Of a DNA stretch of 41,900 bases, positions 1 to 41,900 are shown piece by piece; the first letter of the stretch is position 1, and every line of letters begins with the position of its first letter. Origin of the DNA: Janthinobacterium sp. Its GTDB lineage: Bacteria > Pseudomonadota > Gammaproteobacteria > Burkholderiales > Burkholderiaceae_D. Location of the stretch: positions 1-41,900 of the forward strand of contig JANXSQ010000042.1 in the NCBI GenBank assembly GCA_025356595.1, in the 5' to 3' direction. Below the pieces are notes generated by a model. That model saw only the letters and a program-made list of their open reading frames with translations. It searched no databases and was not told where the DNA came from. A program made the translations under genes and the position numbers.

Positions 1-20
1 GCTGGTGTGGCTACGGTCAT
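1..20 (-). CDS. 5' end of a leftward phage gene (partial)
   Basis: An ATG on the minus strand at 20-18 is preceded by GGAG six bases upstream. It opens a frame (M T V A T P...) that runs off the left edge of the window. It lies downstream of the DUF1566-type gene on the same strand and would be the next gene of the left early operon. Only six codons are visible, so no function can be given. Confidence 0.3.
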
Positions 21-88
21 GATCTGCTCCGGTTCTGGTGGGCGGTGAGGCCGGCTATGTGCCGCATCCTCGGATTTGAATTGATGAA

Positions 89-526
89 TTACTGAATTTT
101 TAATCTGCGGACAGCGCGCGCCCGGCCGGCGTAAGACGTGTCGTAGCCGTTGAACTGGACGCCATTGTCGAAGTCCAGGCCCCACGCGTAAGAGGGATCC
201 GGGGCGTACTGCTCGCCAGACCAATACCAGCGCGGCTTGAACTGATCCTTCAGATTGGCGAAAAGCAGGGACTGCTCGCGCCGCGTCGGCAGATCGCCGC
301 CAACCTCGGCAGCCCAGGCAACCGCCGCATCCCAGCTAACGCCATCAGCCTCGCCTGGCAGTAGAAACAGGTGGTGCGACAAGCTGCCATCTTCGGCCAG
401 GGCGATCCCGGCGTAGCGCTCGCCCGGCTTGATGACGGAGGCGATCCAGGCGGCGGTGATGGCGCCCGGAATGCAGAGCGCCTGGAGGCTGAGGGGGTTG
501 GTTGCTGCAACTGCGGTGGTGGTCAT
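89..526 (-). CDS. DUF1566 (Lcl C-terminal)-type phage protein
   Basis: This 145-aa protein carries the pattern of the DUF1566 family in its second half: LPTRREQSLLFANL, then WYWSGEQY, then a run ending in ARAVRRL. The family is widespread in phages and bacterial surface proteins and has no firm biochemical role. The start is supported by GGAG seven bases upstream of the ATG. It is the first gene of a leftward operon whose promoter (TTGACA-N17-TAATAT at 590-562) is covered by two repressor operators, so it should be silent in the lysogen and switch on with induction. Some DUF1566 proteins lie in tail-fibre cassettes, but this one is in the early region, so a structural role is not assumed. Confidence 0.8.
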   Translation of the reverse strand: MTTTAVAATNPLSLQALCIPGAITAAWIASVIKPGERYAGIALAEDGSLSHHLFLLPGEADGVSWDAAVAWAAEVGGDLPTRREQSLLFANLKDQFKPRWYWSGEQYAPDPSYAWGLDFDNGVQFNGYDTSYAGRARAVRRLKIQ

Positions 527-561
527 GGGTTGCTCCGTGTGGTTGCTTGTTCGATGAACGC

Positions 562-603
562 ATATTACTAAACGGTAATCTCAATGTCAATACTGTTTAG
601 TAA
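562..603 (-). promoter_or_regulatory. Left early promoter PL with two operators
   Basis: On the minus strand TTGACA (590-585) is followed after exactly 17 bases by TAATAT (567-562), a near-consensus sigma-70 promoter. Two operators overlap it: TTACTAAACGGTAA (565-578) and ATACTGTTTAGTAA (590-603), in inverted orientation with starts 25 bp apart. The same pair with the same 25-bp offset occurs at PR (2334-2372). The predicted start near 555 gives a leader of about 29 nt before the DUF1566-type gene. Confidence 0.8.
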
Positions 604-763
604 TATTTAGAGTGAAATTCATCTTTCGCCAAAATTCAGGTAGCCGCTGCACTCGTCGGGAACCGCCGGCGGCAGAGGATGGCGCTACGCAATACCCAAT
701 AAATCGACCCCGCCGGGGACGAAAAAATGCGCCGACTGGCGGGGCGATCAACAAGGAGGAATT

Positions 764-994
764 ATGTTTTTGCAGACAGAAAAACTGAAAGCCATCATTG
801 ATGGCTCAATCTCTGGCGTCGATGCCGCCGATGTGCTGCGCCTGGCGGTGGTAGAGCGCAGAGAGGTCGATGCGAAGGTGGTCGAGTATGGCGGACTCAT
901 CAAGGCCGCCGAAGATCGCATCGTGTACGGCGACGCGGGGCGGCCCGGTCCTGGGCCGCGCATCTTGTGGCGCGAAACTGGTGCTAGGCGTTAA
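764..994 (+). CDS. Small hypothetical phage protein
   Basis: This 76-aa ORF has an excellent ribosome binding site, AAGGAGG, six bases before the ATG. The protein begins MFLQTEKLKAIIDGSISG and has a charged, probably helical N-terminal half and a Gly/Pro/Arg-rich tail. I do not recognise a family. It is the only rightward gene between PL and the repressor, so it is not part of either early operon. It may be expressed in the lysogen, but no clear promoter is visible. Confidence 0.55.
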   Translation: MFLQTEKLKAIIDGSISGVDAADVLRLAVVERREVDAKVVEYGGLIKAAEDRIVYGDAGRPGPGPRILWRETGARR

Positions 995-1015
995 AAAGCC
1001 CGCGCGGGGCGGGCT
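991..1015 (-). terminator. Intrinsic terminator for leftward transcription
   Basis: A hairpin with arms AGCCCGC (997-1003) and GCGGGCT (1009-1015) is followed on the minus strand by a T run (996-993). It would end leftward transcripts from the repressor and SWIM genes before they reach PL. On the plus strand it lacks a T run. Confidence 0.6.
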
Positions 1016-1155
1016 GTTCAAGCGTTACGGCTTCGTGGGTGTCGGGGGCTGAATCACAGCTGAGGCCGGGGCGGGCTGAGCATAAATTATGATCGGCGCC
1101 GGCGGCGCGCTGGCGCCGGCCGGCACTGCGTCAATGAATTTGCACGAGAGAGTAG

Positions 1156-1491
1156 TTAGTGTGGCCGCATGGCGTTAGACAGGGTTTTTTTAATGTCACT
1201 GACATGTTTTTTGGCGCGCTCAAGTGCCGCTTCTGCTGTGGAGAGTGATGCTAAAATTTCCGCAAGATTTGATCCGTGAAGCCAATCAACAACGCTAGCA
1301 ACATCAGCGGTATTGTTGCTAACGATTCCTTCTATTTGGCCATCGAGAATAATGGCTCGATGTTTGCAGTATTGGCCCATTAATCCAGCTTTGCATGTGC
1401 ATGTAGCGAACAGTGCAGTGCTGTTTTTTGTAAATGCTACTTCGTAAGGCGCATCTGATGAGCCCTGGACCAGAAACGTAATTGTTTGCAT
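1156..1491 (-). CDS. SWIM zinc-finger-like protein
   Basis: This 111-aa protein contains a SWIM-type zinc motif, CxC-x8-CxH, with C31, C33, C42 and H44 (CTCKAGLMGQYCKH). SWIM modules bind zinc and usually mediate DNA or protein binding. A charged helix (about residues 80-105) follows. AGGA lies seven bases before the ATG. The gene is more AT-rich than its neighbours, which suggests separate acquisition. It sits directly downstream of the repressor on the same strand and ahead of a terminator, so it is probably made in the lysogen. A role in immunity, defence or superinfection exclusion is possible but unproven. Confidence 0.7.
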   Translation of the reverse strand: MQTITFLVQGSSDAPYEVAFTKNSTALFATCTCKAGLMGQYCKHRAIILDGQIEGIVSNNTADVASVVDWLHGSNLAEILASLSTAEAALERAKKHVSDIKKTLSNAMRPH

Positions 1492-1548
1492 GTATCAATC
1501 CTATCTAGTGTTCCCACGGTGGCATTTTTGCATGCCATTACGTATCAA

Positions 1549-2298
1549 TTAAAGCCCCCCTGTTCCGCTGCGATCCCGGACGCGCCCGATCACCGTGATG
1601 TGCTCCTGAGCCAGTTCTGGTGGAACCTTCTCGTCTTCATATAGCGGGTTGACGCTGTGCAGGATCAGTGTCCCGTCCAGCTGGCGCCGCAGATACTTGA
1701 CGCGCAACTCGTCGCCGTAGCGGATCGCGTAGAGCTTGCCATCGATAACGTTCGTCTCATCCTGGTTGACCAGGATGGTGTCGCGCGCGTAGAGCAACGG
1801 CTCCATGCTGTCGCCATGGACACGGAAGCGCCGGACGTGCTTCGGATTGATTCCGTATTTTTGGAACCATGCGCGCCTGTAAGTGGCCGGCTCCTCGTCT
1901 TCGATCAACTCGTAGACTGCCGTGCGGCCGTTGCCGGCTGAAAACTCAATTCTAGATTCTGGCACGTAGACATACTCGTCCGACAAGTCATCGTCCGAAT
2001 CGTGAGCGCGAACATTTGATGCATTTTCGTCGCGGCGGTCAACTCCAGTTCGCCGTTCAGTGGCGTTTGCTTGGGCGGTAGGTTGGTTCGCCGCCGGCTC
2101 AACGTCGAGCCAGCCGGCCGGCAGCCCGCATTTTTCCTCAATTTTTCTTGCTTTTTTCTCGCCGAATGACTTCGCCTTCAATAGAGCTGAGACTTCACCT
2201 TGATTTTCCCCGGTCGCAGTTATGAATTTCGCTTGAGTTTCATAGTGTTCACTGATTAGTTGCGCGAGCCTCACTCGCCGGTTTGTTTGTATGTCCAT
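1549..2298 (-). CDS. CI/LexA-type phage repressor (S24 peptidase)
   Basis: The prophage repressor has an N-terminal DNA-binding region (about residues 6-65) and a C-terminal S24 autoprotease. Ser164 in HGDSMEPLL and Lys201 in RVKYLRR form the catalytic dyad, with the 37-residue spacing known from LexA. The Ala121-Gly122 pair in EFSAGNG is a plausible self-cleavage site, so induction by RecA after DNA damage is expected. I chose the ATG at 2298 (249 aa) because GAGGA lies ten bases upstream and the protein then starts MDIQTNRR. An in-frame start 13 codons upstream lies within operator DNA. It probably binds the TTACY-N4-RGTAA sites at PL and PR. Confidence 0.92.
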   Translation of the reverse strand: MDIQTNRRVRLAQLISEHYETQAKFITATGENQGEVSALLKAKSFGEKKARKIEEKCGLPAGWLDVEPAANQPTAQANATERRTGVDRRDENASNVRAHDSDDDLSDEYVYVPESRIEFSAGNGRTAVYELIEDEEPATYRRAWFQKYGINPKHVRRFRVHGDSMEPLLYARDTILVNQDETNVIDGKLYAIRYGDELRVKYLRRQLDGTLILHSVNPLYEDEKVPPELAQEHITVIGRVRDRSGTGGL

Positions 2299-2318
2299 AT
2301 GCGGATTGTCCTCGTAAA

Positions 2319-2375
2319 TTACCAGATGGTAAATCACTAAACGGTATTGACTTATGGATTACCGTTTAGTAATAT
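2319..2375 (+). promoter_or_regulatory. Right early promoter PR with three operators
   Basis: TTGACT (2347-2352) and TAATAT (2370-2375) are 17 bases apart. Three dyads match TTACY-N4-RGTAA or a close variant: TTACCAGATGGTAA (2319-2332), TCACTAAACGGTAT (2334-2347) and TTACCGTTTAGTAA (2359-2372). The last two cover the -35 edge and the spacer/-10. The first lies in the repressor leader and could serve autoregulation. The promoter core matches PL at 25 of 29 positions. I see no convincing repressor promoter on the minus strand, though one must lie here. Confidence 0.8.
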
Positions 2376-2381
2376 CTAAGT

Positions 2382-2789
2382 ATGGAAAAACTACTTGCAT
2401 ACCTCAACAGCCTGTCGAAAGTGGATCGCCTCCGTTTTGTCGGTGCTTGCAAAACCACTGAGGGCTATCTGCGGAAGGCCGTCAGCACGGGGCAGCTGCT
2501 TGGCACGACCACCTGCGTTCTCATTGAGAGTGAGTCGGGCGGAGCGGTCACGCGCAAGGACTTGCACCCGGATGACTGGGAAGCGCACTGGCCCGAACTT
2601 GCAGCGCAGCCCGCCACCCGCCGCGCCGGCGATCCAGCGCCCGAACTCGGGCCGGATTCGCCGGACGAGACGCCATCCCGCAAAAACATCATGGAATTTG
2701 GCCTTGATCAACCGCCGCTGTATACCTCAGCGGATCATGCCGCTGATCAACCTGCGCCGCATGATCGCGCGCAAACCAAGGGGAAATGA
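2382..2789 (+). CDS. Cro/YdaS-type transcriptional regulator
   Basis: The first gene of the right operon encodes 135 aa. Its N-terminal 70 residues fit the YdaS/Cro-like family: helices around residues 3-45, including GYLRKAVSTGQ, then the family signature GGAVTRKDLHPDDW. The Pro-rich tail looks disordered. Such proteins bind early operators and favour lytic growth by repressing the CI gene. The ATG is seven bases after the -10 hexamer, so the mRNA is probably leaderless, and no Shine-Dalgarno sequence lies within reach. The stop overlaps the next ATG by four bases. Confidence 0.82.
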   Translation: MEKLLAYLNSLSKVDRLRFVGACKTTEGYLRKAVSTGQLLGTTTCVLIESESGGAVTRKDLHPDDWEAHWPELAAQPATRRAGDPAPELGPDSPDETPSRKNIMEFGLDQPPLYTSADHAADQPAPHDRAQTKGK

Positions 2790-3016
2790 TGACTTCACAT
2801 GAAGATCGCAATCGGGCCGACTGGACTGAGTTGTTTGCCCAGCGCACTGAGGAAGTGGCGCGGTTTAACGCTTTGTCAATGCCGCTACCGTCTTGGATGC
2901 CAGTTCGATTTGGGTATCGGTCCACTCGCTCGGGACTGCGCTTGCAAAGAAGGCTTCGTGCTCTGCGGACAGCAGGTGCTCGATTGGAATTCTCTCCCAT
3001 ATTTTTTAAACAGTAA
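2786..3016 (+). CDS. Small hypothetical early protein
   Basis: This 76-aa protein is coupled to the Cro-type gene by an ATGA overlap and preceded by AAGGGGAA. The N-terminus is acidic and hydrophilic (MMTSHEDRNRADWTELFAQR), and the rest is Arg-rich. No family is recognised. Its place as second gene of the PR operon is the main support. Confidence 0.5.
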   Translation: MMTSHEDRNRADWTELFAQRTEEVARFNALSMPLPSWMPVRFGYRSTRSGLRLQRRLRALRTAGARLEFSPIFFKQ

Positions 3017-3150
3017 GGATGAGCATGGGAAACCAAAACACAAAAGCCCGCCTCTTGGGTGCCGTTGATGTGCAGTCCGCCGGTATCGTGTTCGGGCAGT
3101 TCACCGTTGAGGTAATCCCCGACGCCGCTCCAATTCGGGCGGCAATCGCA

Positions 3151-3372
3151 TCACTTGAACGTGCGGCGCAGATTTCGCCCGAGATCGTCAAGCGATTTTT
3201 GGAGGGTTTGGATAACGGCGCGCAGCTTTGCCGCATCGACCGTAGTGACGCCCTTGCAGTGCGGGCAGGTGAGTTGCGGATCACGTTGCAGCCGTCCGAG
3301 CTTTTCCGCAATTTTCTTGCCGCAACTTTGGCAGTTGATTTCGATGGTCTCGCCACTGAAGTCTAGTTTCAT
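3151..3372 (-). CDS. Zinc-ribbon protein, opposite to the early operon
   Basis: This 73-aa protein has two CxxC knuckles (CQSCGKK and LTCPHCKG) separated by an Arg/Lys-rich strip, then an amphipathic helix (AKLRAVIQTLQKSLDDLGRN). It resembles small zinc-ribbon proteins common in beta-proteobacteria and their phages, with MKLDFSGETIEI followed by the first knuckle. Their function is unknown, but nucleic-acid or protein binding is likely. It reads leftward inside a rightward operon, so it should have its own promoter in 3373-3484 and would be antisense to PR transcripts. A plus-strand ORF covers the same DNA but is less protein-like. Confidence 0.72.
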   Translation of the reverse strand: MKLDFSGETIEINCQSCGKKIAEKLGRLQRDPQLTCPHCKGVTTVDAAKLRAVIQTLQKSLDDLGRNLRRTFK

Positions 3373-3484
3373 GGTGGTTTCTTTTCGTGAATGTGAATGT
3401 TATGTAACTGACACTGTAACGCATTGGAATCCCCACCCTTATTTTTGAAACCGTAATCCTGAATCACTTTGACAAGGAAAACCA

Positions 3485-3745
3485 ATGGATACCACCCGCA
3501 CCAAGCTTTTGAAATGCTACCTGCTCCCGGCCGAGGAAGAAACGATCCTGCGAGCCTGTGCCGCCGCCGGCGTCACGCGCAGCGACCAGGCCCGGGCCGA
3601 GATGCTGCACTGGGCGTCACGGCAGCGCCATGATAGGCGCCAGCCGATCCGCCACGAAGGGCCCAACGGCGCTTCGCGTAGGGCCCAGTTGCTGCCGTGC
3701 CGCCCGAGCTACGGCGTGGTGCCAAAAATGCGCATGCGGGTTTAA
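3485..3745 (+). CDS. Small protein with possible ribbon-helix-helix N-terminus
   Basis: The 86-aa product is preceded by AAGGA at good distance. Residues 8-45 (strand-like KCYLLPAEEETI, then two helices with GVTRSDQARAEML) resemble the N-terminal shape of relaxosome or CopG-type small DNA-binding proteins. The remainder is Arg-rich and low in complexity. The resemblance is weak, so I only propose a possible DNA-binding early protein. Confidence 0.5.
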   Translation: MDTTRTKLLKCYLLPAEEETILRACAAAGVTRSDQARAEMLHWASRQRHDRRQPIRHEGPNGASRRAQLLPCRPSYGVVPKMRMRV

Positions 3746-3827
3746 CGGAATAGAGGCGCAGCAATGTACGAGATCAGACCGATAGACCGGCCGGTGAGGC
3801 CGGCGCAGCAACAAAGCAGGGGGCTGG

Positions 3828-4034
3828 ATGAAAAAGCAAGTGGTAGCGACAGCGGAGGAGCAAGTCCTCCGCGCCGTGTGCGTTTGGCGCCTGAGCGACC
3901 GGGAGAAGTTGTCGGCGCCGGGCTTGCCGAGCGACCCGGCGCGGCTGGCGGTAGGGGCGCGCCACCACCGTAACACGAACAAGTTGCGCGAGGCCGCCGA
4001 CAACTACCTCGATGAGGCTGATCCCCCATCCTGA
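3828..4034 (+). CDS. Small hypothetical early protein
   Basis: The frame encodes 68 aa and is preceded by AGGGGG five bases before the ATG. It starts MKKQVVATAEEQVLRAV and ends with a plausible helix, NKLREAADNYLDEAD. No domain is recognised. An overlapping frame at 3764-3973 is a poorer candidate. Confidence 0.45.
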   Translation: MKKQVVATAEEQVLRAVCVWRLSDREKLSAPGLPSDPARLAVGARHHRNTNKLREAADNYLDEADPPS

Positions 4035-4112
4035 CGCGCAGATCCCCAGCAACTACAGCATCACACGACCGGCAACGGCCGATTTAACCCGTATCAACCG
4101 AAGGAGAGTGGC

Positions 4113-4394
4113 ATGTCAAACACACCCGAATCTCTGGCCACCTTGGGCGCGCTCTTCAACAGCGTGATCGCCGCGCATGGCCTGAAGAACGACGCCGGCC
4201 TGGCGCGCGCGTTGAAGGTGGCGCCGCCGGTGATCAGCAAGCAGCGGCACGGCCAGCTGTCTATCGGCGCCACGATGGTCTTGAATATACACATGACGTT
4301 TCATATCCCGGTGGCCGATATCTTGGCGGTAACGCGGGAACCAGCCTCCACCCATTGTCAATCGGGCGACGCCGTCAGAATGGCCGAGAAGTGA
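4113..4394 (+). CDS. Putative helix-turn-helix regulator
   Basis: The product is 93 aa with AGGAG seven bases upstream of the start. Residues 20-70 read like a Cro/C1-type fold: GLKNDAGLARALKVAPPVIS is a helix-turn-helix candidate, followed by KQRHGQLSIGA. Proteins of this type sit just before replication genes in many temperate phages and may regulate or replace a DnaA/DnaC-type loader. Its stop overlaps the GTG start of the primase-helicase by four bases, so the two are co-translated. Confidence 0.62.
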   Translation: MSNTPESLATLGALFNSVIAAHGLKNDAGLARALKVAPPVISKQRHGQLSIGATMVLNIHMTFHIPVADILAVTREPASTHCQSGDAVRMAEK

Positions 4395-6973
4395 CGCCGG
4401 CGACACTGTCAACGGCTGGCGTCGCGCTGTCCTTCGTCAGCCCGTGCGACCGGGACGTGTGGGTGCGCATGGGCATGGCGTTGAAGGCGGAGTTCGGCGA
4501 AGACGCGCGCGATGTCTGGCTGACCTGGAGCGCGGAGTATGACGGCTTCGATGCCGGCGCCGCTGCCTCGTCCTGGCGCTCGTTCAAGAACGGCGGCAAG
4601 ATCGGCATCGGTTCCCTGTTCGCCGCGGCGCAAGCCGAGGGCTTCAAGTTCGACCAGGCCGGGGTCGAGGTGTCGCCCGAGAAATTGGCGGCGGACCGCC
4701 TGGCCCGTACCGAGCGGGATGCAAAGGCGGAGGCCGACCGTCTGGCCCGTGCCGCCGCCGCCGGCGTACGCGCGCAGGCCCAGTGGCGCATGGCGGCGAA
4801 AACCGGCGAGTCGCCGTATTTGGCCGGCAAGCTGGTCGAGGCCGAGGCGTGCCGCTACACCGGCGCCGGTGGAATCATCGTGCCGTTCATGCGCTACGAT
4901 TTCGAGCCGGCGCGCATGGTGGGCAAGCAGGCCATCGACGCGGCTGGCGTCAAGAAAAACAGCGGGGGCATGGACAAGCTGGCCGCCGCATGCCGCCTGG
5001 GCGACGTGCCGCAGGACGGCGACGATATAGGCATCGGCGAGGGCTACGCAACCGGCCTGTCGGTGCGCATGGCCACCCAGCGCGCCTTCGCCTACTACAT
5101 GGCGATCGACGCCGGCAACCTGCCGCACGTCGCGCGCCTGCTGCGCGCCAAGTTTCCCTCCAGCCGCCTGCTTATCTTCGCTGACGACGATTACCTGACC
5201 GGCGGCGCCGGCGTGATCAAGGCCGAGCAGGCGGCGACCGCCGTCGGCAACGCCGTGGTGCTGGTGCCCGCCATCACGGCGCCGCGCCGGGCGACCAAAA
5301 AAGATGAGTCCCTGCCGAAGCTGACCGACTTCAACGACCTGCACGTGGCGCAGTCCCTGGCCGAGGTGACTGCGCAAATCGCCGCGGCGCTGGCTGCCCC
5401 TGCGGTTGATCGCGGCGCGCCCGTGCCGCATGATGACGGCGCCGCCGGCGAGCCGCCGATCCCCGCGCCCCTTGCCAGCGATGACCCGGTCGGCATAAAC
5501 ATTCCCACGGCTGAAGCGTTGATCGCGCATTTCTCGATCATTTATCCGACCACCGACATCTGGGACGGCCTGCGCAAGCAGCGCATGAAGCGCTCGGCCT
5601 TCAACGCCTGGGTCGGCAAGGATCTGGCGGCGGCGTGGGAGAAGGACGGCCGGCGCCGCACCATCCTGCGCGACAGCCTGCCGGTGCTGGTGGGAGGCCG
5701 CGCCATCCCGGGGGGCGCCGGGGGCGGTAAGCTGGGCGAAATGCTCGACAACATCACGCTGCTGCGCGGCACCGAGACGGTGTGGGATGCGATTGGGCAG
5801 CAGGTCATGACCCTGGGCGCCGTGCGCGCCGACTACACCGCTGACCTCACTTCGAAGTGGCAAGAGCACGCGCTGCGCAAAACGGTGGAGGCCAAGAACC
5901 TGGTGTTCGACCCGACCCAGCGCGCCGACCCTGTCACGCACGTCAACATCTTCCTGGGCTGGCCGCTGATACCGAAAGCGGACGCCGACCTGGTGCTGCC
6001 GATCCTCGCGCTCCTGGAGTCCCTGTGCGGCGCCGAGGACAACGTCGACGACTGCGTCGTCTGGATACTGCGCTGGCTGGCCTACCCACTGCAGAACCCG
6101 GGCGCCAAGATGCAAACCGCGCTGCTGATGTTCGGCGAGAAGCAGGGCACCGGCAAGAGCCTGTTTTTCCAGGACGTGATGGGTCCGATCTACGGCGACT
6201 ACGGCACCGTCGCCAGCCAGCATCAACTGGACTCGAGCTTCACGGCCTGGCGCTCCGCCAAGCTGTTCGTCCTATTCGAAGAGGTGCTGTCCCGCGAGGA
6301 CAAGTACAGCCACAACGGCACGCTCAAGTACATGATCACCGGCAAGTCGATGAGCATCAACCAGAAGAACCTGCCCGAGCGCACCGAGCAAAACCACCTG
6401 AACGCGGCGTTTCTGTCGAACGAGCCCCAGCCGATCCCGATCGAGCTGGAGGATCGCCGCTTCATGGTGATCGAGGCCAGGAACAAACAGCCGGAGGCGT
6501 TCTATAACGCCGTCACCGACTCCATCGCCCGCGGCGGCCTGGCCGCCTTCTACGACTTCCTGCTGGCGTTTCCGATGGACGGATTCAACGCCCACACGAA
6601 GCCGATGATGACCCTGGCCAAGGAGCGCGTGATCGAGTTCGGCCTGAACGGCTGGATGTCGTTCCACCGCTCGTGGAAGGACGGCTACCTGAGCGCGCCG
6701 TACTGCTCCTGCCTGTCCGAGGACCTGTACACGATTTACCGGCGCTGGTGCGACCGGTCCGGCGAGAAGCCGCTGACGCTGTGCAAGTTTGCCGGCCTGA
6801 TCGCCAGCCGCGAGCACAAGGTGAAGCGCTCGGTGGCGGTCGGCAGCAAGGGCAAGACCACGCGCATGATTTTCGAGGTCAAGCACGAAGGCGAGACGGA
6901 CACCGTGGACCAGCAGATCGAGCGCTTCCGCGACCTGGCCGACGTGCGCGGCGGTGGCGCCGTGCAGGGTTGA
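4391..6973 (+). CDS. Phage primase-helicase (PriCT_2, Toprim, DUF5906)
   Basis: The main replication protein (860 aa) starts with a PriCT_2-like region (about residues 8-75: SPCDRDVWVRMGMAL, then SSWRSFKNGGKIGIGSLF). A charged linker follows, then a Toprim domain (IGEGYATG near 215 and FADDD near 262) and a helicase with Walker A FGEKQGTGKS near 581. This fits one protein making primers and unwinding DNA. I chose GTG at 4391 because it overlaps the upstream stop as GTGA and the PriCT_2 pattern begins soon after. An upstream in-frame TTG at 4355 is less likely. A repeat cluster that looks like an origin begins at its last codons. Confidence 0.92.
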   Translation: MTPATLSTAGVALSFVSPCDRDVWVRMGMALKAEFGEDARDVWLTWSAEYDGFDAGAAASSWRSFKNGGKIGIGSLFAAAQAEGFKFDQAGVEVSPEKLAADRLARTERDAKAEADRLARAAAAGVRAQAQWRMAAKTGESPYLAGKLVEAEACRYTGAGGIIVPFMRYDFEPARMVGKQAIDAAGVKKNSGGMDKLAAACRLGDVPQDGDDIGIGEGYATGLSVRMATQRAFAYYMAIDAGNLPHVARLLRAKFPSSRLLIFADDDYLTGGAGVIKAEQAATAVGNAVVLVPAITAPRRATKKDESLPKLTDFNDLHVAQSLAEVTAQIAAALAAPAVDRGAPVPHDDGAAGEPPIPAPLASDDPVGINIPTAEALIAHFSIIYPTTDIWDGLRKQRMKRSAFNAWVGKDLAAAWEKDGRRRTILRDSLPVLVGGRAIPGGAGGGKLGEMLDNITLLRGTETVWDAIGQQVMTLGAVRADYTADLTSKWQEHALRKTVEAKNLVFDPTQRADPVTHVNIFLGWPLIPKADADLVLPILALLESLCGAEDNVDDCVVWILRWLAYPLQNPGAKMQTALLMFGEKQGTGKSLFFQDVMGPIYGDYGTVASQHQLDSSFTAWRSAKLFVLFEEVLSREDKYSHNGTLKYMITGKSMSINQKNLPERTEQNHLNAAFLSNEPQPIPIELEDRRFMVIEARNKQPEAFYNAVTDSIARGGLAAFYDFLLAFPMDGFNAHTKPMMTLAKERVIEFGLNGWMSFHRSWKDGYLSAPYCSCLSEDLYTIYRRWCDRSGEKPLTLCKFAGLIASREHKVKRSVAVGSKGKTTRMIFEVKHEGETDTVDQQIERFRDLADVRGGGAVQG

Positions 6974-7223
6974 TTGCCGGGTTGCGCAGGGTTGCATTCA
7001 TACCCTGCAACGCCGCCAGCCGCATGAATGCTGGGTCTTGGCAGGGTACGCACGGTTTGCAGGGTTTCCCCGCGTATGCGTGAATATTTATGTGCCACTG
7101 CCGTCTATTTTTTTGTGCCGTGATTATGAAATAACCCTGCATACCCTACATACCCTGCTGAGAGTGAGTGCTCATGCGGGTTGTGACGTTGCAGGGTTTG
7201 AATTGAAGTATGAGTAACCCTGC
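6964..7223 (+). repeat. Iteron-like repeat cluster, candidate phage replication origin
   Basis: The heptamer GCAGGGT occurs at 6964, 6986, 7041, 7059 and 7191. Its complement ACCCTGC occurs at 7002, 7134, 7152 and 7217, with a one-base variant at 7143. About 0.03 copies would be expected by chance in 260 bp on both strands. Between the two halves lies an AT-rich stretch (7081-7133) with a run of T. The cluster directly follows the primase-helicase gene, as phage and plasmid origins often do. The first copy overlaps that gene's stop. I infer that the primase-helicase or the small HTH protein binds these sites. Confidence 0.65.
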
Positions 7224-7257
7224 GTAGTGACTGAAATTAGAAAAAGGAGCGGTAAAA

Positions 7258-7638
7258 ATGCGTGCGATGAGAATGGTTGAGGTCACGACGTTTCGGAAAC
7301 AGAGCCCGCTGGAGCTGTGCCTGGAAATTTGGCTGGAATGGCAGCGCCGCAGCGATAACGGCTTGGGCTGGCGTGGTCGCTCGACGATGCTGTCCGGCGA
7401 CGGCTCGCTGGACTCTGAGCAGGTCTACGACGGCATGGACAACGACGCCGCCCAGGCGGTTGAGGCGATGATCAACAGCTTGCCGCGCCACCTGGACTGG
7501 GCCATTCGCAAGCGCTGCGGCATCACGATGGTGTGGCGCTTCCCGACGATGCCGTTCGCCGACGTGCTGGGTGAGGCGGAAATCGAGCTCGAAAAGAAAT
7601 TGAAAAATAACATTGCGACCCGAAGTTTTTTTCTTTAA
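7258..7638 (+). CDS. Putative late-gene antiterminator (Q-like)
   Basis: The product is 126 aa with AAGGAGC ahead of the ATG. It starts MRAMRMVEVTTFRKQSPLEL and contains the pattern AAQAVEAMINSLPRHLDWAI, then MVWRFPTMPFADVLGEAEIELEKKL, which resembles small Q-type or sigma-like phage late regulators. Its position between the replication and late genes is where Q genes lie. Several intrinsic terminators lie between downstream late genes, so an antiterminator is needed. Sequence similarity alone is weak, and the functional call is inference. Confidence 0.55.
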   Translation: MRAMRMVEVTTFRKQSPLELCLEIWLEWQRRSDNGLGWRGRSTMLSGDGSLDSEQVYDGMDNDAAQAVEAMINSLPRHLDWAIRKRCGITMVWRFPTMPFADVLGEAEIELEKKLKNNIATRSFFL

Positions 7639-7679
7639 AATCGACCCCGGACGGATTCGTCACGTCAAAAGCTTTTGAA

Positions 7680-7704
7680 GCCTCGCAGCCATGCGGGGCT
7701 TTTT
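7680..7704 (+). terminator. Intrinsic terminator after the Q-like gene
   Basis: Arms GCCTCGCA (7680-7687) and TGCGGGGC (7692-7699), with one G-T pair and a four-base loop, are followed by TTTTT. It stands at the head of the late transcription unit, where a Q-dependent terminator would be expected. Confidence 0.6.
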
Positions 7705-7735
7705 GCATTGTGGGCTGCATTTTTGTGAGGTTGCC

Positions 7736-7900
7736 ATGAGCAATGTCCAGCGCAAATCACCACCCGCCACTCGTGCGGATATGGAGTCCAGAATTTACGA
7801 GGCCGAGCCGCCGCCGACGCGCGACGAAATCCGCCGCGAGTTGGGCTGGACACTGGTCGAGGCCGAGCGCAAGACCAGGCCGGCCGAGCGCGACGAATAG
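7736..7900 (+). CDS. Small hypothetical protein
   Basis: This 54-aa protein starts MSNVQRKSPPATRADMES, with GAGG five bases before the ATG, and has a charged helical C-terminus (DEIRRELGWTLVEAERK). An upstream in-frame ATG at 7691 lies within the terminator hairpin and is rejected. No family is recognised. Confidence 0.55.
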   Translation: MSNVQRKSPPATRADMESRIYEAEPPPTRDEIRRELGWTLVEAERKTRPAERDE

Positions 7901-7925
7901 ATTTTCAACCGTTCGAAAGGAGGTG

Positions 7926-7976
7926 ATGCATCTCCACGAAAACAGAGTCTCCACGCTCGGTTCGCGCCGGGCCTAG
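7926..7976 (+). CDS. Possible 16-codon ORF with extended anti-SD match
   Basis: GAAAGGAGGTGAT, complementary to the 3' end of 16S rRNA over about 13 bases, overlaps the ATG of a 16-codon ORF (MHLHENRVSTLGSRRA). The spacing between GGAGG and the ATG is only two bases, shorter than optimal. GATGCATC, a palindrome, contains the start codon. The stop TAG shares its last base with the start of a strong terminator. This could be a leader peptide, or a ribosome-binding element with no product of interest. Confidence 0.3.
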   Translation: MHLHENRVSTLGSRRA

Positions 7977-8010
7977 CCGCTGGCCGCATTCATGCGCCGG
8001 CGGCATTTTT
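7976..8010 (+). terminator. Strong intrinsic terminator
   Basis: A long hairpin (7976-8004) with a GCCGCTGGC/GCCGGCGGC outer stem and a CGCAT/ATGCG inner stem is followed by ATTTTT. It begins at the stop codon of the 16-codon ORF. Confidence 0.75.
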
Positions 8011-8024
8011 ATTTGAAGGCCGCC

Positions 8025-8123
8025 ATGTCGCTCCTCTCGATGCTGCTGATCCTGTTTAGTCGTGAACTTCGGGTGAAACCCGCGCCGCGCCGTTCGGTCG
8101 AGCGCACCTGGCCGTACAAGTGA
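8025..8123 (+). CDS. Very small hydrophobic-start protein (32 aa)
   Basis: The frame opens after AAGG with ATG at 8025 and encodes MSLLSMLLILFSRELRVKPA and a basic tail ending WPYK. A short hydrophobic helix followed by basic residues could be membrane-associated. Its stop overlaps the GTG of the next gene as GTGA. Evidence is limited to frame, spacing and coupling. Confidence 0.4.
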   Translation: MSLLSMLLILFSRELRVKPAPRRSVERTWPYK

Positions 8124-8494
8124 AGCTCGTCCAATTTATTTGCCGAATGATCGGCGCCAGAAAACGAAAGAAAATCATGTCCCTCCAGGATCAAATCAAC
8201 GCTGACCAAGCTGCACTCGTCGCCGCCCAGGCAGATCAGGTCGCGCTCGCCGCCGCCCAGGCCGTAGCATCGGCCGCCGCGCAAGCCGTGACCGACGCCG
8301 CCAGCGCCCAACTTGCCGTCGACCAGGCCAAGTTGGATGCCGCCCAGCCGCACCTGGCGCTGCTGACGCAGATCGAGGCCGAGCTGGCTGGCGTTGCGCA
8401 AGGCATGACTGCGGAGAGCGCTGCGGCGGTCAACGCCCTCGTCGGCAACATCACGCCGCTCCTGGAGCAAATGCGCGCTCTGTTGCTGGGCTGA
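8120..8494 (+). CDS. Ala/Gln-rich coiled-coil phage protein
   Basis: The 124-aa product (GTG start) has a basic N-terminus and then a long Ala-rich heptad region from MSLQDQINADQAALVAAQAD onward, typical of a coiled coil. The internal ATG at 8177 may be the true start, giving 105 aa without the basic extension. No enzyme motifs are visible. Proteins of this look occur near structural genes in beta-proteobacterial phages, but I know no assigned role. Confidence 0.6.
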   Translation: MKLVQFICRMIGARKRKKIMSLQDQINADQAALVAAQADQVALAAAQAVASAAAQAVTDAASAQLAVDQAKLDAAQPHLALLTQIEAELAGVAQGMTAESAAAVNALVGNITPLLEQMRALLLG

Positions 8495-8520
8495 TTTGTC
8501 CCGCTGTTCATTTCCATTTT

Positions 8521-8539
8521 CCCGCCATGACGGGGCTTT
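8521..8539 (+). terminator. Small intrinsic terminator
   Basis: CCCG (8521-8524) and CGGG (8531-8534) form a short stem followed by GCTTTT. It lies between two genes transcribed in the same direction, so it is probably partly read through. Confidence 0.45.
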
Positions 8540-8553
8540 TACTCAGGTGACAC

Positions 8554-8802
8554 ATGCCAAATATTCTTGTTCAAGTGCCCCTCGATGTGAACGGTCGCGT
8601 CATTCCTTTGTCGTCTGTGGTTGATTCGACGGGGCAGTATGTTTTCAATCTGGATTCACTCGCCAGCGCGCCAACCTACGACGTCAACGGCAACCAGGTC
8701 ACGATCACCTACGGCCCCGATGTTTCCGGCCGTTCGATCCGTCAGACATCGACTTGGACGAACGGCGTGTGGATGGGTGATTCGGCCTGGGTGCTGGTAT
8801 GA
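8554..8802 (+). CDS. Small beta-rich phage protein
   Basis: The product is 82 aa with AGGTG before the ATG. The sequence is beta-strand rich, with NGRVIPLSSVVDSTGQYVFN and TYDVNGNQVTITYGPD, then a C-terminal WTNGVWMGDSAWVLV. It overlaps the next gene by four bases (ATGA). It is likely a virion or fibre-associated component by context. No family is assigned. Confidence 0.6.
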   Translation: MPNILVQVPLDVNGRVIPLSSVVDSTGQYVFNLDSLASAPTYDVNGNQVTITYGPDVSGRSIRQTSTWTNGVWMGDSAWVLV

Positions 8803-9470
8803 CGCCAAGCGCATTTCGCCAGTTGGCCGCGAAAGTTGGACTTACACGATACCCGGTGCTGTCCGCAGCGTCTTCGACGAATCGCGGTGGAACTGTAGCA
8901 TCGGCCAATGTATCTCAGGTTCTCATGCCGGCAAACGCGGCGCGCGCCGGAATCGTTTTTCAGAACAATTCGCCGTGGCCGATCGGACTCAACCTGATCG
9001 GCGGAATCGCGGCTTGCGGATCGGGATCTGTCTCTGCGCCCGGCGCTGGCATCGGCTCATTGTTCATCCCTCCAGGGCGGACATTTACCAGCGACCCGCT
9101 GGCCGTATCGGCATCGCAGATCACTGTCGCATGTCAGCGCGGTACCGCCGCATTCGGCTGCACCGAGTACACGTCGGCAAGCGGACAAGCGTTCGCGAAG
9201 ACTGCCATCGGCCGCAGCAGTACGATTACATATGGAGGCGTGTCGCAAGCTCTTTTCGCAGCCAATACGTCGCGCAAGGGCTTCATTTTCCAGAATCTGT
9301 CCAAGTTTCCGATGTTCGTGCAAGAGGTTGTTTCAGGCGCGCTTACGGGGTCATCGCGTAAGGTCTTGCCGTATGAAATCATCGGCGCCCAGAAATTCGG
9401 CACGTCGACATCGGCGTTTTCGGTCATTTGCCGCGGCGCCGGAAACGGCTTCACAGCTCTGGAGTATTAA
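8799..9470 (+). CDS. Putative structural protein with two tandem repeats
   Basis: The 223-aa protein contains two copies of one module. VSQVLMPANAARAGIVFQNN in the first half matches VSQALFAANTSRKGFIFQNL in the second, each followed by beta strands, a Gly-rich segment and a Cys near the end (TVACQRG and VICRGAG). Duplicated beta modules of this sort occur in phage decoration and fibre proteins. It is coupled upstream through ATGA and is followed closely by the NodB-like gene, so the three probably form one structural cassette. Confidence 0.6.
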   Translation: MTPSAFRQLAAKVGLTRYPVLSAASSTNRGGTVASANVSQVLMPANAARAGIVFQNNSPWPIGLNLIGGIAACGSGSVSAPGAGIGSLFIPPGRTFTSDPLAVSASQITVACQRGTAAFGCTEYTSASGQAFAKTAIGRSSTITYGGVSQALFAANTSRKGFIFQNLSKFPMFVQEVVSGALTGSSRKVLPYEIIGAQKFGTSTSAFSVICRGAGNGFTALEY

Positions 9471-9472
9471 GT

Positions 9473-11167
9473 ATGGAAAATGCAATCTCAGCGGACACGC
9501 TGCTGTCGCTTGATGTTGATGTACCTGATAACGCGCGCGGTCTGGGCCCTCTCCTGACGCCGCCGAACATGCTGAAAAATTCGTTACTACCGCCGAATAA
9601 TACGGTGGTCATCAGCACCTTTGTGGATTCGGCGAACTGTGTGGCGACTGCTGTTTCGGGGGCGAATACAGCAATGTCCGACGACACCAGCAACCCGCTG
9701 CAGGGTTCGTTTTCGCCGGTCGCGGAATTCGCCCCCAGCGCATCCTCACGCCGTCTGTTTTTGAGCTTGATTAACGCTGGCTCCCCCGTCAATCTGACCG
9801 GGAAAATCGTGAGTTTCGCCGCGCGGGTAATCCGCTCGATGAACCTGGCGGGCTTTGAGTGCAGAATTCGACTGTACAGTGCAGGTACGCCCGTCGCGCC
9901 AGGTGTGAATTACCATACGTTCAACACCGTTACGGACGGTTCGCAGCGCCCGCTTATCCCGCTGAGCAATGAGTGGATGAAGGTGAGTACAGCGATCTCA
10001 CGTTTCACCGCCGTCGGTACCGGTGCCGATCTGACCGCAATCACATACGCAGGGTATGAGATCGTCTGCCCATCAACGGCGACGCCATGGCGGATCGCGT
10101 TGGGTAACATTAGTGCATACGACAATGCGCTGATCCGTGCGGCCGTGGTTGTCATGTTCGACGGTGTCTACCGGAGTCAATGGAACAACGCCGCGCCCAT
10201 CTTGAAAAAATATGATTTCCCTGCGGTGCTGTACCCGGCCAGCGCGTCCCTCAATTTACGGACAGAGCCATCGCCAGTCTGGAATACAAAACGGATCGGC
10301 ACCGTGGCCGCCAGTCCTACCAGCCCGCTGATACGCGTGACGCTGGCCTCGCCAGGCGTATTCGCAGACGGGAAGAGTGTAGCCGTCGCCGGCATTGTCG
10401 GAGCGACGGATAACGGCGCGGCCATGACCGGCACGAACGTCTACCCCATCATCAAAGTAGACGCATCAACATTTGACCTCGCCGGCTCGGTGTTTGGCGG
10501 AGCGTTTGACGTCAACAGCCGTGCTGACGCCAATTTTTCCGTGACACTGGTCACGAATGTGGATGCGAGCCCGGTCGACGGCAGCAACCGCGTCACCGTG
10601 GCGGACGCTGGCATCTGGGAGACGGGTGGCCTGGTGACGGTCGGCGGCGTGACAGGTGTGGCCACGGCAAATCGACTGTCAGCCGTGACAAAAATCGACG
10701 GTAGCACGACGTCCTTTTCGGAGACCGGGACCGTGTTTTCTGGCGCCTACACCGGCGGTGGTTATGTGATTTATGCCCTCACGTCGGGTAGCACGTTTAT
10801 GACGACGAAACAGCTGGAGAACTTGCAGGACATCAATGGCTGGCAGATCGGCAGCTACACCAACCGATCCAACAACCGCGCGGATTTCATGGCGTTCGAT
10901 GCCGACGGCGTGGCCCGCGACTTCCAAAAAAGCCAGGCGTACCTGATGAGCCGCGGCTTCAAGGGCTTGCAGGATTGCGTGTACTTCAACGATACGCAGA
11001 CCAGCGACATCCACATTTTCGGGACGCTCAAGCACCAGTATCGAACTGTGCGGCAGTATTACGGCAATGTTGCGACGTTCAAGGGGGAGACCATTCCGGT
11101 CGGCGATGCCCAGGCCATCCGCTCGTTTGGTGTCTTCGCCGCGACGACGACGGCGACGATCACATGA
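9473..11167 (+). CDS. NodB-like phage protein, ends at an in-frame TGA
   Basis: The start is chosen at 9473, with GGAG eight bases upstream (564 aa). Residues 1-220 look like a carbohydrate-binding beta domain. A NodB polysaccharide-deacetylase fold follows: VVVMFDGVYRSQW near 226, then PILKKYDFPAVLY. Two FCCH-type beta repeats (about residues 288-346 and 357-432) are inserted before the fold resumes with MTTKQLENLQDINGWQIGS. The metal residues look degenerate: FDG instead of FDDG, and GSYTNRSN instead of GSHTxxH. The frame stops at TGA 11165-11167, and the next codons in the same frame encode the missing end of the domain. It is probably a non-catalytic host-glycan protein. Confidence 0.72.
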   Translation: MENAISADTLLSLDVDVPDNARGLGPLLTPPNMLKNSLLPPNNTVVISTFVDSANCVATAVSGANTAMSDDTSNPLQGSFSPVAEFAPSASSRRLFLSLINAGSPVNLTGKIVSFAARVIRSMNLAGFECRIRLYSAGTPVAPGVNYHTFNTVTDGSQRPLIPLSNEWMKVSTAISRFTAVGTGADLTAITYAGYEIVCPSTATPWRIALGNISAYDNALIRAAVVVMFDGVYRSQWNNAAPILKKYDFPAVLYPASASLNLRTEPSPVWNTKRIGTVAASPTSPLIRVTLASPGVFADGKSVAVAGIVGATDNGAAMTGTNVYPIIKVDASTFDLAGSVFGGAFDVNSRADANFSVTLVTNVDASPVDGSNRVTVADAGIWETGGLVTVGGVTGVATANRLSAVTKIDGSTTSFSETGTVFSGAYTGGGYVIYALTSGSTFMTTKQLENLQDINGWQIGSYTNRSNNRADFMAFDADGVARDFQKSQAYLMSRGFKGLQDCVYFNDTQTSDIHIFGTLKHQYRTVRQYYGNVATFKGETIPVGDAQAIRSFGVFAATTTATIT

Positions 11168-11389
11168 TTGATCGACAACGCCATCGCCAACAAGGAGCTG
11201 CTGATGCTGGTCTTCCACGAGGTTGAGCGCAGCCCAGCGCTGTTCGGGAATGGCAATAATTTCCTGGTTTACGAGATCGACAGCTTCCGGACCGTGATCG
11301 ACTATCTGGGCACCAAGAAACTGGCCGGCGCGCTCGATGTGATGACTTTGGAAAATGTGCTTGAGATTCAGAATCGTCGCTATATTTAA
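11168..11389 (+). pseudogene. C-terminal part of the NodB-like protein after the TGA
   Basis: The 73 codons after the TGA, in the same frame, read LIDNAIANKELLMLVFHEVE and later IDSFRTVIDYLGTKK and MTLENV. This is the usual end of a NodB domain: an amphipathic helix, a strand ending in FH, then a helix before the final strand. There is no separate ribosome binding site for the TTG at 11168. It is therefore either readthrough sequence or the stranded remnant of a gene with a nonsense mutation. Confidence 0.6.
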
Positions 11390-11403
11390 AACTCCACTGC
11401 CAG

Positions 11404-11424
11404 CCCGCCTCGCGCGGGATTTTT
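11404..11424 (+). terminator. Intrinsic terminator
   Basis: CCCGC (11404-11408) and GCGGG (11414-11418), with a five-base loop, are followed by ATTTTT. It separates the NodB cassette from the next gene. Confidence 0.6.
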
Positions 11425-11453
11425 CACGACCAATTCCAATATGAGCAACGACG

Positions 11454-12131
11454 ATGATCAATATTGACGTCAGATCAAACCTGCGCACGCTGACACGATC
11501 TCTGAATGATCTGACGCGCAAGCAGGTGCCGTTTGCGATAGCCCAGGCGTTGAACTCGGTGGCGAAGCGCGTCAAGGCCGCTGAAGAGCAGAACATCCGG
11601 GCGACATTCAAGAAGCCGACGCCATTCACTCAGAATTCGCTGGGAGTCTCCAGGGCGAGCAAGGCTAACCCGGTCGCCACGGTGTTCGTCAAGTCGATTG
11701 CGGCCAAGTATCTGGCGCCATACGAAACGGGTGGCGTGCACAAGCTCAACAGCCGCGCCCTGCTGAACCCAAAGAACCTGAAGCTCAACCAGTACGGACA
11801 GCTGCCAAAGGCCGTGCTGGCTTCGCTCAAAGCGCGCCCGGATATCTTCATTGGGCGCGTGAAGACAAAGGCTGGCATGGTGAACGGCGTCTGGCAGCGC
11901 GTGACCGACGCCAAGCGAGTGACCCTGCTCAACAGCAAGGGCAAGCGACTGAGGGGATTGAATCGTGCGACGGCTCAGCCTGGCCACTTGAAGTTGATCC
12001 TGCGTTTCGGTGATGCACTGCCAGTCAACAAGAAACTGAACTACGGGCTGCGTGCAAAGCAGGTCGTCGAGCGCTACCTGGCTGCCGACTTCAACGCAGC
12101 CATCGAGGCAGCCCTCAGAACTGCGAGGTGA
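11454..12131 (+). CDS. Phage minor tail protein Z-like protein
   Basis: The product is 225 aa and highly basic. The N-terminal part (MINIDVRSNLRTLTRSLNDL, then FAIAQALNSVAKRVKAAEEQ) and the middle motif YLAPYETGGVHKLNSRALL are characteristic of a phage protein related to lambda minor tail protein Z or tail-completion proteins. Its place ahead of the terminase rather than in the tail module is unusual. No strong ribosome binding site is seen, only GAG eight bases upstream. A connector or completion role is inference. Confidence 0.7.
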   Translation: MINIDVRSNLRTLTRSLNDLTRKQVPFAIAQALNSVAKRVKAAEEQNIRATFKKPTPFTQNSLGVSRASKANPVATVFVKSIAAKYLAPYETGGVHKLNSRALLNPKNLKLNQYGQLPKAVLASLKARPDIFIGRVKTKAGMVNGVWQRVTDAKRVTLLNSKGKRLRGLNRATAQPGHLKLILRFGDALPVNKKLNYGLRAKQVVERYLAADFNAAIEAALRTAR

Positions 12132-12136
12132 ATGGC

Positions 12137-12198
12137 GATGCCTCAAGGCATCACGACCATCCTATGCGGCCGGGTCCCTCCTGGGGGTTCCGGAACCC
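12137..12198 (+). other. Candidate cos / packaging site
   Basis: The 160-bp gap ahead of the small terminase gene holds two dyads: GATGCCT-CA-AGGCATC (12137-12152) and the perfect 14-bp palindrome GGGTTCCGGAACCC (12185-12198). Lambda-type terminases nick at a two-fold symmetric cosN just upstream of the small subunit gene, with accessory sites between. Position and symmetry support cos. The exact cut positions cannot be read from sequence. Confidence 0.5.
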
Positions 12199-12290
12199 GA
12201 GGGCATTGCGCGCCTCGATAAAACGCTAGCGGCTGGCCCGGTAATTTCCTTACATATAACCTGACGCCGCCTGACTCTAGAAATAATTTG

Positions 12291-12842
12291 ATGCCTAACC
12301 TGACAACAATCGCTAAGTGGGCTGAGTCGCTGGGCATTTCCCGTCAGCAGGGCTACGCCGCGGTGAAGCGCTGCGGGATTGCCGTGACCGACGGCATGGT
12401 CGACACCGAGTACGCCGGTATCCTGTATCAGCGCCACACGCGCCCCCGGGCAAACGGCAAGCGGGGGCTTCCCCTGGCAACCGCTCCGGCCGCGCCCGGC
12501 GCGCCCGGCGCGCCAGATCCGGCCGGCACCGTGCCGAGCTACGACAGCAGCCGCGCCCGTAGGGAGGCGGCGGAGGCGTCGCTGGCGGAGATGAAGGAAG
12601 CCGAGATGAGCGGCAAGTACCTGCTCAAGGCCGACGTCGACTCGACGGTGTTTGAAATCGCGCGCGCCATGCGGGACGGGCTGACGAACTGCGCCCGGCG
12701 CATCGCCGCTGATGTGGCGACGCTTGGCGGGGCCGAGGAGTGCGAGGCCGTGATCGACCGCGAGCACCGCGCACTGCTGGAGAGCCTGGCGCACGCGCTC
12801 AAGGCGCGCCTGGGGGCCGACGGCGGCGCGGAGGGCGCATGA
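12291..12842 (+). CDS. Terminase small subunit (Nu1-like)
   Basis: The 183-aa protein starts with a DNA-binding segment (MPNLTTIAKWAESLGISRQQ, then GYAAVKRCGI), a winged-helix type reader as in lambda Nu1. An Ala/Pro-rich linker follows, then a helical C-terminal domain (about 90-175, with REAAEASLAEMKEAEMSGKY) expected to bind the large subunit. It recognises the packaging site, presumably the palindromic region just upstream. The ATG at 12291 is preferred over the adjacent TTG. No good ribosome binding site is visible. It overlaps the large subunit gene by four bases. Confidence 0.85.
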   Translation: MPNLTTIAKWAESLGISRQQGYAAVKRCGIAVTDGMVDTEYAGILYQRHTRPRANGKRGLPLATAPAAPGAPGAPDPAGTVPSYDSSRARREAAEASLAEMKEAEMSGKYLLKADVDSTVFEIARAMRDGLTNCARRIAADVATLGGAEECEAVIDREHRALLESLAHALKARLGADGGAEGA

Positions 12843-14821
12843 GCCCGGCCAACGACGTCGTCGCCGGCGCCTTCGCGCGCGGCCTGGAGCCGGATCCGAA
12901 CATGATGGTGGACGAGTGGAGCGATCAGTTCATGATCATCCCCAAGGACTCCGGCGCGAACGAGTACGGCAAGTACCGCACCAGCCGCACGCCGCACGCA
13001 CGCATGGTGATGCGGGCGCTGTCCGACAACCACCCATGCAAGCGCGTGGCCCTAATGGGCGCCTCGCAGATGCTGAAGACGCAGGTGGGCCTGAACTGGT
13101 TCTCCGCCAGCGTCCACCAGTCGCCGGCGAACTTCCTGTGGATCCTGCCGACCGGGAAGCTGGCCAAGCGCACGTCCACCAGGATCAGCAAGACGATCGC
13201 CGCGGTGCCCGAGCTGGCCGAGCGCGTCGCCGCGCCGCGCTCGCGCGACTCGGTGAACACGATCGACACCAAGGAGTACATCGGCGGCTCGCTGTTCGTC
13301 GTGACGGCCGGCGCCGCCGCCAACCTGTCCGAGGTGCCGGCGCGCCGCGTGCTGTTCGACGAGGTGGACCGGGCCGAGGCCAACGTCAACGGCGAGGGCG
13401 ACCCGGTCGCGCTGGCCGAGGCGCGGCAGACGACGTTCGAGCGCAACCGCAAGGCCTATTACCCCAGCTCGCCCACCGTGGCGGGCGAATCGATCATCGA
13501 AAAGCTGTACCTGCGCGGCACGCAGCACGAGGCCCTGGCCGACTGCGTCCATTGCGACCACGCGCAGACGCTGGTGTTCGAGCGCCTGCAGCTGTCCGAA
13601 GACGGCCAGAACGCGATGTACCCGTGCATCGAGTGCGGCGCCTTCATGTTCGAGGCGGACAAGAACCGCATGTTCGCGCGCGGCGCCTGGTCGGACGGCG
13701 TGGCCGGCGACGGCGAGACGGTCAGCTTCACCATCAGCGGCATGTTCCTGCCGTACGGCTGGGTGCCCTGGCTCGCGCTGCTACGCGAATACGCCGCCGC
13801 CAAGGCCAAGCTGGACGAGGGCAGCGAGGAATCCATGATCGCGTTCTACAACACGCGCCTGGCGCGCTGCTGGGAGCGGGCGAAAGAGCAGACCAAACAC
13901 GACGAACTGATGGCGCGCGCCGAGGATTACAAGCTGGGCCGCGTACCGGCCGGAGGCCTGAAACTAACCGCCGCTATCGACACCCAGAACGACCGCCTGG
14001 AAATGAAGGTGGTCGCTTGGGGCGAGGGCATGGAGTGCTGGATCATCGACTACCAGATCATCCACCAGTCACCGGCGGAGGAGGCTACCTGGGAGCGCGC
14101 CGACGAGCTGCTGAAGACGCGCTACCGGCACGCGCACGGCGAGATGATGGCCATCGACGCCGCCTTCATCGATTCCGGCGGTAACCACACCCAGGACGTC
14201 TACAACTACACGTACACGCGGCGCCGGCGCGCCATCTTCGCCATCAAGGGTGAATCGCGGCCGAACCGGCCGATCCTGGCGTCGAAGCCGACCATCATCG
14301 ACATCAACTGGCGCGGCAAGACGGAGAAGCGGGGCGGCCAGCTCTGGTTCATCGGCACGGACACGGCCAAGGACTACCTGGCCAGCCGCTGGAAGCGCGG
14401 CAGCGGCGCCGGAGCGGTGCATTTCTCCCACGATCTGCCCGAGGACTACTACAAGCAGTTGACGGCCGAGTACCGCATCAACGTGTACCGGCGCGGCCGC
14501 AAGGTCAGCGCTTGGGAAAAGCCGGCCGCGGCGCGCAATGAGGCGCTGGATCTGATGGTCTACAACCTCGGCGCGGCGTACTACCTGGGACTGCACAAGA
14601 AGACCGAAGGCTACTGGCAAGGGGTGCGGGAAAAACTGAACCCGGCCAACCGGGACATGTTCGCGAACGAGCCCCAGCCCGACGAACAAGTTGCGTCAGG
14701 GATGGTTCCGCCGTTGTCCGGCGAGTCGGTCCCTGAGCAAGCGCAAGAAAAAACCGTGGGCGTGCAGGTCACTCTGCCGCCCGTTAAAAAATCCATGGCC
14801 TCACGGCTGGCAAGGATGTAA
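12839..14821 (+). CDS. Terminase large subunit (GpA family)
   Basis: This 660-aa packaging motor and nuclease is of the lambda gpA family. An N-terminal ATPase has a Walker A-like MGASQMLKTQ (near residue 74) and a Walker B VLFDEVDR (near 171). Two CxxC pairs (CVHC and CIEC, about 237-265) form a probable zinc site. The nuclease domain starts near 375 with LTAAIDTQNDRLE. It cuts concatemers at cos and pumps DNA into the prohead. The ATG at 12839 overlaps the small subunit stop. Length is close to lambda gpA (641 aa). Confidence 0.96.
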   Translation: MSPANDVVAGAFARGLEPDPNMMVDEWSDQFMIIPKDSGANEYGKYRTSRTPHARMVMRALSDNHPCKRVALMGASQMLKTQVGLNWFSASVHQSPANFLWILPTGKLAKRTSTRISKTIAAVPELAERVAAPRSRDSVNTIDTKEYIGGSLFVVTAGAAANLSEVPARRVLFDEVDRAEANVNGEGDPVALAEARQTTFERNRKAYYPSSPTVAGESIIEKLYLRGTQHEALADCVHCDHAQTLVFERLQLSEDGQNAMYPCIECGAFMFEADKNRMFARGAWSDGVAGDGETVSFTISGMFLPYGWVPWLALLREYAAAKAKLDEGSEESMIAFYNTRLARCWERAKEQTKHDELMARAEDYKLGRVPAGGLKLTAAIDTQNDRLEMKVVAWGEGMECWIIDYQIIHQSPAEEATWERADELLKTRYRHAHGEMMAIDAAFIDSGGNHTQDVYNYTYTRRRRAIFAIKGESRPNRPILASKPTIIDINWRGKTEKRGGQLWFIGTDTAKDYLASRWKRGSGAGAVHFSHDLPEDYYKQLTAEYRINVYRRGRKVSAWEKPAAARNEALDLMVYNLGAAYYLGLHKKTEGYWQGVREKLNPANRDMFANEPQPDEQVASGMVPPLSGESVPEQAQEKTVGVQVTLPPVKKSMASRLARM

Positions 14822-15088
14822 ATGGCCTGTTATCAACCCCGCGTCAGCCTGTTGGCCGGACGCCCCACCGCGATGCTGCAGGCAGACCTCGCCGCCGCCC
14901 AGCAGGCCTATCTCGACATCTCCACCGGCGCCAAGGGTGAGTCGTATTCGTACACCCAGGGCGACGGCGCGAAATCGGTCACCTACAACCGCGCCAACAT
15001 CGAGGTGCTGACCGCGCTCATCATCAGCCTGCAGGTCGCGCTCGGGATCTCCGGCGCCGGCCGCCGGCCCATCCGGTTCCGCATGTGA
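14822..15088 (+). CDS. gpW-like head-tail joining protein
   Basis: The 88-aa protein fits the gpW family: LQADLAAAQQAYLDISTGAK, then a short beta turn (ESYSYTQGDGAKSVTY) and a helix NRANIEVLTALIISLQ. gpW seals the portal after packaging and receives the tail connector. It starts one base after the terminase stop and ends overlapping the portal ATG by one base. Confidence 0.85.
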   Translation: MACYQPRVSLLAGRPTAMLQADLAAAQQAYLDISTGAKGESYSYTQGDGAKSVTYNRANIEVLTALIISLQVALGISGAGRRPIRFRM

Positions 15089-16728
15089 TGAGCAACCCCG
15101 TATCCATCCTCGGCCCGGACGGCCTGCCGTTCGCGGCGAAGCGCGGCCGCGCCTCCATGCTGGTCGGCGGCGGCAGCGCGCCATACGACGCCGCCGACAA
15201 CCGCAGCGACCACATGGAGGCATGGAATCCCTACCTGGGATCGCCGGACGGCGACCTCAATATGTACCGCGACCGCATTGTCTCGCGCGTGCGCGACATG
15301 GTCCGCAACGACGGCTGGGCCAGCGGCGCGGTCACTCGCATCCTGGACAACGCGATCGGCGCCAATTTCCGCCCGGTCGCCAAACCCGACTACACGGCGC
15401 TGGCCCTGCACACTGGCATCAAGGCCTTCGACCATACCTGGGCCGACGAATACGGCCAGGCGTTGGAGGCGGCGTGGCGCACCTGGAGCAATGATCCGGG
15501 CCGCTACTGTGACGCGCAGCGCAATTTGACGATGTCGCAGATTTTCCGGCTGGGCTTCCGGCACAAGCTGATCGACGGCGACAGCCTACTGATGCTGCAC
15601 TGGCTGCCCGACCGCATCGGCGAGGGCCGCGCGCGCTACGCCACAACGGTCCAGGTGATCGACCCCGACCGGCTGTCGAACCCGCAGGTGCAGTTCGACC
15701 AAAACACCATGCGCGGCGGCGTCGAGGTCGACGCCTACAGCGCGGCGGTGGCCTACCATATCCGCAAGGCGCACCAGGGCGATTACTTCAGCGCCGCCGA
15801 CGCGGTGACGTGGGAGCGGGTGCCGCGCGAGACCGACTGGGGCCGCCCCATCATCATCCACGACTTCGACCACGAGCGCGCCGGCCAGCACCGTGGCGGC
15901 GCCGGTATCTTTTCCTCGGTGCTGCGGCGCTTGAAAATGATCGTCAAGTACGACGGCGCCGAGCTGGACGCATCGATCCTCAACGCCATCTTCGGCGCCT
16001 ACATCGAATCGCCGTTCGACCCGCTCATGGTCGAGCAGGCGATGGGCGACGGCGCCGATGACGGCGTCGGCAAGTACCAGGACGAGCGCGCGGGCTTCCA
16101 CAGCGACCAGAAAATCAAGCTGGGCGGCGCGCGCATGCCGATCCTGTTCCCCGGCGAGAAGATCAACGTGGTCACCGCCGCCCGGCCCAGTGGCAATTTC
16201 GGCGCCTTCGAGAACGCCATGCTGCGCAACGTGGCGGCCGGCACCGGTTTATCGACGCAGCAGGTCAGCAACGACTGGTCCGACGTGAACTACAGCTCAG
16301 CGCGCGGCGCCATGCTGGAGGCCTGGAAAACCCTGTCGCGCCGGCGCAACGACTATGCGCTGGGGACCTGCCAGCCGGTCTTCGGCGCCTTCGTCGAGGA
16401 ATGCATGGACCTGGGCGAGCTGCCGCTGCCGAAGGGCGCCCCGTCGTTCGCGGCGCACCGCGCGGCCTACACCCGCGCGAAATGGATGGGCCCGGGGCGC
16501 GGCATCATCGACCCGGTGAAAGAGCGCCAGGGCGCGATCCTGGGTATGGACGCCGGCCTCTCGACGCTCGAGCAGGAATGCGGCGAGCTGGAGGGCGCCG
16601 ACTGGCGCGAAAACGTGGCCCAGCGCGCGATCGAGGTCGCGCGCTTCAAGGAACTCGGCTTGCCGCTGCCGGAATGGGCGGCGGGCATGGATGCCGGATC
16701 AGTAATCAAAGAACCAGAGGCGACCTGA
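15088..16728 (+). CDS. Portal protein (lambda gpB family)
   Basis: The 546-aa portal protein forms the ring at the capsid vertex through which DNA enters and to which the connector binds. Family features are the N-terminal RDRIVSRVRDMVRNDGWASG, the VIDPDRLSNPQVQ region and STQQVSNDWSDVNYSSARGA in the clip-to-crown part. I chose the ATG at 15088 over the preceding GTG because it overlaps the gpW stop as TGATG. The length is close to lambda gpB (533 aa). The last 20 residues look flexible. Confidence 0.95.
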   Translation: MSNPVSILGPDGLPFAAKRGRASMLVGGGSAPYDAADNRSDHMEAWNPYLGSPDGDLNMYRDRIVSRVRDMVRNDGWASGAVTRILDNAIGANFRPVAKPDYTALALHTGIKAFDHTWADEYGQALEAAWRTWSNDPGRYCDAQRNLTMSQIFRLGFRHKLIDGDSLLMLHWLPDRIGEGRARYATTVQVIDPDRLSNPQVQFDQNTMRGGVEVDAYSAAVAYHIRKAHQGDYFSAADAVTWERVPRETDWGRPIIIHDFDHERAGQHRGGAGIFSSVLRRLKMIVKYDGAELDASILNAIFGAYIESPFDPLMVEQAMGDGADDGVGKYQDERAGFHSDQKIKLGGARMPILFPGEKINVVTAARPSGNFGAFENAMLRNVAAGTGLSTQQVSNDWSDVNYSSARGAMLEAWKTLSRRRNDYALGTCQPVFGAFVEECMDLGELPLPKGAPSFAAHRAAYTRAKWMGPGRGIIDPVKERQGAILGMDAGLSTLEQECGELEGADWRENVAQRAIEVARFKELGLPLPEWAAGMDAGSVIKEPEAT

Positions 16729-17597
16729 TGAAATTCGAATTTTTGGCCCAGCGCCTGTTCAATACCCCGCTGGCGATCGCCCCCGGCAAGGCCGAAGTGA
16801 TCATGGCGGCGCTGGCCGACCGGCTCGGCATCGGACAGATTTCCCGGGTCGGCCCGACACCAATGGCCTACGACGAGCACGAGGACGATGTCTACGTGGC
16901 AGAGGGGCGCAACCCCCGCGCCGGCTACGACGTCGTGGCCGGCGTGGCCATCATCGCCGTATGCGGCACGCTGGTGCAGAAGCTTGGCACCCTGCGACCG
17001 TATTCCGGCATGTCCGGCTACGACGGCATCCGACAGAATTTCATGACGGCGCTGACCGATCCGAAGGTGAAAGCCATCATGCTCGACATCGACAGCCCGG
17101 GCGGCGAGGTGGCCGGCTGCTTCGACCTGGTCGATGCAATCTACCGGGCGCGCGGGAAAAAACCGATTTGGTCGATCCTCAACGAATCGGCCTACTCGGC
17201 GGCCTACGCTATTGCCAGCGCAGCCGACCGCATCATCGTGCCGCGCACCGGCGGCGTCGGCTCGATCGGCGTGATCTGGATGCACATGGACTGGTCCAAG
17301 GCCCTGACCGGCGCCGGCTTCAAGGTCACCTTCGTGACGTTCGGCGACACAAAGGCCGACGGCCACCCGGAAATCCCGCTTTCCCCTGAAGCGCTCGCGC
17401 GCTTCCAAGGGCAAATCGACGCAATGGGCGAACTGTTCGTGTCGACAGTCGCCCGCAACCGAAGTATCCCGGCCAAGTCGGTCCGGGAGACGCAAGCCGC
17501 AACGTATTTGGGGGCCGATGGCGTGAGCCAGGGTCTTGCGGACGCTGTGATGCCCCCCGACGCCGCGTTTCGGGCTTTACTCGCCGAAATTGCCTAA
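16728..17597 (+). CDS. Head maturation protease (S49, lambda gpC-like)
   Basis: The product is a 289-aa S49/ClpP-fold serine protease that processes the prohead. Visible motifs are MLDIDSPGGEVAG near residue 118 and ESAYSAAYAIASAADRI near 152 with the expected catalytic Ser. GGVGSIGVIW follows, with GDTKADGHPE after it. The start is the ATG that overlaps the portal stop by one base. In lambda the scaffold is nested in the C gene. Here a separate scaffold-like gene follows. Confidence 0.93.
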   Translation: MKFEFLAQRLFNTPLAIAPGKAEVIMAALADRLGIGQISRVGPTPMAYDEHEDDVYVAEGRNPRAGYDVVAGVAIIAVCGTLVQKLGTLRPYSGMSGYDGIRQNFMTALTDPKVKAIMLDIDSPGGEVAGCFDLVDAIYRARGKKPIWSILNESAYSAAYAIASAADRIIVPRTGGVGSIGVIWMHMDWSKALTGAGFKVTFVTFGDTKADGHPEIPLSPEALARFQGQIDAMGELFVSTVARNRSIPAKSVRETQAATYLGADGVSQGLADAVMPPDAAFRALLAEIA

Positions 17598-17615
17598 CCT
17601 TTCACTGGAGATTAC

Positions 17616-18188
17616 ATGAGCAAGATTGGAAAAGTATTGAGCGCGCTGCCGTATGCGCATCTGTTGGGTATGTCCGCCACCAAGGTGGAAGACGACGACG
17701 GCATGAAGCAGGGCGTCGACGAATCCGACGAGGACTATGCGAAACGCATGGAAGACGAGGAAAAAAAGAAGGAAGAAGACGCCAAAAAAGCGAAAAAGGC
17801 GGAAGACGAGAAGAAAAAAGAAGACGCCGACAAGGGCGACGATGATGTCGACAATGGCGATGGTGACGACAAGAAGGAAAAGGCCGCACGCCAGAACGAG
17901 CGCGCGCGCTGCGCCGCCATCTTCTCCTGCAGCGCCGCCGGCGCCCGGCCGGACATGGCCGCCCACCTGGCGTTCAACACCGACATGAACGCGAAAGCGG
18001 CAACCGACATGCTTCAGGCGATCGCCGCCGGCACGCCGGCAGCGGCCGGCGGCCTGGCCCAGCGCATGAGCGCCGTGAAAACACCGAATGTCGGCAGCGG
18101 CGCTGGCGCCTCGGTCGACCCCAGTTCCCCGGCCGGCATTGCCGCCACCATCATCGCGGCCGGCAAGGCGCGCCGCGGCGAAGCCTAA
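17616..18188 (+). CDS. Probable capsid scaffold protein (Nu3-like)
   Basis: The 190-aa product has a central highly charged Lys/Glu/Asp helix (about residues 30-95), typical of scaffolding proteins, and a C-terminal part resembling assembly-associated tails of S49 phage proteases (ARCAAIFSCSAAGARPDMAA, then GIAATIIAAGKARRGEA). GGAG lies five bases before the ATG. It sits between protease and decoration genes, exactly where lambda-like scaffolds lie. The assignment rests on composition and position. Confidence 0.72.
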   Translation: MSKIGKVLSALPYAHLLGMSATKVEDDDGMKQGVDESDEDYAKRMEDEEKKKEEDAKKAKKAEDEKKKEDADKGDDDVDNGDGDDKKEKAARQNERARCAAIFSCSAAGARPDMAAHLAFNTDMNAKAATDMLQAIAAGTPAAAGGLAQRMSAVKTPNVGSGAGASVDPSSPAGIAATIIAAGKARRGEA

Positions 18189-18237
18189 GCCGGGCCGGCG
18201 CGGCACAGCTTAAACCACACCAATTTAGGAGAAATAC

Positions 18238-19251
18238 ATGACACTGACCGTCAATGCCTTGGGCGATAACCCGCAGACCCCCGGCTTTTACGCCGAAACC
18301 TATATTCCGGACCAGCTGATCGCCGGCAACCTGAAAATCGTCTCCGACAGCGTCACCATCACCGGCGGCGCGGCCCTGCAGCGCGGCAGCGTGCTGGGCA
18401 TCGTTGCGTTCGGCGCCGTCGCTGCCAGCACCGGCACCGCGTTCGCCACCGGCTCGATCGCCGTCGCCGCGCAACCCGCCGCCGGCGACACCGTCACCCT
18501 CGGTGGCACCGTCGTCACCTTCGTCGCCGCCAATCCGGTCGGCAACCAGGTCATCATCGGTGCCACCGCCGCCGCCACGGCCCAGGCCCTGGCCGCTTTC
18601 CTGATCGGCTCGCTCGACGCGAACCTGGTCAAATTCGGCTACTCGCTGGCCGGATCGACCGTCACCACCACGGCTGTCGCCATCGGCACCGGCGGCAACG
18701 CCCTGACGCTGGCGACGTCGAACGCGGGTGCCTTCACCGTCTCCGGCGCGACGCTGAGCGGTGGCGCGGCCAACACCGGCAACGCCACCGTCGGCACCAT
18801 GTCGGCCGGCCGCGCCATGGAACCCGGCAACTTCACCGCCGTTTGCCTGACGGCGACGACGGCCTCCGTCTTCATGCCGAACGGTGCCAACCTGGGCACC
18901 GCCACCTTCGGCACCCAATTCACGGACGCGCGCATCAGCTTCAAGATCACGGCCGGCGGCACGCCCTGCGTGGCAGGCGACACCTTCGTTCTGGCGGCCG
19001 CGCCCGGCGCGGGCGGCTACAAGCTGGCCTCGGCCGGCGCGACCGACGGTAGCCAGAACCCGACCGCCGTCCTGGCCGACTACGTGGATGCCAGCGGCGG
19101 CGACGTGACTGGCCCGATCTACATCATGGGCGAATTCAACGCTAACGCCCTGGTGCTGGGCGGTGGCATGACCCTGGCCGCCGTCAAGGCCGCGCTGCGC
19201 CCGACCGGCATCTACATCAAAAACGCGGTCAGCGCCGCCGACCCCGGCTAA
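18238..19251 (+). CDS. Head decoration protein (lambda gpD-like, enlarged)
   Basis: The lambda gpD signature is split. [20 protein letters not shown] to about residue 65 is at the start, and the end reads [37 protein letters not shown] and RPTGIYIKN. Between them lie a beta module at about 72-178 ([35 protein letters not shown]) and a second one at about 179-262. At 337 aa it is three times the size of lambda gpD (110 aa). It should trimerise on the expanded capsid and display the extra modules on the surface. GGAGAA precedes the ATG. Confidence 0.82.
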
Positions 19252-19270
19252 ACCAGCTAGCCCCATGAAA

Positions 19271-19294
19271 GCCCGCCGCGCGCGGGTTTTTTTT
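19271..19294 (+). terminator. Intrinsic terminator between gpD-like and gpE-like genes
   Basis: CCCGC (19272-19276) and GCGGG (19282-19286) are followed by eight T residues (19287-19294). A terminator this strong inside the head operon must be bypassed or used to set relative levels. Confidence 0.75.
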
Positions 19295-19319
19295 CGCCCC
19301 AATATCTTAGGAGTTCACA

Positions 19320-20402
19320 ATGCCAGGCACAAACAACACCTTCATCTACGACACCAACGCCCTCATCCAGGTGGTGCCGAATTTGAAGCGCCCGCAGAAA
19401 TTCTTGCTCGACAAGTTCTTCCCGAACATCGTCATGTCCGACACCGAATATGTGTCGATCGACGTCGACGTCGGCAAGCGCCGCATGTCGCCGTTCGTCT
19501 CGCCGCTGGTCGAGGGCAAGCTGGTTGAACAGCGCCGCATCCAGACGAACGTGTTCAAGCCCGCCTACATCAAGGACAAGCGCGCGCCGGACCTGCGCAA
19601 ACCTGTGCGCCGCATGATCGGCGAGCGCATCGGCGGCGAGCTGAGCGGCGCCCGCCGCGAGGCCGCCAACCTCGAAATGGAAATGACCGACCAGATCGAC
19701 ATGATCGACCGTCGCCTGGAATGGATGGCCGCCTCGGCCCTGGCCGGCGGCACCGTCACGATCGCGGGCGAGGGCTTCCCGACCGTCGTCGTTGATTTCG
19801 GCCGCGACGCCGCGCTGACCCTGGCATTGAGCGGCGGCGCCAAATGGGATACCGCGTTCGCGGCAACCTCCGCGGCGAACCAGCAATTCAACGTGCCGTC
19901 GTCGAACATCGAGCAGTGGAGCCACACCATGCTCAAAAAATCGGGCGGCGCGGCGACCGACCTGGTCTTCACGACCACCGCGTGGACCTATTTCATCCTC
20001 GACACCACCGTCCAGAAATCGATCTACTACCCGCGCGCCGGTACCGGCAACGAAATCAACCTGGGCACGCAAATCCAGCGCGGCGCCCAGTACAAGGGAA
20101 AATGGGGCCAGTATGACCTGTGGGTCTACAACGACTGGTACGTCGATGACAACAACATCGAGCAGCCGATGCTGCCGGACGGCACCGTCCTGATGTCCGG
20201 CGCCGACCTGATGGGCACCCGCGCGTTCGGCCAGATCCTCGACCCGGCCTTCAACTACGCCGCGCTGCCGTACGCACCTAAAACCTGGCTGAACGAAGAC
20301 CCGGCCCAGCGCATGATCATGATGCAGTCGTCGCCGATCATCATCCCGTCGCGCGTCAACGCATCGCTGTCGGCGACGGTTTGCACACCGGTTGTGAGCT
20401 GA
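19320..20402 (+). CDS. Major capsid protein (lambda gpE family)
   Basis: This 360-aa major head protein has family features: KRPQKFLLDKFFPNIVMSDT near the N-terminus, PFVSPLVEGKLVEQR, and KPAYIKDKRAPDLRKP. It continues with EMEMTDQIDMIDRRLEWMAA and WVYNDWYVDDN, and ends AQRMIMMQSSPIIIPSRVNA. The length is near lambda gpE (341 aa). The ribosome binding site is AGGAG six bases before the ATG. It follows the decoration gene, the usual D-E order. Confidence 0.95.
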   Translation: MPGTNNTFIYDTNALIQVVPNLKRPQKFLLDKFFPNIVMSDTEYVSIDVDVGKRRMSPFVSPLVEGKLVEQRRIQTNVFKPAYIKDKRAPDLRKPVRRMIGERIGGELSGARREAANLEMEMTDQIDMIDRRLEWMAASALAGGTVTIAGEGFPTVVVDFGRDAALTLALSGGAKWDTAFAATSAANQQFNVPSSNIEQWSHTMLKKSGGAATDLVFTTTAWTYFILDTTVQKSIYYPRAGTGNEINLGTQIQRGAQYKGKWGQYDLWVYNDWYVDDNNIEQPMLPDGTVLMSGADLMGTRAFGQILDPAFNYAALPYAPKTWLNEDPAQRMIMMQSSPIIIPSRVNASLSATVCTPVVS

Positions 20403-20404
20403 TC

Positions 20405-20611
20405 ATGGCCGCGAAAATGGTGAAAGCCATCGTCGCGCCGCGCCGCACCGTGCGCAGCGAAGGCAAGGACCACGGCCCCGGCGCCGAGGTCACCCTGTCG
20501 GCCGAGGACGCGGAGCACTTGCGCGCCATCGGCTTCATCGTGAACCCGGCGGCGCCGGCCGAGCCGCCGGTCGCCGATGGGCCGACGTTCGAGCTGGCCG
20601 GCGCCGCCTGA
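20405..20611 (+). CDS. Small head-module protein (gpFI position)
   Basis: The 68-aa protein, MAAKMVKAIVAPRRTVRSEG then PGAEVTLSAEDAEHLRAIGF, has a strand-strand-helix layout common in small phage head proteins downstream of the capsid gene. It occupies the place of lambda FI but shows no sequence likeness that I can claim. Its stop overlaps the next ATG by one base. An upstream in-frame ATG at 20381 lies inside the capsid gene. Confidence 0.65.
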   Translation: MAAKMVKAIVAPRRTVRSEGKDHGPGAEVTLSAEDAEHLRAIGFIVNPAAPAEPPVADGPTFELAGAA

Positions 20612-20928
20612 TGATCAACTGGGACAAGGTGGTGCAGGGGCCGCTCATGGGCGTGTTCGGCGAGGCTGTACGCTTCATGCCGTTCGGCGGTACGCCATTC
20701 AACACGTCCGGCGTGTTCGACGAGGCCTACCGCGACGTCGAACTGGCGGGCGGCATGGGCGTGACGACGGAGCAGCCCATGCTGGGCGTGCGCTTGTCGA
20801 CCTTCCCGGCCTCGCCGGCGCAGGACGACCTGCTGACCATCCTGCGTACCGGCGAGACATTCAAGGTCAAGGAAGTGCGCCCGGATGGCCACGGCTGGGC
20901 CAAGCTGATGTTGAATCTGGCGAGCTGA
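20611..20928 (+). CDS. Head-tail joining protein (gpFII-like)
   Basis: The 105-aa protein belongs by pattern to the lambda FII/Gifsy-2-type connector group. MPFGGTPFNTSGVFDEAYRD, GVRLSTFPASPAQDDLLTI and GETFKVKEVRPDGHGWAKL form the expected beta barrel. It would attach to the gpW ring and provide the docking face for the tail. Start and stop are packed against its neighbours. Confidence 0.78.
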   Translation: MINWDKVVQGPLMGVFGEAVRFMPFGGTPFNTSGVFDEAYRDVELAGGMGVTTEQPMLGVRLSTFPASPAQDDLLTILRTGETFKVKEVRPDGHGWAKLMLNLAS

Positions 20929-20929
20929 C

Positions 20930-21562
20930 ATGGCCGATCTGACGATAGCCGCGCGCCGGCAAGTGCGCCTTGCGGTCCTGGCCGCTCTAGAGGGGGGCGG
21001 CACCGGCGCCGCCATCCAGTCCCCCGGCGACTGGGATACCCCGCCCTCGAAACTCCCTGCAATCCTGATGCGCGCGCCCGGCGACCGCAAGGAGGGCATC
21101 GCGCATGGTCAGACCAGCTTCACCACCACCGTCACGGTCGAGATGGAGGCCCGCGTCGAGGCCGCCACGGCCGAAATCGCGCAGGATGCCCTCGAGGCCC
21201 TTTGCTACGCCATCGAGTGTGCGATTTTGACGAACCACGGCCTGATCTCCATCGTGCAAAAGGTCGTTTCCGTCGATACGGTCTCCGACGTTACCGCCGA
21301 GGGCCGGCGCCAGCTGGGCGGCGCCATGATGACCTTCGTTTTCGAGTTGGTCGAAGTATTCGACCCCTTCCTGCAGTCCCCGGTCCAGCCGGTCGCCGTC
21401 GCGCTCGAGGAGGTCCAGCTGCACCAGGACATGCTCGGCACCTACGACCCAAGCGGCACCTACGACAACCCGCCTTTCCCTGGCGCGGTCCAGCCGGCGC
21501 CGCGCCTGTCCGGCCCCGACGGCCGCGACGAGGGCGGCCTCGACATCACGCTACCCCAATAG
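20930..21562 (+). CDS. Putative tail terminator/minor tail protein U-like
   Basis: This 210-aa product carries RRQVRLAVLAALE at the start, KLPAILMRAPGDRKEG in the middle and TVTVEMEARVEAATAEIAQD, with alternating strands and helices as in tail-terminator proteins. The acidic, Pro-rich tail (after about residue 150) looks flexible. It follows the FII-type gene and precedes the tail operon, which fits a protein capping the tail tube and joining it to the head. Confidence 0.7.
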   Translation: MADLTIAARRQVRLAVLAALEGGGTGAAIQSPGDWDTPPSKLPAILMRAPGDRKEGIAHGQTSFTTTVTVEMEARVEAATAEIAQDALEALCYAIECAILTNHGLISIVQKVVSVDTVSDVTAEGRRQLGGAMMTFVFELVEVFDPFLQSPVQPVAVALEEVQLHQDMLGTYDPSGTYDNPPFPGAVQPAPRLSGPDGRDEGGLDITLPQ

Positions 21563-21571
21563 GAGCACCAC

Positions 21572-21760
21572 ATGTACGTCAAACCCACGTCGGGTCTCGT
21601 GATTCGAGACCCGGATCTGCTCGACCGCATTCCCGAGGGCGGGCGAGAAGTGCCGGATACCGATTACTGGCATCGCCGCGTGCGCGACGGCGACGTCGTC
21701 GCGGCCACTCCTGCGGCACCGGCGCAAACCCCTGCAACAGAACGGAGCGATGAGCAATGA
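21572..21760 (+). CDS. DUF2635 protein (Mu gp38-like)
   Basis: The 62-aa protein has the DUF2635 signature: VKPTSGLVIRDPDLLDRIPE, then GREVPDTDYWHRRVRDGDVV. In Mu and related contractile-tail phages a gene of this family stands just before the sheath gene, and its function is not established. GGAG lies six bases before the ATG. Its stop overlaps the sheath ATG by four bases. Confidence 0.85.
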   Translation: MYVKPTSGLVIRDPDLLDRIPEGGREVPDTDYWHRRVRDGDVVAATPAAPAQTPATERSDEQ

Positions 21761-23238
21761 CAATCCCCTTCAAGCAAATCCCTGGAAACATCCGGGTCCC
21801 GCTGTTTTACGCGGAGGTCGACGGCAGCCAGGCCAACACCGCCACGCTGAATCAGCGCGCGCTGATCGTCGGCCAGATCACGGCCGCTGGCACGGCGCTG
21901 CCCAACGTCCCGATCATCTCCCAAGGCGTGTCCGACGCCATGGTCGCCGGCGGCCAGGACTCGATGCTGGCCCTGATGACCGCAACCTACCGCCTCAACG
22001 ACACCTTCGGCGAGGTCTGGTATCTGCCACTGGCGGACGACCCGTCGGCGGTGGCCGCCAGCGGCACCGTCGCGTTCACCGCCGCGGCCACCGCCAACGG
22101 CACGGCCTACCTGTACGTGGCCGGCGTGCGTTACGCTCTGCCGGTGCTGACCACGCAGACGACCGCGCAACTGGCCACCGCGCTGGCGGCGCTGATCAAC
22201 GCCGACCTGGGCTGCCCGGTGAACGCCACCGTCACGACCAACACCGTCACGCTGACGGCGGTCAACAAGGGCCCGGCCGGCAACGACATCGACCTGCGCC
22301 TGAACTATCAGGGCACGCGCGGCGGCGAGGTGCTGCCGGCAGGCCTGGCCGTCACCATCGCGGCCATGGCCTCCGGCGCCACGCCGCCGAGCCTGACGAC
22401 GGCGTTCGGCAACCTCTCGACCCTGCCGTTCGATTTCATCGCCTGCCCCTACACCGACACGACCAGCCTGGACGCGTTCAAGGTGTTGCTGAACGACGTC
22501 ACCGGCCGCTGGTCCTGGAGCGTGCAGATTTACGGGCACTTCATGGCGGCGTATCGCGGCACCCTGGGCGCGCAAACCACGCTGGGCGTCACCCGCAACG
22601 ACCAGCACGGCTCGATCATGGGCTTCAACGACTCGCCGACGCCGTCCTGGCTGTGGGCGGCGGCGATGGCCGGCGCGATCGCCGTCAGCGTGCGCGCCGA
22701 CCCGGCCACGCCGGTGCAGACCATCGCGCTGCAGGGCGTGCTGGCGCCGCCTCTGCAATCGCGCTTCCTGCTGACCGACCGCAACACCATGCTGTACGAC
22801 GGCATCAGCACCTTCTTCGTCGGCGACGACGGCACGGTCTACCTGGAAAACGTCATCACGACGTACCAGAAAAACGCCTTCGGCTCGCCGGACAACAGCT
22901 ATCTCGAAATCGAGACCATGTACACGCTGGCCTACGTGCTGCGCGCGCTGAAATCGGTCGTGACGACCAAATACGCGCGCGTCAAGCTGGCCGCCAACGG
23001 CACACGCTTTGCCGCCGGATCGAATGTGGTGACGCCGAACGTCATCCGCGCCGACCTGATCGCACAGTACCGGCAGCTGGAATCGCAGGGCCTGGTGCAG
23101 AACGGCCAGGCGTTCAAGGACGCCCTGATCGTGCAGCAAAACGCCACCAACCCGAATCGCGTGGATGTGCTCTACCCGAGCACGCTGATCAATCAGCTGC
23201 GCATTTTCGCGCTGCTGGCCCAGTTCCGCCTGCAATAA
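21757..23238 (+). CDS. Tail sheath protein (Mu gpL-like)
   Basis: The contractile sheath subunit is 493 aa, close to Mu gpL. IPGNIRVPLFYAEVDGSQAN opens the protein. A surface beta module (about 100-207, VAFTAAATANGTAYLYVAG then PAGNDIDLRLNY) follows. The C-terminal handshake region includes YLEIETMYTLAYVLRALKSV and VTPNVIRADLIAQYRQLE. Contraction drives the tube through the host envelope. It identifies the virion as a myovirus. Confidence 0.95.
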   Translation: MTIPFKQIPGNIRVPLFYAEVDGSQANTATLNQRALIVGQITAAGTALPNVPIISQGVSDAMVAGGQDSMLALMTATYRLNDTFGEVWYLPLADDPSAVAASGTVAFTAAATANGTAYLYVAGVRYALPVLTTQTTAQLATALAALINADLGCPVNATVTTNTVTLTAVNKGPAGNDIDLRLNYQGTRGGEVLPAGLAVTIAAMASGATPPSLTTAFGNLSTLPFDFIACPYTDTTSLDAFKVLLNDVTGRWSWSVQIYGHFMAAYRGTLGAQTTLGVTRNDQHGSIMGFNDSPTPSWLWAAAMAGAIAVSVRADPATPVQTIALQGVLAPPLQSRFLLTDRNTMLYDGISTFFVGDDGTVYLENVITTYQKNAFGSPDNSYLEIETMYTLAYVLRALKSVVTTKYARVKLAANGTRFAAGSNVVTPNVIRADLIAQYRQLESQGLVQNGQAFKDALIVQQNATNPNRVDVLYPSTLINQLRIFALLAQFRLQ

Positions 23239-23260
23239 AACGAGCCGCATCAGATCAAGG

Positions 23261-23280
23261 CCGCCTCCGGGCGGTTTTTT
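23261..23280 (+). terminator. Intrinsic terminator between sheath and tube genes
   Basis: CCGCC (23261-23265) and GGCGG (23270-23274) are followed by six T residues. It lies inside the tail operon. Confidence 0.7.
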
Positions 23281-23297
23281 CACTTTAAGGAGCCGAT

Positions 23298-23666
23298 ATG
23301 GCAGATACAACCAACCGTCTGGCGGGGGTCGCCTACCTCTCCGTCGACGGCCAGAGCTACATGCTGGCGGGCGAGGTGAGCTACAGCGTCTCGCGCGTCA
23401 AGCGCACCACCCTGAGCGGCCCGAGCGGTGTGCAGGGCTATTCCGAAGAGCCGATCCCTGGCTCGATCTCGGGCTCATTCCGCGATGCCGGCGGCCTGAC
23501 GGTTGCCAAATTCAACGCCATGACCAACAACACCGTCACCGTCGAACTGGCGAACGGCAAGACGATCATTGGCCGCAATATGTGGACGGTCGACTCGCAG
23601 GAAGTGAAATCCGGTGAGGCGACGTTCGACGTGAAGTGGGAAGGCCCTACGGTGGAGGAAGCATGA
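23298..23666 (+). CDS. Tail tube protein (Mu gpM-like)
   Basis: The 122-aa product has the Mu-type tail tube pattern: GVAYLSVDGQSYMLAGEVSY, SGPSGVQGYSEEPIPGSISG and NNTVTVELANGKTIIGRNMW, all beta strands of the tube barrel. It polymerises inside the sheath. AGGAG precedes the ATG. The stop overlaps the chaperone start as ATGATG. Confidence 0.93.
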   Translation: MADTTNRLAGVAYLSVDGQSYMLAGEVSYSVSRVKRTTLSGPSGVQGYSEEPIPGSISGSFRDAGGLTVAKFNAMTNNTVTVELANGKTIIGRNMWTVDSQEVKSGEATFDVKWEGPTVEEA

Positions 23667-23941
23667 TGATCGAAGAAAAAACCATCGTGTTGCGCAAGCC
23701 CGTGATGCTGGGCGATGTCACCCATGCTGAGGTGAATCTGCGCGAGCCGACCGCCGGCGAGATGTCGAAGGCCACCCGCCACGGCGGCGGCAACAACATC
23801 GACGTCGTGATCTCGTTGATTTCGCAAATCGCCAAGTTACCGATGAGCGCGGTCAACCAGTTCTCGCAGCGCGATTTCGCGGAGTGCTCCGATTTTTTGG
23901 CGAGTTTTACCACCGCTGGCCAGGAGACTGGCGAGATGTAG
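23663..23941 (+). CDS. Tail assembly chaperone (Mu gp41-like, zero-frame product)
   Basis: This 92-aa protein resembles the tail-assembly chaperone family of Mu-type phages: VMLGDVTHAEVNLREPTAGE, then VVISLISQIAKLPMSAVNQF and DFAECSDFL. Such proteins keep the tape measure soluble. The ATG at 23663 overlaps the tube stop, and an adjacent ATG at 23666 could also be used. A T-TTT-TTG stretch near the end of the frame allows a -1 shift into a 3' extension. Confidence 0.85.
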   Translation: MMIEEKTIVLRKPVMLGDVTHAEVNLREPTAGEMSKATRHGGGNNIDVVISLISQIAKLPMSAVNQFSQRDFAECSDFLASFTTAGQETGEM

Positions 23942-24078
23942 TCGCCGAGCTCACGTATTTTTTTCGCTGGGGCGCGCACGACGCGTGGGCGCTCCCGTGG
24001 CACGGCGACGGCGGGCTGGCATGGTGGAATGAGCAGGCGGTGCGGATCAGCAAAGCAACGAACAGGACGGGTGGTTAA
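23663..24078 (+). CDS. Tail chaperone -1 frameshift extension product
   Basis: Reading the chaperone gene to TTTTTTG (23893-23899) and slipping back one base joins it to the frame ending at 24078. That gives a fusion of about 138 aa whose added part reads GEFYHRWPGDWRDVVAELTY, then FFRWGAHDAWALPWHGDGGL and WWNEQAVRISK. This matches the extended chaperone of Mu-like and P2-like phages. The extension has no start or ribosome binding site of its own, and it ends one base before the tape measure gene. Confidence 0.75.
23893..23899 (+). other. -1 ribosomal slippery site T TTT TTG
   Basis: In the chaperone frame the codons read GAT TTT TTG, so T-TTT-TTG fits the X-XXY-YYZ rule for tandem slippage. 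After a -1 shift translation bypasses the zero-frame stop at 23939-23941. Frameshifting at this gene is established in Mu, P2 and lambda. The exact heptamer differs between them. Confidence 0.7.
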
Positions 24079-26124
24079 ATGGCAAATGTCTTCAACATCA
24101 CGATCTCGGCGACCGACCGGGCCACCGAGTCGGTCAAGAGAATCAACGCCTCGATCGCCCGGATCACGCGCCCGCTCACCGACGTCGGCCGCTCCGCTGC
24201 CAACCTGGGGCGCGAGCTGGGATTCGACAAAGTCGGCAAGTCACTCGTCCGAGTCGGGAAATCCGCCGAAGCGGTGGCCGGCAGCGTGGCGAAGATCGTC
24301 GCGCCGTTCGCCGCCGTGATCGGCGTCGGCTCGTTGGCCGGTGTCGCTGCGCTGGCGACGGAGTGGGGCCGCGTCGGCTCCGAGGTGGCCCGGACCTCGG
24401 CCAATCTCGGCGTGGCCACCTCCGATCTGCAATCCCTGCGCGGCGCCGCGCAACTGGCCGGCGTGTCGTCCGAGTCGCTGACCGGCGGTCTGATGGCGCT
24501 CGGAGACACGATCAACGACGCAAAGTGGGGCCGCAACCAGGGCGCGCTGGCGTTGATGCGCCGGCTGGGCATCGGCATCCACATGACGGCCGACGGCTCG
24601 GTGGACGCCGTGCGCGGTCTGAAAGACATGGCGGCGGCCATCGGCAACATCAAGAGCGTGCAGACGCAGCACATGGTGGCGCGCCAGTTCGGCGTCGAAG
24701 CGCTGCTGCCGCTGCTGCGCAAGGGCACGCGCGCGATCGAGGATTATCAAAAGAAAATCGACCAGCTCGGCGGTGTGCAAACGCCGCAGCAAATCGCCGC
24801 GGCCGCCAACTTCGGCCTGCAGCTCAATTACCTCGACGCGGCGGCGAACGGCCTGAAAAACACCATTGGCGCGGCGCTGGTGCCGGTCCTGACGCCATTG
24901 ATCGAAAGCCTGACCGCGTGGACCTTGAAAAACAAGGACCTGATCGCATCCGGCGTCGCCAAATTCGTCGAGGGATTCGCAAAATGGGTCAAGGAGATCG
25001 ATTTCGGCAAAGTCTTGGACGACGTGACGAAATTGGTTAAAAACGTCGACGGCGTCGTCGAGTCGTTCGGTGGCTGGAAAAACGTCATCATCGGCGTCGG
25101 CGGAGTGATGACCCTGAGTCTGCTGGCTCCGGTTCTCAGCCTGGGGCTGGCGTTGACGTCGCTGACGGTGACGACGATCCCGGCCGCGATTAAGGCATTG
25201 GCGGCGCTTGGCGGCGCATCGGCCACCGGGGGTGTGGCGGGTGCCGCCGGCGGAGCGCTTCCGTCTGTTATCCGCTCCGGGTCGGCTGGGTTATACGCTG
25301 CCGGCGGGGCGGCCCCGGCCATCAGCGCCGGATCGGGCGCACTCGCGGCCGCCGGCCTGCTCGGCCAGGCCGGCTATGTCGGGGCCGCAGCCGCCGGCGG
25401 GTATCTCGTTGGCTCCCTGCTCAACTGGGGCATCAACAAGGCAGTCGAAAGCATGACCGGCGAGGAGGGCCAGACCCTGGGGTCGAAAGTCTACGATTGG
25501 CTCCATCCCGATCAGCCGAACCTCAATGTGACGCCGATGCCGAAAAGGGCGACTCCGGCTGGGCGGGGCGACAAGTACAACGATCCGGCCCTGGACCAAT
25601 ACGCCAACAGCGTGGAGCGCCAGTTTGGCCTGCCGCGCAACATTCTGAACGGCATCAAGAACTTCGGCGAGCGCAGCAACAGCAACGACGTGTCGCCGGC
25701 CGGCGCGCGCGGCGTCATGCAATTCATGCCGGCGACGTGGAAGCAATACGGCAAGGGCGATCCGAGTGACTCGCACGCCTCGATCGACGCCGCCGGCGGC
25801 TACATGCGGGATCTGCTCAAGCGCTACGGCGGCAACGCCGATGCGGCGATCGCCGAATACAACGGTGGTACGCGCCAGGCGCAGTTGGTTGCCGCCGGCA
25901 ACCAGCCATCGAAGCCGGAAACGCGCAATTATCTTTCGAGGTTCAGGAGCGGCATGGATGAAATGAATGGCACCAGTGCCGACGCGGCACCCGCGCAGCA
26001 GCACAATTTGACGCTGACCATCGCCGGACTTCCGTCCGGCGTATCGGCCAGGGCGGAAAAATCCACCGGTGAGGTGGTTCCGGTGCGCGTGGCGATGGCG
26101 ATGCCGACGTTGGTGTCGCCATGA
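24079..26124 (+). CDS. Tape measure protein with transglycosylase domain
   Basis: The 681-aa tape measure protein sets tail length. It begins with helical TMP sequence (NVFNITISATDRATESVKRI) and has Ala/Gly-rich hydrophobic stretches between about 340 and 450. It ends with a lytic transglycosylase domain (about 505-610), with catalytic Glu in NFGERSNSNDVSPAGARGVM, then QFMPATW and AIAEYNGG. The enzyme domain would open peptidoglycan during DNA entry. It starts directly after the frameshifted chaperone. ATGA overlaps the next gene. Confidence 0.93.
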   Translation: MANVFNITISATDRATESVKRINASIARITRPLTDVGRSAANLGRELGFDKVGKSLVRVGKSAEAVAGSVAKIVAPFAAVIGVGSLAGVAALATEWGRVGSEVARTSANLGVATSDLQSLRGAAQLAGVSSESLTGGLMALGDTINDAKWGRNQGALALMRRLGIGIHMTADGSVDAVRGLKDMAAAIGNIKSVQTQHMVARQFGVEALLPLLRKGTRAIEDYQKKIDQLGGVQTPQQIAAAANFGLQLNYLDAAANGLKNTIGAALVPVLTPLIESLTAWTLKNKDLIASGVAKFVEGFAKWVKEIDFGKVLDDVTKLVKNVDGVVESFGGWKNVIIGVGGVMTLSLLAPVLSLGLALTSLTVTTIPAAIKALAALGGASATGGVAGAAGGALPSVIRSGSAGLYAAGGAAPAISAGSGALAAAGLLGQAGYVGAAAAGGYLVGSLLNWGINKAVESMTGEEGQTLGSKVYDWLHPDQPNLNVTPMPKRATPAGRGDKYNDPALDQYANSVERQFGLPRNILNGIKNFGERSNSNDVSPAGARGVMQFMPATWKQYGKGDPSDSHASIDAAGGYMRDLLKRYGGNADAAIAEYNGGTRQAQLVAAGNQPSKPETRNYLSRFRSGMDEMNGTSADAAPAQQHNLTLTIAGLPSGVSARAEKSTGEVVPVRVAMAMPTLVSP

Positions 26125-27014
26125 GTATCGACACCGCTCTGGGCAATATCAAGTCGCTGACCAACCATGTGCAGACTGGGTTGGGCACGCTCACGCGCAT
26201 CGGTGCCGATTTGGGGCTGGGTGGCGTAGGCGGCACCGATGCCGCGTGGATGGATCAGCTGCACCCGGCCAGCTACCGCGGCGTGCCGTTCTGCATGCTG
26301 GGCGGTGACGGGCATTTCGGGCGCAGAAACGCGGTCCACGAATATCCGTTCCGCGATACCGTGTGGGTTGAGGACATGGGCCGGTCGGCGCGTCGTATCA
26401 ACGTCACAGGGTTCCTGGTCGGCGACGACTGCATTGCCCAGCGCGACCGGATGATCGCGGTGTGCGAGCAGGACGGCGACGCCCTGCTGATGCACCCGAC
26501 CTATGGTCTGCTGAACGTCAACCTGCTGGGTGCTCTGGCGGTGACCGAACGCTGGGACAAGGGGCGGATGTTCGAGATCAGCCTCTCGTTCATCGAGTCG
26601 GGCGCCCGCGAGTTCCCCGACGTTGAGGCGGCGACCGGCGATGCGGTCAATATCGCCGCCGATGCCACTGACGTGGCCGCCGCCGGCGACTTCGCCGCCC
26701 GCGCGGGCGCCGCGCTTAAAAATGGCGCGGCCATCGTTGCCAGCGTGGTGTCGACGGCGCAAACCTGGGCGGCGACGGCGCAGCGCCTGGCGAACGACGC
26801 CACGAATCTGCATAACCTCGTGGGTGGGCTGGCCGGCAATTTCGGGCGGTTCGCGGGCGGGCGCAACATCGGCGGGCTGGGTGGCGCGGTTTCGGCGCTG
26901 GCCGGCGCCAAAGCCAGTGCGGGGAGTTTGATCGCGCTGGGCTCCGCCGCGCGCGGCGCGGTATCCATGGCGGGTTCGGCGCTTTCATCGATTGCATCAG
27001 GATTGGGATTATGA
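26121..27014 (+). CDS. DNA circularisation protein, N-terminal part (Mu gpN-like)
   Basis: This 297-aa product carries the DNA circulation family N-terminal domain: LHPASYRGVPFCMLGGDGHF, GRRNAVHEYPFRDTVWVEDM and RRINVTGFLVGDD. It continues through TYGLLNVNLLGALAV and SLSFIESGAREFPDV. In Mu this tail component lies between the tape measure and gp44. The frame ends after a low-complexity Ala/Gly region (about 200-297), and the C-terminal module typical of longer homologues is encoded by the next gene. Confidence 0.85.
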   Translation: MSIDTALGNIKSLTNHVQTGLGTLTRIGADLGLGGVGGTDAAWMDQLHPASYRGVPFCMLGGDGHFGRRNAVHEYPFRDTVWVEDMGRSARRINVTGFLVGDDCIAQRDRMIAVCEQDGDALLMHPTYGLLNVNLLGALAVTERWDKGRMFEISLSFIESGAREFPDVEAATGDAVNIAADATDVAAAGDFAARAGAALKNGAAIVASVVSTAQTWAATAQRLANDATNLHNLVGGLAGNFGRFAGGRNIGGLGGAVSALAGAKASAGSLIALGSAARGAVSMAGSALSSIASGLGL

Positions 27015-27574
27015 GTTCTCCGAATGATTTCGCCGCGGCCGCGCAGGCCTTGGCGAGCGCGCTTGCCGCATCAGCCGTTGACCCTGCCGACGCGCTGCGG
27101 CTGCTGACCAGTCTGGCCGGCTTCACGCCAACGAGCCCTGCGCCGGCATCGCCGATCGGCGTTGCCATCACGACCATGCAGTCGGCTACGGGCGACCTGT
27201 TTCGCCGCTCCGCCGTCGTGGCGATGGCGCGCGCGTCGGCGATTTACCAGCCGTCCTCCGCCGACGACGCCGACGCCGTGCGCACGGCGGTCTGCGCCGC
27301 GCTGGACGCGGAGATCGGCATCGCCGGAGACCAGTTCGAGGATGCGACCTACAACGCCCTGCGCGGCCTGCGCGCGGCCGTGTCGCGCGATCTTGGCGCA
27401 CGCGGCGCCGGGCTGGCGTCGGTCGCGATGCTGACGACCGGCGCGCCATTGCCGGCCCTGGTGTTGGCACAGCGCGCATACCGCGACCCGGAGCGCGCCG
27501 ACGAGCTTGTCACCCAGTCCGGCTGCATTCACCCGGCGTTCATGCCGACGTCGTTCAGGGCGCTGTCGAAATAG
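27011..27574 (+). CDS. C-terminal part of a split DNA circularisation protein
   Basis: The 187-aa protein starts in an ATGA overlap with the preceding gene. It is helical, and its last 45 residues (LPALVLAQRAYRDPERADEL, then SGCIHPAFMPTSFRAL) look like the end of full-length DNA circularisation proteins. The two products add up to 484 aa, about the size of a complete family member. I infer gene fission with both parts retained. A separate protein of unknown role is the alternative. Confidence 0.68.
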   Translation: MSSPNDFAAAAQALASALAASAVDPADALRLLTSLAGFTPTSPAPASPIGVAITTMQSATGDLFRRSAVVAMARASAIYQPSSADDADAVRTAVCAALDAEIGIAGDQFEDATYNALRGLRAAVSRDLGARGAGLASVAMLTTGAPLPALVLAQRAYRDPERADELVTQSGCIHPAFMPTSFRALSK

Positions 27575-27799
27575 TTACGGCGACACCAGGGTCGGCATTT
27601 CAATATGCCGGCGCGGGACTTTGCTCTGCTGCACTTTGACGCAAAAAAATGACGCCGGGTGTCCTCGCGACGTGTATTGCGCCGCATAGGGGCCGCCACC
27701 TTTATTGCATGCATCGGCAGTCGGGTAGTCGCGCATGTGGAGTGAACCGCCCATGTAGCCATCAGCAAAAACCAGCGTCAAAGCAAAAACTGCCAGCAC
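27575..27799 (-). CDS. Small exported protein on the opposite strand (moron candidate)
   Basis: This 74-aa ORF runs against the tail operon in the gap between the circularisation and gp44-like genes. GTG start at 27799 with AAGGGG six bases upstream. The N-terminus is hydrophobic (MLAVFALTLVFADGYMGG) and fits a short signal peptide. The mature part has two Cys (ADACNKGG and SFFCVKVQ) that could form a disulfide. Opposite orientation implies its own promoter near 27830-27900 and expression from the lysogen. No homologous family is recognised. Confidence 0.6.
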   Translation of the reverse strand: MLAVFALTLVFADGYMGGSLHMRDYPTADACNKGGGPYAAQYTSRGHPASFFCVKVQQSKVPRRHIEMPTLVSP

Positions 27800-27829
27800 G
27801 GCAATCCCCTTTTTTATGAATAGGCTTAC

Positions 27830-28906
27830 ATGATAGACGAACTGTCACTGGAGATCGGCGGCCGGCGATTGTCGGGTTGGACCTCGGTTCGCGTCACGCG
27901 CGGTATCGAGCGATTGCCGGCTGATTTCGAGATTGAAATGACCGAGCTGTACCCGGATGAGGTCAGCACGTTTGTAGTCCAGCCCGGCGACGCCTGCGTC
28001 GTCAAGCTGGGCGGCGATGTGGCGATTACCGGCTACGTCGACCGCTTCGCGCCAATGTTCGCGCCCGGCCAGCACTCAATCCGCGTGTCCGGGCGCAGTA
28101 AATGCGCAGACCTGGTCGATTGCGCTGCCGAGTGGCCGGGTGGCCAGATCAGTGGCGCCGACGTTCTGAGCGTGGCGCGCAAGCTGGCCATGCCGTACGG
28201 CGCTCCGGGAATGGAAATCACGGTCAGCGCGCTCGCCAAGGGCTTGCCGATCCAGACCTTCAACCTGTCCCTGGGCGAAACGCCCTACGAGATTATCGAA
28301 CGCTTGTGCCGCTATTCCGCGCTGCTGGCCTACGACGACGCGAATGGCAACCTGGTGCTGTCCCAGGTCGGCACGGAGCAGCACGCCAGCGGATTCACCC
28401 AGGGACTCAACGTCCAGTCCGCGTCCATCGCGTACTCGATGGACCAGCGCTATTCCGAGTACCTGGCGTTCATCCAGCCCATCGATACCTACGCCGACGT
28501 CGGCAACGCGGGAAACCTGATCGCAACCATGCCCGACCCGTATGTGGCGCGGCACCGCCGCAAGGTCATCATCGCCGAATCCGGCGACGCCGATTTCGCG
28601 GTGGCGAAAAAGCGCGCGATATGGGAGGCGAAGCGGCGCATGGGAAGGTCATTCCAGCTACGCCTGACCGTGGACAGCTGGCGCGACTCCGCCGGTGTGC
28701 TATGGACGCCGAACATGCTGGTGCCCGTGGAGCTGCCGGCCCTGAAACTGGAAAAGAAAATGTGGATTATCTCCGAGGTGAGCTACAAGCGCGACGCGGG
28801 CGGCACGACCGCCGACCTGACGATCATGCCACCGGAGGCCTTCGACGTGCGGCCGTTCCTACTGTTCCCGGTCTACGCCGACGTCGCCGCGCAGGCCGCC
28901 AAATGA
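27830..28906 (+). CDS. Baseplate hub protein (Mu gp44/P2 gpD-like)
   Basis: The 358-aa hub component follows the phage late control D pattern: LSLEIGGRRLSGWTSVRVTR, then VVQPGDACVVKLGGDVAITG and ISGADVLSVARKLAMPYGAP. It continues with TPYEIIERLCRYSALLAYDD. It forms the trimeric ring that links tube and spike. No strong ribosome binding site is seen. It overlaps the spike gene by four bases. Confidence 0.9.
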   Translation: MIDELSLEIGGRRLSGWTSVRVTRGIERLPADFEIEMTELYPDEVSTFVVQPGDACVVKLGGDVAITGYVDRFAPMFAPGQHSIRVSGRSKCADLVDCAAEWPGGQISGADVLSVARKLAMPYGAPGMEITVSALAKGLPIQTFNLSLGETPYEIIERLCRYSALLAYDDANGNLVLSQVGTEQHASGFTQGLNVQSASIAYSMDQRYSEYLAFIQPIDTYADVGNAGNLIATMPDPYVARHRRKVIIAESGDADFAVAKKRAIWEAKRRMGRSFQLRLTVDSWRDSAGVLWTPNMLVPVELPALKLEKKMWIISEVSYKRDAGGTTADLTIMPPEAFDVRPFLLFPVYADVAAQAAK

Positions 28907-29490
28907 TCGGCGCCATCGAGCGGCTGTACCGCATCGTGATGTGTTCGGTCGGGCGGGGTCGCATCACGGCCGGGAAAACCACGGGCCCGGTGCAGACCTA
29001 TCAGGTCAAAATCAACGACATGGACATCCGCGACGAGGTGCCGCGCATCGCCGAATTCGGCTTTACGTCGCGGCCGCCGAACGGATCCGATGTTGCGCTG
29101 GTGTGCATCGAGGGCAGTCCGCGCAAAAGCGCGATCGTCGGGACCAACCATCAGCCGTCGCTGCCGCAGGGACTGCTCGAAGGCGAGGCGCAATTGTTCA
29201 ATCTGTGGGGCATGTACGTCTACATGACGCAGGCCGGCATCGTGATCGAGGCGAAAAACCAGCCGGTCACGATCAACAACGCCACCCAGGTGACGATCAA
29301 CGCGGCCACCGGCGTGCAGATGAACACGCCGATTTTGCGGGTCAGCGGCGACATCATCGACAACAGCGGAACGAACCCCCACACCATGGCTCAGATGCGC
29401 ACAATTTACAACGGCCACAACCACGTCGTGGCGAGCATTCAAACGGGCCTGAGCTCGGTAACCAGCAACGCCCCGGCGCAAACAGAATGA
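28903..29490 (+). CDS. Baseplate spike protein (Mu gp45-like)
   Basis: This 195-aa spike has an N-terminal OB-like part (DEVPRIAEFGFTSRPPNGSD, then LVCIEGSPRKSAIVG) and a C-terminal triple-helical beta region (VTINNATQVTINAATGVQ). It ends in the metal-binding tip YNGHNHVV, whose HxH motif holds an iron ion in P2 gpV and Mu gp45. It pierces the outer membrane. The start overlaps the hub gene as ATGA. Confidence 0.93.
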   Translation: MIGAIERLYRIVMCSVGRGRITAGKTTGPVQTYQVKINDMDIRDEVPRIAEFGFTSRPPNGSDVALVCIEGSPRKSAIVGTNHQPSLPQGLLEGEAQLFNLWGMYVYMTQAGIVIEAKNQPVTINNATQVTINAATGVQMNTPILRVSGDIIDNSGTNPHTMAQMRTIYNGHNHVVASIQTGLSSVTSNAPAQTE

Positions 29491-29963
29491 GCGACACATC
29501 GATTATCTGGGACGCGGCGAATGGTCGCGGCGATTGGGTTTTGAATCCATCGACAATGCTGGCGGGCGCCATGCAGCCCGGCGGCCTCCTGCTGAGCGGT
29601 GGAGATCTGGAAACAGCCGTCCTGATCAGCCTGTTCACCGACCGCATCGCCGCGCAGGACGACGTCATTCCGGACGGCACCGGCGACCCGCGCGGCTGGT
29701 GGGCCGACGACCCGCTGCACCCTGTCGGCTCGCGCCTGTGGCTGCTCAGCCGGGCGAAACAAACACCGGAAACGCTGTCGCGGGCGCAGGACTACATCGC
29801 CGAGGCGCTGCAGTGGCTGATCGACGATGGCGTGGTGGCGCGCTTCGATATTTTGGTCGAGTGGACACGATCCTCACAACTGGGCGCGCAAGTGGTCGCC
29901 TACAAAAAAGACGGGACAACGATGTCAACCAGTTTTCAAAGCGCGTGGAAAGGAATCGCATAA
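29487..29963 (+). CDS. Baseplate protein (Mu gp46-like)
   Basis: This 158-aa wedge component is of the GP46 family: IIWDAANGRGDWVLNPSTML, ETAVLISLFTDRIAAQDD and DPRGWWADDPLHPVGSRLWL. It attaches wedge proteins around the hub. It overlaps the spike gene as ATGA and shares one base with the next start. Confidence 0.92.
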   Translation: MSDTSIIWDAANGRGDWVLNPSTMLAGAMQPGGLLLSGGDLETAVLISLFTDRIAAQDDVIPDGTGDPRGWWADDPLHPVGSRLWLLSRAKQTPETLSRAQDYIAEALQWLIDDGVVARFDILVEWTRSSQLGAQVVAYKKDGTTMSTSFQSAWKGIA

Positions 29964-31078
29964 TGCCGTACGCACGCCCCACACTCACGCAACTCCGTAG
30001 CGACGTCGCGCAGGATATCGCGTCGGGCCTGCCCGGCGCCGACCCGCTGCTGCGCTTCTCGAACCTCAACATCATGGGCTCGGCGCAGGCCGGCCTGGCG
30101 AATCTGCATTTCGGCTACCTAGACTGGATCGCCAAGCAGGCGGTCCCCTTCACCGCCACCGGCGAGTTCCTGGAAGGCTGGGCGGCGCTGGTCGGCATCA
30201 TCCGCCTGGCGGCCAGCTCCGCTGCCGGCGCCGTGACATTTTCGGGCGCCGTCGGCGTACTGATCCCGTCCGGCGCCAAGCTCGTGCGCGGTGATGGCGC
30301 GAGCTTCACCGTGACGGCGGCCGTTGCGATTGGCGGCGGCGGCACGGCGGTGGTTTCCGCCGTGGCCGATGCCGATCCCGCCGGACAGGCCGGCGCCTTC
30401 GGCGATTCGCCGATCGGCACGGTAATGACGCTCGGCCAGGTCATCGCCGGCGTGCAGTCGTCGGGCGTGGTCAGTACCGCGTTTATCGGCGGTGCCGACA
30501 TCGAGCTTGACGATTCCCTGCGCAGCCGGATGCTGTACGAATATCAAAACCAGCCGCAGGGCGGTTCGCAGTCCGACTACAAACGCTGGGCCCTGCAGGT
30601 GCCGGGCGTGACGCGCTCCTGGTGCGCGCCGAACGGCTTCGGCGCCGGCACGGTCGTCGTCTACACGATGCTGGACCAGGTGCGCGCTGCGTTCGGCGGC
30701 TTTCCGCAGGGTGCGACGGGCGTGGCCGCCGCCGAGCCGCGCGCCACGGCCGCCACTGGCGACCAGCTGCTGGTGGCGAATTACATTTTTTCGCTGCAGC
30801 CGGTGACGGCGCTGATCTACTCGGTGGCGCCGACGGCGCAGGCCGTCAATTTCACGATCAGCGGCATCCCGTCTGCCGCGCAGGCGCGCGTGCTGGGAGC
30901 GATTGCCGGCGTGTTCTATCTCGACGGCGCGCCGGGCAAGCCCATCCCGTTGGCGCATATCTGGTCCGCCATCGCCGCCGTTTCAGGGGTGAATGATTTC
31001 GTCATCGTCGCCCCGGTCGCGGACATCGCCGTCGCCGCCGGCGCGCTGCCGAAGGTCGGCACTTCCACTTTCGCATAA
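29963..31078 (+). CDS. Baseplate J protein (Mu gp47-like)
   Basis: The 371-aa baseplate J family protein starts MPYARPTLTQLRSDVAQDIA and carries AAGAVTFSGAVGVLIPSGAK, with RMLYEYQNQPQGGSQSDYKR and WALQVPGVTRSWCAPN characteristic of the fold. It forms wedge arms with gp46 and gp48 proteins. The ATG overlaps the preceding TAA (TAATG). Confidence 0.93.
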   Translation: MPYARPTLTQLRSDVAQDIASGLPGADPLLRFSNLNIMGSAQAGLANLHFGYLDWIAKQAVPFTATGEFLEGWAALVGIIRLAASSAAGAVTFSGAVGVLIPSGAKLVRGDGASFTVTAAVAIGGGGTAVVSAVADADPAGQAGAFGDSPIGTVMTLGQVIAGVQSSGVVSTAFIGGADIELDDSLRSRMLYEYQNQPQGGSQSDYKRWALQVPGVTRSWCAPNGFGAGTVVVYTMLDQVRAAFGGFPQGATGVAAAEPRATAATGDQLLVANYIFSLQPVTALIYSVAPTAQAVNFTISGIPSAAQARVLGAIAGVFYLDGAPGKPIPLAHIWSAIAAVSGVNDFVIVAPVADIAVAAGALPKVGTSTFA

Positions 31079-31081
31079 ACC

Positions 31082-31678
31082 ATGCCATCACCTCAATATT
31101 CCGCCGCCGATTTTCTTGCGGCGATGCAGGCATTGCTGCCGCGCGGCCGGGTCTGGCCTCGCGAGTCCGATGCGGTCCAGACCCGGGCGGTTTCCGGCCT
31201 CGTGCAGGTGTACGCGCGCAACAACCTGGCGGCCGCGAACTTGCTCGTCGACGCGTTCCCCGCGACGACGTTCCAGCTGCTCCCCGAGTGGGAAGAGACC
31301 ATGGGCTTGCCGGATCCGTGTGCCGGTATCTCGCCGACGATCCAGGCCAGGCGCGCTCAAGTCGTCGCGCGATTTACTGGGATTGGCGGCCAGTCGGTCG
31401 CCTACATGATCGGCTATGCGCAGAGCCTCGGCTACGCCATCACGATCACGCAGTTTGCGCCGGCGCGTGTCGGGCAAAGCAGGGTAGGGCAGCCGCTGTG
31501 TGGCGTCGCCTGGGCGCACGCCTGGCGCATCAACGCGGCGATCAACACCATCAACCATTCCCGGGTCGGAACGGCGGCAGTCGGCGAGCCGCTGGCGTCC
31601 TGGGGAAATTCGGTCCTCGAATGCGAGCTTGCGGCGATCGCGCCAGCGCATACCACCATCATTTTCGCCTACACATAA
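31082..31678 (+). CDS. Baseplate protein (Mu gp48-like, DUF2313)
   Basis: The 198-aa protein has the DUF2313/YmfQ pattern: ADFLAAMQALLPRGRVWPRE, LVDAFPATTFQLLPEWEETM and GLPDPCAGISPTIQARRAQV. It continues with FTGIGGQSVAYMIGYAQSLG. It links the baseplate wedge to the fibres and follows the J protein in Mu order. Confidence 0.92.
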   Translation: MPSPQYSAADFLAAMQALLPRGRVWPRESDAVQTRAVSGLVQVYARNNLAAANLLVDAFPATTFQLLPEWEETMGLPDPCAGISPTIQARRAQVVARFTGIGGQSVAYMIGYAQSLGYAITITQFAPARVGQSRVGQPLCGVAWAHAWRINAAINTINHSRVGTAAVGEPLASWGNSVLECELAAIAPAHTTIIFAYT

Positions 31679-31686
31679 GGAAATCC

Positions 31687-32301
31687 ATGTACCGCATTGA
31701 CGACCCATCCGCATCAAATACCCTTCCCACGCCGGAAGCGGCATTGACCGAGGGATATTGGACCGAGGGCAATCCCGGCGCCGGCACCCCCGCTACGTTG
31801 GAGCGCGCGAGCTGGTTCAACATGATCCAGGAAGAGCTACGGGCCATCGTCGTGGCTGGCGGGCTGACCCCATCGAAAACCACATACAACCAGATTCTCC
31901 TGGCGCTGCGCTCGGCTGGTGTCTTTCAGACGCCGGCGCAGTTCGACAACAGCACGAAGGCAGCGACGATGGCGGCCGTGCGAAACGAGCTGCTGGGCCT
32001 GGGTAACTCGGTCTATAACGCTGTGTTTGGCGCCACTCTCGCCGCAACCGGGTCGCAATTGCTGCCGAGCGGCTACATTCGAAAATGGGGGCAGGTGGCG
32101 CTGACCACTTCGGGTGCTTCGGTGCCAGTGACATTCGCGGCGGCGTTTCCAACTGCATGTTACGGAGTAAATATGACCCCCGTCAGCGCCGCCTCCGCAC
32201 CTTGCAATCTGAGTGGCTCGCCCACGGCAGCGGGCTTTAACGCATCACAGAGTTTCACGGGCGGATCGACAACTTACAACTGGGAGGCATGGGGAAAATA
32301 A
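31687..32301 (+). CDS. Tail fibre protein (short)
   Basis: The product is 204 aa with AAGGA before the ATG. The N-terminus (MYRIDDPSASNTLPTPEAAL, then TPATLERASWFNMIQEELRA) resembles baseplate-binding ends of phage fibres. The C-terminus (LLPSGYIRKWGQVALTTSGA, then FNASQSFTGGSTTYNWEAWG) fits the gp53-like receptor-binding head domain. It is short for a fibre because the usual shaft repeats are missing. It is likely the receptor-binding protein that sets host range. Confidence 0.88.
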   Translation: MYRIDDPSASNTLPTPEAALTEGYWTEGNPGAGTPATLERASWFNMIQEELRAIVVAGGLTPSKTTYNQILLALRSAGVFQTPAQFDNSTKAATMAAVRNELLGLGNSVYNAVFGATLAATGSQLLPSGYIRKWGQVALTTSGASVPVTFAAAFPTACYGVNMTPVSAASAPCNLSGSPTAAGFNASQSFTGGSTTYNWEAWGK

Positions 32302-32795
32302 TGACAACTTTCTATTCAGCAAAAACTGGCGGGTTTTACCCGGCCGAAGACCGCTCGGCGTACGAGCAGGCAGGCACATGGCCAGATGATGGCGTGGAGA
32401 TCGCCCTGGATGATCGGGATGCGCTGCTTGCTGGTCAGGCATCCGGCCAGCGCATCGTGGCCGACGAGGTCGGGCGGCCAGTGCTTGCGCCGCCTCCGGC
32501 GATCCCATACGGGCAGAGCAAGTCGGAGTATCTGGCAGCGGTCCGCGCAATCCGCGAGCAAATCCTCAATCGACTGGTTGGTATCGGCATGGCAGCACTG
32601 CTGGGCGCCGACACTACGCTGGCGCAAGCTGTTGCCACGGCCCGCCAGGCGTTGCTCAACATCACGACGGCGCAGGCCGTGCTGGCGGCTACCGACGTTG
32701 ACGGGCTCAAGGCGGCAGTACGGGATACCTTTCGTGCGATCGTGGCGGCAGCACCAGCTGCGCTTGTCAGAGCCTTTGATGCGGAGGGTCTGTGA
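32301..32795 (+). CDS. Tail fibre assembly protein
   Basis: The 164-aa product starts MTTFYSAKTGGFYPAEDRSA, a classic opening of fibre-assembly chaperones that continues with WPDDGVEIALDDRDALLAGQ. The helical C-terminal half is Ala-rich. Such proteins help fibres trimerise and are encoded next to them. The ATG overlaps the fibre stop by one base. An upstream in-frame ATG (32289) is inside the fibre gene. Confidence 0.85.
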   Translation: MTTFYSAKTGGFYPAEDRSAYEQAGTWPDDGVEIALDDRDALLAGQASGQRIVADEVGRPVLAPPPAIPYGQSKSEYLAAVRAIREQILNRLVGIGMAALLGADTTLAQAVATARQALLNITTAQAVLAATDVDGLKAAVRDTFRAIVAAAPAALVRAFDAEGL

Positions 32796-33160
32796 TGGTC
32801 GCCGCTTTGTGGGTGCTGGCCGGCGCCGCCCTGGGCCTGCTGTCGCTAATCGTGCTCTGGATCATGTACCTGGCCGTGATGGCGCTGCAGCGGGCGCGCG
32901 ACGCAGGCGCGCTGTCGCCGTTCGCGATGCGGGCCGGCCAAGCGCTGCTGGCGGTCGGGATTGTGTGGGATGTGCTGTGCAACCTGCTGCCAGTCACAGT
33001 CATTTTCATGGAGTTGCCGCGCGAGGCGACCGTCTCGGCTCGGCTGCGGCGCCTGGTTCGCGGGCCGGACGGCTGGCGCCGGCGGCTGGCTGTCTGGTAT
33101 GCGGCCGTGCTGCTCAATCCGTTCAGTCCGGGCGGCCCGCACATCGAAATCCCGCAGTAA
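32795..33160 (+). CDS. Membrane protein of the lysis region
   Basis: The protein is 121 aa with two hydrophobic segments (about residues 5-31 and 47-71) and a basic C-terminal part (REATVSARLRRLVRGPDGWR). The ATG at 32795 shares its first base with the fibre-chaperone stop. It precedes the holin-like gene. It might be a lysis accessory or superinfection protein. No family is recognised. Confidence 0.6.
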   Translation: MVAALWVLAGAALGLLSLIVLWIMYLAVMALQRARDAGALSPFAMRAGQALLAVGIVWDVLCNLLPVTVIFMELPREATVSARLRRLVRGPDGWRRRLAVWYAAVLLNPFSPGGPHIEIPQ

Positions 33161-33187
33161 CTCAAACCGCCCGCGCAACCGCACTCA

Positions 33188-33210
33188 AACCGCCTTCGGG
33201 CGGTTTTTTT
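33188..33210 (+). terminator. Intrinsic terminator ahead of the holin gene
   Basis: AACCGCC (33188-33194), loop TTCG, GGCGGTT (33199-33205) and a T run to 33210. This is a strong terminator with a stable tetraloop, placed between tail and lysis genes. Confidence 0.8.
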
Positions 33211-33227
33211 CATCTCGAAAGGTTTTC

Positions 33228-33596
33228 ATGGCCGAACCAGCAAGCTCCACCGTCGTCGGTATCGCCATTGCCGCCGGCACCATCACTCTGACCGGATCCG
33301 TCCTGGGCGTGCAGTACGACGCGCTCCTCGCGGGCCTTTTCGGCGGCCTGGTGTCGCTGTCCTACCTGCCCGCGATGACGTGGGGCCGGATCGCTGGTAG
33401 CGTCGCCGGATCCGCGCTGATCGCCGGCTGGTTCGCGCCACTGGCCAGTATCACGGCATCGAACTATTTTCCGTTCATGTCCGCCGCCGGCGAGTCGACG
33501 ATCCGGATTGCAGCCGCCGCCGCGCTGGGACTGGGCGCCCAGGTCGTCATACCGGCTGCGTTCGCGTGGATGCGAAAGAAAGGGGGCGCCCCATGA
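33228..33596 (+). CDS. Putative holin
   Basis: The 122-aa membrane protein has three likely transmembrane helices (about 8-45, 52-75 and 92-115) and a short basic tail, RKKGGAP. The size, helix count and position just before the endolysin fit a class I-type phage holin. GAAAGG lies a few bases before the ATG. The stop overlaps the next gene. Confidence 0.72.
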   Translation: MAEPASSTVVGIAIAAGTITLTGSVLGVQYDALLAGLFGGLVSLSYLPAMTWGRIAGSVAGSALIAGWFAPLASITASNYFPFMSAAGESTIRIAAAAALGLGAQVVIPAAFAWMRKKGGAP

Positions 33597-33838
33597 TGCA
33601 CATCAACTTAGCGGCCGCCGCCATTGTACTGGTGCGCGGCCTGCTCGCCCTCAATCATATGTGCCCCGGAACCGCGCTGCGCGTGCGCGCCACATGGCTG
33701 CTGCTGACCGTCGGCGCCGCCGCCGTGCTGTTGCTGGGCGCGCCGCCGACATGGCCCGAGGTGGCGCTGCACTGCGGCATCGCGGCTTTGGTGTGCGTCG
33801 ACCGGCGCGCGCCCATCATCTGTGAAAGCAAACCATGA
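33593..33838 (+). CDS. Second small membrane protein (holin/antiholin candidate)
   Basis: The 81-aa product has two or three hydrophobic helices (HINLAAAAIVLVRGLLALNH, then WLLLTVGAAAVLLLGA and ALHCGIAALVC). It sits between the holin-like gene and the endolysin with four-base overlaps on both sides. The double start ATGATG resembles dual-start regulation in holin genes, but that is only a hint. Confidence 0.62.
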   Translation: MMHINLAAAAIVLVRGLLALNHMCPGTALRVRATWLLLTVGAAAVLLLGAPPTWPEVALHCGIAALVCVDRRAPIICESKP

Positions 33839-34440
33839 ACCTGACCCAACTGCTGACCATCATGCCGCTGGCGGGTGCGCGCGGCGCCGGCTTCCTCGAC
33901 CCGCTGAATGCGGCCATGGCCGAATTCAACATCAGCACGCCGGTGCGCCAGGCCTCATTCCTGTCGCAGGCCGGCCACGAGTCCGGACAGTTGTCCGCGA
34001 CCGTCGAGAATCTGAACTACGGCGCGCCCGGCCTGCTGACCACGTTCCCGACGCGATTCTCGGCCGGCGACGCCGCGGCGTATGCGCGCCAGCCTGAGCG
34101 CATCGCCAACCGGGCCTACGCCAACCGCATAGGGAATGGCGACGAGGCCAGCGGCGACGGCTGGCGCTTCCGTGGCCGCGGCCTGATCCAGATCACCGGC
34201 CGCGCCGCGTACATCGCGTGCGGCGCGGCGCTCGGCTACGACCTGCTGGCGAACCCGCAGTTTCTGGAGGTGCCCGCGCTGGCCGCTCGCTCGGCCGCCT
34301 GGTGGTGGTCCGCGCACGGCTGCAACGCCCTGGCCGACGCCGGCGACCAGACTGCGGTCACGCGCCGCGTGAACGGCGGCACCAATGGCCTGGTCGAGCG
34401 CTTGGCGCTGTTCGCCATAGCCCAACAGGTGCTCGCATGA
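33835..34440 (+). CDS. Endolysin, glycoside hydrolase family 19
   Basis: The 201-aa cell-wall hydrolase has GH19 features: RQASFLSQAGHESGQLSATV with the first catalytic Glu, ENLNYGAPGLLTTFPTRFSA, and GDGWRFRGRGLIQITGRAAY. It ends VTRRVNGGTNGLVERLALF. It cuts the glycan strand of peptidoglycan. No signal sequence is present, so release depends on the holin. It overlaps both neighbours by four bases. Confidence 0.95.
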   Translation: MNLTQLLTIMPLAGARGAGFLDPLNAAMAEFNISTPVRQASFLSQAGHESGQLSATVENLNYGAPGLLTTFPTRFSAGDAAAYARQPERIANRAYANRIGNGDEASGDGWRFRGRGLIQITGRAAYIACGAALGYDLLANPQFLEVPALAARSAAWWWSAHGCNALADAGDQTAVTRRVNGGTNGLVERLALFAIAQQVLA

Positions 34441-34925
34441 TGGCCCTGATCCCGCTGCCGTACCGCTGTCTGATGCTGGCCGTCCTGGCCATCGCCCTGA
34501 CCGGATTCGGCTACGTCAAGGGTGTCAGCCACGAGCAGGCCAAGGATACCGCAGCGCAAGCCGTGCGCGTCCAGGCGCAAGACGCGGCCATTCTCGCTCG
34601 CGTAGCCAGTAACACGAAAATCGCCACTCAACAGGCGGCATACTCCGCCGCAATCACGAAAGCCAAAGATGAAGAAATGTCTGCTGTCCGCGCTGCTCTT
34701 GCTCAATCTGGCCGCGTGCGCGTCGGCGCCGCCCTCTGTGGTGGACCTGCCGCCCCCGCCCAAGCCGCAGGCGCCAGCGGCGGCGATGGCGGAGATCCCG
34801 CCGGCCGGCTGGTTCGTGACGACCTTGAGCGAGATATTAAGGCGCTAGAGCTGCGCGTCGAGCAGGCGCTGGCCACAGGCCGAGCCTGCCAAGCGTTCGT
34901 GCGGGACAACGGGCTGGCGCCCTGA
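34437..34925 (+). CDS. Rz-like inner-membrane spanin
   Basis: The product is 162 aa with one N-terminal membrane anchor (YRCLMLAVLAIALTGFGYVK), then a periplasmic coiled coil (EQAKDTAAQAVRVQAQDAAI and onward) and a C-terminal part ending ACQAFVRDNGLAP. It pairs with Rz1 to fuse inner and outer membranes in the last lysis step. The ATG overlaps the endolysin stop. Rz1 is embedded in another frame. Confidence 0.88.
   Translation: MMALIPLPYRCLMLAVLAIALTGFGYVKGVSHEQAKDTAAQAVRVQAQDAAILARVASNTKIATQQAAYSAAITKAKDEEMSAVRAALAQSGRVRVGAALCGGPAAPAQAAGASGGDGGDPAGRLVRDDLERDIKALELRVEQALATGRACQAFVRDNGLAP
34669..34848 (+). CDS. Rz1-like outer-membrane lipoprotein spanin (embedded)
   Basis: A 59-aa frame lies wholly within the Rz gene in another reading frame. 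It begins MKKCLLSALLLLNLAACASA with lipobox LAAC (Cys17) and continues Pro-rich (VDLPPPPKPQAPAAAM), the standard form of Rz1. After lipidation the mature 43-residue protein would sit in the outer membrane and bind Rz. GAAAG precedes the ATG. Confidence 0.88.
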   Translation: MKKCLLSALLLLNLAACASAPPSVVDLPPPPKPQAPAAAMAEIPPAGWFVTTLSEILRR

Positions 34926-34939
34926 CGGGGGGGTATTTT

Positions 34940-35017
34940 TCCGTATAATATTCAAGTGTAAGTCACGGTAATACGCCGCTTTCCGGCCTGATTTTGAACC
35001 ACTGTATATTATACGGA
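34940..35017. repeat. 12-bp inverted repeat beside the attachment core
   Basis: TCCGTATAATAT (34940-34951) and ATATTATACGGA (35006-35017) are perfect inverted copies separated by 54 bp. They lie in the phage arm just inside the attachment core at 35068. Integrase or excisionase arm-type sites are the most likely use. Each copy also contains TATAAT, so divergent promoters are an alternative. Confidence 0.55.
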
Positions 35018-35067
35018 TAGTTCCAAGAGCCAGCATTCATGCGGCTTTCAGCCGGTAGGGCGCCCGG

Positions 35068-35112
35068 ATGGGGTGCAAGGGGTCGAGTGTTCGAATCACT
35101 CCGTCCCGACCA
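35068..35112 (+). other. Right attachment site: 3' half of tRNA-Pro(GGG)
   Basis: The 45 bases match the 3' half of a beta-proteobacterial tRNA-Pro: anticodon loop ATGGGGT with anticodon GGG, stem GCAAG, T arm GAGTG-TTCGAAT-CACTC, acceptor strand CGTCCCG, then ACCA. The G72 next to A73 is the tRNA-Pro identity feature. The 5' half is absent and phage DNA precedes it. This marks integration into the tRNA gene, with the intact copy expected at the left end of the prophage. Confidence 0.85.
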
Positions 35113-35129
35113 ATAGAATCAAAGACTTA

Positions 35130-35154
35130 GGCCAATCTTCGGATTGGCCTTTTT
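35130..35154 (+). terminator. Terminator of tRNA-Pro
   Basis: GGCCAAT (35130-35136) and ATTGGCC (35143-35149) around CTTCGG are followed by TTTTT. It is the native tRNA terminator on the chromosome side. Confidence 0.8.
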
Positions 35155-35459
35155 CATGCCTGCGTTTTTTACCCCTACATTTACCCCTGCGGCGTTTGTT
35201 GCTGCACTGCCAGCCTCGAAACCCGCCTTCTTATCCCTTACCACATACCATTCGATATCGACTCGGCCGCGACGCAGTCTGAGCTGGCCTTAGCCTGCGC
35301 GATCGTGCGTCATAGAAAGTGGGCGGCAAACCACAAGAAAACCCGGGGCTTCAGAAGGCTCTGCTCGCCTATGGCAGCGTTGTCTGGTGCTGCCGCACCC
35401 TCGAAAGGTTTACGGCTGTCAACCGTATGAGCTGTGGCGCCGTTTAGGTCTCATGCCGC

Positions 35460-35475
35460 TGTGTTTGCGGATTGT
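35460..35475 (+). repeat. 16-bp element upstream of small secreted gene (copy 1)
   Basis: TGTGTTTGCGGATTGT matches TGTGTCTGCGGATTGT at 35779-35794 at 15 of 16 positions. It ends 30 bases before the ATG of the His-rich gene. The surrounding sequence does not match as well, so it looks like a conserved regulatory site rather than a simple duplication. Confidence 0.5.
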
Positions 35476-35504
35476 CCTACCACCGACCTTTCAAAGGATT
35501 GACC

Positions 35505-35714
35505 ATGAAAAAGCTACTTGGCATTGCCGCTCTTATCCTGGCGTTTACGCCATTTGCACAGGCGCAAAACAACGGTTCCGGGCTAGCTGGACATCCCGAT
35601 GCACGTAACGATCGACAGCCGGAATCCCGCGCTCATGCAGTACCGCATGATATGCATCACGCGATGCATCACCATCATGCAAAACATCGCCATATGGTTC
35701 ATAACGCAAAATAA
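35505..35714 (+). CDS. His-rich secreted protein
   Basis: The 69-aa product has a clear signal peptide (MKKLLGIAALILAFTPFAQA, cleavage after AQA) and a mature part ending in a dense His cluster (MHHAMHHHHAKHRHMVH). It is probably a periplasmic metal-binding protein for copper, nickel or zinc. An AGGA stretch precedes the ATG. It is paired with the next gene by the shared upstream element. It lies in the chromosome, not the prophage. Confidence 0.72.
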   Translation: MKKLLGIAALILAFTPFAQAQNNGSGLAGHPDARNDRQPESRAHAVPHDMHHAMHHHHAKHRHMVHNAK

Positions 35715-35778
35715 TTTGCCGCAATTGCATCGGTCGAGTCAGTCCGTACGAAACGAGCAGGCAATGAGTCAATGTTTG

Positions 35779-35794
35779 TGTGTCTGCGGATTGT
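35779..35794 (+). repeat. 16-bp element upstream of small secreted gene (copy 2)
   Basis: TGTGTCTGCGGATTGT is the second copy of the 35460 element. It ends 44 bases before the ATG at 35838. Confidence 0.5.
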
Positions 35795-35837
35795 TGCCTT
35801 GATGACGCAAGATAACAAAAAATCGAAAAGGAAAGTC

Positions 35838-36239
35838 ATGAAATTATTCGTAAAATCGCTTGCCCTGAGCGCCGGACTTCTGCTGTCTGTGCATGGTTTT
35901 GCCCAAAACTCCACTGCGACGCACTCTACAAAACCTGCGGCATCAACGCCTGCTCCGGCAGCGATGAACAAAACGCAGGTGGCAAATCCAGTGGCACCTG
36001 AAACATCCGCAACGACGGCGACGCCGGCGAAGACGGTAGCAAAGTCCGCGAGCGCGCCAGCATCAGCGTCAGCGGCTCCAGGCGGGGGGGATGGTAAGGT
36101 TTGGGTCAACAGCAAGTCCAAGGTGTATCACTGCCCAGGGACGAAATTCTACGGCAAGACCAAGACCGGGGAATACATGAGCGAAGCCGACGCAAAAACC
36201 AAGGGCAATCACCCGAACAACAAAAAAGCCTGTTCCTAG
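35838..36239 (+). CDS. Secreted protein with C-terminal small Cys domain
   Basis: The 133-aa product begins with a signal peptide (MKLFVKSLALSAGLLLSVHG, cleavage near AFA-QN). An Ala/Thr/Pro-rich linker follows. The C-terminal 48-residue domain is WVNSKSKVYHCPGTKFYGKT then GEYMSEADAKTKGNHP and ends KKACS, which recalls the sunset-like small domain of exported bacterial proteins. The ribosome binding site is AAGGAAAG. An upstream in-frame ATG at 35772 would put the signal peptide internally and is rejected. Confidence 0.75.
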   Translation: MKLFVKSLALSAGLLLSVHGFAQNSTATHSTKPAASTPAPAAMNKTQVANPVAPETSATTATPAKTVAKSASAPASASAAPGGGDGKVWVNSKSKVYHCPGTKFYGKTKTGEYMSEADAKTKGNHPNNKKACS

Positions 36240-36333
36240 CGCAAGCGGCCGGTCATTCGCAATGATTGTGAATCGAAAACGGCGTCGGATGCGAGCACGC
36301 CCGCGTGGACGGTGCGCGCCCGCGCCGGCGCTG

Positions 36334-36720
36334 CTAGTCTCTGACGATAATGCGTCCGTTCATTTCTTCATGCCCGGAACCGCAAAAGTTATCGCATAAA
36401 AAATCGTAGACGCCCGCCTTCTCGGGCGTGAGCCGCAGCCGGGTGGGCTTGCCCGGTGGCAGATCGACGCGCAGGTTCAAATCCGGCACCTTGAAGCCGT
36501 GCATAAAATCGAGCGCGGTGATCTCCAGCACCACCGGCGGGCCTGTCTTGAGCACGATTTCGTTCGGTGTGTACTTGAATCTTTGCGCCACGATCTTGAT
36601 CACTTTTTCCTTGTCCGCGCCTTTGTCGGCGCTTTTGACGGCGTCCTGGGCCGGGCCGAAGCCTCCACACAAACCGGCCAGCAGGCCGAGCAGCGCGATG
36701 CCACCACGTATGCGCCTCAT
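36334..36720 (-). CDS. Cupredoxin-like protein with CuA-type site
   Basis: The 128-aa exported protein starts with a basic, hydrophobic segment (MRRIRGGIALLGLLAGLCGG). The cupredoxin fold follows from about residue 38. The ligand set is H74, C109, C113, H117 and M120 (CDNFCGSGHEEM), which is the CuA pattern of cytochrome oxidase subunit II. It may be an electron-transfer or copper-handling protein. It is transcribed with the metallophosphoesterase, two bases apart, from the putative ECF promoter. Confidence 0.85.
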   Translation of the reverse strand: MRRIRGGIALLGLLAGLCGGFGPAQDAVKSADKGADKEKVIKIVAQRFKYTPNEIVLKTGPPVVLEITALDFMHGFKVPDLNLRVDLPPGKPTRLRLTPEKAGVYDFLCDNFCGSGHEEMNGRIIVRD

Positions 36721-36722
36721 GG

Positions 36723-37604
36723 TCACACCTTCAGCATGGGAAATTCGGTGATCCGATAGGCGCTGTTCCTGGCCTGCGCCTCGACTTCGCGAAATCCCAG
36801 ACCCTTTTCCGGCTGCGCGGGGTCCCAGGGCGGCGGCGTGCGTTTGTCTTGCGAACCGGGCGCCGGCAGGGGGAAGATCAGCGACGTGGCGGAATGGTGG
36901 GCGATATGGGCTGTCTGGTGGTGGTTTTCCTGGTGGATATGGCCATAGAACACCGTCACATTGGTGTAAGGCAGGAGCAGCTCGATGGCTTTCGCGCCGT
37001 CCCGCGTGGCCCAGTCCCACTTGGGCACCAGGTCGAACAGGGGACGGTGGGTGAACACGACGTTGGGCGCGTCCTTGGCCTGGCCGGCCAGGTCGGCCTG
37101 GAGCCAGGCCAGTTGCGCCTCGCCGATGCTGGCGCCCGGATCGGACACATTGTCGACCGTCACGAAATGCACGCCCTGATGGTCGAAGGAATAGTGGGTC
37201 GGGCCAAAGAACTCCTTGAAGGCGGCGCCGTTGTCGAGCGATGCGTCATGCTCGCCGGGGATGAAACGCAGATTCTTGACCTTCAGCTTGCCGACGATCT
37301 CACGAAACTCGGCCATGCGCTGGCGCCGCTCCTTGGGATCGTCGGTGGTGTGCGTCAGATCGCCGGTGAAGATGATGAAATCGGGCGCGATGTCGAGCGC
37401 GTTGACGGCCGCGACCGCCCGCTTCAAGGTGTGGGTCGCGTCCGGGTTGGCCGGTCCCGCATAGCCCCAGTGACTGTCCGACAACTGGACAAAGTAAAAG
37501 TCGGCGGCCGCGCCGGCTGCCCGCGTAAAACCCGGCAAACCGGCGAGGAAGACCGCGCCGCCGCCGGCCGCCCCGAGACGGATAAAATTTCTACGATTCA
37601 TCAT
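36723..37604 (-). CDS. Tat-exported metallophosphoesterase
   Basis: The calcineurin-like phosphoesterase has a twin-arginine signal (NRRNFIRLGAAGGGAVFLAG). Metal motifs are in order: LSDSHWG, FTGDLTHT, PGEHD (the GNHD position), FTHRPLFD and YGHIHQ. I chose the Met at 37604, which has GGGAG seven bases upstream. Earlier in-frame Mets at 37610 and 37631 are possible. It leads the operon with the cupredoxin gene and lies about 60 bp from the putative ECF promoter. Substrate unknown. Confidence 0.88.
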   Translation of the reverse strand: MMNRRNFIRLGAAGGGAVFLAGLPGFTRAAGAAADFYFVQLSDSHWGYAGPANPDATHTLKRAVAAVNALDIAPDFIIFTGDLTHTTDDPKERRQRMAEFREIVGKLKVKNLRFIPGEHDASLDNGAAFKEFFGPTHYSFDHQGVHFVTVDNVSDPGASIGEAQLAWLQADLAGQAKDAPNVVFTHRPLFDLVPKWDWATRDGAKAIELLLPYTNVTVFYGHIHQENHHQTAHIAHHSATSLIFPLPAPGSQDKRTPPPWDPAQPEKGLGFREVEAQARNSAYRITEFPMLKV

Positions 37605-37666
37605 GGACATGCTCCCTATGTGAAATCTCAATGAACCCGGCCCGCGCCGGCGTCCTTGGAGGGGTT

Positions 37667-37696
37667 TACCGCGCAGTGCGTGGAAATATTCCCGCT
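37667..37696 (-). promoter_or_regulatory. Putative ECF-sigma promoter of the metallophosphoesterase operon
   Basis: On the minus strand AGCGGGAATA is followed after 12 bases by GCGCGGTA. The same two blocks with the same spacing occur on the plus strand at 37935-37964 before the sigma gene. The predicted start near 37660 would give a leader of about 55 nt. Confidence 0.7.
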
Positions 37697-37934
37697 TCCC
37701 GCAGGGTTTCCCGGCGCGTCCTCAAGGGCTGGCGCTGGAGCTGGCGCCGGGACCGGCCAGCAACAGCGCGATGATAAGATGGGATTTCCTGCGGAGATGA
37801 GACATGGCGGACTCCCGGTTCGGTTCTGGGGTGGAACAGGCGGCAGGCGATCAATGTCGCGCGACGGCGTACCGTCTTCCCTGTACTACCGTGGTGTGCC
37901 GCCAAATATTCCACCTGGCCGAAAAAAATGCGCG

Positions 37935-37964
37935 AGCGGGAATAAACCGAGGGTCGGCGCGGTA
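37935..37964 (+). promoter_or_regulatory. Putative autoregulated ECF-sigma promoter
   Basis: AGCGGGAATA (37935-37944) and GCGCGGTA (37957-37964), 12 bases apart, match the divergent copy at 37696-37667 in all 18 block positions. It lies about 20 bases ahead of the sigma start codon, as expected for self-activation. Confidence 0.7.
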
Positions 37965-37985
37965 GAGCGCTGAAAGGACAGCCAT

Positions 37986-38531
37986 TTGACAGACAGGATC
38001 CCACCCCGAACCCGGCGCTTCGAGGCCGTCGTCGTGCCGCATCTCGACGCCGCCTACAATCTCGCGCGCTGGCTGATGCGCGACGAGCACACCGCACAGG
38101 ATGTCGTGCAGGAGGCGTACTTGCGGGCGTTTCGCTTCTTCGACAGCTTCCACGGCGAGCAGGCGCGCCCTTGGCTGCTGGGCATCGTGCGCAACACCTG
38201 CTATAGCTGGCTGAAAAGCCGCGGCCAGATGGGCGAGCAGTTCGAATTCGACGAGGAACGCGACAGCGACGCGGCCGCCCAGGTGGCGCCCGGCGATCCG
38301 CAGACGGTGCTGCTGCAAAAACTGGAGAAGGCGCGCATCGACCGGGCCATCGACGCCCTGCCCGTGCTGTTTCGCGAAGCCATCGTGCTGCGCGAACTGG
38401 AGGAATTGTCGTATGAAGAAATTGCCCAGGTGGCGGCGATCCCGCTGGGCACGGTGATGTCGCGCCTGGCGCGCGCGCGTGCCCTGTTGCGCAGCGCGCT
38501 GGGCCGGGCCGATCAAGAGGAATGGCAATGA
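37986..38531 (+). CDS. ECF RNA polymerase sigma factor
   Basis: The 181-aa sigma-70 family factor has region 2 (DAAYNLARWLMRDEHTAQDV, then VQEAYLRAFRFFDSF) and region 4 with its helix-turn-helix (ELSYEEIAQVAAIPLGTVMS). There is no region 1 or 3. The start is TTG at 37986 with AAGGA eight bases upstream. It is translationally coupled to the anti-sigma gene and preceded by a motif identical to that of the divergent operon. Confidence 0.92.
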   Translation: MTDRIPPRTRRFEAVVVPHLDAAYNLARWLMRDEHTAQDVVQEAYLRAFRFFDSFHGEQARPWLLGIVRNTCYSWLKSRGQMGEQFEFDEERDSDAAAQVAPGDPQTVLLQKLEKARIDRAIDALPVLFREAIVLRELEELSYEEIAQVAAIPLGTVMSRLARARALLRSALGRADQEEWQ

Positions 38532-39208
38532 AGCAACACGACGACGAGCAAGACTTGAGCGCGGCCATCAAGGCGCAAGCCACGCGCCACCGGGCCCCGC
38601 CCGGTTTGCGCGAGCGCATCCTGGCCGACCTGGCGCCGCCCGCCGCGCTGTCGGCTGCGCCCCTGCGCGCGCGCTGGCGCGACGCGCTGCGCATGCAATG
38701 GGCGCGCTTGGGCGCGGCCTTCGTCTGCGGCGCGCTGGTCGCGCTGGCGCTCGTCGCCGTGCGCCCGCCGTCCGGCCCCGCCAACCCGCTGGCGCAGGAA
38801 GTGGTGGCCGGCCACGTGCGCTCGCTGATGGTCGACCATCTGGAGGACGTGGCCTCGACTGACCAGCACACGGTGAAGCCCTGGTTCGCCGGCAAGCTCG
38901 ATTTTTCACCGCCCGTGCATGACCTGGCCAAGGACGGCTATCCCCTGATCGGCGGGCGCCTCGACTATCTTGATCACCGTCCCGTGGCGGCGCTGGTCTA
39001 CCGAAGCGACCGTCATACCATCAATGTGTTTGTCTGGCCGGCCGACGGTGCTGCGGCCGGGGGCATGGAAACGCTGTCCCGGCAAGGTTTTAATATCGTC
39101 GCATGGCGCGCCAACGGCATGCGCTTCTGGGCCGTCTCGGATCTCAATGCAGGGCAATTGCAGGCCTTTGCGCAAAAACTGCGCGCCAGCGCGGCGTCCT
39201 TTGAGTGA
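38528..39208 (+). CDS. Membrane anti-sigma factor
   Basis: The product is 226 aa. An N-terminal cytoplasmic helical domain (DLSAAIKAQATRHRAPPGLR) precedes one transmembrane helix (LGAAFVCGALVALALVAV, about residues 61-78). The periplasmic domain (about 80-226) includes TVKPWFAGKLDFSPPVHDLA. It would hold the sigma factor until an envelope or oxidative signal. The ATG at 38528 overlaps the sigma stop (ATGA) with GAGGA six bases upstream. A start six bases earlier is possible. Confidence 0.87.
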   Translation: MKQHDDEQDLSAAIKAQATRHRAPPGLRERILADLAPPAALSAAPLRARWRDALRMQWARLGAAFVCGALVALALVAVRPPSGPANPLAQEVVAGHVRSLMVDHLEDVASTDQHTVKPWFAGKLDFSPPVHDLAKDGYPLIGGRLDYLDHRPVAALVYRSDRHTINVFVWPADGAAAGGMETLSRQGFNIVAWRANGMRFWAVSDLNAGQLQAFAQKLRASAASFE

Positions 39209-39336
39209 TGCACACTGCGACTGCGACGACGGCAACGGCGGATGGCTGTGCCAGCGCCGTTTGCATCGCGGCCAGTTCGCCTAGCCCTCATCTGACGTGC
39301 TTCAGCCGCAGGCACAGGAAGGCGGCAACAACAACC

Positions 39337-39873
39337 TTATCGCCGCGGCCTTTTGCCACCGCTTCGGGTGATGGCGGCGAACACGCCGTCCTTGATGACT
39401 AGCGCATGCAACAGGCCGGCGCCTATGTGGATCAGTACTGTTACGAAGAACACTTGTCCGCCGACGCCATGCGCCCAGCGCAGCCAGGCGTACAAGGCGA
39501 CGTTTTGCGGCATGATCGCCGGCACATGCCAGGCGCCCACACCCGGCATTGGGTAAGCGGCGGCCGACTGCATGGCCCAACCCAGCAGCGGCATTCCCAG
39601 CATCAGCGCGTACAGCGCGTAATGCGACAGCGTGGACGCGCGCCGCTGCCAGCCCGGCATCGACGCCGGCAAGGGTGGCGCGCCACCGAGCCTGCGCAGG
39701 ACGAGGCGCAGAATCGCCAGTGCCAGCAGACAGATGCCGAGCGGCTTGTGCAGGGCGATCAGGCGCTCATGCCAGACCGAGACGGTGGCGACCATGCCGG
39801 CACCAGCCAGCAGTTGCATCATCAACAGTACCGCCATCAGCCAGTGCATTATGCGCGACGGCAGACCGAACAT
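39337..39873 (-). CDS. Cytochrome b561
   Basis: The diheme membrane cytochrome has four transmembrane helices. Likely heme ligands are in SRIMHWLMAV, WHERLIALHKPLG and VLIHIGAGLLHALVI. I prefer the ATG at 39873 (178 aa), which begins MFGLPSRIMHW as in the family. A TTG eight codons upstream is the alternative. It is convergent with the anti-sigma gene. Such cytochromes move electrons between quinol and periplasmic partners, which fits the nearby cupredoxin, but joint regulation is not shown. Confidence 0.87.
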   Translation of the reverse strand: MFGLPSRIMHWLMAVLLMMQLLAGAGMVATVSVWHERLIALHKPLGICLLALAILRLVLRRLGGAPPLPASMPGWQRRASTLSHYALYALMLGMPLLGWAMQSAAAYPMPGVGAWHVPAIMPQNVALYAWLRWAHGVGGQVFFVTVLIHIGAGLLHALVIKDGVFAAITRSGGKRPRR

Positions 39874-40156
39874 CGTGGTCGTGGTCGAAGGGGGCAACGG
39901 GGCGAAACGGGAGTGTCAGGAATTTTGTGTGCCCAAGCGAAGCCGGTTTGGCCGGTCTTTTCGACGCGCATGCAGAAACCGATGTCGTCTCCGGTCAGTC
40001 GCTCGACGTGCTGGATCCGCATCTGACGCTCACCTGCGTGGGCCTTGTGCGGCGAGGCGGTCGCCATCATTTCGGCGCCGGGCAGGTACAAGCGAAAAAC
40101 GAGCTGCCCGGCGCATCTGGCCGGCGGCGTCCGTCGAGGGGCGCCCGCCGGACCTC

Positions 40157-41542
40157 TTATTGCCCCGGTGGCAGCTCTACCAGGCGCGCGCTGAGCGTGG
40201 CCTTACCGCCGGCCGGTTTTTGCGCCAGCATGCTGATCGTGGCGCCGTCCGGCCATGCGATGATCTCGCTACCTGCGTTGGACAGAACGGCGGTCGTTTT
40301 TCGATTCGCACCGGCCACCCAAATCGTCATTTGGAGCGAGGCGCCGCCTGTCGCGGCGACGCTCAGCTTGTAACGTTTCGGCGCGTTCGGTCCGGCGCCT
40401 TTCACCACGTTGACATCCCGCATCGAGAAATTCGTCTGGCTCATGAAGCCGGCCGTCGTGTCCCACGTCAGCGCTTGCTGGAAAGTATCGTAGACGCCCA
40501 GCTTGTCATTTTTGTTGGCGACATAATTGGGCGCCCACGTGCCGCGCATGGACAGCAGGTTGACTTCGCTTTCCGGGACGCGCGCAACGCCGTTGCCGTT
40601 GATGTGGCCGTCTTGCGACACGACCGGACGCAGGGCATGCTGAATTTTTTGGAGTTGATCGGCGGGCAAGGAACCCCATGTGGCGCCGTTTTCAACGTAG
40701 ATGACAAAGGGCGTGTTGTAGTTACGGTCGACCACGTAGGCGCCGTACGTCTTCAAGGTCGTGGCGACCTTGAGCAGGCGCAGGTCGGTGATTGGTTTCA
40801 AGTCGAAGCTGGCCGGCAACATCATGCGCGTGCCTTCGGCGATTTGCCCGCTGTTCGCCTTTTGCGGATCGGTGGCGTCGCCGGACGTGGCAGGGTAAAT
40901 GAACTGGTTCGGCGCCGGGGTCAGCGCGGTGTAGTCGAGCGACATCGCCAGCGCGTGCTCGAACAAGGCCTTGCCGTCGTTGACTTCGTCGACACGGATC
41001 ATGCCGGCGGAGGTCGGCACGCCGGCCGCGCGCGCGCCTTGGAAATAATGGGCCGGATCGCCCCAGCCCGTACCGTTCAACGGCGACCACGCGATTTGCT
41101 GGGCGCTCCATTTTCCGGACGCGTCCATTGACAATTGCGAGAACGAATAGACTTTGTTTTCCGTGGAATCGACAATATCGGCGTGTCCGTCGGCGCCGGT
41201 GGCGCCCTGCGTATTCGCCGGCCAATGCGGAATTCTTACCGTCGCCAGCATTTTCTCCCCATCCGGATCCCACACGCCGGTGTTCGTGCCGCGCGGATAA
41301 ACGATCATCTCCTTGTTCGTATCTTGCGCCTGGAAAATGCCGGTCGACCAGGCGCCGCTGGCCACCGTCGGGTTGAACGTCGTGTCGGGGATTTGATATG
41401 TGCCGAACACCGGGTTGACCGGACGCGAGTTCCACAGCGAATCGGCGGAGAACATTTTGAGGTAGGAGCCGAAGGCCGGCGGCGTTTGGGCGTGGGCCAA
41501 CGACGCCAGGGCCAAGGCGCCGAAAGTGAAAAGTTTTTTCAT
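40157..41542 (-). CDS. Large secreted protein of unknown function
   Basis: The 461-aa protein has a signal peptide (MKKLFTFGALALASLAHAQT). The mature part starts FGSYLKMFSADSLWNSRPVN, resembling secreted proteins with an F-x-A-D-S-x-W-N opening, and continues as a beta-rich fold (DPDGEKMLATVRIPHWPANT, then GHADIVDSTENKVYSFSQLS). The C-terminal 100 residues look like a second beta domain. The start at 41542 is chosen because of the signal peptide and a GGA seven bases upstream. An upstream in-frame start adds 27 unlikely residues. No enzyme motif is recognised. Confidence 0.8.
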   Translation of the reverse strand: MKKLFTFGALALASLAHAQTPPAFGSYLKMFSADSLWNSRPVNPVFGTYQIPDTTFNPTVASGAWSTGIFQAQDTNKEMIVYPRGTNTGVWDPDGEKMLATVRIPHWPANTQGATGADGHADIVDSTENKVYSFSQLSMDASGKWSAQQIAWSPLNGTGWGDPAHYFQGARAAGVPTSAGMIRVDEVNDGKALFEHALAMSLDYTALTPAPNQFIYPATSGDATDPQKANSGQIAEGTRMMLPASFDLKPITDLRLLKVATTLKTYGAYVVDRNYNTPFVIYVENGATWGSLPADQLQKIQHALRPVVSQDGHINGNGVARVPESEVNLLSMRGTWAPNYVANKNDKLGVYDTFQQALTWDTTAGFMSQTNFSMRDVNVVKGAGPNAPKRYKLSVAATGGASLQMTIWVAGANRKTTAVLSNAGSEIIAWPDGATISMLAQKPAGGKATLSARLVELPPGQ

Positions 41543-41842
41543 TCTGAGATCCAATTGAATTAAATGCATTGCGAAAGGTGGCAACTGACGCGTCCGGACC
41601 AAGCATCGGGGGCGAATGCGCATATTCTCTTATTATAAATATTTATATCGTTGCAAAATAACAATACCATAAATTACATCATTCCTGATACGTCTATTCA
41701 GTTTTTAATAAAACAACAGTCAGAAATTGTATTTGTTGATCTGTTTTATTTCCAGTAAAAAATAAATGGTTCCATATGGAATTTAACGTGTCAAATAATT
41801 GAATGTTCAATGTTTAGACTGGAACGGTCAATTAAGAATGGT
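41543..41842. other. AT-rich intergenic region
   Basis: About 300 bp far more AT-rich than the rest of the window. No gene is seen. It probably contains the promoter for the leftward secreted-protein gene. The composition suggests a transferred segment or a silenced promoter region. Confidence 0.5.
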
Positions 41843-41900
41843 TGTTGGCGCCGATCCAATATTGACCCACCGCGCCGATCCAAATTTGACCCAGGGCGGG
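41843..41900 (+). mobile_element. End of an IS21-like insertion sequence
   Basis: From TGTTGGCGCC (41843) on, two direct repeats GCGCCGATCCAA-TTGACCCA (41848-41869 and 41872-41893) agree at 20 of 22 positions with 24-bp periodicity. IS21-family ends start with TG and contain multiple repeats of this kind, often with a GATCCAAAATTGACCC-like core. The transposase genes would lie to the right of the window. Confidence 0.6.

Follow-up and report, generated by a model that had tools for sequence, protein, structure and literature searches.

Gene content of the locus

The window, that is, the whole 41,900-nucleotide stretch of DNA analyzed here, is one complete contig (C26) of a 5.67-Mb Janthinobacterium sp. 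draft genome in 419 contigs. It carries a gene for an extracytoplasmic function (ECF) sigma factor followed by that of a putative anti-sigma factor and, on the opposite strand, a metallophosphoesterase (MPE) gene ahead of one for a CuA-like cupredoxin (Table 1). The sigma factor consists of region 2 (residues 18–80) and region 4 (residues 117–169) only, with no region 3 or 1.1 recognized by Pfam, and its best NCBIfam match, PRK12533, scores 222.9 bits, under the cut-off of 248. The putative anti-sigma factor has no Pfam match and matches an NCBIfam "anti-sigma factor" model weakly (6.5e-05, 23 bits versus a cut-off of 100); its hydrophobicity peaks at 2.25 over residues 60–78 (protein read from position 38528), and a homologue lies near the sigma gene at most related loci.

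Table 1. Features of the locus, with positions in the window
Feature	Position	Strand	Basis or remarks
CuA-like cupredoxin, H...CxxxCxxxHxxM	36334..36720	-	Pfam Cupredoxin_1, COX2
Metallophosphoesterase (MPE)	36723..37604	-	Pfam Metallophos, 1.1e-10
Candidate ECF-type promoter, MPE–cupredoxin operon	37667..37696	-	GGAATA 37692-37687, CGGTA 37671-37667
27-codon ORF, signal-peptide-like	37722..37805	-	Similarity to the cytochrome c signal peptide of related locus L088
Third, weaker core copy, GGAATA-N15-CGGTA	37887..37912	-	Synteny; profile score 14.6
Candidate ECF-type promoter, sigma/anti-sigma operon	37935..37964	+	GGAAT 37939-37943, CGGTA 37960-37964
ECF sigma factor, 181 aa	37986..38531	+	Pfam Sigma70_r2, Sigma70_r4_2, Sigma70_r4
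Putative anti-sigma factor	38522..39208	+	Overlaps sigma gene; one hydrophobic segment

The N-terminus of the MPE reads by eye as twin-arginine-like (NRRNFIRLG). Calcineurin-like metallophosphoesterases are characterized by the motifs DxH, GDxxH, GNH[DE], H, and GHxH; the window protein holds DxH, GDxxH, H, and GHxH, with GNHD replaced by GEHD. The glutamate of GEHD is present in 78/78 MPE proteins, the window's own and remote ones from Sinorhizobium, Burkholderia, Streptomyces, and Mycobacteroides among them, and represents an atypical substitution in the metal site. The cupredoxin shares the H plus CxxxCxxxHxxM arrangement with the CuA domains of nitrous oxide reductase (NosZ) and cytochrome oxidase subunit II, and its NCBIfam matches to CoxB and NosZ fall under the respective cut-offs. 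All five predicted CuA ligands (H, C, C, H, and M) are present in the window protein. Unlike those CuA domains, however, the cupredoxin is a small, separate, and (predicted) exported protein without catalytic partners, and the first His is replaced by Met in 37 of the 69 cupredoxins that were compared. Cytochrome c genes occur at 17/31 loci with His versus 0/37 loci with Met (Fisher 6e-8, with the pattern clumped on the tree into few independent pairs; the count omits L156, which had no MPE match, and the remote plasmid loci L186–L189), a suggestive association between the His-to-Met change and the absence of cytochrome c.

Two copies of a bipartite promoter-like element

The first-pass annotation had described an identical, divergently oriented pair of ECF promoters at this locus, and both copies are found where it placed them: the window contains two and only two occurrences of the pattern AGCGGGAATA-N12-GCGCGGTA, each with zero mismatches and a spacer of 12. 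Across 100 dinucleotide shuffles of the window, the same blocks at spacers of 10–14 gave 0 matches, and GGGAATA-N12..14-GCGCGGTA has 2 matches in the 5.67-Mb genome, both at the locus. The GGAAT of the plus-strand site lies 47 bases from the start codon of the 181-codon sigma gene, and the minus-strand site lies 88 bases 5' of the MPE gene, which is then followed by the cupredoxin gene. When the whole window was scanned with a profile trained on 87 sites from relatives and none from the window, the plus-strand site ranked first (27.5) and the minus-strand site second (23.2).

Conservation of the candidate promoter core in related loci

The comparison set comprised the window and 102 related loci, 22 of which were retrieved via the MPE and the remainder as the best 80 of at least 552 retrieved via the sigma factor; the MPE search of the family draw detected the gene in 23/145 genomes at E ≤ 1e-60, the window's own genome counted. 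The loci are partly dependent, with L075 and L146 coming from one organism and several others being near-duplicates. We inspected the 400 bases preceding each of 102 sigma and 73 MPE genes; because start codons were extrapolated from BLAST alignments, some of these regions may be misplaced.

GGAAT-N16-CGGT is found 5' of 44/102 sigma and 45/73 MPE genes, whereas GGAAT and CGGT at any other spacing from 8 to 25 occur in at most 2 regions per class. Likewise, among the upstream regions containing GGGAATA, GGGAATA-N17-GT is present in 72/77 for sigma and 40/42 for MPE, with any spacing besides 17 seen in at most 8 regions per class, and the looser GGAAT-N18-GT is present in 80/102 sigma regions. 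The strict CGGT form is missing from 58/102 sigma regions, several collinear loci having nothing before the sigma gene, and from 28/73 MPE regions; cytochrome c genes lie upstream in 10 of these 28, and others of the 28 stay weak (for example, L077, L113, L122, and L152). The promoter pair, with its spacing unchanged, recurs before both genes in relatives that their records assign to several phyla.

Alignment of 90 sites (87 from relatives and 3 from the window), restricted to strict-form sites that precede a sigma or MPE gene, yielded the consensus CGGGAATAAA-N12-(C/G)CGGTATGC. In this alignment the information content is 0.0 and 0.16 bits for the outer A and G of AGCGGGAATA and 0.10–0.36 bits for the GCG of GCGCGGTA; about five of the 18 matching positions are therefore probably coincidental. 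The identity over 18 block positions noted in the first-pass annotation is real, but these five or so letters are little conserved in relatives, and the conserved core is CGGGAATA-N15-CGGTA.

Across the window and the 102 loci, target promoters often carry TTT just after GGGAATA and autoregulatory ones A: the base following GGGAATA is A in 72/80 sigma promoters versus 29/73 MPE or cytochrome c promoters (Fisher 2e-11, kinship uncorrected). The window sites read AAC before the sigma gene and TTT before the MPE gene, so that, by sequence, the plus-strand site would be of the autoregulatory "AAA" type and the minus-strand site of the target "TTT" type. Just past the anti-sigma gene lies a cytochrome b561 gene (39337-39897, minus strand), whose upstream region contains no site of this type scoring above 5 with the profile trained on relatives; b561 had no match at E ≤ 1e-8 in the other 102 loci.

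A third site and a probable cytochrome c remnant

The two sites of the first-pass annotation are both exact, but a third copy of the core, on the minus strand, had been overlooked (Table 1). It is placed between the sigma and MPE promoters and shares the orientation of the cytochrome c promoters in L088 and L092, two loci that group with the window by sigma factor and have three promoters in the same order, the middle one preceding a class I cytochrome c gene. Among 109 loci (the 102 related loci, the window, L182, L183, and L186–L189), 18 have a cytochrome c gene, 17 of which are preceded at 57–130 bases by a promoter-like site (GGAAT or GGGAT, N17–19, GT[ACT]); the exact register GGAAT-N18-GT is kept before 16 of the 18. 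The third site carries the target-type TTT after GGAATA and lies 107 bases from the start codon of a 27-codon ORF. The hydrophobic core of this ORF is similar to the L088 cytochrome c signal peptide at the DNA level over 26 aligned bases, an alignment equalled by 2/1000 shuffles and by 2/400 other pieces of the window, and at the protein level, where 9/5000 shuffles reach the score.

Because only a signal-peptide-like stub remains where some relatives have cytochrome c, we consider the third site to be probably a promoter orphaned by the loss of a cytochrome c gene, and the ORF a probable remnant of that gene. The assignment of the site rests on synteny, since its profile score lies among those of the best chance matches (14.6 versus 15.3 at position 1343 and 17.5 for a match with a wrong spacer). 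These scores would also suit a chance match at 37887-37912 next to an ORF unrelated to cytochrome c, as would the shortness of the DNA similarity, equalled elsewhere in the window, and the resemblance of signal peptides to one another. Such a coincidence is unlikely, though far from negligible: it would have to have produced a site in the right interval, in the orientation seen in L088 and L092, of the TTT type, and at a distance from the start codon similar to that in relatives, besides an ORF that matches the L088 signal peptide better than nearly all shuffles. A search for an L088-like cytochrome c elsewhere in the genome found none at E ≤ 1e-3, an empty result that proves little. On a Janthinobacterium lividum plasmid (L183, positions 3224-5543), the locus is apparently eroded: a short cytochrome c gene adjoins the cupredoxin gene, what by eye resembles an insertion sequence lies between the cytochrome c and sigma genes, and the MPE was not found.

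A motif-only search with the strict form

The strict consensus GGGAATAAA-N13-CGGTAT was searched as DNA alone in 145 genomes of the family and 300 of the order. It gave 12 sites in 11/145 family genomes and 7 sites in 7/300 order genomes, one of them common to both draws, hence 18 distinct sites; the reversed pattern had 0 matches among the family genomes and 2 among those of the order. The strict form has no match in the window's own genome, where the sites diverge from it after GGGAATA or after CGGTA. Homologues of this sigma factor and/or MPE adjoin 16 of the 18 sites, of which 13 face into the sigma or the MPE gene; at L231 the gene faced is an MPE with just 38 percent identity. No gene of the system lies near the other two sites (L169 and L178), which count as misses. 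These results support the proposed tie between one ECF sigma factor and both an MPE and a CuA-like protein: the promoter pair keeps its spacing from locus to locus, and most blind sites fall at the gene set. At L168, L172, and L236, strict sites lie just 5' of the sigma gene and face the opposite way, towards another gene, possibly a further target in some relatives.

We regard it as very probable, on this comparative evidence, that the neighbouring ECF sigma factor reads both 30-base sites and so drives its own operon and the MPE–cupredoxin operon. A reading in which the sites are genuine promoters but have another ECF sigma factor of this genome as their main reader, the neighbour being only one of several users, is improbable. 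Recognition does overlap among the ECF26 sigma factors of Sinorhizobium meliloti, as described in sections of PMC6180224 and PMC3511301, and searching with the window sigma factor finds three other, weaker homologues in the genome. However, these homologues are at most 36 percent identical to it, and the motif follows the gene set: a strict site lies at the system in 10/23 MPE-bearing family genomes, whereas any strict site at all is found in 1/122 genomes without the MPE.

Size of the regulon

Looser forms of the motif were searched in the window's own genome against backwards controls. GGAATA-N14..18-CGGTA gave 6 sites versus 3 control matches, 3 versus 3 outside the locus, and at a spacer of 15 it has 4 sites in the genome, 3 of them at the locus. 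We judged the outside sites to be chance matches: the remaining spacer-15 site (C108:50422) adjoins a divergent gene and lies about 480 bases from the next start codon on its strand, the spacer-16 site lies 131 bases before a 176-codon ORF unrelated to the system, and no ORF was found downstream of the spacer-18 site. The same judgment applies to GGGAAT-N16-CGGT (6 matches versus 3 controls), whose 4 outside sites comprise 3 inside ORFs and 1 without a downstream ORF, and to SGGGAATA-N17-GTH (3 versus 6), whose single outside site has no recognizable target. A genome search allowing 3 mismatches was uninformative, because it returned 100 matches versus 149 in controls. None of the looser motif searches gave a convincing distant target in the window's own genome.

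The "small regulon" of the first-pass annotation therefore holds as far as tested, with matches outside the locus numbering 1 versus 6, 4 versus 3, and 3 versus 3 controls. The motif, which that annotation put forward for finding the full regulon, serves as a signature across genomes; the genome search reveals no wider regulon here. With SGGGAATAAA-N15-GTH, 15 of 16 relatives yielded 28 sites in all, versus 11 control matches. Twelve sites of relatives lying away from the system were checked downstream, of which L207 precedes a second sigma copy and L215 precedes a Lipoprotein_15 gene; the other ten have no recognizable target downstream. The L215 site (G005:C83:32355, in a genome of the same genus) is a promoter-like GGGAATAAA-N15-GTC and is perhaps the target of another sigma factor.

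Relationship to ECF26 and other known systems

The cross-species consensus of ECF26 promoters, -35 GGAATA and -10 GT, is given in a section of PMC6180224, and the promoters described here fit it. S. meliloti RpoE1 and RpoE4, which belong to ECF26, resemble the present system in this promoter type, in the tandem arrangement of sigma and (here putative) anti-sigma genes, and in a very small regulon of the sigma operon and a neighbouring cytochrome c/cupredoxin operon (PMC6180224 for the promoter and PMC3511301 for the rest), a striking parallel in layout. RpoE4 controls itself and a sulfite oxidase–cytochrome c–pseudoazurin operon and probably responds to intracellular sulfite, according to a section of PMC3511301. 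The enzyme differs, however, being an MPE here and a sulfite dehydrogenase (sorT) there, as does the -10 element, CGGTA here versus CGTC there. Similarly, the ECF gene of Starkeya novella SigE adjoins a periplasmic redox operon (sorAB) with -35 GGAAT and -10 CGTC, but SigE did not activate its own promoter and its target is a sulfite oxidase; a passage of the same paper states that the consensus is not found upstream of its own set of beta-proteobacterial (group 3) sulfite-oxidase genes (PMC6527743).

The window sigma factor belongs to a well-supported group of 14 (100/99) together with betaproteobacterial metagenome-assembled genomes, Rhodoferax, Oryzomicrobium, and others, apart from the tree group that holds the same-genus genome G005; horizontal acquisition of this sigma factor is likely but unproven. 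S. meliloti RpoE6, the only ECF26 member compared, was identified by its place on pSymA and a divergent gene read by eye as a serine protease; it is 35 percent identical to the window sigma factor and falls outside its group, on a very long branch (5.06) of unsure placement. Anti-sigma factors diverge fast. The putative anti-sigma factor of the window has no tblastn match (E ≤ 1e-3) in the 45-kb pSymA stretch with the RpoE6 partner, a single comparison between fast-diverging proteins. Filing the sigma factor as ECF26 was considered, the promoter being a fit, but the sequence comparisons speak clearly neither for nor against it; by analogy, we say that it would work like an ECF26 regulator and leave membership in ECF26 unclaimed.

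The fit to a mapped ECF26 promoter class (PMC6180224) also bears on whether the blocks might be transcription-factor operators instead of -35 and -10 elements. Operators, too, typically show two-block sites in divergent orientation, but the blocks here are asymmetric, the spacer is rigid at 16 bases, 32 of the 44 strict sites lie 20–61 bases from the (extrapolated) sigma start codon, and the only other regulator-like cluster recognized, a LysR-like one, is present at 9/105 loci, so that operators appear very unlikely. Recent local duplication with one functional copy would explain the roughly five identical letters not conserved in relatives but merits hardly any credence, as many relatives have the motif at each of the two places with unrelated spacers, and the base after GGGAATA is class-specific (A in 72/80 sigma versus 29/73 target promoters).

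Proposed regulation and implications

The sites, their uniqueness, the conservation of their spacing and place, and their association with the gene set emerge directly from the computational comparison. Beyond these, we infer that the sites are active as promoters, which sigma factor reads them, what signal is sensed, and what the anti-sigma protein and the products do, as follows. RNA polymerase with the sigma factor encoded at 37986 would read both 30-base sites. An envelope signal would inactivate the presumed membrane-bound anti-sigma factor and free the sigma factor, which would then transcribe its own operon from the plus-strand site, in positive autoregulation, and the MPE–cupredoxin operon from the minus-strand site; a promoter common to the sigma factor's own operon and a target operon is what would be expected of an ECF sigma factor and is present here in sequence. 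The third target in some relatives, between these two, would be the class I cytochrome c gene, the coding body of which appears to be gone here, leaving its promoter and a signal-peptide stub. The exported products probably form a small set of periplasmic hydrolase and electron carriers.

Remote MPE genes are found near soxYZ on an S. meliloti plasmid and, on a mycobacterial plasmid, beside genes for an Oxidored_molyb enzyme (sulfite oxidase family), a Rieske protein, a cupredoxin, and a sigma factor; in view of these neighbours, a redox role related to sulfur is worth considering. The remote Burkholderia vietnamiensis MPE has no soxYZ- or sulfite-oxidase-type neighbours, and the Streptomyces one has a cupredoxin only. 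For Paraburkholderia phymatum, a table of PMC5748707 places a protein labelled metallophosphoesterase (Bphy_6550) among sulfonate/taurine transport genes upregulated in nodules. No description of an ECF–MPE–cupredoxin regulon was recognized in the literature searched, Staron 2009 and Casas-Pastor 2021 lying outside that search; term searches of PMC8103513 and PMC7406223 gave nothing of use.

As a speculative reading, to which we assign only a low probability, the sigma factor may control an undescribed, widespread periplasmic module of a metallophosphoesterase whose metal site is altered by the invariant GEHD, a CuA carrier, and a cytochrome c; its substrate may be a sulfur oxyanion or some related reactive species instead of an ordinary phosphoester, and the window may capture such a module losing its cytochrome while keeping the promoter. 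The orphan promoter, if real, illustrates how a regulon of this kind loses a member. More generally, CGGGAATA-N15-CGGTA, or the looser GGGAATA-N17-GT, provides a DNA signature for the ECF regulon that has been tried on whole genomes; it ties one regulator to a conserved set of (predicted) exported proteins of unknown purpose and makes the regulon question testable in isolates carrying the locus.
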